From assembly GCA_013288555.1 (NCBI GenBank), contig JABDBQ010000002.1, positions 1-51,312 of the forward strand: 51,312 nucleotides of DNA. Reading direction: 5' to 3'. The position numbers and the translations under genes were made by a program. The notes beneath the pieces were generated by a model that did not search any database, was not told the origin of the DNA, and saw nothing but the letters and a program-made list of their open reading frames with translations. Source of the stretch: Bacteroidota bacterium (lineage in GTDB: Bacteria; Bacteroidota; Bacteroidia; CAILMK01). Every line of letters starts with the position of its first letter. The stretch's first letter is position 1. Below, piece after piece: positions 1 to 51,312 of the stretch.

Positions 1-2
1 TT

Positions 3-2471
3 AGTGTATCAGTATCTGGTGGCACCGGCCCTTATACAATTACAGATGTTAATTCCAATTCTAATGGCGATGGCAATGGCAACTTCACCGGCCTGGCAGC
101 GGGTAACTACAGCTATAGCATCTCAGATGCACATGGTTGTACAACTACTGCTTCTGCAACGGTTGGTGCGCCAGCTCCAGTTTCAGCAACTATCAGTGCT
201 AGTGGTCCTACAACATTCTGTCAGGGAGGTTCTGTAACACTATCAGCTCCTACGGGTAATGGTTATACATATTTGTGGTCTGATAATGAGACTACAAGTT
301 CTATAACAGTATCAACTTCAGGTAGTTATTCTGTAGTTGTCACTAATGGCTCTTGCACTGCTACGTCATCTGCAACAACAGTAACGGTTAACCCATTGGC
401 ATCAGCAACCATTTCAGGCAGTACTTCTGTTTGTTACGGGTATACTGCTCCTACAATTAGCGTTACTATAGCAAATACAGGCGGTGCATCATGGACACTT
501 GTATATAGTAATGGTACCAACCATACTGTGACAGGTACTGGTAACCAGGTTGTATCAATTACAGCTTCTAATACTACTACCACAACGTATTCACTGGTTA
601 GCTTTGTTGTAACACATGGAAATGGTTGTACAGCTGCTGTTTCAGGATCTGCAACGGTAACGGTAAATCCATTACCTACAGTGACAGTAAATCAAGTTCC
701 TGTTTGTGCGAATAGTGCACCAATTGACTTAACTAATCCATGGCAGGCTTCTCCATCAGGAGGAACTTTTGGTCTCTGGAACTTGTCAAGTCAACCTGTA
801 GCAGGAGTAACTAATAATGTCCTGTATCCTGCTGATCTTACAGTTGGTACTACTTATGTACTTACATATTTATATACCGACGGTAATGGTTGCTCAAATG
901 TGATAATTATGTCACAAGGCAAGGGAGTCAGAAGTTTAGGATTAAAAGCTGTACCTACTGTATCGATTTCAGGTACAACAACGATCTGTAATGGTAGTTC
1001 AACCACACTTACTGCAAGCAACGGTGCTAAAGGCACAACATACGCATGGTCAACAAGTGCAACTACACAAGCCGTTACAGTTAGTCCAAGTTCTACTACA
1101 AGTTATACTGTAACGGAAACTTTAAGTGGTTGTTCTGCATCTGCATCTGCTACTGTAACAGTAAACAATGGTCCAACTGAAACTGCGGTTTCTAACCAGA
1201 CTATCTGTGTAGGTACTTCGGCTACATTGAGTGCTTCAACTGCTGTAAACGGTGATACTTATACCTGGTACAACGGCAGCACTTCAATTGGTACGGGTTC
1301 AAGCATTTCTGTTAGTCCTGCAGCAAGCACCCAATACACAATGGTTGCAAGCAATGGTCATTGTACCAGCGCCAGCACCGTAATAGTTACGGTTAATGCG
1401 TTACCTACTGTAACAGTTAATGAACTGGGTACCTTCTGTTATAATGCAGCACCAATTAGCTTAACTTCTCCTTGGGCAGCCAGTCCATCAGGAGGTACAT
1501 TTGGTCTCATTAACTTGTCTGGTCAAGCAGTATCAGGAGTTACAAACAATGTATTCTATCCTGCTCAGACACCTGGGCCAGCTACATATGCATTGACGTA
1601 TACCTATACTGACGGCAATGGTTGTACAAATGCGATCGTTTTAAATCAAGGCAAGGGAGTCAGAAGCATCAATGTTGCTGCTTTACCGACTACACCTACT
1701 ATTTCTGCATCAGGTTCTACAACTATCTGCGACGGTAGTAATGTGAAACTGACTGCAAGTAGCGCTGCGAAAGGTTCAACGTATGCATGGAGTAACACGA
1801 ATGGTCCATTATTAGGCAACGGTTCTAATACAGCTTCCATTACGGTAACTGCTGGAAGTACTTATTATGTAACTGTAACCAACACGAGTGGATGCAGTGC
1901 AACATCAGCAGGTACTACAGTAACAGTGAATCCGGTACCAAACGTAACAGTTAGCGGCAGCCAGACATTTTACTATAAATATCATAGTAATGTTACTCTT
2001 TCTGCAACTTCAGATCAGAACAGTTCAACCTTCAACTGGAAAGTTGGTAATAGCAGTGTATCCACTTCAGCAAGCTGGACAGTGGCGCCTTCTGCAACAA
2101 CTACCTACAGTGTAACTGCAACAGCAAACGGTTGTACTTCTACTCCTGAAAGCACAACAGTGACTGTTAGTGGCGCCGTTGGTTCTGACCTTGATGCTAC
2201 GGCAACTGATGAAATTAACATCTATCCAAACCCATTCAGTACTTCTACCAATATCAAGCTCAATTTTGCAAAAGATGAGCAGCAGGTAAAAGTAGATGTA
2301 GTAACAATGGAAGGTAGGGTTATCAGCACATTGTATGATGGCGCTGTAACTTCAGGAATGCCTTATAACTTCACATTTGATGGATCACAATTTAATAGTG
2401 GTATCTACATGGTAAGGGTCATCAGTGGCTCAACTGTACAGATCCGCAAAATTGATCTGTTGAAAAACTAA
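3..2471 (+). CDS. Large repetitive surface adhesin, 3' part, T9SS cargo
   Basis: The frame is open from the window edge, so the start and signal peptide are missing; 822 residues are visible. The first residues resemble a SprB-type repeat (GGTGPYTIT, then GNYSYSISDAHGC). They are followed by Ig/PKD-like beta repeats rich in Ser, Thr and Val, each with a Cys-containing TICxGxS-type strand and a YxWS strand. The last ~85 residues are a type A T9SS sorting domain: IYPNPF near its start, GIYMVRV, and a KIDLLKN end. By family knowledge the protein is exported by Sec, crosses the outer membrane by T9SS and is held at the cell surface, probably as an adhesin. A strong hairpin terminator follows directly. 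Ligand unknown. Confidence 0.85.
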   Translation, partial: SVSVSGGTGPYTITDVNSNSNGDGNGNFTGLAAGNYSYSISDAHGCTTTASATVGAPAPVSATISASGPTTFCQGGSVTLSAPTGNGYTYLWSDNETTSSITVSTSGSYSVVVTNGSCTATSSATTVTVNPLASATISGSTSVCYGYTAPTISVTIANTGGASWTLVYSNGTNHTVTGTGNQVVSITASNTTTTTYSLVSFVVTHGNGCTAAVSGSATVTVNPLPTVTVNQVPVCANSAPIDLTNPWQASPSGGTFGLWNLSSQPVAGVTNNVLYPADLTVGTTYVLTYLYTDGNGCSNVIIMSQGKGVRSLGLKAVPTVSISGTTTICNGSSTTLTASNGAKGTTYAWSTSATTQAVTVSPSSTTSYTVTETLSGCSASASATVTVNNGPTETAVSNQTICVGTSATLSASTAVNGDTYTWYNGSTSIGTGSSISVSPAASTQYTMVASNGHCTSASTVIVTVNALPTVTVNELGTFCYNAAPISLTSPWAASPSGGTFGLINLSGQAVSGVTNNVFYPAQTPGPATYALTYTYTDGNGCTNAIVLNQGKGVRSINVAALPTTPTISASGSTTICDGSNVKLTASSAAKGSTYAWSNTNGPLLGNGSNTASITVTAGSTYYVTVTNTSGCSATSAGTTVTVNPVPNVTVSGSQTFYYKYHSNVTLSATSDQNSSTFNWKVGNSSVSTSASWTVAPSATTTYSVTATANGCTSTPESTTVTVSGAVGSDLDATATDEINIYPNPFSTSTNIKLNFAKDEQQVKVDVVTMEGRVISTLYDGAVTSGMPYNFTFDGSQFNSGIYMVRVISGSTVQIRKIDLLKN
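661..1790 (+). repeat. Two tandem ~730-bp modules inside the adhesin gene
   Basis: Two related coding modules lie about 732 bp apart (roughly 661-1050 and 1396-1790). Each contains SPSGGTFGL, GVTNNV, YTDGNGC and QGKGVRS. A 20-bp stretch coding for QGKGVRS and its flank is identical at 915-934 and 1647-1666, while the surrounding DNA has diverged. Confidence 0.75.
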
Positions 2472-2515
2472 GCTTTCTCCCCTCTCTGAAAAGAGAGTCG
2501 AAAGTGAGGTATGAT

Positions 2516-2549
2516 AAAAAGCCCCGTGCAGTTTGCACGGGGCTTTTTT
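2516..2549 (+). terminator. Rho-independent terminator of the adhesin gene
   Basis: A perfect 10-bp GC-rich stem (2521-2530 pairing with 2534-2543) has a 3-base loop, an A-run before it and six T after it. It starts about 45 bp past the adhesin stop codon. The A-run makes it potentially bidirectional, but no gene on the other strand needs it. Confidence 0.9.
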
Positions 2550-2933
2550 ATTGATGTGGGTCTCTGGTAAACTTTTCCAGGGAGAATCATTTTAGTGAGG
2601 GCGGTCTATCCTATTTAACGATAGTTATAAAACAGGAAAGAAGACAGCATCCTGTCGCTGTATGTCCAAAACATACCGTTAAAAAGTAAAACATGGCCGG
2701 TTATTCATGCAAAATTCAAACGAAACTCCCGAATAAATGAATTCTTATGCCGATTACGAATAACATTACGCAAATTTTGACTGATTTAAAATTATTGATA
2801 TTGCCGAAAATATATATTTCAATACCGTTCACAAATAATTTACCACCGATAACGAATAAGACAAATTATATAAAAAAAATACACTCAATTTAGCACCATA
2901 AATGTGTGACAAAAAACTAGGAATCTAAAACTT
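2550..2933. other. Gene-free interval, AT-rich
   Basis: No ORF with protein-like composition, no RNA gene and no clear promoter is seen between the terminator and the short T9SS-tail ORF. The last ~150 bp are very AT-rich and could hold the promoter of the following gene, but no TAnnTTTG box stands out. Confidence 0.5.
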
Positions 2934-3212
2934 ATGAAAAATTACACCTTAAATGAAATTGTCGTTTGTCCGAATCCATTTGATTCCGTGGCCAGCATAG
3001 AGATGAAGTTCGAAAAAGAGCAAAAAGTATCCATTGAATTGATGGTAAGTGACGGCACAATAGTTAAAAAACTTTTTAAAGGGGAAGTTGCTCCAGATTG
3101 CACTTATCACTATGACCTTGATGGATCTGAAATGTCATCCGGCAGATACTTTTTGAAGGTGCTAACCCCTGATCACCTCGATTTCCACAAAATTGACCTT
3201 ATCAGGGACTAA
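2934..3212 (+). CDS. Free-standing T9SS C-terminal-domain-like protein
   Basis: This 92-residue protein is almost entirely a type A T9SS sorting domain. CPNPF corresponds to YPNPF, a central LDGSEMSSGRYFLKV matches FDGSQFNSGIYMVRV of the upstream adhesin, and the KIDLIRD end matches KIDLLKN. It has no signal peptide and no cargo domain: the domain begins within ten residues of the start codon. It is separated from the adhesin by a strong terminator and 460 bp, so it should have its own promoter. It could be a remnant of a lost cargo gene, or a working cytoplasmic or decoy domain. The intact frame and conserved motifs argue against simple decay. Function unknown. Confidence 0.6.
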   Translation: MKNYTLNEIVVCPNPFDSVASIEMKFEKEQKVSIELMVSDGTIVKKLFKGEVAPDCTYHYDLDGSEMSSGRYFLKVLTPDHLDFHKIDLIRD

Positions 3213-3486
3213 GTTCTATTTATAAAGCCACACTTTTGCCAGAGGTCTTTCCCAAGACTAAATCTATTGAAACGTGCCTGCTAGGCTATTGGCATCAGGG
3301 TTCAATCCTATCCAGATCATAAAAATAAATGTATACGTTGTACGATACCGGTTTATATCAATCTGGCGCAAATATTTCAATTATCCGAAGCCTTCTAAAA
3401 AATCTCTCCCTTCGTTTTTGAAATCTATTCCCGAATTTCCTTTTGATTAAATATACCTCATGTAATTAAATGTCTAAGAAGAGCAT

Positions 3487-4119
3487 CTAATCAATAAGAT
3501 GATTACGATAAACATAACTGGTTATCTCTACATTAGATTTCAGGAGCGTTTTCTCAAGAACCCGGGCCCTGTAAGTTGCAACCGTGGCTGGACTCAGCGA
3601 CAATATATCTGCAATTTCTTTGATCGATTTGCCTTCTGCAATTTTACACATGACCTCAAACTCCCTGTCTGATAAAAGTTCGTGAGGCAATTTGCTTGCA
3701 TCAGAACCATAGTGGTCGGCAAGTTGCTCGGCAAGCGCCGAACTGATATATTTCTGCCCATGATGCAGTTTCCTGATTGCGTTAACAAGTTCTTCAGCGG
3801 CATTTTCTTTGGTAACATAGCCAGACGCCCCTGCCTTGATAGCTCTTAAAGCAAAACGCTCTTCGGGGTGCATACTCAAAATCAACACTTTTAATTTACT
3901 GTGCTCTGCTTTTAAATCTTTTAAAACATCAAGCCCGTTTCTTCCAGGCATAGAAATATCCAGAATTACTATTTCGGGGTCCAATTTTTCTACTGCTTCT
4001 ATTGCCTCATGATAATTGGATGCTTCCCCTATTACTTTCATATCTGGTTGTTCATTCAGGATTTTCTTGAGCCCTTCACGCATCATTGAATGATCATCAG
4101 TAATTAGGATATTAATCAT
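3487..4119 (-). CDS. NarL/FixJ-family response regulator
   Basis: This 210-residue two-domain regulator has a receiver domain (about 1-120) with the acidic pair D8-D9, phospho-acceptor D54, S82 and K104. A linker leads to a LuxR/GerE-type helix-turn-helix (about 145-205) with the usual LSDREFEVM and GKSIKEIADILSLS segments. By family knowledge, phosphorylation at D54 promotes dimerisation and DNA binding. Its start codon overlaps the stop of the histidine kinase gene by 4 bp (ATGA), so the two are co-translated and almost surely a cognate pair. The target genes cannot be read from the sequence. Confidence 0.93.
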   Translation of the reverse strand: MINILITDDHSMMREGLKKILNEQPDMKVIGEASNYHEAIEAVEKLDPEIVILDISMPGRNGLDVLKDLKAEHSKLKVLILSMHPEERFALRAIKAGASGYVTKENAAEELVNAIRKLHHGQKYISSALAEQLADHYGSDASKLPHELLSDREFEVMCKIAEGKSIKEIADILSLSPATVATYRARVLEKTLLKSNVEITSYVYRNHLID

Positions 4120-5348
4120 ATAGAATAGGGAATCTGAACATAAATGACTGTTCCACTTTTATTTCCAGTAAAATCTATGATACCGTTCAATAACAAAACC
4201 CGTTCCTTCAGCCCGGTAAGCCCGTATGAATTTTTCTTTTTCTTCTGATCTTCAGTTATCCCTGCTCCGTTATCCTGGATCACCATAAAAATATTATCTA
4301 TACTTACTTTAATTACAATTTTTACTGTGGTTGCATGGGCATGCTTTATAATGTTGGTTAACGCTTCCTGAACAATCCTATAAAGAGTAGTTGACAGGTT
4401 AATTTCGCATTTTAATTCTTCAAACTCTTTTGAAATCGACAAGGAACAAACTATACCAGTATTTTTAATAAATTCTTCCACCTGCCATTTAATAGATTCT
4501 ACTAAGCCTATTTCATCAAGCATTTCTGGCCTTAAATCAGTTACAATTTTCTTTACAGACTTGATGGACTTGTCTATAAGATCTATTGCATGGGTAAAAT
4601 CATTATGAAGAAGCTCATTTTCTGCTGAAGATGATAACTTTTTCTTAATCATGGATAATTCGATTTTCGTAGAAGTGAGCAACTGGCCAAGCTCATCATG
4701 AACTTCTCTTGCGATTCTGAGACGCTCTTCCTCCCTCACGGTTTGCGAATGCACAACTAATTTTTTTAATCCTAAGTGAGAGGCCCTTAAAGCCTCCGTA
4801 AGTTTTTCCTTTACAAGCTCCACTTTTTTCTTTTTGGTAATGTCTGTAATGGCCATTACAAGACCAAGTATTTTATATTGATCGCTTACTACTGGTGAAA
4901 GTTCAAAATTAAACCAGATTAACTGTCCGTAAGGAGCAACGAAATTGGATTCGTAGCTCAGCTGCTCGCCTTCTAAAACTTTGCAATAATCTTCTTTCGT
5001 TTCTGCTTTTCTATCATCGGGCATATAGTCAATAATATTGCTGCCTATTTCGAGCATCTTTCCAAATTCTCGCATAAAACCCTTCTCGGCCATTACGTTG
5101 AAGTGCATAATATTAAGTTTTGTATCCAATAAAACATATGCAGTCTCCGTATTGTCAAATATGATACGCAGATGGGAATCTGTTTTTTGCAAATCCATAG
5201 AAAGTTCTCTCGCTTCCTTTTCGGATTTTCCGTTTTTAATGATGCCCAGAACATTTAATTCGCTTTCCATCGGTTTTCCAGATTTTGGCATTGAACCCGA
5301 ACGAGTTCGTTTTTTATGATTAGACCTTTTCGAAAGCATTTTACCCAC
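4116..5348 (-). CDS. Soluble PAS-domain histidine kinase (HisKA_3 type)
   Basis: This 410-residue kinase has a basic N-terminus without a membrane segment, a PAS domain (about 55-170), a HisKA_3 dimerisation/phosphoacceptor helix (EEERLRIAREVHDELGQL, H217), and an HATPase_c domain with N-box N332, G1 box DNGAG (359-363) and a GLTGLKERV segment near 376. This is the NarX/DegS-type kinase architecture that pairs with LuxR-type regulators, and the regulator gene overlaps it by 4 bp downstream. With no transmembrane sensor, it probably reads a cytoplasmic signal through the PAS domain; the ligand is unknown. A start three codons later is also possible. Confidence 0.93.
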   Translation of the reverse strand: MGKMLSKRSNHKKRTRSGSMPKSGKPMESELNVLGIIKNGKSEKEARELSMDLQKTDSHLRIIFDNTETAYVLLDTKLNIMHFNVMAEKGFMREFGKMLEIGSNIIDYMPDDRKAETKEDYCKVLEGEQLSYESNFVAPYGQLIWFNFELSPVVSDQYKILGLVMAITDITKKKKVELVKEKLTEALRASHLGLKKLVVHSQTVREEERLRIAREVHDELGQLLTSTKIELSMIKKKLSSSAENELLHNDFTHAIDLIDKSIKSVKKIVTDLRPEMLDEIGLVESIKWQVEEFIKNTGIVCSLSISKEFEELKCEINLSTTLYRIVQEALTNIIKHAHATTVKIVIKVSIDNIFMVIQDNGAGITEDQKKKKNSYGLTGLKERVLLLNGIIDFTGNKSGTVIYVQIPYSI

Positions 5349-5391
5349 CCAAATAATATTGCGGTAAATTTAACACAAATTTGACTAATGT

Positions 5392-7359
5392 TTACTCCTT
5401 ATAAATGATCTTTGAGGCGGTCATAGAACCATTTATCACCTCTAGAATATAGCTGCCGGAAGGAAAACCTTCCATATTTATCTGTTGATGTAAAGCTCCA
5501 TTACCTGTAATTGTATTGGTATACATTTGTACTCCATTGGTATTTACCAGGCGAAGTTGAGAATTTCCAGCTTCTGTGCCCGTCCAGTCCACGTTCAAGG
5601 ATTGATTGGCTGGATTAGGATAAGTCTGCACGGCAAAAGCTTTAAGCATAATATCTACGGTACGGATATCAGAATAAGAAAAACCATCATTGAAATCTAC
5701 TTGTTTCAAACGGTAATATATTGGCCCCGAAGCAATAATATCAGACAAATTATCAACTGCTGCATAATTATTTCGGGTTTGGCTTGTACCATGACCATCG
5801 ACTATCCCAATAGTTTTCCAGTCAACCCCGTTTGTCGAACGTTCGACCTGAAAATAATTATTGTTTATTTCTGAAGCTGTCACCCAGTTCAGATTAACTG
5901 AACCTGCCTGGTATGAGGCGTCTAAAGATATAAGGGATACCGGCAGGGCACTGATACCGGCACCACCTACATATATATAATAACTGCTGTCCGCTACCAT
6001 AGAAATAGAACCTGAAAGTCTCGAATAAGGATCACTTCCATTGGAGAATCCACCGGATTGTGATGGCATCCATTGTGAAGGATAACTCAGGTTTGACCTG
6101 TAATTTACAAGCGCATTGTCCCTGCTAAAAGGGGATAATTCCTGAGCGGCATCAAAATTTGAGCCGTCTGTCCATTGCGGATTTAATATCACGGATGATA
6201 CGCTTGTGTGTGGAACGACCAACCAGGTTACTGAAACAGCGTTGCTGGTAACAGGTGACCCGTATTTATCAGTGACCCCATCATATACCCTCAGGTCAAA
6301 AACAGAACTCAATGCAGAACTGGTAATGGTAACCGGATTATATTCTGACAATGAATATCCAACCGGGAAAACAGTCCCGCCAAGGGAAGCATTCATAGTA
6401 AAATGCCCTGACCCACAGGTAACAACATATCCGGAAGTGTAATCCAGCGTTGAAATGCTGTTCCATGTTAATTGCGCACCTTGAAGAATAGTCAGGTTAT
6501 AAGATCTCAGTTGGATATTTCCTGAAATGAAGTTAAGGTTATGAGATATGGACACATTCCCGCTCAAGTATGTTTTGGTATTGTTAATAGAAAGATTGTA
6601 AAAACTATATCCGTTAATAACCTGCGATTGTGCCTTGATATAACCCGTTAAATTTACAGTCCCACTGTCAGCGTTAAAATATTTAAGGGTCATATCTCCG
6701 GTTAAATTTAATGTGTCATTGCCACAATTCAAAGTGCCATAACCACTTAATGCCACATTAATAGTCTCATTTTCAAGAAAATTAACCGTTGTTCCATTTG
6801 TTGATCCTACCTGTACATTATTAAACGCGTAGCTGCCTATGACATTCTGGTTTGTTCCGTTAAATATTACCATTGATTTTACACCAGAACCGGCAATAAG
6901 TGATCCCATCGTCATATCGCCACCGATAACGGCAGTACCATTCCCATTCAGGTTAAGAATACCATTACCCGAAAGGGATCCGCCAACGTATAAAGTGCTT
7001 TTAGCCGTATAAAGGACAGAACTTAATGTTGAAAGAATAACACTCCCCGTTACTGTCAAATTATGCGTACCGTCCAGAGTTAATGAAGCATTTAAGCCGG
7101 TTATATTCAAACTATTTACTGATACTGAAAGCGTCAGATATGGATTATTTCCTGTAGCAGGAATTATCACGTCATCGCCAATAGCAGGCATACTTCCTTT
7201 ATCCCAGTTATTAGCATCCGCCCAGCAGTTTGGCATTGAAACATCTCCACCAACCCATGTGAAGGTACTTGATGCTGCTTTAGAACATGAAAGAAAAATC
7301 ACTAAGCAAACAATTAAGATTTCTTTTATTTTCAGGGGATAGTTCAGATGCTTCATCAT
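5392..7359 (-). CDS. Secreted beta-repeat protein with T9SS sorting domain
   Basis: The start chosen is the ATG pair at 7359/7356, which gives a normal Sec signal peptide (KIKEILIVCLVIFLSC, then SKAASS); the frame is open further upstream to 7410. After a WVGG/WADANNWDKG motif comes a long run of short beta repeats (about residues 60-330: LNLTGDMTL-, VNLTGYI-like), suggesting a beta-helical adhesin-type stalk. Then follows a fibronectin-III-like segment with WVTASEINNNYFQVERSTNG, common in Bacteroidota surface proteins. The end is a type A T9SS domain (TYPNPANQSLNVDW to GSYILEV, ending KIIYKE). The likely fate is cell-surface attachment or release. No enzymatic motif is seen. Confidence 0.85.
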   Translation of the reverse strand: MMKHLNYPLKIKEILIVCLVIFLSCSKAASSTFTWVGGDVSMPNCWADANNWDKGSMPAIGDDVIIPATGNNPYLTLSVSVNSLNITGLNASLTLDGTHNLTVTGSVILSTLSSVLYTAKSTLYVGGSLSGNGILNLNGNGTAVIGGDMTMGSLIAGSGVKSMVIFNGTNQNVIGSYAFNNVQVGSTNGTTVNFLENETINVALSGYGTLNCGNDTLNLTGDMTLKYFNADSGTVNLTGYIKAQSQVINGYSFYNLSINNTKTYLSGNVSISHNLNFISGNIQLRSYNLTILQGAQLTWNSISTLDYTSGYVVTCGSGHFTMNASLGGTVFPVGYSLSEYNPVTITSSALSSVFDLRVYDGVTDKYGSPVTSNAVSVTWLVVPHTSVSSVILNPQWTDGSNFDAAQELSPFSRDNALVNYRSNLSYPSQWMPSQSGGFSNGSDPYSRLSGSISMVADSSYYIYVGGAGISALPVSLISLDASYQAGSVNLNWVTASEINNNYFQVERSTNGVDWKTIGIVDGHGTSQTRNNYAAVDNLSDIIASGPIYYRLKQVDFNDGFSYSDIRTVDIMLKAFAVQTYPNPANQSLNVDWTGTEAGNSQLRLVNTNGVQMYTNTITGNGALHQQINMEGFPSGSYILEVINGSMTASKIIYKE

Positions 7360-7718
7360 TTCAACCGAATAATTCATAAATAATAGGTGATGCGAAGTAA
7401 CGACATCCAAATTCTTTAGATAAGCGTTATAAACATGATATTCATGTGGTTAAATTAACTACATATATCATATAGCCTAACAGAACTCTTTTTTAAAAAT
7501 ATTCATTATCAATATATTACATACAAATCATCCTAAAGTGCCCCGATTGGTCCTGAAAAATTATTATTACTTCCTTATCAATTCTGAGTCAATCCCTTGA
7601 TACAATCCCTTGCATTTGATTTGGCAGGCATGGGTGAAAGTGCTAATTTTGAACCCGGGTTAAATGGCACGAGGACACCCTTAACAATTACATATTAACA
7701 AATTATAAACTCATTATT
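7360..7718. other. Intergenic region between divergent genes
   Basis: This holds the 5' regions of the secreted protein (-) and the dehydrogenase (+). A 10-bp word (CAATCCCTTG) occurs twice at 7590-7599 and 7603-7612. A nested self-complementary segment at 7630-7698 is annotated separately. No clear TAnnTTTG box was found; TGCATTTG at 7611-7618 is the nearest. Confidence 0.45.
7630..7698 (+). promoter_or_regulatory. Candidate leader (short ORF and nested stem) before polyamine gene
   Basis: Upstream of the dehydrogenase start, GGGTG (7632-7636) can pair with CACCC (7676-7680), GTGC (7640-7643) with GCAC (7667-7670), and a 10-bp palindrome AACCCGGGTT sits in the middle (7652-7661). The same bases form a 22-codon ORF from ATG at 7630 to TAA at 7698, ending 20 bp before the gene. 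It matches no riboswitch consensus that I know. Pairing is by inspection only and chance cannot be excluded. Confidence 0.3.
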
Positions 7719-8969
7719 ATGTCAAAAATACTGGTGATCGGCTGTGGGAATGTTGGAAGTGTTGGATTGCATAAAATGGCAATGTTTCCGGAAACATTTT
7801 CTGAAATTCATGTCGTAAGCCGTACCCTTTCAAAATGTGAAGCAGTAAAAAATTCTGTGTCAGGCAAAACTGGTGGAAAAGTAAATCTCCGGATACACCA
7901 GGGAAATGTAGCAGATCCGACTTATCTTCTTCAATTGCTTAATGAGGTTAAACCGGTATTGGTTGTAAACTGGGGTAGCCCATATGAAAATCTTACTGTT
8001 ATGGATGCCTGCCTGGAATATGGTGTAAATTATATTGATACTGCGTGTTATGAAGACCCTGCGCACTACGGATTTTCTTATGCCCTTCAACTTGCCAAAG
8101 ACGGGGCTTTTAAAAAGAAGAACCTACTTGCCATTACCGGTGCCGGGTTTGATCCGGGTGTAACCAATATATTTTCAGCCTATGCCCGCGATTATATTTT
8201 TGATTCCATTGATACTATAGACATTCTGGATTGCAACGGTGGATCAAAAGATGAAAAGATAAAGTTTGCACCTAATTTTGATCCCGAAATCAATTTACGG
8301 GAGCTGATATTACCAATTAAATTCTGGGAAAATGGAAAATGGGTAGAAAGAGGAAGATTGATGGATGAGTCCGCACCATATTTTGAATTCAATTTCCCTG
8401 AAGCCGGCACTTTTACACCTTACTTATTATACCACGAAGAACTTGAAACCATATCTACCCATATTCCCGGACTGAAAAGGATAAGATTCTGGATGACTTT
8501 TTCAAAAAGCTATCTTACCTATCTGCGTGTATTATATGAGGTAGGAATGACCCGCATTGATCCCGTAGATTATAATGGTACTCCTGTTGTCCCGGTAAAA
8601 TTCCTGAAGGCAATACTACCTAAAGGTGAAGACTTTAACAGCAGCTATACCGGGAAAACCAATATCGGCAATATCATTACGGGATCTAAGGATGGAAAGC
8701 AAAAAACCATTTATATCTATAATGTTTGCGATCATGAATCCGCTTTTAAAGAAACAGGTGGAAATGCGATCGGTTATACTACAGCTATCCCTACAGTTGC
8801 TGTAGCCAAACTGGTACTTGAAGGCAAATGGAACGGTACCGGTGTAAAAAACACAGAAGACAAACAATTTGATTCAAAACTCTTTCTGGACGAAATGCCA
8901 AAAACCGGTTTATCATGGGTTCTGGAAGAATTAAGCGATATACCCGAAGCCCTTAAAGAAGATTTCTAG
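7719..8969 (+). CDS. Carboxy(nor)spermidine dehydrogenase, saccharopine dehydrogenase family
   Basis: The 416-residue protein starts with a Rossmann nucleotide-binding loop (VIGCGNVGSVG, residues 6-16) and has the saccharopine-dehydrogenase layout, including NWGSPYENL, YIDTACYED and TGAGFDPGVTNIF. In Bacteroidota, members of this type reductively condense aspartate semialdehyde with a diamine (putrescine or diaminopropane) to give carboxyspermidine or carboxynorspermidine, using NAD(P)H in the cytoplasm. The assignment is strengthened by nspC, the next enzyme of the pathway, 3.9 kb away. The ATG follows an AT-rich leader without a Shine-Dalgarno site. A lysine-pathway saccharopine dehydrogenase is the main alternative but is less likely given the neighbour. 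Confidence 0.87.
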   Translation: MSKILVIGCGNVGSVGLHKMAMFPETFSEIHVVSRTLSKCEAVKNSVSGKTGGKVNLRIHQGNVADPTYLLQLLNEVKPVLVVNWGSPYENLTVMDACLEYGVNYIDTACYEDPAHYGFSYALQLAKDGAFKKKNLLAITGAGFDPGVTNIFSAYARDYIFDSIDTIDILDCNGGSKDEKIKFAPNFDPEINLRELILPIKFWENGKWVERGRLMDESAPYFEFNFPEAGTFTPYLLYHEELETISTHIPGLKRIRFWMTFSKSYLTYLRVLYEVGMTRIDPVDYNGTPVVPVKFLKAILPKGEDFNSSYTGKTNIGNIITGSKDGKQKTIYIYNVCDHESAFKETGGNAIGYTTAIPTVAVAKLVLEGKWNGTGVKNTEDKQFDSKLFLDEMPKTGLSWVLEELSDIPEALKEDF

Positions 8970-8986
8970 TGGATTGCTACCAATAC

Positions 8987-9031
8987 ATATTCCCCGGATA
9001 AGGGCTAAAAAAGCAATTATCCAGGGAATAT
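8987..9031. terminator. Bidirectional hairpin between convergent genes
   Basis: A near-perfect ~15-bp stem (8987-9001 with 9017-9031) has a loop containing an A-run, and lies between the dehydrogenase stop (8969) and the convergent secreted protein's stop (9060). It has no long T-run, but its position fits a shared terminator. Confidence 0.6.
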
Positions 9032-9059
9032 TATTTCTAATACAACTGAGTTAGTACGG

Positions 9060-12000
9060 CTATTTCAGTTCAACGATCCTTCCGGTATATTCTACTCCAT
9101 TCACGAGTAATTTTACCATATATACGCCATCATTGGCATTGTATTTAGAAGCATCAAATTCATCCTTATAATTACCTGCGCCGAAATTCCCGTTTTTGAG
9201 TTCTGCAACCAGCTTGCCACGAAGATCATATACGGAAACATTAACTTGACTGGTAGCCGAAAGTGAATAGCTTATATTTGCTTTGCCTTCGGATGGATTT
9301 GGGAATATACTCAGATTCAAATCATTGTTATCCCCTTTAAGTGTTTCAAATCCCAGACCTGTAAGTGTTATACTATCAGCAAAATACGCTGTGCAACCCG
9401 TAACGTTTGTAACCTGGAGTTTTACATAATATTTACCTTTGCTTTTATAAGTGTAATCAGGTTTTTTCACTGAAGAACTATCTCCGGTTCCGAAATACCA
9501 TTTATAAGTCTTTTGGGTTGTGTCTTGTGGTGTAAAGGTAACACTGTTGTTATGAATTTTAAAAGCCCATTTACCTACTACAGGCGGTGGGACAACATTT
9601 ACAAGCTGGGTGAGGGTATCTGTACAGCCTCCCGAGTTGGTCGCCGCCAGTTTTACGGTAAATGTGCCCGCGCCACTGTAAGTATGCGTTGGGCTATTCG
9701 AAGTTGATGTATTCGACTTCCCTGATAATGTGTCTCCGAAATTCCAGTAATATGTTATTCCGCTACCTGTTGTTGTATTGGTAAAATCAGTTGTTTTACC
9801 AACGCAGACATTAGGAGCAGTAAATGAAGCAATTGGGTAATCGTTAATGGTAACAATCTTTGAAGCAGTGTCTTTACATCCGTTGGCACTTTGTATGGTA
9901 AGCAAAACTTTATTGGCGCCGGGTTTGGAATATATATGAGTGGATGTATCACTATTGGTAACATCAGAGCCGCCATCACCAAAATTCCAGGTATAGGTTG
10001 CCCCAGCCCCGTTTTTGTCAGAATCACCAAAAGCTACCGCATTTTTAGTGCATGCACCAGTATACACAAAATTTACAATTGGCTCTGCATATGGAATCAT
10101 CGTTTGCTTTATGGTATCCTTACATCCAAATCTTGAGGTTACAACCAGAACTGTAGCATAAGTACCATTTGTATTGTATGTGTGTGCAGGAGAAGAAACT
10201 GTAGAAGTTGTGCCGTCTCCAAAATCCCAATGATAAGTTGTCCCGGTTGCTGAATCAGTGCTTTTATTTGTCATGTATATCGGAGTTCCAACGCAGGCAT
10301 CTTTATATCCAAAACCTGCTACCGGTTGAGGCTCAACGCGTACCTGTTTGATAAGTGAATCCTTGCAACCATAAGAAGAAGTGACTACAAGTTTCACTTT
10401 ATAAGGCCCGGATTTTGCATAAATATGCGTAGGGTTTTTAAGCGTCGAACTTGTTCCGTCTCCAAAACTCCAGGCCCTTGAAACGACGGATCCGGAACTG
10501 ATACTGCTGGAGTCCGTAAATGTACTTATTGCTTTCTGGCATCCCAGTACTACGCCGTATTTGGTAACCGGCGAAGGATATTCAATAACAGTTTTGGTTA
10601 TTGGCACACCACATTCTGCACTTGATGTTGCCGTCATGGTTACTTTGTAGGTCCCCGGCCTTGCATAGGTATGTTTCGGATTTTCCAGAGTTGAATAAGT
10701 ACTATCGCCAAAATTCCAACTCCAGTAGCTTATCACATCTCCTGTAGTAATAGAACTTGAGTCTTTAAAATTAACAGGATATCCGTTGCAGGCATCGCTG
10801 AAACCAAATTTGGAAACAGCTTTAGGCCTCACTTCTATATATCTGGTAATCAGCGTATCACATCCACCGGGTATTAACTGAATATCCACATTAAGTATGA
10901 GGACACTATCAGCGAAACCCTTCGTGGGATAAAATTTGAAATAGGCATTTTTTGTACCAACGGGTGGTGCGGCAAATGTGTCCGTATTTACAGTACCGCC
11001 AGCGGTAGCAAATGTCAGGTTGGATATAATCCATTTTTTGCCGAAATCAGCATTGGTATATCCAAATGGACTTGAAATCTGGTAAACATTGGTGTCTCCA
11101 ACGCATATTTGATCAGGGTTAAAAAGATCACCCGTATTGAACTGGCCCTGGAATGGAACGCTTTTGGAAAGAACCATTCTTGAAGGATGCGTATATACAT
11201 TAACAGTCTGGGAAGCTTTACTCTTGCAGCCTCCGTTGGTTGCTGTTACTGAGAGCGTATACTTGCCAGTATTTTTATAAGCATAAGTTGGTGGGTTTCC
11301 TATGCTGCTATCCCCGTCTCCAAAATTCCACTCAAATCTCACTCCGGAAGTTGGTGTGGAATTATTCGTGATATACAGGTTATTGCCAAGACAAGCCGTA
11401 CCAACCGTAAATGAGGCAGAAACTTTTGGCATTGTTACAATGCTTATTGTTAAGGATGCTGAGCTTGTACATCCGAAACTGTCTGTTACCGTAACAGAAT
11501 ATGTGCCTGATTTGGCAACTTTTATCGCCCTGGTTTTAGCCCCCGTTGACCAGCTGTAAGAATATCCCGCACTAGATGTTAATGTAGCAGAATCGCCTGA
11601 GCAGATTGTATCACTCGAAGCATTTATGACAGCCTGGTTATAAATGAGTGTGTCTACGGTAAAGGTTTGGGTAGCAGTACTTCCACCGGTTGCTCCCGTA
11701 AAGCCGAACCAGACATTAGGATTGCCATTGAATACATTTTTTACGATGTCGTTCGGCCATGAATATTCCAGTTTACTATCAAAATAATATTGAAAAAGGT
11801 TCAGATCTCTGTTCCATGTTATCCTGACCTTATGATCAGATCCACCTCCAAGTGCCGGAGAAATATTAACCTGGGGCCTGAGTGGCGCAGGTGATTGATC
11901 CATAACGAGATTAAGATGTGATGCAGAACTATCATAGTAGGCCGATGATGACTTATATATATCCTCCTCTATTCCAATAGATTCGCTCATATTTCCGGAA

Positions 12001-12593
12001 CCGGCATTGTAATAACCCATATCACTCCCCTGGCCAGAAGAATTATAAGTGGTATTGCTGGTGTTTTGCATAACGAACATCATTCCATCAGCCCCACCAT
12101 TCTGGTTGGTCGTAAATGTAAAATCAAAATTCTTATTAAGGTTGATGCTGTATTGATTCCAGCCGGCAGCATTTTCACTCCCGCCGCCATTTGTCAATGT
12201 AACTGTTCTTCCGGAAGTTGAAGCACTTCCTATCGCATTATAAGAAGCGCCCGTCAGGGTTGCTGAATTAAGCCCAACCTTTATGATCTTTGTAATAGAA
12301 TCTTTACACGTTATAGTGCTGTCGAACAACTCCAAACTCCAGGTACCTGCAGTTGGCCAGTTTACAATAAGACTATACGTGCCGGCACCCGATACTACAT
12401 TGCCCCCGGATACTACCCAACGGTAATGATGGCCCGTAGCAGATGTAGTCTGGTAATTAACGCTGCTTCCTGCACATATCATTGTAGATCCTGAAAATGA
12501 TGCTGTAAAAGAGCAGGCTTCTGAACTACTGGCATTTAAAAATAAAAACAGACTTGTAAAAATTCCCGATAATGTAAGTTGTAAAGTTTTCAT
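9060..12593 (-). CDS. Lectin-like and multi-PKD surface protein with T9SS tail
   Basis: This 1177-residue secreted protein has a signal peptide (SGIFTSLFLFLNASSS, mature end near EACS) and an Ig/PKD-like domain to about 105. An L-type-lectin-like domain follows (about 110-315; GADGMMFVMQN, HKVRITWNRDLNLFQYYFD). Next come an Ig-like domain (CSGDSATL to WSTGA) and seven PKD domains carrying FGDG-type motifs (FGDGDSS, FGDSTYS, FGDGTSS, FGDGTTS, FGDGGS, FGDTLSG, FGTGDSS). A type A T9SS sorting domain ends it (IFPNPSEGKANISYS, ending GRIVELK). Family knowledge suggests glycan binding by the lectin domain, with PKD domains as a stalk. It is a surface adhesin or glycan-capture protein by inference; no catalytic site is seen. 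It has its own promoter. Confidence 0.87.
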   Translation of the reverse strand: MKTLQLTLSGIFTSLFLFLNASSSEACSFTASFSGSTMICAGSSVNYQTTSATGHHYRWVVSGGNVVSGAGTYSLIVNWPTAGTWSLELFDSTITCKDSITKIIKVGLNSATLTGASYNAIGSASTSGRTVTLTNGGGSENAAGWNQYSINLNKNFDFTFTTNQNGGADGMMFVMQNTSNTTYNSSGQGSDMGYYNAGSGNMSESIGIEEDIYKSSSAYYDSSASHLNLVMDQSPAPLRPQVNISPALGGGSDHKVRITWNRDLNLFQYYFDSKLEYSWPNDIVKNVFNGNPNVWFGFTGATGGSTATQTFTVDTLIYNQAVINASSDTICSGDSATLTSSAGYSYSWSTGAKTRAIKVAKSGTYSVTVTDSFGCTSSASLTISIVTMPKVSASFTVGTACLGNNLYITNNSTPTSGVRFEWNFGDGDSSIGNPPTYAYKNTGKYTLSVTATNGGCKSKASQTVNVYTHPSRMVLSKSVPFQGQFNTGDLFNPDQICVGDTNVYQISSPFGYTNADFGKKWIISNLTFATAGGTVNTDTFAAPPVGTKNAYFKFYPTKGFADSVLILNVDIQLIPGGCDTLITRYIEVRPKAVSKFGFSDACNGYPVNFKDSSSITTGDVISYWSWNFGDSTYSTLENPKHTYARPGTYKVTMTATSSAECGVPITKTVIEYPSPVTKYGVVLGCQKAISTFTDSSSISSGSVVSRAWSFGDGTSSTLKNPTHIYAKSGPYKVKLVVTSSYGCKDSLIKQVRVEPQPVAGFGYKDACVGTPIYMTNKSTDSATGTTYHWDFGDGTTSTVSSPAHTYNTNGTYATVLVVTSRFGCKDTIKQTMIPYAEPIVNFVYTGACTKNAVAFGDSDKNGAGATYTWNFGDGGSDVTNSDTSTHIYSKPGANKVLLTIQSANGCKDTASKIVTINDYPIASFTAPNVCVGKTTDFTNTTTGSGITYYWNFGDTLSGKSNTSTSNSPTHTYSGAGTFTVKLAATNSGGCTDTLTQLVNVVPPPVVGKWAFKIHNNSVTFTPQDTTQKTYKWYFGTGDSSSVKKPDYTYKSKGKYYVKLQVTNVTGCTAYFADSITLTGLGFETLKGDNNDLNLSIFPNPSEGKANISYSLSATSQVNVSVYDLRGKLVAELKNGNFGAGNYKDEFDASKYNANDGVYMVKLLVNGVEYTGRIVELK

Positions 12594-12646
12594 GCCTATG
12601 ATTTCTGATTATTTATTTTTTTTGAGCATAAAAGTTCAATGAAAAA

Positions 12647-12676
12647 CAAAAATAGTTTTTTTTACTCACAAGACAA
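12647..12676 (-). promoter_or_regulatory. Bacteroidota promoter of lectin/PKD gene
   Basis: On the minus strand, TTG (12676-12674), a 19-base spacer, then TATTTTTG (12654-12647), an exact TAnnTTTG. Transcription would begin near 12640, about 47 bases before the ATG at 12593. Confidence 0.65.
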
Positions 12677-12841
12677 TAAAAAATAATAAGACCAGGAGGA
12701 GTCGCGTAAAATGAACATATTCAATTGTTAAAACAGCAGCTAAAATATAAATGATTTTATATCAAATATTTAAACGCAAAGACCCGGGCTTGTATAAGTG
12801 CAAAATGAATGCATAAACCTGAAGAAACCACTTTCAAATCA

Positions 12842-14029
12842 TTAAGACAGCCTGTCCTTAAAGTCAGAATAGCCAAACTCCCTGATTATTTTTATTTCGC
12901 CTGTTTTTTTCATAATCGCGATTGCGGGAAGATTTATTCCATTAAAAGTGGTGTTTTTTACCATCGTGTAGATAGCCATATTCATAAAAATCAGCTTATT
13001 GCCAATGGATAACGGCGACTGAAAAGAATAATCGCCGATAATGTCGCCGGTAAGGCAGGTTGGTCCCACAAGTTTATACTGGTTACCTCCATTTCCTGCA
13101 CCCAGTATGGATGGCAAATAAGGCATTTCCAATACATCGGGCATATGGGTTGTCGCTGAAGCATCGAGAACGGCAATATCTGTTTTGTTTTTTGTGATAT
13201 CAATGACACTGGATACCAGTACTCCCGCATTGAGTGCAATAGCTTCCCCCGGTTCCAAATATACTTCCAGGTGGGGATAGCGTAATTTAAATCCATTAAT
13301 AATATTACATAGCAATTCCAGATCATAATCTTTTCGGGTAATATGATGCCCGCCACCGAAATTGATCCATTTCATTTCCGCCAGGAATTCACCGAAGTTT
13401 TGCTCAACGACCTGCAAAGTTCTTTGGAGTGCATCGGCATTCAGTTCGCAAAGGTTATGAAAATGAATACCTTCAATACCTTCGAGATTTTCCGGCTCAA
13501 AATTTTTCCGGGTAACCCCAAAATGCGAATTCGGTCCACTTGGGTCATATAATGGATTCTCGGTTTCGGAATGTTCCGGGTTGACCCGAATGCCGCAGGA
13601 AACTTTTTTTGAAGATTTTTTGATAGTGTATTTTAACCTGTTCCATTGCGAAAATGAATTGAAAACCAGGTGGTCTGAATACTTAATAAAATCTTCAATA
13701 TTTTTTTCAGAATAGGACGGTGAAAAACTATGGGTTTCACCTCCGAATTCTTCCGATCCAAGGCGTGCCTCATGTACCGAACTGGCCTCAGAACCTGCAA
13801 GATACCCACGAATCACCGGAAACATACTGAACATGGAAAAACTCTTGAGCGCCATGAGGATTTTTGCCCCTGTTTTTTGCTGAACCTCCCTGAGTATTTC
13901 AAGGTTCTGTTCCAACCTGGTTTCGCTTACCACGTAGCATGGCGTTTCCAGGCTTTCAAAATCCGCGGCATTCCATCCATCCGGATCTATCCAGGGTTCA
14001 ATAAACGGGGTAGAATTTTCTTTGGACAT
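12842..14029 (-). CDS. nspC: Carboxynorspermidine decarboxylase
   Basis: The 395-residue PLP enzyme is of the alanine racemase/ornithine-decarboxylase fold III type. It begins its core with ETPCYVVSETRLEQN, carries the PLP lysine in ILMALKSFSMF (K62), the phosphate-binding INFGGGHH (223-229), YLEPGEA (257-263) and the active-site GPTCLTGD (C325) contributed across the dimer. It decarboxylates carboxy(nor)spermidine to (nor)spermidine, the last step of the pathway begun by the dehydrogenase at 7719. The two genes are split by a large surface-protein gene rather than forming an operon. A 33-codon ORF ends on the first base of this start codon (TAATG), suggesting translational coupling. Confidence 0.93.
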   Translation of the reverse strand: MSKENSTPFIEPWIDPDGWNAADFESLETPCYVVSETRLEQNLEILREVQQKTGAKILMALKSFSMFSMFPVIRGYLAGSEASSVHEARLGSEEFGGETHSFSPSYSEKNIEDFIKYSDHLVFNSFSQWNRLKYTIKKSSKKVSCGIRVNPEHSETENPLYDPSGPNSHFGVTRKNFEPENLEGIEGIHFHNLCELNADALQRTLQVVEQNFGEFLAEMKWINFGGGHHITRKDYDLELLCNIINGFKLRYPHLEVYLEPGEAIALNAGVLVSSVIDITKNKTDIAVLDASATTHMPDVLEMPYLPSILGAGNGGNQYKLVGPTCLTGDIIGDYSFQSPLSIGNKLIFMNMAIYTMVKNTTFNGINLPAIAIMKKTGEIKIIREFGYSDFKDRLS

Positions 14030-14127
14030 TAATAAGATTCTAAAGAATTAATAATTACTTGCTTCGCCAGGCTGTAGCTGAGCAATGGTTCGTTTTCAAA
14101 ATTAATATAAAAATCGAGTTCACGCAT
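14029..14127 (-). CDS. Possible 32-residue leader ORF coupled to nspC
   Basis: A short ORF (MRELDFYINF at its start, LAKQVIINSLESY at its end) runs from ATG at 14127 to TAA at 14031-14029. Its stop shares a base with the nspC start (TAATG). The same frame is open for 11 codons before the ATG. The composition is protein-like (acidic and aromatic residues, no low complexity). It could be a regulatory upstream ORF, a remnant of a lost gene, or chance; no homolog is recognised. Confidence 0.35.
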   Translation of the reverse strand: MRELDFYINFENEPLLSYSLAKQVIINSLESY

Positions 14128-14243
14128 CTGCGCAAATACTGAGGGCTTTATCGATCCTTAATTTCCAAATCTATAAACTTTTATCCGCATCATATTGAAA
14201 TATCGTATTTTCGCAAACAACATTCCTTGATTGTAATGAAATT

Positions 14244-15437
14244 ATGGCATTGAATTATATTACACGCATATTTGTGGTAGAAGATGACCCTGTATTCAGC
14301 AGAGTTATGAAACTGAAACTGGAAGAAGATGGGAACTATGAAGTTACAATGTTTTCTTCAGCGGAAGACTTTCTTAAAAATCTGGATCTGATGCCGGATA
14401 TTGTTACCATTGACTATACTTTACCGGGTATTACGGGGCTCGAACTTCTAAAGAGAATTACAGATCACAGTTCCGAAATTACTCCTATCATCATTTCTGC
14501 CCAGGAAGATGTTGAAGTAGTTGTTCAGGCATATAAAAATGGCGCAAAGGATTATATCGTTAAAAACGATAACGCCATTGTAGAGCTGCTCAATTCCGTC
14601 AAGAATTTCAATACCCAGGTTAACCTCAAAAAAGAAGTTGAGGACCTTAAAAGCCAGATTATTGACAGGAATAAATACCTCACTTTTATCGGGGATAGCA
14701 AGCCGGTTCTTGCCGTATTAAGACTGGTGCAGAAGATTGAAAAAACCAATATGATGGTTCTCGTTACCGGCCAGAGTGGTACCGGGAAAGAAGTGATTTC
14801 AAGAATTATACATAACAATTCACTACGCAAACGGGAGCCTTTCGTGCCGGTAAACATGGCAGCTATACCTCCCGATCTTATTGAGAGTGAACTATTTGGC
14901 CATGAAAAAGGGGCATTCACTGGTGCCGATTCCAAAAGAATCGGCCGTTTTGAGGAGGCAAATAAAGGCACCATATTTTTAGATGAAATCGGAGAAATGG
15001 ACCTGGGATTGCAAACCAAATTGCTGCGTGTGCTCCAGGAATCCACGATCAGCCGGGTTGGAAGCAATAAAGAAATAAAACTCGATGTACGCGTTATTGC
15101 CGCAACCAATAAAAACCTCGGCCAGCTGGTGAAAGAAAATAAATTCAGGGAAGACCTTTTTTTTAGATTGCAGGGATTTTTAATTCATTTACCACCGCTT
15201 CACGAGCGTGGAAATGACGTGTTGCTGCTTGCCAGGTATTTTGTAACTGAATTTTGCAAAAACAATCACTTGCAGGATAAATCATTCAGCAAAGATGCTG
15301 TTGAAAAACTGCTGAGTTATACATGGCCAGGAAATGTACGTGAGTTGAAATCAACCGTAGAGCGAACAGCCATCGCCATTGATTCACAGGTAATCAATGA
15401 GAGTGATTTTATATTTTCCTCGTTCCAGTTTGATTGA
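14244..15437 (+). CDS. NtrC-type sigma-54 response regulator lacking its DNA-binding domain
   Basis: The 397-residue protein has a receiver domain (E13-D14-D15, phospho-acceptor D57, S85, K107) and a sigma-54-interacting AAA+ domain: Walker A GQSGTGKE (176-183), GAFTGA (223-228), Walker B IFLDE (244-248), arginine-finger region, and TWPGNVRELKSTVERT. The GAFTGA loop is the contact to RNA polymerase sigma-54, so remodelling activity looks intact. The protein stops about 25 residues after the AAA+ core, with no Fis-type helix-turn-helix; the bases after the stop give none in any frame, and a REP-like cluster begins 28 bp on. It may activate from solution or be truncated. No partner kinase is adjacent. 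Confidence 0.9.
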   Translation: MALNYITRIFVVEDDPVFSRVMKLKLEEDGNYEVTMFSSAEDFLKNLDLMPDIVTIDYTLPGITGLELLKRITDHSSEITPIIISAQEDVEVVVQAYKNGAKDYIVKNDNAIVELLNSVKNFNTQVNLKKEVEDLKSQIIDRNKYLTFIGDSKPVLAVLRLVQKIEKTNMMVLVTGQSGTGKEVISRIIHNNSLRKREPFVPVNMAAIPPDLIESELFGHEKGAFTGADSKRIGRFEEANKGTIFLDEIGEMDLGLQTKLLRVLQESTISRVGSNKEIKLDVRVIAATNKNLGQLVKENKFREDLFFRLQGFLIHLPPLHERGNDVLLLARYFVTEFCKNNHLQDKSFSKDAVEKLLSYTWPGNVRELKSTVERTAIAIDSQVINESDFIFSSFQFD

Positions 15438-15464
15438 TTGGAGATAGTAGAGTATTCGAGTGAT

Positions 15465-15608
15465 GTTCAACCCTTTCAGGGTTGCCAATCTTAAAACTGG
15501 AAAATCATAAACAACCGATAAGAAGCCTGAAGGGCTTCAATATGAATAACCATGGGTGCAACCCATGGCAGTAATAGCATATTCAATACAACCCTGAAGG
15601 GGTTGAAC
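15465..15608. repeat. REP-like palindrome cluster, copy 1
   Basis: Four hairpins lie in a row. A TTCAACCC...GGGTTG stem (15466-15484) and its inverted partner (15588-15606) form outer arms. Between them are a GAAGCC...GGGCTTC stem (15522-15539) and a CCATGGGT...ACCCATGG stem (15551-15568). A second, rearranged cluster of the same modules lies at 50440-50572. Confidence 0.75.
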
Positions 15609-15640
15609 AGTAATTGCATAATTATTACAAATAAAATAAC

Positions 15641-15808
15641 CTAATTCACCGGCTTATGCGGCTTTACATGATGTCCTTTTTTCACAGGAACGCCACATTC
15701 AGGACAGTCATGCTCTTCAGTCAGAGATTTTTTTATTGTTTTGAAAACATAATAAATTGCCACGACTAGCAGAAGTCCGCAAATGATCCATTGCCAGTCA
15801 ATTTTCAT
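15641..15808 (-). CDS. 55-residue membrane protein with C-terminal zinc-ribbon-like motif
   Basis: It starts at ATG 15808, overlapping the stop of the MBL hydrolase by 4 bp (ATGA), so it is very likely translated from the same message. The N-terminal half is one membrane helix (WIICGLLLVVAIYYVF). The second half is charged and holds DCPECGVPVKKGHH, a CxxC followed by a His pair, which could bind a metal such as zinc. It resembles other small Bacteroidota membrane proteins in size, but I cannot assign a family. Function unknown; the coupling suggests a shared role with the hydrolase. Confidence 0.6.
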   Translation of the reverse strand: MKIDWQWIICGLLLVVAIYYVFKTIKKSLTEEHDCPECGVPVKKGHHVKPHKPVN

Positions 15809-16455
15809 GATATAGCCTCCTGCAAAAATGGATTAAACTTTTTCTCGTATCCAATGGTGGTTTCAGGTCCGTGACCCGGGTAAACCTTAATGTTTTCATC
15901 GAGTGTAAACAACTTGTTATGAATAGATTGAATCAATGTATTATAATTGCCTCCGGGCAGGTCAGTCCGCCCGATACTATCCCGGAAAAGCACATCACCT
16001 CCGATAATAAACTGCTGATCCGGTTCATAAAAAACAACATGACCGGGCGCATGTCCCGGGGTAAATAATACCTGCAGTTTTGAATGACCAAAAATCACAA
16101 TATCCCCTTCATTAAGATATTTTGCAATGGAAGGCGTTTCCAAAGAATTCATATCGAACATAGCCGCATAAGAATCAGCTCTGTTAATATTATCCTTCTC
16201 ATTTTCATGAGCTTCGAGGGGAAGACCATAAGTTTTAGATACAAATTTGTTCCCCAGGATATGATCGATATGGCAATGGGTATTCAGCAACCGAACCGGT
16301 CTGAGATGATTGTCTGAAATAAAGGCTGCCAGCTCATTTTCTTCTTCATCGAATGAACAACCAGAATCAATAATCACGCATTCTCCGCTTTCATCGTACA
16401 GGATATACGTATTCTCAGAAAATGGATTAAAAGTAAAAGACTTGATATGGATCAT
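15805..16455 (-). CDS. MBL-fold metallohydrolase, glyoxalase II-like
   Basis: The 216-residue enzyme carries the metallo-beta-lactamase metal ligands: HCHIDH (H60, H62, D64, H65), H135 in TPGHAPGH, D154 in GGDVLF, and H195 in VYPGHGPET. This is the hydroxyacylglutathione hydrolase-like group that cleaves thioesters, but it is shorter than classical glyoxalase II and the C-terminal glutathione-binding domain is absent, so the substrate is uncertain. The start at 16455 is preferred over 16482, since a TAnnTTTG box sits at 16487-16480 and transcription should begin between the two. A small membrane protein is coupled downstream by a 4-bp overlap. Confidence 0.87.
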   Translation of the reverse strand: MIHIKSFTFNPFSENTYILYDESGECVIIDSGCSFDEEENELAAFISDNHLRPVRLLNTHCHIDHILGNKFVSKTYGLPLEAHENEKDNINRADSYAAMFDMNSLETPSIAKYLNEGDIVIFGHSKLQVLFTPGHAPGHVVFYEPDQQFIIGGDVLFRDSIGRTDLPGGNYNTLIQSIHNKLFTLDENIKVYPGHGPETTIGYEKKFNPFLQEAIS

Positions 16456-16479
16456 GCAATAACAACAAAAAATAAGGGA

Positions 16480-16487
16480 CAAAGTTA
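16480..16487 (-). promoter_or_regulatory. -7 box for the MBL hydrolase
   Basis: TAACTTTG on the minus strand, an exact TAnnTTTG, about 25 bases before the ATG at 16455. No clear -33 element is seen. It places the transcript start inside the longer possible ORF. Confidence 0.45.
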
Positions 16488-16528
16488 CAATATTAGGAGA
16501 GGAGGGAGTCCGGCTATTGAAAAACTTC

Positions 16529-16536
16529 TAACTTTG
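16529..16536 (+). promoter_or_regulatory. -7 box for the duplicated barrel protein
   Basis: TAACTTTG on the plus strand, 37 bases before the ATG at 16574. It is divergent from the matching box at 16480-16487. No clear -33 element is seen. Confidence 0.4.
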
Positions 16537-16573
16537 GTATGGGATTTATCCGGATCATTATTCAAGTTGATTT

Positions 16574-18175
16574 ATGAAAAGCCCTGTTTTGATATTATAT
16601 TATGTTTTGGTAGCCTTTGCGATACATGCGCAGAGTAAAAACCTTGACACTTCCCTTTCAAAATTTTATATCAAGGCGGCCATTGGTGGCGGGATAGGTA
16701 TAAATGGTGATTATAATACCGAAAACAATAACGGGAAAGTAACAAACTCAACTACAAAAATCGGTAGCGGTGTTTCTTTTATTGCAAGCGCAGGTTGCCA
16801 ATTCAATTCGAATCTTTCGGCAGAACTAAGCCTTGGCTATTTTTATGGTTTAAACTTAAACGTTTTCCCTCCCTTCGATGGAAACTCTGAAAAACTGAAT
16901 GGCAGCATGTTCCAGATGATACCTTCGTTTGTTTTTTCAACTTCGTTCGGAAAATTAAGGCCATACATCAGGACAGGATTAATAATTGGGCTCCCGGAAG
17001 TTTATGAAGATTACAGCACCCGATTTACTGACGTAAATGGAATGTATCACATATTGGATGCAAAGACAGAATACTACGATGGGAAGGGTTTGGGTATACA
17101 AACTTCTATTGGCTGCACTTATACTCTTAACACAAAACTCAGCCTTTTTGGAGAAGCAATTTTGAATGATATAAATTATACTCCACTTAAAGGAAGAATA
17201 ATTTCATACACAGTCGATGGCGCTGATATAAGTTATTTATTGGGGTCACGCATATTTTCACCATCCCCGGTTAATTTCTTTTTTAATGCACTTAGTATCA
17301 ATGCAGGGATAAAATTCAATTTAAGCAATCATAATCCTCAATTATTAGCAAAAAAGGATAAAAAAAACAATTTTTACTCCAGAATGAGTTTAGGATATGG
17401 TTTCTCAATAAATCCGGATAAAATAAATAGCTACGTTACAAGTTATGACAAAGGACCAGGAGGTCAAATTGCTTATGATCAGATAATTTCAAGTTCGGTA
17501 GAATACATTGGTTCATTTTCTGGAGGAAATGGAATAAATGCAAGCATTGGTGCAGGATGCATGTTGAATGAAAACATTGGATTTGATCTGGGATTAAATG
17601 AAACAATAAGTAATACGCTAAAATCACCAGGAGCTGTTAATTCAAGCAATTCTGTTAAATACTACTCATTAAGCTCACAATCTGGTAATATGCTTCAGAT
17701 AAATCCTTCTTTACTTTTAGTAACCCGAATTTGGAAATTCAGTCCATATTCCAGGTTAGGATTGCTTACCGGATTTGGAAATGTTTACCGCACTTATGAT
17801 ACATATTCCCAAAGTTCAAATGGGGCTATGACCTTCGATCAGATTCATTCAGTATGGAAATATTATGGAGGAGCGTCTATAGGCTATAACGCGGTTTTAG
17901 GTATGTCTTACCCTTTGAACAGCAAATTCGATCTATATACTGAAGCCTCTTTTAACAATATATATGAAATACCAACCAACGCACAAATGATTGAATATAC
18001 AGTGAATGGAGTGAATAGTTTAAACAGTGAAAATACCAGCCAGAAAAGCGAAGTAATTAAAGCCTCCTACAACACAAGCGACAATAATGATCCAAACAAA
18101 CCGACTATTGAATCGCCTATAAAATTTTCTTTCAATGCCATCGTGGGGAGCGTCGGCATAAAGATGCGGTTTTAA
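16574..18175 (+). CDS. Outer-membrane beta-barrel protein with two tandem copies
   Basis: The 533-residue exported protein has a signal peptide (VLILYYVLVAFAIHAQS) and two homologous halves, each like an outer-membrane beta-barrel domain with alternating aromatic strands. Half one runs to about 255 and half two from about 272 to the end. Matching landmarks include IGSGVSFIASAGCQFN / GGNGINASIGAGCMLN, RPYIRTGLIIGLPEVYEDY / SPYSRLGLLTGFGNVYRTY, KLSLFGEAILNDINYTP / KFDLYTEASFNNIYEIP, and the end INAGIKFNL / GSVGIKMRF. It is likely a single large barrel or two fused small barrels in the outer membrane. Function unknown. Confidence 0.75.
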   Translation: MKSPVLILYYVLVAFAIHAQSKNLDTSLSKFYIKAAIGGGIGINGDYNTENNNGKVTNSTTKIGSGVSFIASAGCQFNSNLSAELSLGYFYGLNLNVFPPFDGNSEKLNGSMFQMIPSFVFSTSFGKLRPYIRTGLIIGLPEVYEDYSTRFTDVNGMYHILDAKTEYYDGKGLGIQTSIGCTYTLNTKLSLFGEAILNDINYTPLKGRIISYTVDGADISYLLGSRIFSPSPVNFFFNALSINAGIKFNLSNHNPQLLAKKDKKNNFYSRMSLGYGFSINPDKINSYVTSYDKGPGGQIAYDQIISSSVEYIGSFSGGNGINASIGAGCMLNENIGFDLGLNETISNTLKSPGAVNSSNSVKYYSLSSQSGNMLQINPSLLLVTRIWKFSPYSRLGLLTGFGNVYRTYDTYSQSSNGAMTFDQIHSVWKYYGGASIGYNAVLGMSYPLNSKFDLYTEASFNNIYEIPTNAQMIEYTVNGVNSLNSENTSQKSEVIKASYNTSDNNDPNKPTIESPIKFSFNAIVGSVGIKMRF

Positions 18176-18222
18176 AAACTCCTGCGTTCTTTGCGATTTT
18201 CTTGCTTCTTTTTTCCATACAC

Positions 18223-18318
18223 TTGTCCGTGGTCGGTGTCCCCGCCGACTACATATAGAACAAACAAACCTAATTTGGCTAAAAAATGCAGGTCGGCGGG
18301 GACGCCCACCTGGGACAA
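18223..18318. repeat. Imperfect inverted repeat, 27-bp arms
   Basis: The arms at 18223-18249 and 18292-18318 share the ends TTGTCC and GTCCCCGCCGAC in inverted orientation, with divergent middles and a 42-bp AT-rich spacer. It is much more GC-rich than its surroundings, like a small non-autonomous element or a stable RNA hairpin. Confidence 0.65.
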
Positions 18319-18680
18319 GAATGCACTCTTTTCCAAAATGTAAAACATTTTCAAAAATATTTTCGCTTGTAATTCATTGAAATAATTCAAGTTAAAAAAT
18401 ATTTTTCAAAAGTGCCCACCCACTTTGGCATCTCGCTATATATGTATACAAAAGGCGTTAGGCATAAGGGGTAAGGCGTAAGTGGCTGGCGCAAGAGAAC
18501 ATTTCATTAATCCTGTTAATTCTATAATCCTGAAAATCCTGATTCAGAAAAATAATGAAAAAGATAAACCTCGATTTTTTGCTATTCTGGGCTGTAATTC
18601 CCCTGTTATCGCCTGTTATTTGTCAACGAGTTACGTGTAATAAATTTAAAATCAATGAGATATAAAATGAAAAAAATGAA

Positions 18681-18702
18681 TTTCCCTGTTATAACAGGGA
18701 AA
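18681..18702. repeat. Perfect 22-bp palindrome
   Basis: Each 11-bp half reads TTTCCCTGTTA. CCTGTTAT also occurs twice nearby at 18602-18618, suggesting a family of related words. It may be a protein-binding site or part of a composite repeat with 18743-18815. Confidence 0.6.
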
Positions 18703-18742
18703 AAAGCGAACGGGATTTGCAGCTTTTGTGGTACTCCCCCGA

Positions 18743-18815
18743 ACCACCCTCCCGAGTTCTCGGGACAGGCAGGCCTACGGCCACCCCTCCTTAAACCGAA
18801 GGAGGGGAATGGCGC
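18743..18815. repeat. Lone copy of the DUF559-flanking palindromic repeat
   Basis: It starts ACCACCCTCCCG and ends with an AAGGAGGGGAATGGCGC segment, as in the copies at 31766-31815 and 32203-32251. It carries an extra palindromic insert (CCCGAG...CTCGGGACAGGC). No nuclease gene is next to it. Confidence 0.65.
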
Positions 18816-18909
18816 AACTATCTGCATTCCCCAAATTTACTAACGTGAGCCTTCGGGTTCCAATTTCCAATTTCAAATCACAATTTATTAATCTTTTAAT
18901 TAGAACAAT

Positions 18910-19200
18910 ATGCAATTTCAAAAAGGGGTAAGCGGCAACCCGAATGGCCGCCCGAAAAATAATATAAGAGAAAACCAGGATGAGATCAGGCTCATGGTAT
19001 ATGCTTTTATCAAAGCTAATTTTTCTGATGTATTTACAGACCTTGATACCCTGAGTTCTAAAGACAGGATCCGGTTTTTCTGTCAACTGCTTAAACATAC
19101 TGAACCAAGATACACAGAACGTCCGCCGCAGCTTAATCTCGACGACCTTACGGAAGAAGAAATAGATGATCTGATCAAACGTATTCATAACCAGAAGTAA
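18910..19200 (+). CDS. Small DUF5681-like protein
   Basis: The 96-residue protein opens with FQKGVSGNPNGRPKNN, the signature of the DUF5681 family, whose members occur in phages and accessory regions and are sometimes linked to small terminase subunits. The rest is helical and acidic towards the end (LDDLTEEEIDDLIKRI). The NGRPK motif is a likely nucleic-acid contact by analogy with AT-hook-like GRP motifs (inference). A second small gene follows 97 bp later on the same strand. No other phage gene is visible, so this may be a domesticated or residual piece. Molecular role unknown. Confidence 0.65.
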   Translation: MQFQKGVSGNPNGRPKNNIRENQDEIRLMVYAFIKANFSDVFTDLDTLSSKDRIRFFCQLLKHTEPRYTERPPQLNLDDLTEEEIDDLIKRIHNQK

Positions 19201-19297
19201 ATTATGAGGCAATGTGGAAATTTGAAAATTTGGAAATGAAAGCAATCCAAATAGTCTCATTGCCTTATTGCCTAATTTTCAAATAATTAATTAAAAT

Positions 19298-19600
19298 ATG
19301 CTGAACGAGAAACTAAAATTCCTGAAAGATTATTTCAAAGGCAAGCGAGGCAGACTTCCTGCCTATACGTATATGCCTGTCAAAACAATAGAGTGGTTTG
19401 CCGCAACACCAGATCTGTATTTTGACAAGGATGATAAAACCAAAACCTATACGCCCGAAGAGATGGTTGAAGTGGAAAAGGAGTATTTTGTTATTTTGAT
19501 CAGTATCGTTAAGTCACGGGAAGATATTCCAGTTTCAGATGAGGCGGACCTTAAATTGGCAATGTTGAAAGGGGAGGATTATAAAGATGAATCTGAATAA
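19298..19600 (+). CDS. Hypothetical 100-residue protein
   Basis: No family is recognised. The N-terminus is basic (LKDYFKGKRGRLPAYT), the middle has an aromatic segment (IEWFAATPDLYF), and the end is acidic (LKLAMLKGEDYKDESE). It has no signal peptide or membrane segment, so it is probably cytoplasmic. It lies between the DUF5681-like gene and recQ, all on the plus strand, with gaps of 97 and 77 bp. Codon use looks like the neighbours and the frame is intact, which supports a real gene. Confidence 0.55.
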   Translation: MLNEKLKFLKDYFKGKRGRLPAYTYMPVKTIEWFAATPDLYFDKDDKTKTYTPEEMVEVEKEYFVILISIVKSREDIPVSDEADLKLAMLKGEDYKDESE

Positions 19601-19677
19601 AATTGAAGCCAAAATTTCTTTCAACGGATTCTTTTTTTATCATTCATTTCTTAGCTTCGTGAATAACTTTAATTGAT

Positions 19678-21828
19678 ATGGACACCCCCTCTCCAACCCT
19701 GAATTCTCCTCAATCCATCCTGAAACAATATTTCGGATATGATCGGTTTCGGCCATTGCAGGCGGATGTAATTGAGGCTGTTATGAATAAAAAGGACTGC
19801 CTGGTTCTGATGCCGACCGGGGGCGGGAAATCGGTTTGTTTCCAGGTTCCTGCACTTGCACAGGAAGGCACTTGTGTGGTCATATCGCCACTAATTGCAT
19901 TAATGAAAGACCAGGTAGGAGGGTTGAAAGTCAATGGCATAGAAGCTGAATTCTTAAACAGCAGCCTGAGTGCAAAGGAGACAGCTGCTGTAGAACAGAA
20001 ATGCGCAAACGGTTCATTGAAACTGCTCTATATTTCTCCGGAAAAAATATTCTCTGAGTCTTTCCAATGGCTTATGGGTAAAATGAATGTGAGCATGTTT
20101 GCCATTGACGAAGCACACTGCATTTCTTTCTGGGGGCATGATTTCAGGACCGAATACACGAAGCTGGCTTTGCTGAAAGAAAATTATCCTGATGTACCCA
20201 TCATTGCGCTCACTGCCACAGCTGATAACCTTACCAGAAAGGACATCATCAGGCAGCTCAGGCTCAATGATCCAGAAATATTTATCGCATCTTTCGACCG
20301 GCCCAATATCAGCCTTGATGTGCTGCCTGCAAATAAAAGGATGCAGCGTATTATTGATTTCCTGGGCAGGCATCAGAATGAGCCGGGAATCATATATTCC
20401 TTAAGCAGAAAATCGACCGAACAGATGGCGATGGACCTGAAAGCTGCAGGATTTTCGGCCCTTGCATATCATGCAGGTATGGACACCGAAAGCAGGACAC
20501 GCGTACAGGATGCTTTCCGCAATGATGATGTGCCAATTATCTGTGCAACGATCGCTTTCGGAATGGGTATTGACAAAAGCAATGTCCGGTGGGTGATCCA
20601 TCACAACATGCCAAAAAACATTGAAAGCTATTACCAGGAAATCGGACGTTCGGGTCGCGATGGCGCACCGGCCGAAGCTTTGCTTTTTTATTCCCTGAAT
20701 GATATATCAGTACAACGTAGTTTCCTGGTAGATTTGCCTGAAGAACAACGGGAACTGCAGGAAGCGAAATTAGACAGGCTGGTGCAATATATTGAGACGC
20801 CGTTTTGCCGGAGAAAAATATTGCTCAATTATTTCAATGAAGACTATTCCGGCAACTGCAGCAACTGCGACAATTGTAGAAATCCGCGCAATAAATTTGA
20901 AGCTACGGTACTGGCTCAGAAGGCATTGTCAGCTATAGCAAGAACGGAAGAACAAGTGAGTGTATCAGCGTTGTCTGAAATATTATACGGTAGCAAAACC
21001 CAGCATATTATTGAAAAAGGATTTGATAAAATAAAGACATTCGGTACGGGAAAAGAAGTAAAACCTGACAACTGGAAATTGTATATTCTACAGATGTTAA
21101 ACCTTGGTGTTATGGATATTGCCTATGATGAAAACCACCATTTGAAACTGAATGCCAAAAGCAAAAGAATCCTCTTTGAGGGCGAACAGGTTTTTCTCGT
21201 TGAGATACAACAATCATTTAAAGCCAGAACACCTGGCACCAGGAATATTGTCGCTGATCAGGATGAAAATGTGGACGATAAACTGTTTGAAAAATTGCGA
21301 AGGTTACGTAAGAAAATTGCAGATGTAGAAAGCCTGCCGCCATATCTTATTTTCAATGACAACACCTTATGGGCTATGGTCCATGAAAAGCCCGACAACG
21401 AAGAAGCTATGCTGGACATACAGGGTATCGGCGTAAACAAATTTGATATGTACGGGAAACTTTTTCTTGATGAAATCAAGAACTTTTTTCACCGTAAGTC
21501 GCTTCCATATAACCCTTCAGAAAAAGGATCAACCCAGCAATATACTTATGACTTACTGATGCTGGGTAAAAGTCCGGAATCCATTGCCAGAGAACGGAAT
21601 ATCAGCCTGACCACCATATATTCCCATATCGCATCAATGTACGAAAAGGGCAATCCGATGGAGATTGAAAAACTGCTGTCTGCGAAAGAACAGAAAGAAA
21701 TTTTTGAAGTGTTGAAAAGACTTGGCGTCAAGTCTGCACTCAAAGAAATTTTTGAAGCACTGGATCAGAAATATGATTACGGCAAAATCAGAATTGGAAT
21801 AGCGATGTATGCGAGGTCAGAAAGATAA
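19678..21828 (+). CDS. recQ: ATP-dependent DNA helicase RecQ
   Basis: This 716-residue 3'-5' DNA helicase has motif 0 RFRPLQADVI (24-32), Walker A TGGGKS (47-52), DEAH (144-147), motif VI YYQEIGRSGRDG (318-329), a zinc module (C377, C394, C397, C400), an RQC winged helix, and an HRDC domain (about 540-610). A C-terminal helix-turn-helix follows (LMLGKSPESIARERNISLTTI, about 625-660), as in many Bacteroidota RecQ proteins. It acts in recombination repair and fork processing. The aromatic-rich loop after DEAH reads CISFWGHDFRTEY, with F151 where the usual residue is Gln and T where Pro is usual. TAGCTTCG at 19652-19659 is a near match to a -7 box. Confidence 0.95.
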   Translation: MDTPSPTLNSPQSILKQYFGYDRFRPLQADVIEAVMNKKDCLVLMPTGGGKSVCFQVPALAQEGTCVVISPLIALMKDQVGGLKVNGIEAEFLNSSLSAKETAAVEQKCANGSLKLLYISPEKIFSESFQWLMGKMNVSMFAIDEAHCISFWGHDFRTEYTKLALLKENYPDVPIIALTATADNLTRKDIIRQLRLNDPEIFIASFDRPNISLDVLPANKRMQRIIDFLGRHQNEPGIIYSLSRKSTEQMAMDLKAAGFSALAYHAGMDTESRTRVQDAFRNDDVPIICATIAFGMGIDKSNVRWVIHHNMPKNIESYYQEIGRSGRDGAPAEALLFYSLNDISVQRSFLVDLPEEQRELQEAKLDRLVQYIETPFCRRKILLNYFNEDYSGNCSNCDNCRNPRNKFEATVLAQKALSAIARTEEQVSVSALSEILYGSKTQHIIEKGFDKIKTFGTGKEVKPDNWKLYILQMLNLGVMDIAYDENHHLKLNAKSKRILFEGEQVFLVEIQQSFKARTPGTRNIVADQDENVDDKLFEKLRRLRKKIADVESLPPYLIFNDNTLWAMVHEKPDNEEAMLDIQGIGVNKFDMYGKLFLDEIKNFFHRKSLPYNPSEKGSTQQYTYDLLMLGKSPESIARERNISLTTIYSHIASMYEKGNPMEIEKLLSAKEQKEIFEVLKRLGVKSALKEIFEALDQKYDYGKIRIGIAMYARSER

Positions 21829-21882
21829 CTGATTTACTAGTAATCATTTGCATATTTGCACATCCCCACATTTGCACATTTT

Positions 21883-23526
21883 CTACCCTTTCTTCTCTAC
21901 AGCTTCTTCGATCTTTATTTTCACACCACGAATTTGTGTCTTGTTCATCTTTTTGATGACATGGTCTACAAAATCCCTCGGTACTTCCACAAAACTGAAT
22001 TTATCATAAATGTCAATCTGTCCTATCATATCGCCCTGCATGCCGGCTTCACCTGTTATGGCACCAACGATTTCACGCGGACCAACTTTTGCCTTTCGGC
22101 CGACATTGATAAACAGACGCGCCATGTTTTTCTTAGAGCGTTTGGCTCCGCCGCTACTTCCGCCTCTGTCTCCTCTATCGCCTCTGTCATTTGAACTAAA
22201 CGAAGACTCCTTACTCAATTTATCTTCTTCAGCAATCTGTTTATGAAGTTCCAGTTTGATAAGTGCTGCGGCGACATCTTCGCTGCTGTGTCCGAGAACG
22301 TTAAGTTCCCTGGTCCATACCAGGTATTTATCCAGGTTTCCTTCTGCAATGGTATGAATGATGCGGGCTACGAAATTGTTTTTCTTTTTAACTTCAATAT
22401 CAGCCAGGGCTGGTATCTTATCTTTCGGGATACTGGTTTTAGCAAAGCGTTCGATATCCATCAATCGCCCATGCTCACGCCCGCCGGCAAATGTGAAAGC
22501 ATAACCGCTTCGGCCTGCCCTTCCGGTTCTTCCGATACGATGTACATAATATTCAGCATCAAGCGGAATATCAAAATTGATGACCATTTCAATATCATCT
22601 ACATCAATACCTCTGGCTGCCACATCAGTGGCAACAAGGATCTGGATGATACCCTGTCTGAATTTATTCATTACCTGGGTACGCATAGCCTGGCGCATAT
22701 CGCCATGAAGCGATTCTGCAAAAAAGCCCTGGGCCTGCAGATTGCCAACCAGTTCGTCTACCTTTCTTTTTGTGTTGCAAAAAACGAGACAGAGTTTTGG
22801 TTCATAAAGATCTACAAGACGCTGCAGGACTTCTGTTTTGTCTTTTTCTTTAACATCAAAATATCTCTGATCAATAGCAGCTACGGTAAGTTCGTTGCGT
22901 ACTACTTTAATAATTTCAGGTTTATTCTGATATCTTTTGGTGAGTTCGAGGATGGGCTTGGACATGGTAGCCGAGAAAAACACCGTTTGCCTTGGCAGCG
23001 GAATTTCTTCAAGGATCGCTTCAATATCATCCCTGAAACCCATGTCAAGCATCTCGTCAGCTTCGTCCAGAATTACCATCTTACAACTATCCAGATGCAG
23101 CGTGCCGCGATCGAGATGGTCCATGATACGTCCGGGAGTACCGACAACAATCTGAGCGCCTCTGCGAAGTCCCTGTATCTGCATTTCAATAGATGCACCC
23201 CCGTATACGGCAAGAGCCTTTACTTTACGGTTATGGCTGAGAAGTTTCTGAAATTCATCAGCTACCTGCATGGCAAGTTCACGCGTTGGGCACATCACAA
23301 GTGTTTGAACGGCTTTATTCTCAACATTGATTCTTTCAATGGCTGGAATGGCAAATGCCACCGTTTTACCGGTACCGGTTTGCGCCTGGCCTATTACGTC
23401 CCGGCCTTGCAAAAGAAAAGGAATGGATTGGGATTGAATAGGTGTAGCAACTGTAAAACCCATTTCGGTCACAGCGCTTAAAACAGCCTCACTGAGGCCA
23501 AAATCTGAAAAAGATAAATCAGTCAT
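21883..23526 (-). CDS. DEAD-box RNA helicase with DbpA-type RNA-binding domain
   Basis: The 547-residue helicase has a Q motif (F9...TPIQ), Walker A AQTGTGKT, DEAD (154-157), SAT (185-187), ATDVAARGIDV, and HRIGRTGRAGR. A basic RGDRGDRGG linker leads to a C-terminal DbpA/CsdA-type RNA-binding fold (LFINVGRKAKVGPREIVGAI to the end). By family it unwinds RNA during ribosome assembly and cold adaptation, and supports RNA decay. It is convergent with recQ (54-bp gap). Its 5' region holds an exact TACCTTTG -7 box about 100 bases upstream, implying a fairly long 5' UTR, which is common for cold-shock-responsive helicases (inference). Confidence 0.95.
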   Translation of the reverse strand: MTDLSFSDFGLSEAVLSAVTEMGFTVATPIQSQSIPFLLQGRDVIGQAQTGTGKTVAFAIPAIERINVENKAVQTLVMCPTRELAMQVADEFQKLLSHNRKVKALAVYGGASIEMQIQGLRRGAQIVVGTPGRIMDHLDRGTLHLDSCKMVILDEADEMLDMGFRDDIEAILEEIPLPRQTVFFSATMSKPILELTKRYQNKPEIIKVVRNELTVAAIDQRYFDVKEKDKTEVLQRLVDLYEPKLCLVFCNTKRKVDELVGNLQAQGFFAESLHGDMRQAMRTQVMNKFRQGIIQILVATDVAARGIDVDDIEMVINFDIPLDAEYYVHRIGRTGRAGRSGYAFTFAGGREHGRLMDIERFAKTSIPKDKIPALADIEVKKKNNFVARIIHTIAEGNLDKYLVWTRELNVLGHSSEDVAAALIKLELHKQIAEEDKLSKESSFSSNDRGDRGDRGGSSGGAKRSKKNMARLFINVGRKAKVGPREIVGAITGEAGMQGDMIGQIDIYDKFSFVEVPRDFVDHVIKKMNKTQIRGVKIKIEEAVEKKG

Positions 23527-23623
23527 ATTAAAAAGAAGATGACCCCTTTAATGCTGATTGAAATTGATAAGCAGGGTCGGATTTGTAAAAAATAGTAAGA
23601 AGGATCGAATTAAAAAATTTCCG

Positions 23624-23631
23624 CAAAGGTA
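23624..23631 (-). promoter_or_regulatory. -7 box for the DEAD-box helicase
   Basis: TACCTTTG on the minus strand, an exact TAnnTTTG, about 98 bases before the ATG at 23526. No clear -33 element was found. Confidence 0.5.
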
Positions 23632-23730
23632 GCCAAAAAACCGATACCGGCCTAATTTCCATATTATATCATGAAAATGGAAGGGCCACCCTGCTACGGC
23701 AGCCATTCCATATAAGTTATGAACCCGCCA

Positions 23731-24615
23731 CTATGCGTTTAACAGCCTGTCATACAGATGATTTCCCTGTGCAGTCAAGGCATAATTGCCCTTTTTTCTG
23801 CTTCCTTCATAGGTAATGAGTTTCATCTTTTTCAAAGCGGCCGTATGTCTTACAACCGTTACTTTAGACCCACCGATGTACTCGTGAAGCGTAGCAACGG
23901 TTGCCGTTTTGTTTTCAAACAAACAAAGTAAAATGCCGGACAATGCCCTGTATGTTGCTTTGTTATAGCTCTCGTCATGCAGCATTTCCCTGAGTGCAAT
24001 CTCGAGTGGTACCTGAAGCCGTGTAATACCTGTTGATGTTTTTGGTTTTCTGCCGCGCCTGTTTAAACCAGGAATTTTCCGAGCAATCGTTGATACAGAA
24101 CTACCCGCTACGACAATTTTCCTTGGCCGTCCCCGGCCTCTTTTATTCCCTGATTCATCAAGACTTGCCACGCGCGTTGATGGGGTAGACCCAATTGGAT
24201 AGATACGCGGACGACCGCGACCACGCTTTTCCCCAGTTTCTGATAAAGCGACAGGGGATCCATTCATAGACCCAACGGGATATTTCCTTGGCCTGCCCCT
24301 GCCCCGTTTTTCAGCGGATGCGATCTTCCCGCTGCGAACCATGTCTGCATAGGTAGTTCCAACCGGGTATTTTCTCGGTCTTCCCCTTCCTTTTTTCTCC
24401 CCAGTCGCCAATGATGAAGAAAGCTGGCCTGAATTAACAGGCGCTTCATTTCCTTTTCCATTCTGAGACTGCATTTTTACTTCTCTCAAAAACTGAAGAT
24501 TCCTGTTTAATAATTCCAGTGCTTCAATTTTAGCGAGATACGCTTCGTTGATAATTTCTAAAGCATCAATCCTGATTTTGTAGGATTCCAATGCCTCGTT
24601 GCTTTCTTTTTTCAT
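23731..24615 (-). CDS. AT-hook DNA-binding protein with C-terminal winged helix
   Basis: The 294-residue protein begins with a coiled-coil-like helix (about 8-45). It then has four AT-hook cores GRGRPR (77-82, 105-110, 133-138, 161-166), three of them followed by K/I-YP-V/I-G, plus a fifth weaker one (RRGRKPK, 187-193). The C-terminal ~85 residues look like a MarR/ArsR-type winged helix (ATLHEYIGGSKVTVVRHTAAL, then ITYEGSRKKGNYALT). AT-hooks bind the minor groove of AT-rich DNA, so this is probably a nucleoid-type or gene regulator. The hooks are near-identical, suggesting recent internal duplication. A long AT-rich region (24616-24980) lies upstream, a plausible autoregulatory target (inference). 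Confidence 0.8.
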   Translation of the reverse strand: MKKESNEALESYKIRIDALEIINEAYLAKIEALELLNRNLQFLREVKMQSQNGKGNEAPVNSGQLSSSLATGEKKGRGRPRKYPVGTTYADMVRSGKIASAEKRGRGRPRKYPVGSMNGSPVALSETGEKRGRGRPRIYPIGSTPSTRVASLDESGNKRGRGRPRKIVVAGSSVSTIARKIPGLNRRGRKPKTSTGITRLQVPLEIALREMLHDESYNKATYRALSGILLCLFENKTATVATLHEYIGGSKVTVVRHTAALKKMKLITYEGSRKKGNYALTAQGNHLYDRLLNA

Positions 24616-24663
24616 TTTTCTCTCTTCTTTTCATTATTAATAATTTACCCCCGTAAACAAGTA

Positions 24664-24671
24664 CAAAGTTA
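24664..24671 (-). promoter_or_regulatory. -7 box for the AT-hook gene
   Basis: TAACTTTG on the minus strand, an exact TAnnTTTG, about 49 bases before the ATG at 24615. A TTG lies 13 bases upstream, closer than the usual spacing. Confidence 0.5.
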
Positions 24672-24889
24672 TTTAATTTTAAATCAATTTACGAATATTA
24701 AATTTTTGCCTTTTTAAAATTTTAATAAATATGCGCTGCCACCAGCATATTGCAAGACAGTTAATGATAAATTTATGCTTAATTTCGATACAATCCTCAA
24801 ACCATTTTAGCTTTCTAATAACCTCATAATAAAATAGTCGTAAAAAGTCAGGAGATCAAAAAAATAATAATAAATTCTTCCTGCGTACT

Positions 24890-24916
24890 AAAACAAACAT
24901 GAGACATGTTTTGTTT
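24890..24916 (-). terminator. Probable hairpin terminator of the plsC-gatC operon
   Basis: A 12-bp imperfect stem (24890-24901 with 24905-24916) has a 3-base loop, followed on the minus strand by a T-rich arm. It lies 65 bp past the adenosyltransferase stop. Confidence 0.45.
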
Positions 24917-24980
24917 AATTTATGCCATATTTATTATTCGAATTAAAAACTGATTTTTGTCAGGATTTCCCAGCTTTTTT

Positions 24981-25529
24981 TCAACTACCAGGAATCCATT
25001 TAACTTCTTCTGCATGATTTGCAGCGAGTATTTCCCTTGACAGAATAAATAAATAATCTGATAAGCGATTGATATATTTGATGATGATAGGTTCAACTAT
25101 TTCGCTTTCTGATAATTCAACAATCAGCCGTTCTGCTCTTCTACAGACGCACCGGGCTACATGGCAATATGAAGAAGCAATATGACCACCGGGTAAAATA
25201 AAATGCATTAATGGAGGAAGCTTTTCATTCATCCTATCTATTTCATCCTCCAATAATTTAATGTCTTCTTCTTTAATTTCAGGCAGTTTCATACGTGATT
25301 TCTCTGGGTCTGCCGCCAGGTGAGAACCAATAGTAAATAACAGGTTTTGAATACGATATAATACATCTCCTGATTGCTTGTCCTCGTACGCATCTCTCAC
25401 GACGCCGATAAAAGAATTAAGTTCGTCGATAGTGCCGTAGGCCTGAATCCTGAGATTGCTTTTGGATACTTTAACACCGCCAATTAATGATGTTTGTCCT
25501 TTATCTCCTTTTTTCGTGTAAATTTTCAT
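24981..25529 (-). CDS. Cob(I)alamin adenosyltransferase, PduO type
   Basis: The 182-residue protein matches the PduO/MMAB family: N-terminal YTKKGDKGQTSLIGG (4-18) binds ATP, followed by AYGTIDELNSFIG (30-42), then the helical-bundle motif RCVCRRAERLIV and a terminal helix SDYLFILSREI. It transfers the adenosyl group from ATP to cob(I)alamin, making coenzyme B12 in the cytoplasm. It is the last gene of a minus-strand operon (11-bp gap from the ABC ATPase). The co-transcribed genes are unrelated in function, so the grouping looks historical rather than a pathway. Confidence 0.94.
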   Translation of the reverse strand: MKIYTKKGDKGQTSLIGGVKVSKSNLRIQAYGTIDELNSFIGVVRDAYEDKQSGDVLYRIQNLLFTIGSHLAADPEKSRMKLPEIKEEDIKLLEDEIDRMNEKLPPLMHFILPGGHIASSYCHVARCVCRRAERLIVELSESEIVEPIIIKYINRLSDYLFILSREILAANHAEEVKWIPGS

Positions 25530-25540
25530 ATATTAAATGA

Positions 25541-26251
25541 TCAGGCATCTACATGATCTGTTGATCTTACATTCAGCAAATCGCTTTCAATCAAGCCATC
25601 CCGAAGTCTTACAATTCTCTTGCTGCGTTTGGCAATATCGGGTTCGTGTGTAACAATGATGATTGAATTTCCCTTTTCGTGCAATTCTTCAAACAAATCC
25701 ATTATTTCAAATGATGTCTTTGAGTCAAGGTTTCCTGTAGGCTCATCCGCAAGGATAATAGAAGGGTGGTTTACCAATGCTCTTGCTACAGCCACGCGCT
25801 GGCGCTGACCACCTGACAATTCGTTTGATTTGTGATGCATTCTGTCTCCCAGACCCACAGAAATCATTGTGGCTTCAGCTCTTTCCAGTCTTTCTTTTTT
25901 GGGTACCCCGGCGTAGACAAGTGGTAAGGCTACGTTTTCCAGTGAAGTCATTCTCGGGATCAGGTTAAATGTCTGAAATACAAAACCTATTTCCACATTT
26001 CTTATGGCAGCCAGTTCATTATCCGAAAGATTACTTACATCCTGACCATTTAAAATATATTTCCCACCTGATGGTGTATCAAGACAGCCAAGAATATTCA
26101 TTAATGTTGATTTGCCAGAACCGGATGGGCCGATAAGCGCCACATATTCATTTTTTTGAATGGATAATGTAACATCTTTTAATGCGGGTATTTCAACGGT
26201 ACCAATGGTATAAGTCCTCGAAATATCAATCAATTCAATAATGTTTGGCAT
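25541..26251 (-). CDS. ABC transporter ATP-binding protein, LolD/MacB type
   Basis: The 236-residue ATPase has Walker A GPSGSGKS (41-48), Q-loop VFQTFNLIP (91-99), signature LSGGQ (145-149), Walker [12 protein letters not shown] (167-175) and H-loop IIVTHEP. This sequence type belongs to the LolD/MacB/FtsE group, which works with MacB-like permeases in lipoprotein release or efflux. No permease gene is adjacent, so the partner must be elsewhere. The ATG at 26251 gives the normal family N-terminus; an upstream in-frame ATG would add 23 residues within gatC and is rejected. Confidence 0.93.
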
Positions 26252-26261
26252 TATAAATATT

Positions 26262-26555
26262 TTATTCGCGCTCCAGGAATTTGGGAACTTTATAATAATC
26301 AGAATTTTTCTGAGGTGCATTTTTCAATGCCTCTTCCTTCGTAATTTCAAGCCTTGAAACATCTTCTCTGAAGGCGTTGATTTCCTCAGTCATAAATACA
26401 AGAGGTTCTATACCATCCGTATCCACCTCGTTCAGTTTTTCAAAATAAGCAACAATCTTATTCAGATCATCCTGTATTTTGGTTTTTTCGCTTTCATTAA
26501 AGCTGAGTTTGGCAAGAACTGCAACCCGTTCCACGGTATTTAAATCAATATTCAC
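26262..26555 (-). CDS. gatC: Asp/Glu-tRNA amidotransferase subunit C
   Basis: The 97-residue protein is of standard length for GatC, with the family core [36 protein letters not shown], and the C-terminal [18 protein letters not shown]. GatC bridges and stabilises GatA and GatB in the transamidation of misacylated Glu-tRNA(Gln) and Asp-tRNA(Asn). gatA and gatB are not in the window. The gene overlaps the upstream acyltransferase by 4 bp (ATGA). Confidence 0.95.
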
Positions 26556-27271
26556 TGTGATAAATCGTTTTGTAATATTTCAGATAAATGCTCTTTTAAA
26601 ATATCCATCTCTTTAACGGATACATCTGAGACTGATAAAGGTTCGTGCAAAATTATGCGAATTTTCCCGGTTTTGGCAATTTTGCCGCCATCTGGTAATA
26701 TTTTAAAATTATCAGGAAGGGCAACCGGAAGAATACCTGTTTTCTGCCTTATAGCAAGCTGAAAGGCTCCGTTTTTAAATGGTTTTACCTTGTAAGGATC
26801 GGGATGAATGCCTCCTTCCGGGAAAATAACGAGGTGATATCCTGCCTCCAGGGCCCTCACTGCTTTGCGGTATGCTTTGGCACCACCTTCACCAGATTGA
26901 CGGTCGACTTCAATATCTATCGTTTTAAAAAACAAGCCAAACAATGGTATATCAGACAATTCTGCTTTCGCCATAAAACAGGTTTTTTTCGGGAATATGG
27001 CAAGCATGGTTAAAATATCAAGATAGGAGCTGTGATTGCTGCAGATAATAACGGGTTTATTTAATTTTAAGTATTGCCTGTTTATAACACGATAACTTAT
27101 CCCCCACATCAGGAGAATTATTTTTGACCATGTGCTCCTGTATCTGTGTGCCAGGGGATACCATGATTTTTTCTGAAGTAAAACCCATTGAAAAGGATAA
27201 AGGATAATAAAAGAAACCAGGAAGGATAATATGAAATAATAGTAACAGATATGTCCCCGAACTTGCTTCAT
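26552..27271 (-). CDS. 1-acyl-glycerol-3-phosphate acyltransferase (PlsC family)
   Basis: The 239-residue membrane-associated enzyme has an N-terminal hydrophobic helix (YFILSFLVSFIILYPF), the catalytic HxxxxD motif NHSSYLD (H80, D85), and the acceptor-binding FPEGG at 150-154. The usual FPEGTRS is changed here to FPEGGIHPD. It should acylate lysophosphatidic acid to phosphatidic acid at the inner face of the cytoplasmic membrane. It is the first gene of the operon running to 24981. The altered FPEG-TRS block leaves some doubt whether the acceptor is the standard one. Confidence 0.9.
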   Translation of the reverse strand: MKQVRGHICYYYFILSFLVSFIILYPFQWVLLQKKSWYPLAHRYRSTWSKIILLMWGISYRVINRQYLKLNKPVIICSNHSSYLDILTMLAIFPKKTCFMAKAELSDIPLFGLFFKTIDIEVDRQSGEGGAKAYRKAVRALEAGYHLVIFPEGGIHPDPYKVKPFKNGAFQLAIRQKTGILPVALPDNFKILPDGGKIAKTGKIRIILHEPLSVSDVSVKEMDILKEHLSEILQNDLSQ

Positions 27272-27299
27272 GTTTATCTTTGTCGCAAGTTATAAACTA

Positions 27300-27331
27300 T
27301 TTGCCTGCTGAATGTTTTTACTTTAATTTTA
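27300..27331 (+). promoter_or_regulatory. Bacteroidota promoter of trpS
   Basis: TTTG (27300-27303), a 20-base spacer, then TAATTTTA (27324-27331), one base off TAnnTTTG. Transcription would begin near 27338, about 40 bases before the ATG. Confidence 0.6.
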
Positions 27332-27377
27332 CAGCCGGTGAATCGCAAATGAAAACCAACGACTCTGAATAAAAATT

Positions 27378-28391
27378 ATGGCCGATAAAAAATTTGAGGA
27401 TATCATTGTAAGTGGGGCAAGGCCAACAGGCAACCTTCACCTTGGCAACTATATTGGTGCAGTACAGCAGTTTGTAAAAATGCAGGACTTGTACAAAAAA
27501 TGTTTCTTTTTTATCGCCGATATCCATTCACTCACAACGCATCCAAACCCTGCAGATCTTGAAGAGAATGCAAAAACTGTACTGGTTGAATATCTCGCCA
27601 GTGGATTGGATCCTGATAAAATTACAATATACCGCCAAAGCGACCTTCATGAAACATCGATGCTATATCTTTTTCTGAATATGCATGCCTACAAAGGTGA
27701 ACTGGAACGAACTACTTCGTTTAAAGAAAAGGCGCGCACCCAGCCGGATAACATAAATGCAGGATTGCTTACTTATCCTGTTCTGATGGCATCAGATATC
27801 CTGATTCATAAAGGAACAAAAGTTCCGGTTGGGAAAGACCAGGAACAACACCTGGAAATGGCGAGAACTTTTGCAAAGAGGTTTAACCATATTTACAAAC
27901 AGGATATTTTACCAGAACCTGAAGCTTTTAATACTCTTGGCAAGCTGATAAAAGTACCGGGGCTTGGAGGAAGCGGTAAAATGAGCAAGAGCGATGAAGA
28001 AAGTACTGCCATCTATCTTAAAGACTCACCTAAAGAGCTGGAAAAGAAAATAATGCGTGCTGTAACAGATACCGGCCCAACACAGCTGAACCAGAAAAAA
28101 CCCGAAGCTGTTGATAATCTTTTTTCATTAATGAAACATGTATCTTCGCCTGATACCATCGCATATTTTGAAGAGAAATATAATGATATGACCATCAGGT
28201 ATGGAGATCTGAAAAAACAACTTGCCGCCGATATGGTTGTATTTTTATCACCCGTGCGTGAAAAGATTGAGGCAATAAGAACAAATGATGAATACCTGAA
28301 AAAAGTATTGAAAGAAGGCACTGAAAAAGCCACAGAGAGCGCCGCAAATACCATGAGGGAAGTAAGAAGCGCTATGGGATTTAGACATTGA
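27378..28391 (+). CDS. trpS: Tryptophan-tRNA ligase
   Basis: The 337-residue class I aminoacyl-tRNA synthetase has the HIGH-type motif PTGNLHLGN (16-24) and KMSKS at 201-205. It also shows the TrpRS landmarks SDLHETSMLYLFLN, TYPVLMASDIL and VGKDQEQHLE. It charges tRNA(Trp) with tryptophan in the cytoplasm. It heads a plus-strand group with the hypothetical gene at 28442 (50-bp gap) and the deoxynucleoside kinase at 28992. Confidence 0.97.
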   Translation: MADKKFEDIIVSGARPTGNLHLGNYIGAVQQFVKMQDLYKKCFFFIADIHSLTTHPNPADLEENAKTVLVEYLASGLDPDKITIYRQSDLHETSMLYLFLNMHAYKGELERTTSFKEKARTQPDNINAGLLTYPVLMASDILIHKGTKVPVGKDQEQHLEMARTFAKRFNHIYKQDILPEPEAFNTLGKLIKVPGLGGSGKMSKSDEESTAIYLKDSPKELEKKIMRAVTDTGPTQLNQKKPEAVDNLFSLMKHVSSPDTIAYFEEKYNDMTIRYGDLKKQLAADMVVFLSPVREKIEAIRTNDEYLKKVLKEGTEKATESAANTMREVRSAMGFRH

Positions 28392-28441
28392 CCAATTATC
28401 ATAGACCAAAGATCAATGAGATAATTTGAGAATTAAAGAAA

Positions 28442-28975
28442 ATGCTTAACATAGACCTGTCAAATACTGTTTTAGAAACATTGGACAATGAGGCTGCTTT
28501 ATTAGGAACTTCACTTGAACAAAGAGTGTGCGACATTATTAACTTACATGCCAATTACGACAAAGAGCTTGTTAGAAAATCCCATGACAGTTTAATAGCC
28601 TTGTCGGAATTGATTAAAAGTGTTCCCGGAGTTCAAAGGACTTATACGAGTCAAATTGACGAGCCTTTTTGGTGGCTTAAATTTTCGATTGATATTAAAG
28701 ATGAATTGGCCTGGAATGTTGTGCAGGAATTGGGGTTCGTATTAAACTATATTTCATTGACTGCAAAACTTCCTACTGTCCTAATGCCTGTTTCTCCTCC
28801 ACCATATCTCAATGGAGGTCCTGAAGAATTTCTTTCTTGGGTAATTGAAACAAAAATCCCATATCTAGATCCAGAAATTATAACAGATACCATAATCAAC
28901 AGATTGCCCCAACCGATAAATGACCGCAATGCCTGGTTAGAAGAAGATGATAATGAAACGAATAGCAACGATTAA
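28442..28975 (+). CDS. Hypothetical 177-residue cytoplasmic protein
   Basis: No family is recognised. The first ~60 residues are helical and acidic (SNTVLETLDNEAALLGTSLE), the middle has a tryptophan-rich strand (DEPFWWLKFSIDIKDELAW), followed by a proline-rich turn (MPVSPPPYLNGGPEEFL) and an acidic end (WLEEDDNETNSND). It has no signal peptide or membrane helix. The mixed alpha/beta pattern resembles small stress-type proteins, but this is only an impression. It lies between trpS and a deoxynucleoside kinase with a 16-bp gap to the latter, consistent with one operon. Confidence 0.65.
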   Translation: MLNIDLSNTVLETLDNEAALLGTSLEQRVCDIINLHANYDKELVRKSHDSLIALSELIKSVPGVQRTYTSQIDEPFWWLKFSIDIKDELAWNVVQELGFVLNYISLTAKLPTVLMPVSPPPYLNGGPEEFLSWVIETKIPYLDPEIITDTIINRLPQPINDRNAWLEEDDNETNSND

Positions 28976-28991
28976 CGGATAAAGATTAACT

Positions 28992-29663
28992 ATGGACAAA
29001 GATTTTAAGCATATAGCCATTGCAGGAAACATTGGCTCAGGCAAAACGACGCTGGCAAGTTTACTGGCAAAGCATTACAACTGGATGCCTCAATATGAAG
29101 TGATTGAAAACAATCCATATATTGATGATTTCTACCAGGATATGCAGACCTGGTCGTTCCACATGCAGATCTACTATCTGAATTACCGTTTTCAGCAGGT
29201 ACTGGAAATCAGGAAAGGAACAGAAACAGTTGTGCAGGACAGAACAATTTTTGAAGATGCGCATATTTTTGCGCCCAACCTCCATGAAATGGGCCTGATG
29301 GGAAGCAGAGATTATGAAACATATAAAAATCTGTATCAAACCATTGAAAGTCAGATCGTACCACCCGATCTGCTGATCTATTTAAGGGCGTCATTGCCTG
29401 CACTGGTAACACAAATTCAGCGAAGGGGTAGAAAATTTGAAGATTCGATCCGGCTTGATTATCTTAAAAAACTCAACCAGCGCTATGAAGACTGGATTGC
29501 AGATTATCATGGTAAAAAACTTTTGATCATTGATGTTGACAACTGTAATTTTGCTGACAGTCCTGAAGATCTCGGTACCATTATTAATCTTATAGAAAGC
29601 GAACGTGCCGGACTTTTTGCTCCCCGAAATGCGAAAAAGAAAGCAGTTCTTGTAGAAAAGTAA
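28992..29663 (+). CDS. Deoxynucleoside kinase
   Basis: The 223-residue dNK/dGK-type kinase has a P-loop GNIGSGKTT (12-20), the substrate-binding EVIENNPYIDDFY (36-48), QDRTIFEDAHIF (the DR at 83-84), and LID-region arginines in QIQRRGRKFED. It phosphorylates deoxynucleosides with ATP in nucleotide salvage; the base preference (dA/dG or dC) cannot be read reliably. It lies at the end of the trpS group. Confidence 0.93.
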   Translation: MDKDFKHIAIAGNIGSGKTTLASLLAKHYNWMPQYEVIENNPYIDDFYQDMQTWSFHMQIYYLNYRFQQVLEIRKGTETVVQDRTIFEDAHIFAPNLHEMGLMGSRDYETYKNLYQTIESQIVPPDLLIYLRASLPALVTQIQRRGRKFEDSIRLDYLKKLNQRYEDWIADYHGKKLLIIDVDNCNFADSPEDLGTIINLIESERAGLFAPRNAKKKAVLVEK

Positions 29664-29719
29664 AGATTGTAAACCATTCACAGAAAACAAGATGCATACA
29701 ATTGCCGAAACGCTGATAG

Positions 29720-29749
29720 TTGAGGAGTGCATAATTTTTCATAATTTTC
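29720..29749 (+). promoter_or_regulatory. Bacteroidota promoter of the DUF4199 pair
   Basis: TTG (29720-29722), a 19-base spacer, then TAATTTTC (29742-29749), one base off TAnnTTTG. The start site would be near 29756, just before the ATG at 29767, which decides against the longer ORF starting at 29692. Confidence 0.55.
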
Positions 29750-29766
29750 GCCAAATATTCAAAAAC

Positions 29767-30279
29767 ATGAAACCACAGGTTAAATACGGATTGCTCGTTG
29801 GCCTAGCCTCATTTATCATTTTTATTGTGATGAACGCAGTTGCTGCAGACAGGGGCAACATCCTCTATTACATGAGTATGTTTATCCTCACATTCGGTGT
29901 TTATTTTACTTTGAAAGATACTAGGGATATGGTGGGAAGTATCACCTACGCAAGAGGCCTCGGACTTGGCGTTCTATGTTCCCTGGTTGCGGGAAGTTCT
30001 GACGGTATAGGCAGGTACGTCTATTGTAAAGTGTTCAACCATAATTACATCATTAATGTTCGTAACCTTTATATGGATGTTCTGGAAGGCAACAATTCAA
30101 TGAAATATAATGCCGATCAGATGGCCATGGTAAAAAAACTTGTTCCCGTGATTATTTCACCGGGAAGTGTAGCCATTTATGATATTATTGGCACCGTATT
30201 CACAGGTTTTTTGCTTTCCCTGGTTATATCAGCTATCCTCAGAAAAGATAATCAGCAAAACAGTATGCCACAGTATTAA
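29767..30279 (+). CDS. DUF4199 membrane protein, copy 1
   Basis: The 170-residue membrane protein has four predicted helices: YGLLVGLASFIIFIVMN near the start, YYMSMFILTFGVYFTL, GLGLGVLCSLVAGSSDGIG, and IIGTVFTGFLLSLVISA at the end. This layout, with a long extracytoplasmic loop before the last helix, is that of the Bacteroidota family DUF4199, whose function is unknown. The ATG at 29767 follows a promoter-like site. A second DUF4199 gene follows after 14 bp. Confidence 0.8.
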   Translation: MKPQVKYGLLVGLASFIIFIVMNAVAADRGNILYYMSMFILTFGVYFTLKDTRDMVGSITYARGLGLGVLCSLVAGSSDGIGRYVYCKVFNHNYIINVRNLYMDVLEGNNSMKYNADQMAMVKKLVPVIISPGSVAIYDIIGTVFTGFLLSLVISAILRKDNQQNSMPQY

Positions 30280-30293
30280 GAAATTTAATTCTT

Positions 30294-30809
30294 ATGAAAA
30301 AAACAAGAGAATTCGGATTATATACGGGACTTATTTTTTCGGCAAGCCTTTTATTATTGTCTGTCTCTAAAGTAGATAACCCGGAATCAACGCTCAACTA
30401 TGCATTTCTGAGCTGTTTCCCATTCCTCATATTATTTATGCTTCTGGCCATGCTGAACCGGAGAAAGGAAATAGGGAACCATATTGATTTTCCTGAAGCA
30501 TTTAAAGCCGGACTTGGTGTTTCGGCTATCGCAGGCGTTGTATATGCCCTATGCAATTACCTCTACCTTAAACTTGTTAACCATACCATTATCAACACTA
30601 TGTCAACGATGTTCAGAGACGATCTTGTGAAACAGAATAAGTCACCTGAATTTATTGACGAAAGGGTACACCAATACCTGAATAATCTTCCTTTTACCAT
30701 TGCCACTTATCGCCTTGTGACTCTGATTTTTGTCGGTGGAATCCTCAGTATCATCCTGGCACTTATCGTAAGGCGCAAACATATTGAAGCGTTAACGGAA
30801 ACTGAGTAA
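30294..30809 (+). CDS. DUF4199 membrane protein, copy 2
   Basis: The 171-residue membrane protein is a tandem paralog of the preceding one. It has the same four-helix layout (GLYTGLIFSASLLLLSVS, FLSCFPFLILFMLLAML, AFKAGLGVSAIAGVVYALC, LVTLIFVGGILSIILALIV) and a similar loop with YLKLVNHTIINTMSTMF, against YCKVFNHNYIINVRNLY in copy 1. The two may form a heterodimer (inference). Its 3' end overlaps the convergent flavin reductase-like gene by 18 bp. Function unknown. Confidence 0.8.
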   Translation: MKKTREFGLYTGLIFSASLLLLSVSKVDNPESTLNYAFLSCFPFLILFMLLAMLNRRKEIGNHIDFPEAFKAGLGVSAIAGVVYALCNYLYLKLVNHTIINTMSTMFRDDLVKQNKSPEFIDERVHQYLNNLPFTIATYRLVTLIFVGGILSIILALIVRRKHIEALTETE

Positions 30810-31685
30810 AATCCTCCAGGCTTCTTCAAGTTTATTTTCTTCGATAAGGGATTTGGCCAACTTGTGTAATTGTTTTTCGAGTTCCCTGGGATCGTTACCA
30901 AACTGTTTAAAAATCAACTGCATTTCCAACCGGGCTTCCTCGGCCTTCAATTCTTCGGGTGATGGTATATAATCAACCCCTGCAAGTCTGCCCAGGTCAC
31001 TGCCTGTGAGATATTTGCTGTGCCTGATATGGTCGGGCAATCTGGAAAATCCAATGATCTTAGTGCCTTTGGGATTGGGCATCTGGAACAGACCCTCTTT
31101 TGCCCGGGTGTACCATATTTTCCCCATCCGCGCAATATTATCAACCAAGTGCGGGTCTATTTTGTCTTCTTCATTAAAAATATTTTCATTGAGATGGACA
31201 TACACCACCTCGCAGATAATCAGGTTACCCGCTCCTGCATTGGTACCCGTCGGAATGATCTGTTTCACAATACACTCAAATTGGGCCGGACCGGCATTCA
31301 CCCTGGGTGGCTTAACCTTTACTGACGGTGTCATTTCCAGGTTGGCCATTTTAAACTCATTTACGCCATCCGGAAATTCTCCTGAGGTGAGACTCATTTG
31401 GCCGGCCAGTTCATAGTTCGCAATATTGATCACACATTCTCCAGTTTGCTGCGCATTGAGCAGCGTATGTTTCTGCGTATTGTCTCGAACCCTGTTCGAT
31501 GGTGAAAAGACGAGAGTAGGCGGATTTGACCCAAACACATTGAAAAAACTGAAAGGAGCAAGGTTCACCTTTCCGTTGTTGTCTACCGTAGACGCCCATG
31601 CAATCGGCCGGGGTGCAATAGTACTCAGTAAATAATCGTGCAATACGTTTGTGGCTAATTCCTTCGGGTCAAATGATTTGAACAT
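30792..31685 (-). CDS. Flavin reductase-like FMN-binding protein
   Basis: The 297-residue protein has a split-barrel flavin-binding domain (about 10-200: LLSTIAPRPIAWASTVDNNG, NLAPFSFFNVFGSNPPTLVFSP, TGECVINIA). A helical C-terminal extension with heptad-like Leu/Glu spacing follows (about 235-297). Family members reduce or bind FMN using NAD(P)H, often supplying flavin to oxygenases; the true substrate is unknown. It stands alone on the minus strand, and its last 18 bp overlap the convergent DUF4199 gene. The extension is longer than in classical flavin reductases (~200 residues). Confidence 0.88.
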   Translation of the reverse strand: MFKSFDPKELATNVLHDYLLSTIAPRPIAWASTVDNNGKVNLAPFSFFNVFGSNPPTLVFSPSNRVRDNTQKHTLLNAQQTGECVINIANYELAGQMSLTSGEFPDGVNEFKMANLEMTPSVKVKPPRVNAGPAQFECIVKQIIPTGTNAGAGNLIICEVVYVHLNENIFNEEDKIDPHLVDNIARMGKIWYTRAKEGLFQMPNPKGTKIIGFSRLPDHIRHSKYLTGSDLGRLAGVDYIPSPEELKAEEARLEMQLIFKQFGNDPRELEKQLHKLAKSLIEENKLEEAWRILLSFR

Positions 31686-31765
31686 GAATTTTTATGATTG
31701 CGAATTAAAAAATTTACTATGGTAATATACATTAAATATCGGATGAAGAAAAAAAGTTGATAGTT

Positions 31766-31815
31766 GCACCATTCCCCTCCTTTTTGAGGAGGGGTGCCCT
31801 TTAGGGCGGGGTGGT
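31766..31815 (-). repeat. Left inverted repeat of the DUF559 unit
   Basis: In reverse complement it reads ACCACCCCGCCC, then two short hairpins (GCCC/GGGC and CCCCTCCT/AGGAGGGG), then AATGG. It is the inverse of 32203-32251, with differences mostly in the hairpin loops. It contains the DUF559 stop codon. Confidence 0.85.
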
Positions 31816-32166
31816 GAAATTGGCTTTAATATCCTCTAAAACACTTTCAATATTATGATAAATCAATTTGTTTTCATATCGTAATGTCCTGATTCCAAAT
31901 TTTTTCAATACCTGATCCCGATCATCATCATGCCTGGAACCATCAATCGTAAAATGCCCTTTCCCATCTAATTCTATTGCTAATTTTTCGGAAGGACAAT
32001 AGAAATCAAGTACATAATTTTCTACACTATATTGCCTTCTGAATTTTCTGCCAACAAGCTGGCCCCCTTTAATTCTCGTCCATAAAACAGCTTCGGCAGC
32101 AGTTCCATTATTCCTTAATTGTTTTCTATTCTGTTCATGTTCCTTTCTGTTATAAAATTCTCCCAT
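31801..32166 (-). CDS. DUF559 endonuclease-like protein
   Basis: The 121-residue protein belongs to the DUF559 family, related to Vsr and restriction-type PD-(D/E)xK nucleases. Likely catalytic residues are E25 (AEAVLWTRI), D54 (YVLDFYCP), E65 and K69 (LAIELDGKGH), followed by a DDDRDQVLKKFGIRTLRYEN helix-strand. Its length is typical for stand-alone members. The last residues (TTPP, then TAA) are encoded by the left inverted repeat, and the start codon is 37 bp inside the right one, so gene and repeats form one unit. The target sequence and biological role are unknown. Confidence 0.88.
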   Translation of the reverse strand: MGEFYNRKEHEQNRKQLRNNGTAAEAVLWTRIKGGQLVGRKFRRQYSVENYVLDFYCPSEKLAIELDGKGHFTIDGSRHDDDRDQVLKKFGIRTLRYENKLIYHNIESVLEDIKANFTTPP

Positions 32167-32202
32167 AAATCACTTTTGATTTTTACGCGATGCACTACAC
32201 TA

Positions 32203-32251
32203 ACCACCCCGCCCTACGGGCACCCCTCCTTTGTAAGGAGGGGAATGGCGC
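32203..32251 (+). repeat. Right inverted repeat of the DUF559 unit
   Basis: It reads ACCACCCCGCCC onward, with hairpins CCCTA/GGGC and CCCCTCCT/AGGAGGGG, ending AATGGCGC. It faces the left copy at 31766-31815. Confidence 0.85.
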
Positions 32252-32437
32252 TTTGATCAATATTTTCGGGTATTCAATTTTTAACTTTTATTCCACACGA
32301 TGGAAAATAGAAGATTCACAACTCTCATTTTCATGCTGGCGAAGTTACACAAAATCCAATTTTCAGTAAGAGCTTGTTCTATTCCTCATATCAAAGCCTC
32401 TTTTCCGTATCTTGCACCCTTAAATTTTAATGAACTT

Positions 32438-33448
32438 ATGTGGCAACTGGATGAATTAAAGACTTTTTTGAGCGTTCCGCGCAAAATTCTGATCACCACG
32501 CACAGCAAACCTGATGGTGATGCGATGGGATCGTCTCTTGCCATGTATCATTATCTTCTAAAAAAAGGACATGAACCTGTTGTGGTAAGCCCATCTGACT
32601 ATGGGATGTATCTGCACTGGATGCCAGGAAATGCATCCGTTCTGTGCCTGCCGGGTGATAAAGAAAAGGCTTTGAAATTTCTGAAAGAAGCCGACCTGAT
32701 CATGTGCCTCGATTTCAATAATTACCAGCGAACCGAATATTTCTCTGAAGCACTAAGAAACGCAACTGCGCCCAAGATGATGATCGATCATCACCTGGAG
32801 CCTGAAGGTTTTGACATATTCCGCCTCTGGAACCCGGATGCCTGTGCCACGGCAGAACTTGTCTATAATTTAATTGAACAACTGGGTGATGTAAACCTGA
32901 TCGACAGGGATATAGCTACCTGCATATACACGGGAATTATTACGGATTCAGGATCATTCAGGTATCCGAATGTCACGGCACGGGTTCATCGCATCGTCGC
33001 CTCACTGATTGACGCAGGACTGCAACATACAGAAGTACATACTTTTATCTTTGATACGTTCACGGAGAAGAGACTCCGGTTTTTTGGGCATTGCATCAAA
33101 GACAAACTTGTTGTATTGCCGCAATACCGTGCAGCATACATTAGCGTGACCAGGGAAGAGATTAAAGAATATGAAATAAAAACCGGTGAAACCGAAGGAC
33201 TTGTTAACTATCCGCTGAATATAAGTGATGTCGTTTTCGCAGCATTGATCATAGACCGTGAGCATATCGTAAAACTCTCGTTGCGCTCAAAAGGCAGTTT
33301 CCCTGCCAATGAATTTTCGGCAAAATATTTCGAAGGCGGTGGTCATCTCAATGCCGCAGGTGGCAGCTATAAAGGCAAACTGGATGATGCTGTCGCACTG
33401 TATATCAAGGGACTGGAAGAATACAAATCGTTGCTGATGTCGATGTAA
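32438..33448 (+). CDS. DHH-family phosphoesterase, NrnA-like
   Basis: The 336-residue enzyme has the DHH-family metal motifs: THSKPDGDAMGS (21-32), D92 in MCLDFNN, DHH at 117-119, and the DHHA1 end GGGHLNAAGG (about 304-313). NrnA-type enzymes degrade nanoRNA and/or dephosphorylate pAp, linking RNA decay with sulfur metabolism. The ATG at 32438 gives the normal family N-terminus; an in-frame start at 32300 would add 46 atypical residues, so it is rejected. TATCTTGC at 32408 is a possible -7 box. Confidence 0.92.
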   Translation: MWQLDELKTFLSVPRKILITTHSKPDGDAMGSSLAMYHYLLKKGHEPVVVSPSDYGMYLHWMPGNASVLCLPGDKEKALKFLKEADLIMCLDFNNYQRTEYFSEALRNATAPKMMIDHHLEPEGFDIFRLWNPDACATAELVYNLIEQLGDVNLIDRDIATCIYTGIITDSGSFRYPNVTARVHRIVASLIDAGLQHTEVHTFIFDTFTEKRLRFFGHCIKDKLVVLPQYRAAYISVTREEIKEYEIKTGETEGLVNYPLNISDVVFAALIIDREHIVKLSLRSKGSFPANEFSAKYFEGGGHLNAAGGSYKGKLDDAVALYIKGLEEYKSLLMSM

Positions 33449-33458
33449 ATAAATAAGA

Positions 33459-33466
33459 TAATTTTG
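33459..33466 (+). promoter_or_regulatory. -7 box for the ABC-2 exporter operon
   Basis: TAATTTTG, an exact TAnnTTTG, 18 bases before the ATG at 33484. A TTG occurs 25 bases upstream, wider than usual. It suggests a near-leaderless transcript. Confidence 0.45.
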
Positions 33467-33483
33467 TACAAAAATACAATTGC

Positions 33484-34254
33484 ATGAACCGGGAAACTCC
33501 TCCTATCATCAAGGTAAAAAATCTTGTCAAACAATACGATAAACTCACTGCCGTAAAAGGGATAAGTTTTGATGTTTATGACGGAGAAATTTTTGGCCTC
33601 CTGGGACCCAATGGTGCGGGTAAAACAACCACGCTGGAAATAATGGAAACCCTGAGGCAAAAAACAAGCGGGGAAATCATTATAGATGGTTTATCTGTAG
33701 ATAAAAACCCGGCTGATATCAAAGCCATTATAGGTGTGCAACTGCAGGCTGCGGGTTATTATCCCAGTCTTTCGCTGGTGCAATTATTAGAGTTATTTTC
33801 AGGACTTTATAATGTAGATATCAATAAAAAAGAAGTATTGGAATCTGTGGGTCTGGTAGATAAAGCAAAAGCAAAATTCAAAGAACTTTCGGGCGGACAA
33901 AAACAAAGATTCAGTATTGCTACCACGCTCATTAATAAACCTAAAGTTGTTTTCCTGGATGAGCCCACTACCGGTCTCGACCCCCAGGCAAGGCGTAATC
34001 TCTGGGACCTGATCAAACAGATACGCGATATGGGTACCACGATCGTTATTACCACACATTACATGGATGAAGCTGAAGTGCTTTGCGACAGGGTTGGTAT
34101 CATTGAGCTTGGAGAAATCATTGCACTGGATTCTCCTTCCAACCTCATCGACAACCTGATCAACCAGGGATTTGAAAGAAAAACCGAAGTAAAACAGGCC
34201 AACCTTGAAGACGTGTTCCTGAACCTGACAGGCCATGAATACCGGGACCAATAA
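33484..34254 (+). CDS. ABC-2 exporter ATP-binding protein
   Basis: The 256-residue ATPase has Walker A GPNGAGKT (41-48), Q-loop VQLQAAGYYP, signature LSGGQ (135-139), Walker B VVFLDEPTTGLDP (155-167) and H-loop VITTHYMDEAE. This is the CcmA/DrrA-type subunit of an ABC-2 exporter that drives outward transport of a drug, lipid or polysaccharide. The cognate permease follows 90 bp later, then a lipoprotein gene, so the three probably form one unit. The substrate cannot be deduced. Confidence 0.94.
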   Translation: MNRETPPIIKVKNLVKQYDKLTAVKGISFDVYDGEIFGLLGPNGAGKTTTLEIMETLRQKTSGEIIIDGLSVDKNPADIKAIIGVQLQAAGYYPSLSLVQLLELFSGLYNVDINKKEVLESVGLVDKAKAKFKELSGGQKQRFSIATTLINKPKVVFLDEPTTGLDPQARRNLWDLIKQIRDMGTTIVITTHYMDEAEVLCDRVGIIELGEIIALDSPSNLIDNLINQGFERKTEVKQANLEDVFLNLTGHEYRDQ

Positions 34255-34344
34255 ACTATTTGAGAATTTGGGAATTTGAGAATAAAGCCTTTTGATGCAG
34301 TAGCTTCTACTAACAACTGACTACTAACAACTAACTACTTAAAA

Positions 34345-35454
34345 ATGAATAATCCTCCAAAAAAATATAACCAGTTCAGGGCTATGATGGCACTTGCCAA
34401 GGCAAGCTTCACTTCAACTATACATAGTCCATCTGCTGTGGTATTTACGCTCGTTTTTCCTTTGATCTTTATCGTTGTATTTGGTTTCATCGGTGGAGGG
34501 GTTTTTAAAATGGATGTAGCCATTGATAGTCATATTGACAAGAATAGTCCTATATACCAGGGATTGGTTGGAAGCCACAGCGTGAACATTATTGAAAATG
34601 AAACAGACCAGGAAGTTGAAAGCCAGCTTGAAAAAGGAAAACTGGATGCCTGGCTTAACATTCAGAATACACAGCCTCAAGGGAAACCACATTATGTCGT
34701 CTCACTCAAAACCAGTAAGGCTTCAGCAGATAAAGCAAAGATGCTCAAGCTGATCCTGGATGATATTGTAAAAAGCATGAATCTTTCAGGCATTCCAAAA
34801 CAAGAGGATGTTGCTGAGATCAGGTCCACCGAAATAAGCGGCCGCAAATACAGCACCATTGATTTTATTTTACCGGGGCAACTTGGTTTTGCATTGCTGA
34901 GTACAGGCGTATTCGGGACGGCATTTGTTTTCTTCGGACTCAGGCAAACACTGGTACTAAAAAGATTTTTCGCTACTCCTGTTAAGCGTACTTATATCGT
35001 TTTGGGTGAAGGATTGAGCCGGATTGTTTTCGCCTTATTAGGCGCATTGTTTATCATTGTGGTTGGGTATTATGCATTTGGCTTTACATTGATTCATGGA
35101 TTTGCGACAGTTATTAATATGCTCATATTATCTGCTCTTGGATTGATCGTATTTATGGGGTTTGGTTTCATTGTATCGGGCATCGCTAATAATGACAACG
35201 CAATCCCTCCCATGGCAAACATCATCACTCTGCCGCAGTTTTTGCTTTCAGGCACCTTCTTTTCGATATCCGCATTCCCGGTATGGCTGCAGCACATCGC
35301 GAGAGTGCTACCTCTTACCTACCTGAATGATGCCTTAAGAAGAATCGCTTTTGAAGGGGCAGGATTCCAGGATATTACAAAAGATCTTCTCATATTGGTC
35401 GCATGGGGAATCGTCATATATATTGCCGCTGCCAAAACATTCAAATGGGAATAA
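34345..35454 (+). CDS. ABC-2 family permease
   Basis: The 369-residue permease has one N-terminal membrane helix (AVVFTLVFPLIFIVVFGFI), a large extracytoplasmic domain (about 55-170) and five or six C-terminal helices (for example FALLGALFIIVVGYYAFGF, LILSALGLIVFMGFGFIVS). The ABC-2 signature lies near FLLSGTFFSISAFPVWLQ and LPLTYLNDALRRIAFEG. The layout matches the YhfK/DrrB-like exporter permease group. It is the partner of the ATPase at 33484. A 90-bp spacer between them contains the degenerate word array GACTACTAACAACTAACTACT. A lipoprotein gene starts 4 bp after its stop. Confidence 0.92.
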   Translation: MNNPPKKYNQFRAMMALAKASFTSTIHSPSAVVFTLVFPLIFIVVFGFIGGGVFKMDVAIDSHIDKNSPIYQGLVGSHSVNIIENETDQEVESQLEKGKLDAWLNIQNTQPQGKPHYVVSLKTSKASADKAKMLKLILDDIVKSMNLSGIPKQEDVAEIRSTEISGRKYSTIDFILPGQLGFALLSTGVFGTAFVFFGLRQTLVLKRFFATPVKRTYIVLGEGLSRIVFALLGALFIIVVGYYAFGFTLIHGFATVINMLILSALGLIVFMGFGFIVSGIANNDNAIPPMANIITLPQFLLSGTFFSISAFPVWLQHIARVLPLTYLNDALRRIAFEGAGFQDITKDLLILVAWGIVIYIAAAKTFKWE

Positions 35455-35458
35455 TAAT

Positions 35459-36412
35459 ATGATCATCAAACCATACTTCGGGGCATTTTTAACACTTCTT
35501 TCTTTGAGCCTCATCCTGTCCGGTTGCAAGCACAAAGACGCATCAGGTTTTGATTTCTACAAGTATCATAAAAAGCATCCGGAATCACCCGTTGTCAAGT
35601 CTCTCAAAACATATAATACAAATTCAGACAGCGCACACCCCAATGCTAAAGAGATACTAACCTCTTCGGTTGAATTTAATTCCAAAGGATTAAAAATCAA
35701 GGAAACACATTATACCGAAGACAGTGGAAAAATTGATTATAGTACAATAACAAAATACGATGATAATGGCAATGCCATCGAAACCCATAGCGTGTATCCG
35801 GCTTCAAATTACGAAACTACTGAGAAGAATACTTATGATAAAGATACGCACCTACTTGCGACCGATTGGAGCCGCACCGATGGCACTTCAGGAAGGCATG
35901 AATATAAATATGATTCTCACGGAAAAATGATTAAATGGGACTGGTTTGAGAAAGGCAAATTTGTGATTTCCCGATTGTATTATTACAATTACGACAAGGA
36001 AGACCGGCCGATTGAATGTGTCTGCAAAGAGACAAAAAACAATAAGGACACCACTTCAGACTGCCATGAGACTTATGCTTATGATAGTGTCACCGGTTTG
36101 CAATCAGGCAAAATAGTAATGATTGAAAACGATGTACCTCTTGAAATTATAGAAGACCAATATGATTCAACGGGGAACAAAATAATTGAAATCCATTATG
36201 AAAGAGATTCCGTTGGCAAATTGAAACCGGATACAAGAACCATCAATATCTTCAATGAATTTGGAGATGTAACACAATCAGTGGTTTATAAGGGAACAAC
36301 ACAGCAAAGTGCTATGGATAATAAATATGACAATTACGGTCACCTGATTGAGTCCGTAACCAGGGATGCGACAGGAACCAAGAAGACGAGGAATGATTAT
36401 CAGTTTTATTGA
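35459..36412 (+). CDS. Lipoprotein with YD-like repeats
   Basis: The 317-residue lipoprotein has a signal peptide ending in the lipobox LSGC (C at about residue 23). The body consists of short beta repeats with YDxxGN/K motifs (YDDNGNAIETHSVYP, YDSHGKMIKWDWF, YDSTGNKIIEIHY, YDNYGHLIESVT), resembling Rhs/YD repeats but without the polymorphic-toxin end. The start at 35459 lies 4 bp after the permease stop; an upstream in-frame ATG inside the permease gene is rejected. It is likely anchored in the outer membrane or periplasm. A link to the exporter is inferred from position only. Confidence 0.82.
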   Translation: MIIKPYFGAFLTLLSLSLILSGCKHKDASGFDFYKYHKKHPESPVVKSLKTYNTNSDSAHPNAKEILTSSVEFNSKGLKIKETHYTEDSGKIDYSTITKYDDNGNAIETHSVYPASNYETTEKNTYDKDTHLLATDWSRTDGTSGRHEYKYDSHGKMIKWDWFEKGKFVISRLYYYNYDKEDRPIECVCKETKNNKDTTSDCHETYAYDSVTGLQSGKIVMIENDVPLEIIEDQYDSTGNKIIEIHYERDSVGKLKPDTRTINIFNEFGDVTQSVVYKGTTQQSAMDNKYDNYGHLIESVTRDATGTKKTRNDYQFY

Positions 36413-36506
36413 TTTTTTTAGAAGTCAGGGACTGGCGCGAGTAGGCCTCAGATTTTTCCTTCGTCGAAATGACAGCTATATTCAATCTTGCATAAGCCCC
36501 TAACCC

Positions 36507-37067
36507 CTAATCCCTATCTCCTAACGCCTGGTTCCCAAAAAAACTCAGAATATTCTGTCCATAAGCTCGGGTATCGAAGCGTTCGGGAAAATGATCAAGT
36601 TTCGTGACAAAATGGTGCTCAACAATGCACCAGCCGTCTTCTTTTAATAATTCTCTGTCGAGAATGGTTTGGATCATTTCATCGTATTGAGACTGACTAA
36701 AAGCATAAGGCGGGTCGCAGAAAATAAGATCAAATTTGTCGCCCGTATTCCTGATGTAATGGAAAACATCGGCCCGGATCACTTCAAGCTGATCAAATTC
36801 CAGCTTTTTAGCTTCTGATTTCAAAAACCCTGCGCAACCGGGATGTTTGTCAATGGACGTCACTGATTTAGCACCTCTCGAGGCAAATTCCAGGCTCACG
36901 CTTCCGCCCCCGCTGAACAGGTCCAGTACATCACAGTCCTCCAGGTCGAAACGATTAACAATAATATTGAACAAACTCTCTTTGCTCAGGTCTGTTGTAG
37001 GCCGGATGGGCAGGTTCCGTGGCGGCCTGATGATATGACCCTTTTTGGTGCCGCTTATGATTCGCAT
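36507..37067 (-). CDS. rsmD: 16S rRNA (guanine(966)-N2)-methyltransferase
   Basis: The 186-residue SAM-dependent methyltransferase has an N-terminal RIISGTKKGHIIRPP, the SAM-binding loop LDLFSGGGSVSLEFASRGA (49-66) and the catalytic DPPY (118-121). These are the RsmD family hallmarks. It methylates N2 of G966 in 16S rRNA within the 30S subunit. Its start overlaps the upstream DUF3822 gene by 13 bp, so the two are co-translated; this pairing recurs in Bacteroidota. Confidence 0.95.
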   Translation of the reverse strand: MRIISGTKKGHIIRPPRNLPIRPTTDLSKESLFNIIVNRFDLEDCDVLDLFSGGGSVSLEFASRGAKSVTSIDKHPGCAGFLKSEAKKLEFDQLEVIRADVFHYIRNTGDKFDLIFCDPPYAFSQSQYDEMIQTILDRELLKEDGWCIVEHHFVTKLDHFPERFDTRAYGQNILSFFGNQALGDRD

Positions 37068-37912
37068 ATAGGTGTGCAGAAGGCATTAAAGAACATGTGT
37101 ATGGGAACATCAAGTATCGGCATGCTGTAGTTGTAAAAACCGGGACGTTCCTCGGGTTTAATATTTTTGATATACTTTGAAAGAAATGTAAAAGTTTCAT
37201 CGGTCTTTTTGATAAAACCCGAATAAAAATAGCTGTCCTTATTTGCATTTACATGCAGCTGTTCGCTCACAAACATCACAAAATAAAGAACTTCCTCGGC
37301 ATTGGCCGTATCAAAAGTATTGTAAAACTGAAGTGCTCCATCCCTGAAAACAGCAACGCTGATAAAACCGTCATTTATATTAAGATGCAGATGCGTTTCG
37401 TCGTTGTTTTTGTAATTCAGGTAGAGTCCGTCAAGCCAGGCGGAATCAAGTGGAATAAATATTAGATTTGCGCCTATCACATTGTTTTTCAACTGCTCCC
37501 AAGCTTTTGGATACAGGAAAGCCATCTGGGCATCGATCAGTTTTACAGGATAATCCGAAGCCAGATCACCAGCCTCAGCCTTATGCTGTTTTTCTAAAAA
37601 ATGATCCCTGTTTTCCCTGTCAAACAGTGCCAATGGGATAAGCATGGTTTTGGGTAAAGAGATAAAAATCCGCTGCTTATGAATTCCCGAATAATTGTCT
37701 GCCAAACGTGCAGCGATGAGGGTAAATTTTTCATTGTCCGGGTGTATTTCAGCACAGTACAACGAAACAAAACGTTTTTTTGAAGGATCGAAAACCGTCA
37801 TCACAACATGACCTGCAGAAACTACAATATTGCAGACAGCCTTATCGTCAGGCTTCCATGACGCATCAGCCACATCGTATAAAACTTTAATGCCGGTTTC
37901 TGCTGTTAACAT
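37055..37912 (-). CDS. DUF3822 family protein
   Basis: The 285-residue protein matches the Bacteroidota family DUF3822, a putative actin-like fold, commonly found beside rsmD. It has no signal peptide. Landmarks are VFDPSKKRFVSLYCAEI, HLHLNINDGFISVAVFRDG and FDTANAEEVLYFVMFVSEQL, with strand-like segments consistent with an ASKHA-type fold. The function is unknown. It overlaps rsmD by 13 bp, suggesting a role in ribosome maturation or simply co-regulation. Confidence 0.85.
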   Translation of the reverse strand: MLTAETGIKVLYDVADASWKPDDKAVCNIVVSAGHVVMTVFDPSKKRFVSLYCAEIHPDNEKFTLIAARLADNYSGIHKQRIFISLPKTMLIPLALFDRENRDHFLEKQHKAEAGDLASDYPVKLIDAQMAFLYPKAWEQLKNNVIGANLIFIPLDSAWLDGLYLNYKNNDETHLHLNINDGFISVAVFRDGALQFYNTFDTANAEEVLYFVMFVSEQLHVNANKDSYFYSGFIKKTDETFTFLSKYIKNIKPEERPGFYNYSMPILDVPIHMFFNAFCTPICES

Positions 37913-37956
37913 AACATGCGAAGGTAATCAGATAAGCAGGATCACTGCTCACTGAA

Positions 37957-39384
37957 TCAGGAAAATTTGATCTTATTAAGTGCGGCCCAGCACATTTTCA
38001 ACATGATGCGACCGTTTTTGATGCGGTTGGTCATCTTGGTTTCACCATAGGTACGCTCCATATAATGTACCGGCATATCCACGATTTTCAGGTGTCGTTT
38101 TGCAGCGCCAAAAATAAGCTCATAATCGCACCACCTGTCGTTCACGCCCCATGACCCCCTGAGTGTTTTAATCCGCTCATAGTCTTTACGCCACATCACC
38201 TTTGTACCACAAAGGGTGTCTTTTATTTTGGTTTCCAGGATATATGTAAACGCGGTACTGAAAAACTTATTACCAATAACGTTAAACATCCGCATGGCTT
38301 CTTTATGCATCGGGTAAACAAGACGGGACCCATTAATAAATTCTCCTTTGCGTGTGGCAATAGCCTCATAAAAATAAGGCAGTTCTTCAGGTATTACGGT
38401 CAGGTCAGCATCGAGGATCATGAGGATATCGCAGGTCGCATTATCAAAGCAAGTCCATACGTTCATGGCTTTGCTGATGCCGGGAGAGTTGACCAGTTTG
38501 ATGTCCTTTTCGGGATATTTAGCGATCATTTCCCGCACGATATCGGGTGTGCCGTCAGTTGATTTGTCATCACCGAAAATAATCTCTGTATGGCTCCCCA
38601 GATTGGGAATTCTTTTCACGGCATCTTCTATATTCCCGGCTTCGTTTTTACACGGAATTACAATCGATACCGAATAATCCTTACGATCATAAAACAAAGG
38701 CCTCGCAATCGTTATCCTCTGCATGGTGAAAAACCTGAAAATGGGCAGCTTGGAAAAATAGCGGTTCAGTACATAGCTGAGCCCGGGAATATTGTATGGA
38801 ATAAGAATAGCGGAACGATTGATTAATGGATCAAAATTGCTGAGCTGCAAGAGATTGTTTACATCAGAAGAACTGATCCAATTATGCAGTGCCTGGGGAT
38901 ATTTGAGATTAAGTTTTTCTGCCAGCCTTACCAGTGGATGCCAGAGAAAATGGTAATTCACTACAATGATCCTGGTACCGGGGTGACAGCATTTGTATAT
39001 CCCGTCAAACACAGCTTTCACATCTACAAGATCTTCTACCGAACTGACGAGAATGTAATCGAATGTTTCATCGAGCTGGATATCTTCAGGGCTTTGGTGA
39101 ACGAATTTGAGATGAGGGTATCTTTTTCTGCCTTCTTCTATCTGCAACAGGCTGTCTTCGATACATACCCCATACCCGGGCTTCAGTTTGTCAAGAGTGT
39201 ATCCGATACCAGAGCGGATGTGCAGCACCCGTGAACCAGGCTCTATAACAAATGACAGCTGATTTACCATCTGCCTGTAATAGTATGAATTGGAATTGAT
39301 CCATTTCACTCTTCGCGCACTGATATTGTCATTGCTGGCAATGGTCTTATCGCGCATTTCCTGCAGGTATGGATATTTGATCAT
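37957..39384 (-). CDS. Methyltransferase-glycosyltransferase (GT2) fusion
   Basis: The 475-residue two-domain protein has an N-terminal class I SAM-methyltransferase-like domain (about 40-195; motif I VLHIRSGIG at 53-61, with an acidic VCIED strand end). A C-terminal GT2 domain follows (from about 239): SVSIVIPCKNEAGNIEDAV, FGDDKSTDGTPDIV, and the metal-binding DAD at 325-327 in MILDADLTV. GT2 enzymes of this type use UDP- or dolichol-linked sugars to build glycolipids. Motif I of the methyltransferase half is imperfect (RSGIG), so it may be inactive. The ATG at 39384 is preferred because a -7 box covers the upstream TTG. Confidence 0.85.
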   Translation of the reverse strand: MIKYPYLQEMRDKTIASNDNISARRVKWINSNSYYYRQMVNQLSFVIEPGSRVLHIRSGIGYTLDKLKPGYGVCIEDSLLQIEEGRKRYPHLKFVHQSPEDIQLDETFDYILVSSVEDLVDVKAVFDGIYKCCHPGTRIIVVNYHFLWHPLVRLAEKLNLKYPQALHNWISSSDVNNLLQLSNFDPLINRSAILIPYNIPGLSYVLNRYFSKLPIFRFFTMQRITIARPLFYDRKDYSVSIVIPCKNEAGNIEDAVKRIPNLGSHTEIIFGDDKSTDGTPDIVREMIAKYPEKDIKLVNSPGISKAMNVWTCFDNATCDILMILDADLTVIPEELPYFYEAIATRKGEFINGSRLVYPMHKEAMRMFNVIGNKFFSTAFTYILETKIKDTLCGTKVMWRKDYERIKTLRGSWGVNDRWCDYELIFGAAKRHLKIVDMPVHYMERTYGETKMTNRIKNGRIMLKMCWAALNKIKFS

Positions 39385-39414
39385 AGGAATTTTCGGTTCA
39401 TTATCAAAAGCTGG

Positions 39415-39422
39415 CAAAGATA
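39415..39422 (-). promoter_or_regulatory. -7 box for the methyltransferase-GT2 gene
   Basis: TATCTTTG on the minus strand, an exact TAnnTTTG, 30 bases before the ATG at 39384. It overlaps a possible TTG start at 39417, ruling that start out if the box is used. No clear -33 element is seen. Confidence 0.5.
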
Positions 39423-39553
39423 AGGATTTTCAGGAATCAGGAATCAGGGCAAGGGGTCAGAAATAATAACTCGCAGCACCCTAACCCCTTACTCCAGACT
39501 CCTGATCCCCTATTTCTTTACATTCCCTTTACAATTAGGTAACATACAGACTG

Positions 39554-39561
39554 TAGCTTTG
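39554..39561 (+). promoter_or_regulatory. -7 box for the LpxH-like gene
   Basis: TAGCTTTG, an exact TAnnTTTG, 16 bases before the TTG start at 39578. A TTTA about 21 bases upstream may serve as -33. Together with 39415-39422 it forms a divergent promoter region. Confidence 0.5.
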
Positions 39562-39577
39562 AAAAACTTTCCGCATT

Positions 39578-40396
39578 TTGAATATACGCTTTAAGACAGT
39601 TGTAGTATCAGACCTGCACCTGGGTATCAAGAGTTCCAAAGCCAAAGAAGTCGTCAGGTTTCTTAAAAATCATCCGGCAGAAAAAATCATTCTTAACGGG
39701 GATATTATTGACGGCTGGCAGCTGAAAAAATCAGGCTCCTGGAAGAAAAAACACACACGCTTTTTTAAGTTGCTTTTAAAAATGCTTTCCAAAGAGAAGA
39801 CATCCGTTATCTATCTCCGTGGCAATCATGATGATTTCCTGGATGAAATATTGCCTCTTGAGATCGGGAATTTCTCCATCAGGCGCGATTATATCCACGA
39901 ATCTTTCGGCAAAAAATATTATGTTGTTCACGGCGATATTTTTGATTCCATTACAACGAATTTAAAATGGCTTGCAAAGTTGGGGGATGTGGGTTATACT
40001 TTTTTACTGTGGATCAACCGGTTTTATAATAATTACCGGATCAAAAAAGGGTTGCCGTATTATTCACTGTCCCAGCAGGTAAAACTGAAAGTAAAAAAAG
40101 CGGTTTCTTTTATTTCAGATTTTGAAACCGAACTGGCCGAAGTAGCAAAAGTTAAAAAATGCCAGGGCGTCATCACGGGTCACATCCATCATCCTGCAAA
40201 TAAAATGATCAATGGTATTCATTATCTCAATTCGGGCGATTGGGTGGAATCACTTACTGCCCTCGTTGAAACCTTTGATGGCGAATGGAAGATTGTATAT
40301 TTCGAGGAATGGCTCAAAGAGCGCGAAGCCGCAAACAATCCGGCAATGACACCTGTTAACATCGGGGAAAAGGCGAAATTGCAACCATTCGCATGA
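39578..40396 (+). CDS. UDP-2,3-diacylglucosamine diphosphatase-like phosphoesterase
   Basis: The 272-residue metallophosphoesterase has the LpxH-type metal motifs: SDLHLG (11-16), GDIIDGW (41-47), GNHD (82-85), VVHGD (116-120) and GHIHHP (201-206). LpxH removes UMP from UDP-2,3-diacylglucosamine in lipid A synthesis at the inner membrane; Bacteroidota carry variants of this group, so the exact substrate is not certain. The start is TTG, since no in-frame ATG occurs between it and the stop at 39554-39556. The next gene, a glycosyltransferase, overlaps it by 4 bp. Confidence 0.88.
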   Translation: MNIRFKTVVVSDLHLGIKSSKAKEVVRFLKNHPAEKIILNGDIIDGWQLKKSGSWKKKHTRFFKLLLKMLSKEKTSVIYLRGNHDDFLDEILPLEIGNFSIRRDYIHESFGKKYYVVHGDIFDSITTNLKWLAKLGDVGYTFLLWINRFYNNYRIKKGLPYYSLSQQVKLKVKKAVSFISDFETELAEVAKVKKCQGVITGHIHHPANKMINGIHYLNSGDWVESLTALVETFDGEWKIVYFEEWLKEREAANNPAMTPVNIGEKAKLQPFA

Positions 40397-41484
40397 AGAA
40401 AAAGGGAAAAAAAGTCATTTTTACGGTTCAGGGTGAAGGCAGAGGGCATTTGACTCAGGCCATTACACTTCAAAATATCCTCATAGAGGCTGGATATGAA
40501 ATCGGCGCCGTATTAGTAGGTACCAGCAGTGCAAGGAAGCTTCCCAGCTTTTTTTATGAACAGATTAAAGCGCCCGTCATCAATTTTTCGAGTCCGAATT
40601 TTGTCATCGATTCTAAAATGAAATCGATAAGGATATTTCCTTCTATTATTTTCAACCTCAAATTAATGCCATTGTATTTCAGGAATATGCGTATGGTGAG
40701 CCGCAAACTGAAAGAATTGAAACCTGATATGGTTATTAATTTTTATGATCCGTTGATCGGGATGTTTTATATGTTTTATAATCCCAAAATTCCTTTAATC
40801 TGTATTGCGCATCAGTACAGCTTTATCCATCCTGATTTTCAATTTCCTGAAGGTTTTTTCTGGGAAAAACTTTCCCTTAAAATTTTCACGCGGCTCACTG
40901 CCTCCAGGGCAAATCGCAAACTCGCCCTTTCTATGTATCCCATGAGGGATATCAGCAATAAAAATCTTTATGTAATACCACCGTTGCTCAGGCAGTCGGT
41001 ATATGATACACCTGTCACTGACGGTAATTATATCCTGATTTATATTTTAAATGCAGGTTATATGGACGAAATCATCAATTGGCATAAAGATCATCCTGAT
41101 ACTGCATTGCATTGTTTTACAGATAAAAAAGATATTGATGGCGAATGGAAATATAACGACAATCTCTCCTTTCACCAGATCAATGACAAAAAATTTATTG
41201 AACTGATGGCGACCTGTCGTGCTTTTGCCACGACAGCAGGATTTGAATCGATCTGTGAAGCCATGTATTTTGGGAAACCTGTGTTCATGGTTCCGGTGGC
41301 AAGCCATTTTGAGCAATACAGCAATGCCCGTGATGGAGCAAAAGCCGGGGCAGGTATATATGACAGCACGTTCAACCTCGATAAACTTTTAGCCTATCTG
41401 CCTGAGCATAAAACAAATCCAAAGGTTTTCAGAACATGGGTTTCGGATTCGAAAAAAAGTCTGCTTAAACACCTGGAAGAGTAA
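40393..41484 (+). CDS. GT28-like family glycosyltransferase
   Basis: The 363-residue protein has the N-terminal VIFTVQGEGRGHLTQAITL motif and a C-terminal sugar-nucleotide-binding region (TTAGFESICEAMYFGKPVFMVP, SHFEQYSNAR) typical of the GT-B glycosyltransferases near GT28/MurG. It has no signal peptide; the basic, hydrophobic patches suggest a membrane-surface enzyme. It is translationally coupled (ATGA overlap) to the LpxH-like gene and followed by a diacylglycerol-kinase-like gene, which points to glycolipid assembly (inference). Donor and acceptor are unknown. Confidence 0.87.
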   Translation: MKKKGKKVIFTVQGEGRGHLTQAITLQNILIEAGYEIGAVLVGTSSARKLPSFFYEQIKAPVINFSSPNFVIDSKMKSIRIFPSIIFNLKLMPLYFRNMRMVSRKLKELKPDMVINFYDPLIGMFYMFYNPKIPLICIAHQYSFIHPDFQFPEGFFWEKLSLKIFTRLTASRANRKLALSMYPMRDISNKNLYVIPPLLRQSVYDTPVTDGNYILIYILNAGYMDEIINWHKDHPDTALHCFTDKKDIDGEWKYNDNLSFHQINDKKFIELMATCRAFATTAGFESICEAMYFGKPVFMVPVASHFEQYSNARDGAKAGAGIYDSTFNLDKLLAYLPEHKTNPKVFRTWVSDSKKSLLKHLEE

Positions 41485-41550
41485 GTAGTGAAAAGTAAGA
41501 AGTGAGAAGTGAAAAACCACGAAAATTTGTAGTTAATAATTTGTAATTAT

Positions 41551-42426
41551 TTGAAAAAAATCCTGTTCGTTATCAACCCTGTTGCGGGGGGGAAGTTTGT
41601 AAACAAAACCAACCTCGTTGAGCAGATCAAAACCAACCTTGCCCAAGGCACAGATTATGAAATAAAGATCTGGGAATCACTCTCTCAGAATGAGGAAATA
41701 GTGGCCATGATACAAAGCGGTAACTATTCGATGGTAGTTGCTGCCGGAGGTGATGGAACCATAAATTTTGTTGCCAAATCAGCTATGAAGATTGGTATCC
41801 CAATTGGGATTATTCCTTTGGGTTCCGGCAATGGTCTGGCCAGGCATTTGGGTATCCCACTCAAAACGATTGAAGCCATCAAAAACATATCTAATGGTAA
41901 AGAAATCAGCATAGACACCGGACTCATAAATGGTAATGTTTTTCTCTGTACTGCGGGGGCCGGTTTTGATGCTTTGATCGGCGATCTTTTTAGCAGGAGT
42001 ACCGGGAGAGGTTTGTTCAATTATGCCAAAATGACCATCCAGCAGCTTGTCAGTTACGCGCCCAATGAATATACGGTAACATTTGATGGCCAGACCATTA
42101 AAAAAAAGGCATTCATCATTGCTTTTGCTAATGTAAACCAATACGGGAACAACACCTATATCGCACCCCAGGCCGACCTCCAGGATGGGTATCTTGATAT
42201 CTGTATTATCAAGCCATTTAATGCATTGCAATTCTGGGGTCTTGGTGTGAGGATTTTTAACAAAACCATTACAAAATCTTCTTTATACGAGTATTATAAA
42301 ACCAAAAAAGTGGAACTGACTTTTGAAGGAAATGACCCGGTTCATTTTGACGGAGAGCCTGTAAAACTGGGAAATAAAATCGATATTGAAGTCAGGCCTG
42401 GAAGTTTGAAAGTGGTGGTACCGTGA
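41551..42426 (+). CDS. Diacylglycerol kinase/YegS-like lipid kinase
   Basis: The 291-residue protein has the DAGK catalytic-domain signature: FVINPVAGGK (6-15), AAGGDGTINFVAK (64-76) and PLGSGNGLARHLGIP (89-103), plus a C-terminal beta domain with DGEPVKLG. It phosphorylates a lipid hydroxyl with ATP, likely diacylglycerol or a related lipid. The start is TTG at 41551; the frame closes upstream at TAG 41530 and has no ATG between. It follows the glycosyltransferase gene by 66 bp containing a degenerate AAGTGAGAAGTGAAAA array, and is probably in the same operon. Confidence 0.93.
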   Translation: MKKILFVINPVAGGKFVNKTNLVEQIKTNLAQGTDYEIKIWESLSQNEEIVAMIQSGNYSMVVAAGGDGTINFVAKSAMKIGIPIGIIPLGSGNGLARHLGIPLKTIEAIKNISNGKEISIDTGLINGNVFLCTAGAGFDALIGDLFSRSTGRGLFNYAKMTIQQLVSYAPNEYTVTFDGQTIKKKAFIIAFANVNQYGNNTYIAPQADLQDGYLDICIIKPFNALQFWGLGVRIFNKTITKSSLYEYYKTKKVELTFEGNDPVHFDGEPVKLGNKIDIEVRPGSLKVVVP

Positions 42427-42463
42427 GGGTTATTTTAATTATTAGACTGGACAATCAAAGCAT

Positions 42464-43471
42464 TTAAAGTCCAATATATCCTTTGGGATTTAATGACATA
42501 CCAATTTGAAGGGTGGCAAAACCTCCGGCATTAGGCATAATTCCTGTTTCTGCACCTAAAGCTATCCCGTATTTTTTTAAACTATAATAATTCCATCCCA
42601 CCCGAAAGCCTATATATTGTCTTTGTGTGTATTTATCTATATTATACGTTCCTTGAGGCATGGTATTGTATTCAGGAATAACAATATCGTCATAATGAGC
42701 ATAAGGGGAAGCAAGTAAATCAAGATAAATTCTTGATTTATGAGTTATTTCCCTTTTCCCGAATTTTTCAATATTTATCTCTATATCTTTTATTCTTTCC
42801 ATGGTTAAACCAATTGATAAATAAGGTGTTTGAGCATTTGTGTAGGCATATTTGTCAGATGGTAATGAAGTATTAAAATCGTATTTTTTCTTTTGAGGAT
42901 CACTTGTATTATAACCAATGAAATCCATAGTATAAGAGGCTACTGTCGAGTTTGAAAATCCGAATGATCCCCTATATCCAAATTTAATTAAATAATCTCT
43001 TTTGAATTTAGTAGAAAGCGTTGCACCTGGGTTTGTTTGGAAATATGTTCTTGTATTAGTACTAAATTTTTTCTGATAGAAATAATGATTTTCGCCAATT
43101 TCCAGGTTAAAGTATGGAATAAGAACTGCCGGGACTGGATCTTCGGGTATAATTTCCTCAAAAAAGGCAATGGAAGCGGTCGAATAAAAATTGATCTTTT
43201 TATTTAAATCATAACTCGAATATACTTGCAGCACGTCATTGCCGAAGCTGTTTATGGTATAAATTAATGGATAGAATATAAACGTCAACTTCGGCATACT
43301 ATCCGGCCGATTCCTTATAACATCATAATGATACACCGGTACAGAATCCGAATCTCCCCCATAATGCTCGGGGTTTATTTTCTGCTGGGCAATACCATGT
43401 TCCGGGCAGGATAAAAGCCATATCATCACACCTGCGAAAAACAGTTTCAAAATATGGATCCGGATTTTCAT
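42464..43471 (-). CDS. Exported protein, paralog A
   Basis: The 335-residue protein has a signal peptide (ILKLFFAGVMIWLLSC, then PEHGIAQ) and a long region of amphipathic beta strands that suggests an outer-membrane barrel. It is clearly related to the gene at 43651. Shared landmarks are a VIRNRPDSMPKLTF-like segment, FYQKKFSTNTRTYFQTNPGA, KFGYRGSFGFSNSTV, MDFIGYNTSDPQKKK, YNIDKYTQRQYIGFRVGWNY, and YSLKKYGIALGAETG. No enzymatic motif is seen. A TAGCTTTG -7 box lies just upstream. Function unknown. Confidence 0.75.
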   Translation of the reverse strand: MKIRIHILKLFFAGVMIWLLSCPEHGIAQQKINPEHYGGDSDSVPVYHYDVIRNRPDSMPKLTFIFYPLIYTINSFGNDVLQVYSSYDLNKKINFYSTASIAFFEEIIPEDPVPAVLIPYFNLEIGENHYFYQKKFSTNTRTYFQTNPGATLSTKFKRDYLIKFGYRGSFGFSNSTVASYTMDFIGYNTSDPQKKKYDFNTSLPSDKYAYTNAQTPYLSIGLTMERIKDIEINIEKFGKREITHKSRIYLDLLASPYAHYDDIVIPEYNTMPQGTYNIDKYTQRQYIGFRVGWNYYSLKKYGIALGAETGIMPNAGGFATLQIGMSLNPKGYIGL

Positions 43472-43490
43472 TTTATGAATTCTGTATTTT

Positions 43491-43498
43491 CAAAGCTA
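43491..43498 (-). promoter_or_regulatory. -7 box for exported paralog A
   Basis: TAGCTTTG on the minus strand, an exact TAnnTTTG, 19 bases before the ATG at 43471. No -33 element at the usual distance. It suggests that paralog A is transcribed separately from paralog B. Confidence 0.45.
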
Positions 43499-43650
43499 TG
43501 AAAGAATTACAATAGCTGAGCATACATTTTCAGGCATATATCAGACAAATTCCATTGGGTTTCAAATTACGGAATTTCGTGCTGAATCAAATATTTCTGG
43601 CTTCGGAATACCTGAGCCGCCTTCTTTTTGTAGTATTGTTTGGTATTGAC

Positions 43651-44664
43651 TCACAAGCGTTTGCTATTGAAAGCAACGCCCATTTTGAAGATATAATATA
43701 TTCCTTCGTTCGGCATATATCCTCCTTCTACACCTCCGGTAAGTCCGATTTTTTTCAGGCTATAAAAATCCCAACCTGCCCTGAAACCAAACATCTGCTT
43801 TGGAGTATATTTATCAACATTGTATGTTTTTTTTGGGAAAGAGTCAGTCTGTGGGAAAACAATATTAGTATATTTCACATAAGGTGCAACAAGTAGTTCG
43901 GCGTAAAAGCGATACTTCTGCGATATATCTCGTTTCCTGTAATTGTCAGCTAAAACAGCAACATCTTTGACCCTCTCATAAACAGGCCCAATCGAAAAAT
44001 AACCAATAAGAGCATTGGTAAATGGATCACCATATAGCGAATTATAAAAAAAAGGAGAAGCGCCAAAATTCACTTTTTTCATTGACGGATCATTTACATC
44101 ATAGCCAATAAAACCAAGCTGACTATTCGTAACAGTTGTATTCAACAGATTAACCGTGCCCTTTAGCCCTAATTTCTGGCGATGTTTCCCATCAAATCTT
44201 GCCAAGACTGAGTTTCCTTGCTTTGTCTCAACGTAAGTGTTTATTTTTCCTGTAATTACTTCATTATAGAAATAATATGTAGTGCCAAATCCTATTTGCC
44301 CCAAGCCAACATAATTAGCAGGATAGGCATCCCCATTGGGGCCATACTGCAAATAACCCAAAAAAGCTTCGGCAGATAATGTCAGACTCTTATTAACATC
44401 GAAACTTATACTCGAGAATAAGGTAAAAACATCCAAAAAATTAAATTGTGATAGAGCTAAAGGATAGATGCAAAAAGTTTTTCTTGAAACAGTTTCGGGC
44501 CGATTCCTTAGCAATTCGAAATCAGAAATCTTTGGAGTATCTAATCCATTGTAATACTGAGGGAATATTTTATTTTGGGCGACACAATGTCTTGGAACGG
44601 CAAAATTTAATGACATCAATCCAAAGAAAATCAAAATCGTAATATTTTGGCTTTTATTGATCAT
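43651..44664 (-). CDS. Exported protein, paralog B
   Basis: The 337-residue protein is a tandem paralog of the 42464 gene. It has a signal peptide (ITILIFFGLMSLNFAV, then PRHCVAQ), then LLRNRPETVSRKTF, YVETKQGNSVLARFDGK, KLGLKGTVNLLNTTV, LGFIGYDVNDPSMKK, YNVDKYTPKQMFGFRAGWDF and YSLKKIGLTGGVEG, matching paralog A block by block. The beta-rich sequence suggests an outer-membrane barrel. The gap to paralog A is 179 bp. No family is recognised and the function is unknown. Confidence 0.75.
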   Translation of the reverse strand: MINKSQNITILIFFGLMSLNFAVPRHCVAQNKIFPQYYNGLDTPKISDFELLRNRPETVSRKTFCIYPLALSQFNFLDVFTLFSSISFDVNKSLTLSAEAFLGYLQYGPNGDAYPANYVGLGQIGFGTTYYFYNEVITGKINTYVETKQGNSVLARFDGKHRQKLGLKGTVNLLNTTVTNSQLGFIGYDVNDPSMKKVNFGASPFFYNSLYGDPFTNALIGYFSIGPVYERVKDVAVLADNYRKRDISQKYRFYAELLVAPYVKYTNIVFPQTDSFPKKTYNVDKYTPKQMFGFRAGWDFYSLKKIGLTGGVEGGYMPNEGIYYIFKMGVAFNSKRL

Positions 44665-44833
44665 AATTGTGTGTCGAATTCAAATATCGTATTGTTTCAC
44701 GTAAATCGCATCATACAATTTGAATTGGAATACCGATATCCGGTTTCTCAAAATAATTCTTCTCGCAACCATCTCAACTGGCATCTTTTTGTAATTTTAC
44801 CGCTCGTCATTAAATATAATCCATAAAATAAAA

Positions 44834-45313
44834 ATGAAAATCAGAAGTATCACGTTCAGCCTCTTCATACTGGTAGCCGTTTCCATTACGATATTGTCAT
44901 TTAAAAATGCACCGCTAAAAGAAAATGGTTTTAAAAACCTGAAGGTTTTGCCTAAAGACATCACCAAGAAGCAATTGGATTCAACCATGGATTATTATTG
45001 TATTTCTTTAGGGGTTCATTGCGGAACCTGTCATGCAAGAATAGACTCTACCTCCAGGCATCTCGATTTTCCGAGCGATGCCAAACCTGAAAAAGGCAGG
45101 GCACGAGAAATGATGACCATGACTGCAGAAATGAACGACCATTATTTCAGCCAGGGCAATACTGGTGTTGGTAAGAATATACCGGGTGTGACCTGTTTTA
45201 CCTGCCACAGGGGTGGCAAAGAACCAACCGTTAGTAACCTGCTGCCACAGGTAAATGCATTATATCAAGCCGCAGAAGAGGCTGAAAAACAAGCCCGTCA
45301 GAAGAAACATTAA
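44834..45313 (+). CDS. Di-haem c-type cytochrome, reaction-centre cytochrome family
   Basis: The 159-residue protein has an N-terminal hydrophobic segment (SITFSLFILVAVSITILSF) that exports or anchors it, and two c-type haem sites, CGTCH (63-67) and CFTCH (121-125). Met residues in MMTMTAEM may serve as axial ligands. The layout resembles half of the tetrahaem photosynthetic reaction-centre cytochrome family (CytoC_RC), which has non-photosynthetic members in Bacteroidota. It should be a periplasmic electron carrier. No terminal oxidase is nearby, and its partners are unknown. Confidence 0.85.
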   Translation: MKIRSITFSLFILVAVSITILSFKNAPLKENGFKNLKVLPKDITKKQLDSTMDYYCISLGVHCGTCHARIDSTSRHLDFPSDAKPEKGRAREMMTMTAEMNDHYFSQGNTGVGKNIPGVTCFTCHRGGKEPTVSNLLPQVNALYQAAEEAEKQARQKKH

Positions 45314-45367
45314 TGATTAGATACGCTTTGCATATATTCTGCGTTAACAGGGATTAATTTGCTCCTT

Positions 45368-46429
45368 ATGGCCAGGAACCTCAAATCATTGTGCGCATTT
45401 GTTTTTCTGTTCTCGATAAATAGTGTTTTCGGGCAGATTGGAGGAACAGGGATTATGAAATTCGTAGATCTTGCACCATCATCGCGTGTAGCTGCCCTGG
45501 GTGGTAATGTTATATCCGTAAAAGACGATGACCTTACCCTCGCTATTCAAAACCCATCCCTGCTGAATATCTCGATGGACGATCATTTTGCCATTTCTTA
45601 TATAGATTATCTTGCGGGAATCAATTTCGGAAGCCTTGCTTATGCTCATGCATTCGACAGCCTCAATACCGGGATGATAGGTATGCAGTATATCAATTAC
45701 GGTACTTTTACCGCTGCAGATGCTAATGGTAATATCACAGGGACATTTACGGCTGGCGAATACAATTTCTTTGCAGGATATTCACGGCAATGGCGGAATT
45801 TCTCATACGGTGGTCAGCTCAAAATGATTTACTCCAACCTGGAACAATACAATTCCTATGCTGCATGCGTCGACCTGAGCGGCACCTATTTCGATAAGCC
45901 AAAAGGATTTACAGCTGCAGTAGTTTTCCGGAATATAGGTTACCAGTTCAAACCTTATTCTGATGTAAGAGAACCGATGCCTTTTGAAATACAGGCTGGT
46001 GTTTCTGAAAAGCCCGCGCACATGCCCATCCGGTTTTCGGTGATACTTACCCATCTCGAAACCCCTGATATGACCTATATCAATACCAATGCGCCGCAAA
46101 CAATAGACCTCGCAACAGGCCAGCCGATTGTTCAGAAAATAACCCTGGGCGACAAAGTGTTCCGGCATTTTGTTTTTGGGGCTGAAGTGCTGATTTCCAA
46201 GAATTTCAACATCCGTCTTGGTTATAATGTAGAGCGTCGCCAGGAACTAAGCATCCCAACTGATATGGGCCTCGTCGGGTATTCCATTGGTGCAGGTATC
46301 CGGGTCAATCGTTTCCATATATCTTATGGCCTTTCAGGATATTCATTGGCAGGCTCTTCCAATACCTTCACCATTACCACAAATTTATCTGATTTCAAAC
46401 CTCAGAACACTGACAGCAAAAACTGGTAA
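45368..46429 (+). CDS. porQ: Type IX secretion system protein PorQ
   Basis: The 353-residue exported protein starts at ATG 45368 (a TTG three codons earlier also fits). A signal peptide (LCAFVFLFSINSVFGQ) is followed by GGTGIMKFVDLAPSSRVAALGGN, characteristic of PorQ, and an outer-membrane barrel of the PorV/PorP-like type ending GYSLAGSSNTFTITTNLSDF. PorQ belongs to the T9SS attachment complex (with PorU, PorV and PorZ) that processes and anchors cargo at the cell surface. It fits the many T9SS-tail proteins here. ispE follows after 18 bp. Confidence 0.92.
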   Translation: MARNLKSLCAFVFLFSINSVFGQIGGTGIMKFVDLAPSSRVAALGGNVISVKDDDLTLAIQNPSLLNISMDDHFAISYIDYLAGINFGSLAYAHAFDSLNTGMIGMQYINYGTFTAADANGNITGTFTAGEYNFFAGYSRQWRNFSYGGQLKMIYSNLEQYNSYAACVDLSGTYFDKPKGFTAAVVFRNIGYQFKPYSDVREPMPFEIQAGVSEKPAHMPIRFSVILTHLETPDMTYINTNAPQTIDLATGQPIVQKITLGDKVFRHFVFGAEVLISKNFNIRLGYNVERRQELSIPTDMGLVGYSIGAGIRVNRFHISYGLSGYSLAGSSNTFTITTNLSDFKPQNTDSKNW

Positions 46430-46447
46430 GATCAAAACAGCCAAAAG

Positions 46448-47251
46448 ATGATCGCTTTTCCAAATGCAAAAATCAATCTGGGATTATATGTTACCGGAAA
46501 GCGGGATGATGGTTTCCATAATATCGAAAGTATTTTTTACCCTGTCCCCTTTTGTGATGTACTTGAGATCATAGAATCTGAAGAATTCTCATTTCAGACC
46601 GAAGGAATTTCAGTTACAGATAACCCTGAAGATAATCTCTGTGTGAAAGCATATAATCTTCTAAAAGAGAAATATGATCTGCCTCCCATCAGCATGTTTC
46701 TTCTTAAAAATATTCCTTCGGGTGCGGGACTTGGAGGTGGTTCTTCTGATGCGGCATTTACACTCAAACTTTTAAATGATGTCTTTAAATTAAATATCAC
46801 AGTTGGGCAGCTTACTGAATATGCTGCAATGCTGGGCAGTGACTGCCCGTTTTTTGTCCCTGATTATCCCGCCTATGTTTTTGGGCGCGGCGAACTGATG
46901 GAAGCCGTAAACCTCAGCCTTAAAGGTTGTTATATTGTCATTGTTTGTCCCGGCATTCATATACCAACTGCAGAAGCCTATCGAAATATCCGGACATATT
47001 CGACAATGAAAATTCCCATGCCGCACCAGGTACAAAGAGACAGGCCGTACTGGAAAGAAACGCTCTATAATGATTTTGAAAATTATGCTTTGGGGCAATA
47101 TCCAGAGCTTAAAGAAATCAAAGAAAAGTTATATCAATCGGGTGCATTTTTCGCATCCATGAGCGGCAGCGGATCAAGTATTTATGGCATTTTTGAAAGC
47201 AAACCGGATGTTGATTTTAAGTTTAAGGTCTGGGAAGGAGAGATGATTTAG
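46448..47251 (+). CDS. ispE: 4-(cytidine 5'-diphospho)-2-C-methyl-D-erythritol kinase
   Basis: The 267-residue GHMP kinase has the N-terminal FPNAKINLGLYVTGKRDDG (K8 catalytic), the ATP-binding PSGAGLGGGSSDAAF (90-104, D101), and the C-terminal SMSGSGSSIYGIF motif. It phosphorylates CDP-methylerythritol in the MEP route to isoprenoid precursors in the cytoplasm. It lies 18 bp after porQ, so it is probably co-transcribed with it. This adjacency is seen in other Bacteroidota and has no obvious functional reason. Confidence 0.95.
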   Translation: MIAFPNAKINLGLYVTGKRDDGFHNIESIFYPVPFCDVLEIIESEEFSFQTEGISVTDNPEDNLCVKAYNLLKEKYDLPPISMFLLKNIPSGAGLGGGSSDAAFTLKLLNDVFKLNITVGQLTEYAAMLGSDCPFFVPDYPAYVFGRGELMEAVNLSLKGCYIVIVCPGIHIPTAEAYRNIRTYSTMKIPMPHQVQRDRPYWKETLYNDFENYALGQYPELKEIKEKLYQSGAFFASMSGSGSSIYGIFESKPDVDFKFKVWEGEMI

Positions 47252-47363
47252 AAATGATCAATAAACAATAATCAATAATCAATGATCAATCAGGAAATTC
47301 ATATCAATTTTAACACCCGTATGATTTTTGCATTTAAGCATTAGCACATCAACATCATAACTT

Positions 47364-47400
47364 GTCCCGCCTGTCCCGACTAATTTCGGGGACTTCTTCG
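47364..47400. repeat. Short palindromic repeat before the barrel gene's 3' end
   Basis: GTCCCGCCTGTCCCGA and its inverse (TTCGGGGAC) form a hairpin at 47373-47393. It resembles the CCCGAG...CTCGGGACAGGC insert in the repeat at 18743-18815, in inverted orientation. It may end transcription of either neighbouring gene. Confidence 0.4.
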
Positions 47401-47417
47401 GGATCATCACATTGATC

Positions 47418-50306
47418 CTACCTATCCGGTGGTCTTACAAATCCACCGCCATTAAACCCACCCGGAGGGCCTCCCTGACCAGGAGTTCTGTCAATCGTAC
47501 CACCTGCAGTATAGTGACGCAATGTGTAAGTAAATGACAACATGATATAGCGTTGCAATACTGCTGTCCGCACGTCATCAATATAGGCAGCATTTACCGT
47601 TCTGGCAATACTCAGGTTCTGGTTCAGTGCATCAAATACATATAGCTTTAGTTCTCCGGCATTGTTTTTCAGGAATTTCTTTGCGATACCTCCGTTAACC
47701 AGAAGCAGGCTCTGGTCATAGCTACCCAAACCGGTATACAAAGTATGACTTATATCGGTATTGAAACTAAACCCTCTCCAGAATATCCAGTTGAATTTGA
47801 GATCCGCCAGATGCGTGAAATAATTGCTATTGGCCTGGGCATTCAGTGTGTTTTTTACAATATTATATGTGGAATTGTAAGATAATGTAAAGTCCAGGTT
47901 CTCACTGATATTGCTGCTTAAAACCACACCCGGGTTCAAGGCATAGGTATTGGCATAATTTAGCTGATAATTAAGCAGCCCAGGCGTGGATGAATATGAC
48001 AAGCCACCATTAAAATTCAGATTGCTGCTGATGATATCAAACGGTATTCCATAAGTGGCAAAAGCGCGTGTCGACCAGTCATTGTTCAGGTTCACAGGAT
48101 AGCTGAGCTGTCCTCCTCTTACCAGTTTGTAACCGCCGCTGATGATAGAGTCCTTATTCGCAATAATGGTTGAATTCCCGATATAGTTTTCATTAAGCGT
48201 CGCTGTAAAAAAAACAAAAAAACTATGTGCTTTATCGGTATTGGTTTTACCATAACGCGTGATAAATGTATTGTTGTAAGATTGATTCAGTTTTGGGTTT
48301 CCCGTTGTGAGCAATAATGGATTCGTATTATTTACAACATTTTGCAACTGCGTTATGGATGGCAGGTTGGTTGATGTAAGGTAAAACATCCGGAGGCTGC
48401 TTTTATTTTCAAATTTATCAGTGAATATGGCCATCGGCAGGAAATTAGCATAAGAAAAAGTCTTTTGCCCGTTTGATGAAACAGGGAAAGTCTGGGAACC
48501 GACAAGATCAGCCAGCTGGTAATTGGCTGCGATCATAAAATTTGCATTGACCCCACGGTAATGATAGCTCAGTCCTCCTTTATTGGTGAGGGTGGTATAT
48601 GAATATTTGTTTGACAATGAAGTATCTATAGTATTATAGTCTCCGGTGAGTGCATTGTATTGATACGTTTGCTGGTTAAGTGAACTCAAAGTATAAGAAG
48701 GACTGTAATTTACCTGTATCATACTTTTATCGCCAATAGGCTCGGTATAGGCAAGGTTGGTATTAAAGCTCTGGTTTTGGGCCGGTGCATTTGCCTGCTG
48801 AATGATTTTTACCATAGAATCTACGCCCGCCCGGTAATATGAATTTGTTGCATGAAGGGTATCAGTGGCAGCCTTTGGGTTTACATCAATCCCGACGTTC
48901 CATGAAAAAGTTCTTCCTTTTTTTGCGAATTTATGCCTCCATAACAAGTTGGCATTGAAATCATAACCACTTGTAGCCTGGTTAAAAGTATTGTCTGTGG
49001 CTGTGCTTATATCTGTCGGATTATAGAAGCTGGTTCCAATGGTGGAACTGGTAACCCCTGCTTGCTGATAACTGATTTTTGGAGTGAATATAAGAGAGTT
49101 GGAGCTGTCTGCCGTATATTCCAAACGCACATTAGCACGGTGGTTGTAGTTGTTGGTATTTGATTGGTCGGCTTCATTATAAAAGGGTACCACATTGTTA
49201 GTTGTAAAATATTGACGGGCCAGTGTACTCTGGGTATTGTTATCGGTATTGTTATAGAAATAACTTGCCGTGATATATGTTTTCTTCCCGATACTGTCAC
49301 TGAAATTAGATCCAACGGAGTTGGTTTTATTAATACCATTCTGCGAGCCAACCAGGAAATTATTTGACGACCCGCCGCCATAACCTCCTGTAGAACTGGT
49401 AACGCTGGCTCCTGATCTTCCACCGCTGCGCTGGCCTCCGCCACCCATGACGCCGAGGAGATCCTGTGTTGCGAAATTCTGCTGGTTCACATTATTTGCC
49501 AGGCTGATAACCGACAAACGAAAATTATTATCAAAATCATTAAAGGTCTCCCCGGCATTGTATCTGCCATCGGTTCCGTATCCGGCATAGCCTTTACCAA
49601 ACTGCCCGTTGCGCCTGTATTTTTTGGTAACAATGTTTATGGTTTTCTGTGAGTTGCCATCGTCAAAACCCGTAAAAGCCGATTGGTCGCTGAGTTTGTC
49701 GTAAACCTGAACTTTATCAATGACTTCCGAAGGCAGATTGCGCAATGCAGTTGTAGGATCATCACCGAAAAAAGGTTTACCATCCACCAATACTTGCTTT
49801 ACGGTTTCGCCATGTGCCTGCACCGAACCATCAGTATTTACGATAATACCCGGCATCTTTTTCACAAGATCTTCTGCGGTGGCATCAGGGTTGGTTTTAA
49901 AGGCATCTGCGTTGTACTGTACCGTGTCTCCTATCTGTTCTGCGCGTACCTGGTGGCCTTTTACATTTATTTCTTTAAAGGTTGAAACACTCAATTTCAA
50001 GAGGCCCAGGCTGATATTCTGCTGCACAAGTTGTACCTTGACAATAAGCGGCTTATATCCGAAAAACATAATTTTTACGATGTACTTATCCGGTGCCAGG
50101 CCTGTTAATACAAAGCGCCCTCCTGTATCTGTAAGCAGGCCTTTTATTGCTGTAGAATCCTTGTCTTTACTTACAGTGACGGAAGCTCCCACTACAGCTG
50201 ATTTGTTAGTGCCATCCACTACTTTGCCCCTGATATTATAGGTCTGTGCAAATGCTGAAGCACATAATATCAAGAACAACAGGGAAATAAATAATCTTTT
50301 AATCAT
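47418..50306 (-). CDS. TonB-receptor-like outer-membrane barrel with CarboxypepD domain
   Basis: The 962-residue outer-membrane protein starts at ATG 50306, giving a signal peptide (LFISLLFLILCASAFAQ). A carboxypeptidase-regulatory-like domain (about 20-95: GKVVDGTNKSAVVGASV, PDKYIVKIMFFGY) and a TonB plug (about 110-235: EDLVKKMPGIIV, VLVDGKPFFGDDP) precede a large barrel of the OMP_b-brl_3 type. A Gly-rich insert (GGGGQRSGGRSGAS, about 300) and a Pro/Gly-rich tail ending GGFVRPPDR are unusual. No SusD-like partner is nearby, so this is not a classic Sus receptor; the ligand is unknown. A longer ORF to 50348 is excluded by the promoter position. Confidence 0.9.
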   Translation of the reverse strand: MIKRLFISLLFLILCASAFAQTYNIRGKVVDGTNKSAVVGASVTVSKDKDSTAIKGLLTDTGGRFVLTGLAPDKYIVKIMFFGYKPLIVKVQLVQQNISLGLLKLSVSTFKEINVKGHQVRAEQIGDTVQYNADAFKTNPDATAEDLVKKMPGIIVNTDGSVQAHGETVKQVLVDGKPFFGDDPTTALRNLPSEVIDKVQVYDKLSDQSAFTGFDDGNSQKTINIVTKKYRRNGQFGKGYAGYGTDGRYNAGETFNDFDNNFRLSVISLANNVNQQNFATQDLLGVMGGGGQRSGGRSGASVTSSTGGYGGGSSNNFLVGSQNGINKTNSVGSNFSDSIGKKTYITASYFYNNTDNNTQSTLARQYFTTNNVVPFYNEADQSNTNNYNHRANVRLEYTADSSNSLIFTPKISYQQAGVTSSTIGTSFYNPTDISTATDNTFNQATSGYDFNANLLWRHKFAKKGRTFSWNVGIDVNPKAATDTLHATNSYYRAGVDSMVKIIQQANAPAQNQSFNTNLAYTEPIGDKSMIQVNYSPSYTLSSLNQQTYQYNALTGDYNTIDTSLSNKYSYTTLTNKGGLSYHYRGVNANFMIAANYQLADLVGSQTFPVSSNGQKTFSYANFLPMAIFTDKFENKSSLRMFYLTSTNLPSITQLQNVVNNTNPLLLTTGNPKLNQSYNNTFITRYGKTNTDKAHSFFVFFTATLNENYIGNSTIIANKDSIISGGYKLVRGGQLSYPVNLNNDWSTRAFATYGIPFDIISSNLNFNGGLSYSSTPGLLNYQLNYANTYALNPGVVLSSNISENLDFTLSYNSTYNIVKNTLNAQANSNYFTHLADLKFNWIFWRGFSFNTDISHTLYTGLGSYDQSLLLVNGGIAKKFLKNNAGELKLYVFDALNQNLSIARTVNAAYIDDVRTAVLQRYIMLSFTYTLRHYTAGGTIDRTPGQGGPPGGFNGGGFVRPPDR

Positions 50307-50319
50307 ATAGGTTGTCCTG

Positions 50320-50349
50320 CAAAAATAGCCTTTTACTCCGACCCACAAA
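50320..50349 (-). promoter_or_regulatory. Bacteroidota promoter of the barrel gene
   Basis: On the minus strand, TTTG (50349-50346), an 18-base spacer, then TATTTTTG (50327-50320), an exact TAnnTTTG. The start site would be near 50313, only about 7 bases before the ATG at 50306. Confidence 0.7.
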
Positions 50350-50439
50350 TATCCTGCCTGTTTTATGATATTTAAGTTAACAAAAAGCTAATGGTTTGGG
50401 GGGTAAATAGTGAATCAATGTCATTTAGTTAAGTAAACT

Positions 50440-50572
50440 ACAACCCTGAAAGGGTTGAACGATGCCAATTATTTGCTGTTCAACCCTTTCAGGGTTGTAT
50501 AGAGCTAGAGCGGCCTCGTTAACCATGGGTTTTACCCGTGGTTACTTACATTCAACCCCATTCGGGGTTATT
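50440..50572. repeat. REP-like palindrome cluster, copy 2
   Basis: It is built from the same modules as 15465-15608: an ACAACCCTGAAAGGGTTGAA stem (50440-50459), its inverse (50479-50499), an AACCATGGGT...ACCCGTGGTT stem (50520-50543) and a TTCAACCCCATTCGGGGTT stem (50551-50569). The order differs from copy 1. It lies between the barrel gene's promoter region and the 3' end of the final surface-protein gene. Confidence 0.75.
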
Positions 50573-50619
50573 TGTACTTTAAAAGCCTTAACTAAACGAA
50601 ATTGATTCGTAATTGAATT

Positions 50620-51312
50620 TCATCGCATCAATGTCACATTCCCGCTCAGGTAATGATGCTGACCTTCAATGTCTATGATATCAAATATATAAATATAAAC
50701 GCCTTCCGGTACCTGCTGGCCTTTGAAACTTCCATCCCAGGCAGCCTCACCCGGTATCCCCGAAGGAAATGGATGACCGGAATTTCCTTCAAATATATGC
50801 TCACCCCATCTGTTGTAAATGTTGTAAGAATAGCTTTTTATTCCAAAGCCCGAAATCTCAAATAAATCATTGGTTCCATCACCGTTAGGACTGAAGGCAT
50901 TTGGGATGTAAATATATATCTGGTTGCTGATAATATTTATAAAACCATAAGCGGAATCATTCGGACATTGATCTATGCCATAAGCCACAAGCTCAATTTG
51001 ATATCTGCCTTTTTCATTGTATTTATAAACCGGAGAAATCATAATACTGCTGTCCTCATTCCCGAAGTCCCATAAATATTTTGATGCATTTGAAGATTGA
51101 TTATTGAAGGGGATCGGGTTTTTTACAAGGGGTGAATCGGGCAGCCATGAAAATGCTGCTTTTGCAGGGGGAATTACCGTAATGTAAACGCTATCTGTTG
51201 CTTGGACGGGTGAGCAGTTATCACTTAATATCACTTTATGCCATCCTGTTGCCAGAACTTTTTCATTTAAACTATCTCCCGTGAAACGGTTATCATAGGG
51301 CCATAATAACTT
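50620..51312 (-). CDS. Gliding-motility-type surface protein, 3' part, T9SS type B
   Basis: The frame is open to the window edge, so the start is missing; 230 residues are visible. It contains a PKD-like domain (AFSWLPDSPLVKNPIPF, YLWDFGNEDSS, YKYNEKGRYQIELVAYG) and ends with a CHU_C / gliding-motility-associated C-terminal domain (IPNAFSPNGDGTNDLFEI, YNIYNRWGEHIFE, AAWDGSFKGQQVPEGVYIY, SGNVTLMR). By family knowledge this type B sorting domain directs T9SS export, often without covalent surface anchoring. The cargo part is likely a large adhesin beyond the window. Confidence 0.9.
   Translation of the reverse strand, partial: KLLWPYDNRFTGDSLNEKVLATGWHKVILSDNCSPVQATDSVYITVIPPAKAAFSWLPDSPLVKNPIPFNNQSSNASKYLWDFGNEDSSIMISPVYKYNEKGRYQIELVAYGIDQCPNDSAYGFINIISNQIYIYIPNAFSPNGDGTNDLFEISGFGIKSYSYNIYNRWGEHIFEGNSGHPFPSGIPGEAAWDGSFKGQQVPEGVYIYIFDIIDIEGQHHYLSGNVTLMR

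Follow-up and report, generated by a model that had tools for sequence, protein, structure and literature searches.

The DUF559 nuclease gene in the 51,312-nt window, the whole stretch of Bacteroidota contig JABDBQ010000002.1 that was analyzed, is boxed by two inverted repeats of about 50 nt, and the same pairing of gene and repeats recurs throughout the class Bacteroidia and in other phyla. The unit is probably a minimal mobile element made up of a DUF559 gene and two inverted triplex-forming palindromes, with lone repeats as its nuclease-less derivatives. The features of the window that bear on this reading are as follows.

31766 to 31815, minus strand: left triplex-type repeat, likely type member, tag pointing at the gene
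31774 to 31794: main hairpin of the left repeat, CCCCTCC-n-GGAGGGG
Within the left repeat: mini-hairpin GCCC-TTTA-GGGC
Within the left repeat: tag GGGGTGGT (ACCACCCC on the C-rich strand)
31801 to 32166, minus strand: DUF559 (PF04480) nuclease, Vsr/EDxHD-like, 121 aa
32203 to 32251, plus strand: right triplex-type repeat, likely type member, inverted copy with tag ACCACCCC
Within the right repeat: mini-hairpin GCCC-TAC-GGGC
32223 to 32243: main hairpin of the right repeat, CCCCTCC-n-GGAGGGG
18743 to 18815, plus strand: dispersed lone repeat of the same family, with its hairpin at 18784 to 18807

The initial annotation, made from the letters of the window, had described inverted repeats of about 50 nt bounding the gene. 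This was confirmed, positions 31766 to 31815 and 32203 to 32251 being inverted two-hairpin copies, of which the left one reads GCACCATTCCCCTCC..GGAGGGGTGCCC..GGGCGGGGTGGT. A repeat search of the window returned inverted arms at 31751 to 31810 and 32207 to 32266 that are 73% complementary over 60 nt and inner arms at 31802 to 31815 and 32203 to 32216 that are 100% complementary over 14 nt. The inverted repeat scores 44; among control windows from related loci, 2 of 959 (~0.2%) scored 40 or more. DUF559 is the sole gene inside the unit. The C terminus of the nuclease, TTPP plus stop (ACC ACC CCG CCC TAA), is encoded by the tag of the left repeat, as had been proposed, and the right repeat does lie close upstream of the ATG, although the distance is 36 bp and not the 37 bp originally given. 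The lone copy at 18743 to 18815 is likewise real; it carries an extra hairpin, TCCCGAGTTCTCGGGA, that separates the tag from the main hairpin, and no nuclease gene adjoins it. In the source genome, a 2.84-Mb assembly that is 67% complete, the pattern CCCCTCCN{2,10}GGAGGGG occurs at 16 sites, which mostly stand alone, versus 0 for the reversed control.

The same genome encodes a second stand-alone DUF559 protein (L003), boxed by diverged copies of the window repeat family, and a third (L001) within a frame of 1137 aa, read as leucyl-tRNA synthetase (LeuRS; G000:C9:54319-57633), where the box uses a different repeat family, CCCCTCTCC..GGAGAGGGG. A fourth match (L004; G000:C29:21178-24375) covers the C-terminal half of the domain only and is unboxed. 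The protein at this locus is shorter and DUF559-like, has an N-terminal cysteine motif, and is encoded among uncharacterized genes with no flanking repeats; its role probably differs from that of boxed DUF559.

The proposal that the window gene encodes a Vsr-like nuclease was supported by profile, residues, and predicted fold. The open reading frame matches PF04480 with an E value of 9e-29 and 100 bits, against a cutoff of 20.6. E25, W29, Q45, D54, E65, D67, H71, and D80 are all present and are 99 to 100% conserved in 118 relatives; the putative active-site set E, D, E-x-D, H, D corresponds to E25, D54, E65, D67, H71, and D80. Among proteins of solved structure, the closest in sequence is 3hrl, a putative Neisseria gonorrhoeae endonuclease. 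In a Foldseek search, a model predicted from a two-row alignment (pLDDT of 73.6) had 3hrl as its top match, followed by the catalytic domain of the homing endonuclease I-Bth0305I (3r3p; E value of 3e-3, TM scores of 0.63/0.76, probability of 1.00), with E. coli Vsr a weaker match; the predicted fold is of the EDxHD type. PADLOC gave a weak partial match to DpdF only and no defense-system assignment. Among other members of the family, YcjD has been assigned to the PD-(D/E)XK superfamily near Vsr (PMC1189080), and VsrA of Caulobacter, which contains DUF559, causes DNA damage in vivo and is responsible for the SOS response in cells without a cytosine methyltransferase (PMC12907096).

The recurrence of the boxed gene was surveyed in 247 genomes of the class Bacteroidia, from which 119 DUF559 domain copies, a sample biased toward high-scoring matches, were read in fetched loci. 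The best inverted repeat within ±400 bp of each copy was scored, with 959 windows from the same loci as controls. Scores of at least 28 were reached by 65.5% of the DUF559 copies versus 1.6% of the controls, and scores of at least 32 by 49.6% versus 0.3%. C-rich hairpins were present on both sides of 79 of the 119 copies versus 2 of 434 control windows; of the remainder, 28 had such a hairpin on just one side and 12 had none. The initial annotation had tied its reading to two points, whether most DUF559 genes are boxed and whether the repeats are equally common around other genes, and the comparison (66% versus 0.5%) favors the unit on both. Its view that gene and repeats form one unit is supported, and the unit is a recurrent one.

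Fifty-eight boxes had readable hairpin polarity, and in 53 of these the hairpins were inverted (39 with tags outward and 14 with tags inward), with 5 direct. A fixed tag direction was rejected on these counts; the window box is also tags-in by eye. The pairing of "type A" with "type B" spacers that has been reported for inverted pairs in E. coli was not borne out either (10 of 24 mixed, P = 0.89). Several loci carry DUF559 copies in close pairs amid several repeats, in tandem in L064 (G060) and L033 (G062) and on opposite strands in L123 (G159). The two L064 copies are nearly identical, which suggests that this pair arose by local duplication. The G060 tandem element was considered as a clean empty-site case and rejected, as only one flank is conserved in G016/G097.

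The repeat families differ in sequence but share a common anatomy, a hairpin plus a tag that mirrors the hairpin arm, usually 3 nt apart. Knowledge of BoxC/PIT/TM repeats goes back to the 1990s. E. coli BoxC (PIT, TM) has the intrastrand-triplex design, in which a mirror tag accompanies a polypurine/polypyrimidine hairpin; the G/C-rich triplex motif has been reported in >260 genomes, and the E. coli form was found to form a triplex in vitro (Holder et al. 2015, PMC4666352). Among 228 DUF559-adjacent hairpins, a mirror tag at least 85% identical to the arm was present in 67%, versus 4% in shuffled flanks; a direct-repeat tag, used as a control, was present in 21% of the 228. The spacer between tag and arm was 3 nt in 124 cases, and in 14 cases it was 12 nt and held a second hairpin. 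The commonest spacers were CGG, AAA, CAG, and TAA, both E. coli types included. By their anatomy, as read from sequence, the repeats of the class are the BoxC/PIT/TM intrastrand-triplex motif. The repeats of the window are of the kind with a second hairpin, with a spacer of 12 to 13 nt; their tag, CCACCCC, matches the mirror CCTCCCC at 6 of 7 positions over the 7-nt arm, and the scanner gave them mirror scores of 0.75 and 0.67. They likely belong to the same repeat type, less cleanly than the class set because of the 6/7 mirror match and the long spacer.

Many DUF559 copies reside inside other genes. In frame within longer open reading frames were 57 of the 119, usually with repeat-coded peptides on both sides. 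The hosts, named by reading the host sequences rather than by profile searches, were LeuRS (24 copies, at more than one site), MetH (7), acetyl-CoA synthetase (3), methylmalonyl-CoA-mutase-like proteins (2), and HsdR (2), with single copies in IleRS, RecG, RecJ, MutS, a UvrD-type helicase, HisF, and an RluA-type enzyme. In a tree of DUF559, 46 of the 57 in-frame copies fell into one well-supported clade in which related nucleases occupy different hosts; the tree requires the fused copies to have changed host at least 26 times, versus a minimum of 21. Altogether, copies occupy some 20 different host genes as well as intergenic sites. These observations also bear on whether the repeats are mere bidirectional transcription terminators or chance palindromes near a small gene. 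They are G+C-rich hairpins adjoining gene ends, as terminators would be, but the 57 in-frame copies are translated through, a mirror tag is foreign to a terminator, boxing is >100 times the control level, and both readings are contradicted by the in-frame copies and by the empty sites described below; we consider this explanation practically negligible.

The initial annotation had called for strains with the empty site, and units were found to be present or absent at conserved sites in acetyl-CoA synthetase and LeuRS, while the window locus yielded no clean case: among the relatives compared, different genes lie upstream of the DHH-type gene. In acetyl-CoA synthetase, two genomes carry an insert of ~505 bp bounded by two repeats, and five genomes of the same genus have 4 to 6 bp instead, with both flanks aligned (79 to 87% identity). 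At a LeuRS site in one genus, 3 genomes have the element and 25 are without it, and 3 of these 25 have a lone in-frame repeat of another family; this lone triplex repeat, in LeuRS of L147, L150, and L156, encodes RPLSSSGGGGAKATEE at the same site as the element of the relatives. No target-site duplication was recognized at the acetyl-CoA synthetase or LeuRS sites. Because a single site occurs in three states (empty, lone repeat, and full element), insertion appears to fit the history of the LeuRS site best, tree counts alone being unable to separate gain from loss. Genome comparison of this kind suggests that the DUF559-repeat units are mobile. In L001 and L005 (G003:C73), from two genera of one family, an in-frame DUF559 is located at the identical point of LeuRS, the entry of the editing domain (GAEV-F | IFTTRPDTIFG).

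The unit had been likened at the outset to homing endonucleases, and this part of the proposal was not supported as worded. Close relatives occupy numerous unrelated genes, and lone repeats occur throughout the genome, so that the behavior is more like that of REP/RAYT systems or MITEs than of homing into one allele. Strict homing, in which DUF559 would cleave its own site where the allele is empty and repair would then copy the gene in, at homologous sites only and with the repeats as accessories, is in our judgment unlikely. The EDxHD homing endonuclease I-Bth0305I is the nearest characterized fold, and the LeuRS and acetyl-CoA synthetase sites are each filled in different genomes, as homing would have it. 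Against this, a single DUF559 clade is found in many unrelated genes, and dispersed nuclease-less repeats track DUF559; lone repeats of another family share the LeuRS site, so the recurrent sites may simply be loops that tolerate insertion.

Repeat load was also compared with the presence of DUF559. Repeats were counted with two patterns, CCCTCTCCN{1,10}GGAGAGGG and CCCCTCCN{1,12}GGAGGGG, and genomes were called DUF559 positive when their match was clearly stronger than 15 weak ones (best E value above about 1e-12), the latter being grouped with the negatives. At least 3 repeats were present in 73 of 109 DUF559-positive versus 14 of 138 DUF559-negative genomes (P = 3e-21), with 1942 versus 202 copies in all. 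The link persisted when labels were permuted within families (P = 2e-4), which controls partly for relatedness. Some of the 14 negative genomes that keep repeats are incomplete. A repeat pair of divergent sequence is located between bcp-like and csaA-like genes (names read from sequence) in DUF559-positive G002 (L181:1030-1115); DUF559-negative G001 (L182), of the same genus, is without it.

Repeat load also tracks the presence of Y1_Tnp (RAYT/IS200 type), with 80 of 174 versus 7 of 73 genomes, and the layout of DUF559 and repeats resembles that of REPtrons (PMC8266576); a Y1 transposase could on these grounds be the mover of the repeats and DUF559 a passenger. The effect of Y1 is small once DUF559 is accounted for (partial rho of 0.20 for Y1 given DUF559, versus 0.60 for DUF559 given Y1), four genomes with DUF559 and without Y1 carry repeats, and the window box holds no gene except DUF559, all of which make this explanation highly improbable.

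Evidence from other phyla rests on plasmid-borne DUF559 genes, among which Deinococcota, Cyanobacteriota, and Alphaproteobacteria have boxed copies. Inverted triplex-type repeats box DUF559 on plasmids of Deinococcus (L137 and L189, with L185 a weaker case) and Azospirillum (L190), and a boxed DUF559 is located between sufB and sufC on a Sphingomonas plasmid (L191). In Pseudanabaena (L186 and L194) the box has a repeat pair on each side, and in L194 the gene is in frame in a long coding sequence. One-sided repeats were found in Synechocystis (L135), Photobacterium (L187), and Neisseria (L136), and the remaining plasmid DUF559 genes examined had no convincing repeats. The N. gonorrhoeae locus (L136:2490-3184) has three tandem units, each of two different triplex-type hairpins, downstream of a DUF559 gene related to 3hrl.

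In E. coli, ycjD is unboxed, with two BoxC-like stretches on one side only, and the ycjD segment is missing in about 2,000 of 5,395 genomes. At fabI-sapF (L132 and L139 to L141), the examples read without ycjD contain a TetR gene and an RND-efflux operon instead; ycjD as a clean presence/absence pair was accordingly rejected as an allele replacement, and the tkt-ypfG repeat as an insertion was rejected as an allele exchange with REP. These two replacements would suit an explanation in which triplex repeats are fragile, recombinogenic spots and DUF559, a gene for host repair or a Vsr-like function, is traded passively by way of its flanking repeats. Genome instability has been linked to triplex-repeat sites (PMC4666352), and a role in mismatch repair is possible for Caulobacter VsrA (PMC12907096). 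Such passive exchange predicts that other genes would be boxed equally often, which the 2 of 434 boxed control windows contradict, and it accounts neither for repeat number following DUF559 nor for single-gene units within reading frames; we give it only a slim chance.

The main study of triplex repeats reported no transposase or integrase near them and left the mechanism of their spread open (PMC4666352). Because its pairing with the repeats recurs across phyla and is often in frame inside essential genes, the DUF559 nuclease is a strong candidate for what spreads BoxC-type repeats. From the comparisons above we infer how it might act on the repeats, where it would cut, and how insertion would be completed. 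The Vsr-like nuclease would recognize a repeat once it is extruded as hairpin or triplex DNA, as may occur on a strand undergoing replication, and would nick or cut it at the tag or close by. What lies between two tags, or one repeat by itself, would be released or copied, and host repair and recombination would seal it into new sites. Copies would persist where they are harmless, either in intergenic DNA or, the repeats being translatable, in frame within surface loops of enzymes.

Whether a wider generalization holds we regard as evenly balanced: that these units represent a separate, ancient class of prokaryotic mobile elements in which a bare Vsr/EDxHD nuclease, without transposase, recombinase, or intron, moves DNA with triplex-forming ends, is the source of BoxC/PIT/TM repeats in Bacteroidota, Cyanobacteriota, Deinococcota, and Pseudomonadota, and colonizes essential enzymes in frame without splicing. 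BoxC/PIT/TM repeats, present in hundreds of genomes with no known spreading agent, would gain a candidate enzyme that is small and conserved enough to be purified, making a direct test possible. A widespread domain of unknown function would be assigned a biological role, and the recurrent "LTPSPSPRERG"-like peptides and nuclease inserts in LeuRS, MetH, and other enzymes would be explained. By title and abstract, none of the papers found to mention DUF559 concerns repeats, and a targeted literature search gave no such link; subscription papers and most preprints were outside its scope, so we provisionally regard the unit as previously undescribed.

Among known systems, BoxC/PIT/TM repeats share the C-rich tag, short spacer, and hairpin and occur as dispersed singles and inverted pairs, and the spacers TAA and CGG (TTA/CCG when read from the opposite strand) also rank among the most frequent in this survey. 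They have been described as orphan repeats only (PMC4666352), whereas here they bound a nuclease gene, and the window repeat family differs further in its 12-nt spacer holding a second hairpin. Vsr and VsrA share the PD-(D/E)XK/Vsr superfamily with DUF559 (PMC12907096; for YcjD, PMC1189080) but are proposed repair enzymes with no reported link to repeats. I-Bth0305I (PDB 3r3p) is, judging from the predicted model, the closest characterized fold after the uncharacterized 3hrl and is also a nuclease-only selfish gene; it possesses additional DNA-binding regions and recognizes a single long target (PMC3943268), whereas a DUF559 unit consists of the bare domain in its repeat box, occurs at many sites, and is not confined to homologous ones in its spread. 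Rickettsia palindromic elements, likened here by description, are also palindromic and in frame within conserved protein genes (PMC10969869) but, at about 150 bp, are too short for a nuclease gene. Insertion sequences and MITEs share terminal inverted repeats, but the DUF559 unit has no transposase and no recognized target duplication (acetyl-CoA synthetase site). The closest parallel in organization is that of REP with TnpA-REP (RAYT, REPtron), in which one small gene is bordered by palindromes that are also scattered singly and as inverted pairs (PMC8266576). REPtrons pair an HUH Y1 protein with REPs that bear a GTAG tag, whereas the DUF559 unit has a Vsr/EDxHD nuclease and mirror-image tags; in the window unit both the Y1 (HUH) domain and the GTAG/CGTC tag are absent, and the tags are C-rich mirror sequences. 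Copies of the DUF559 gene also appear to be mobile themselves, often in frame, and the unit would show that the REP-RAYT problem has been solved twice, by unrelated means.
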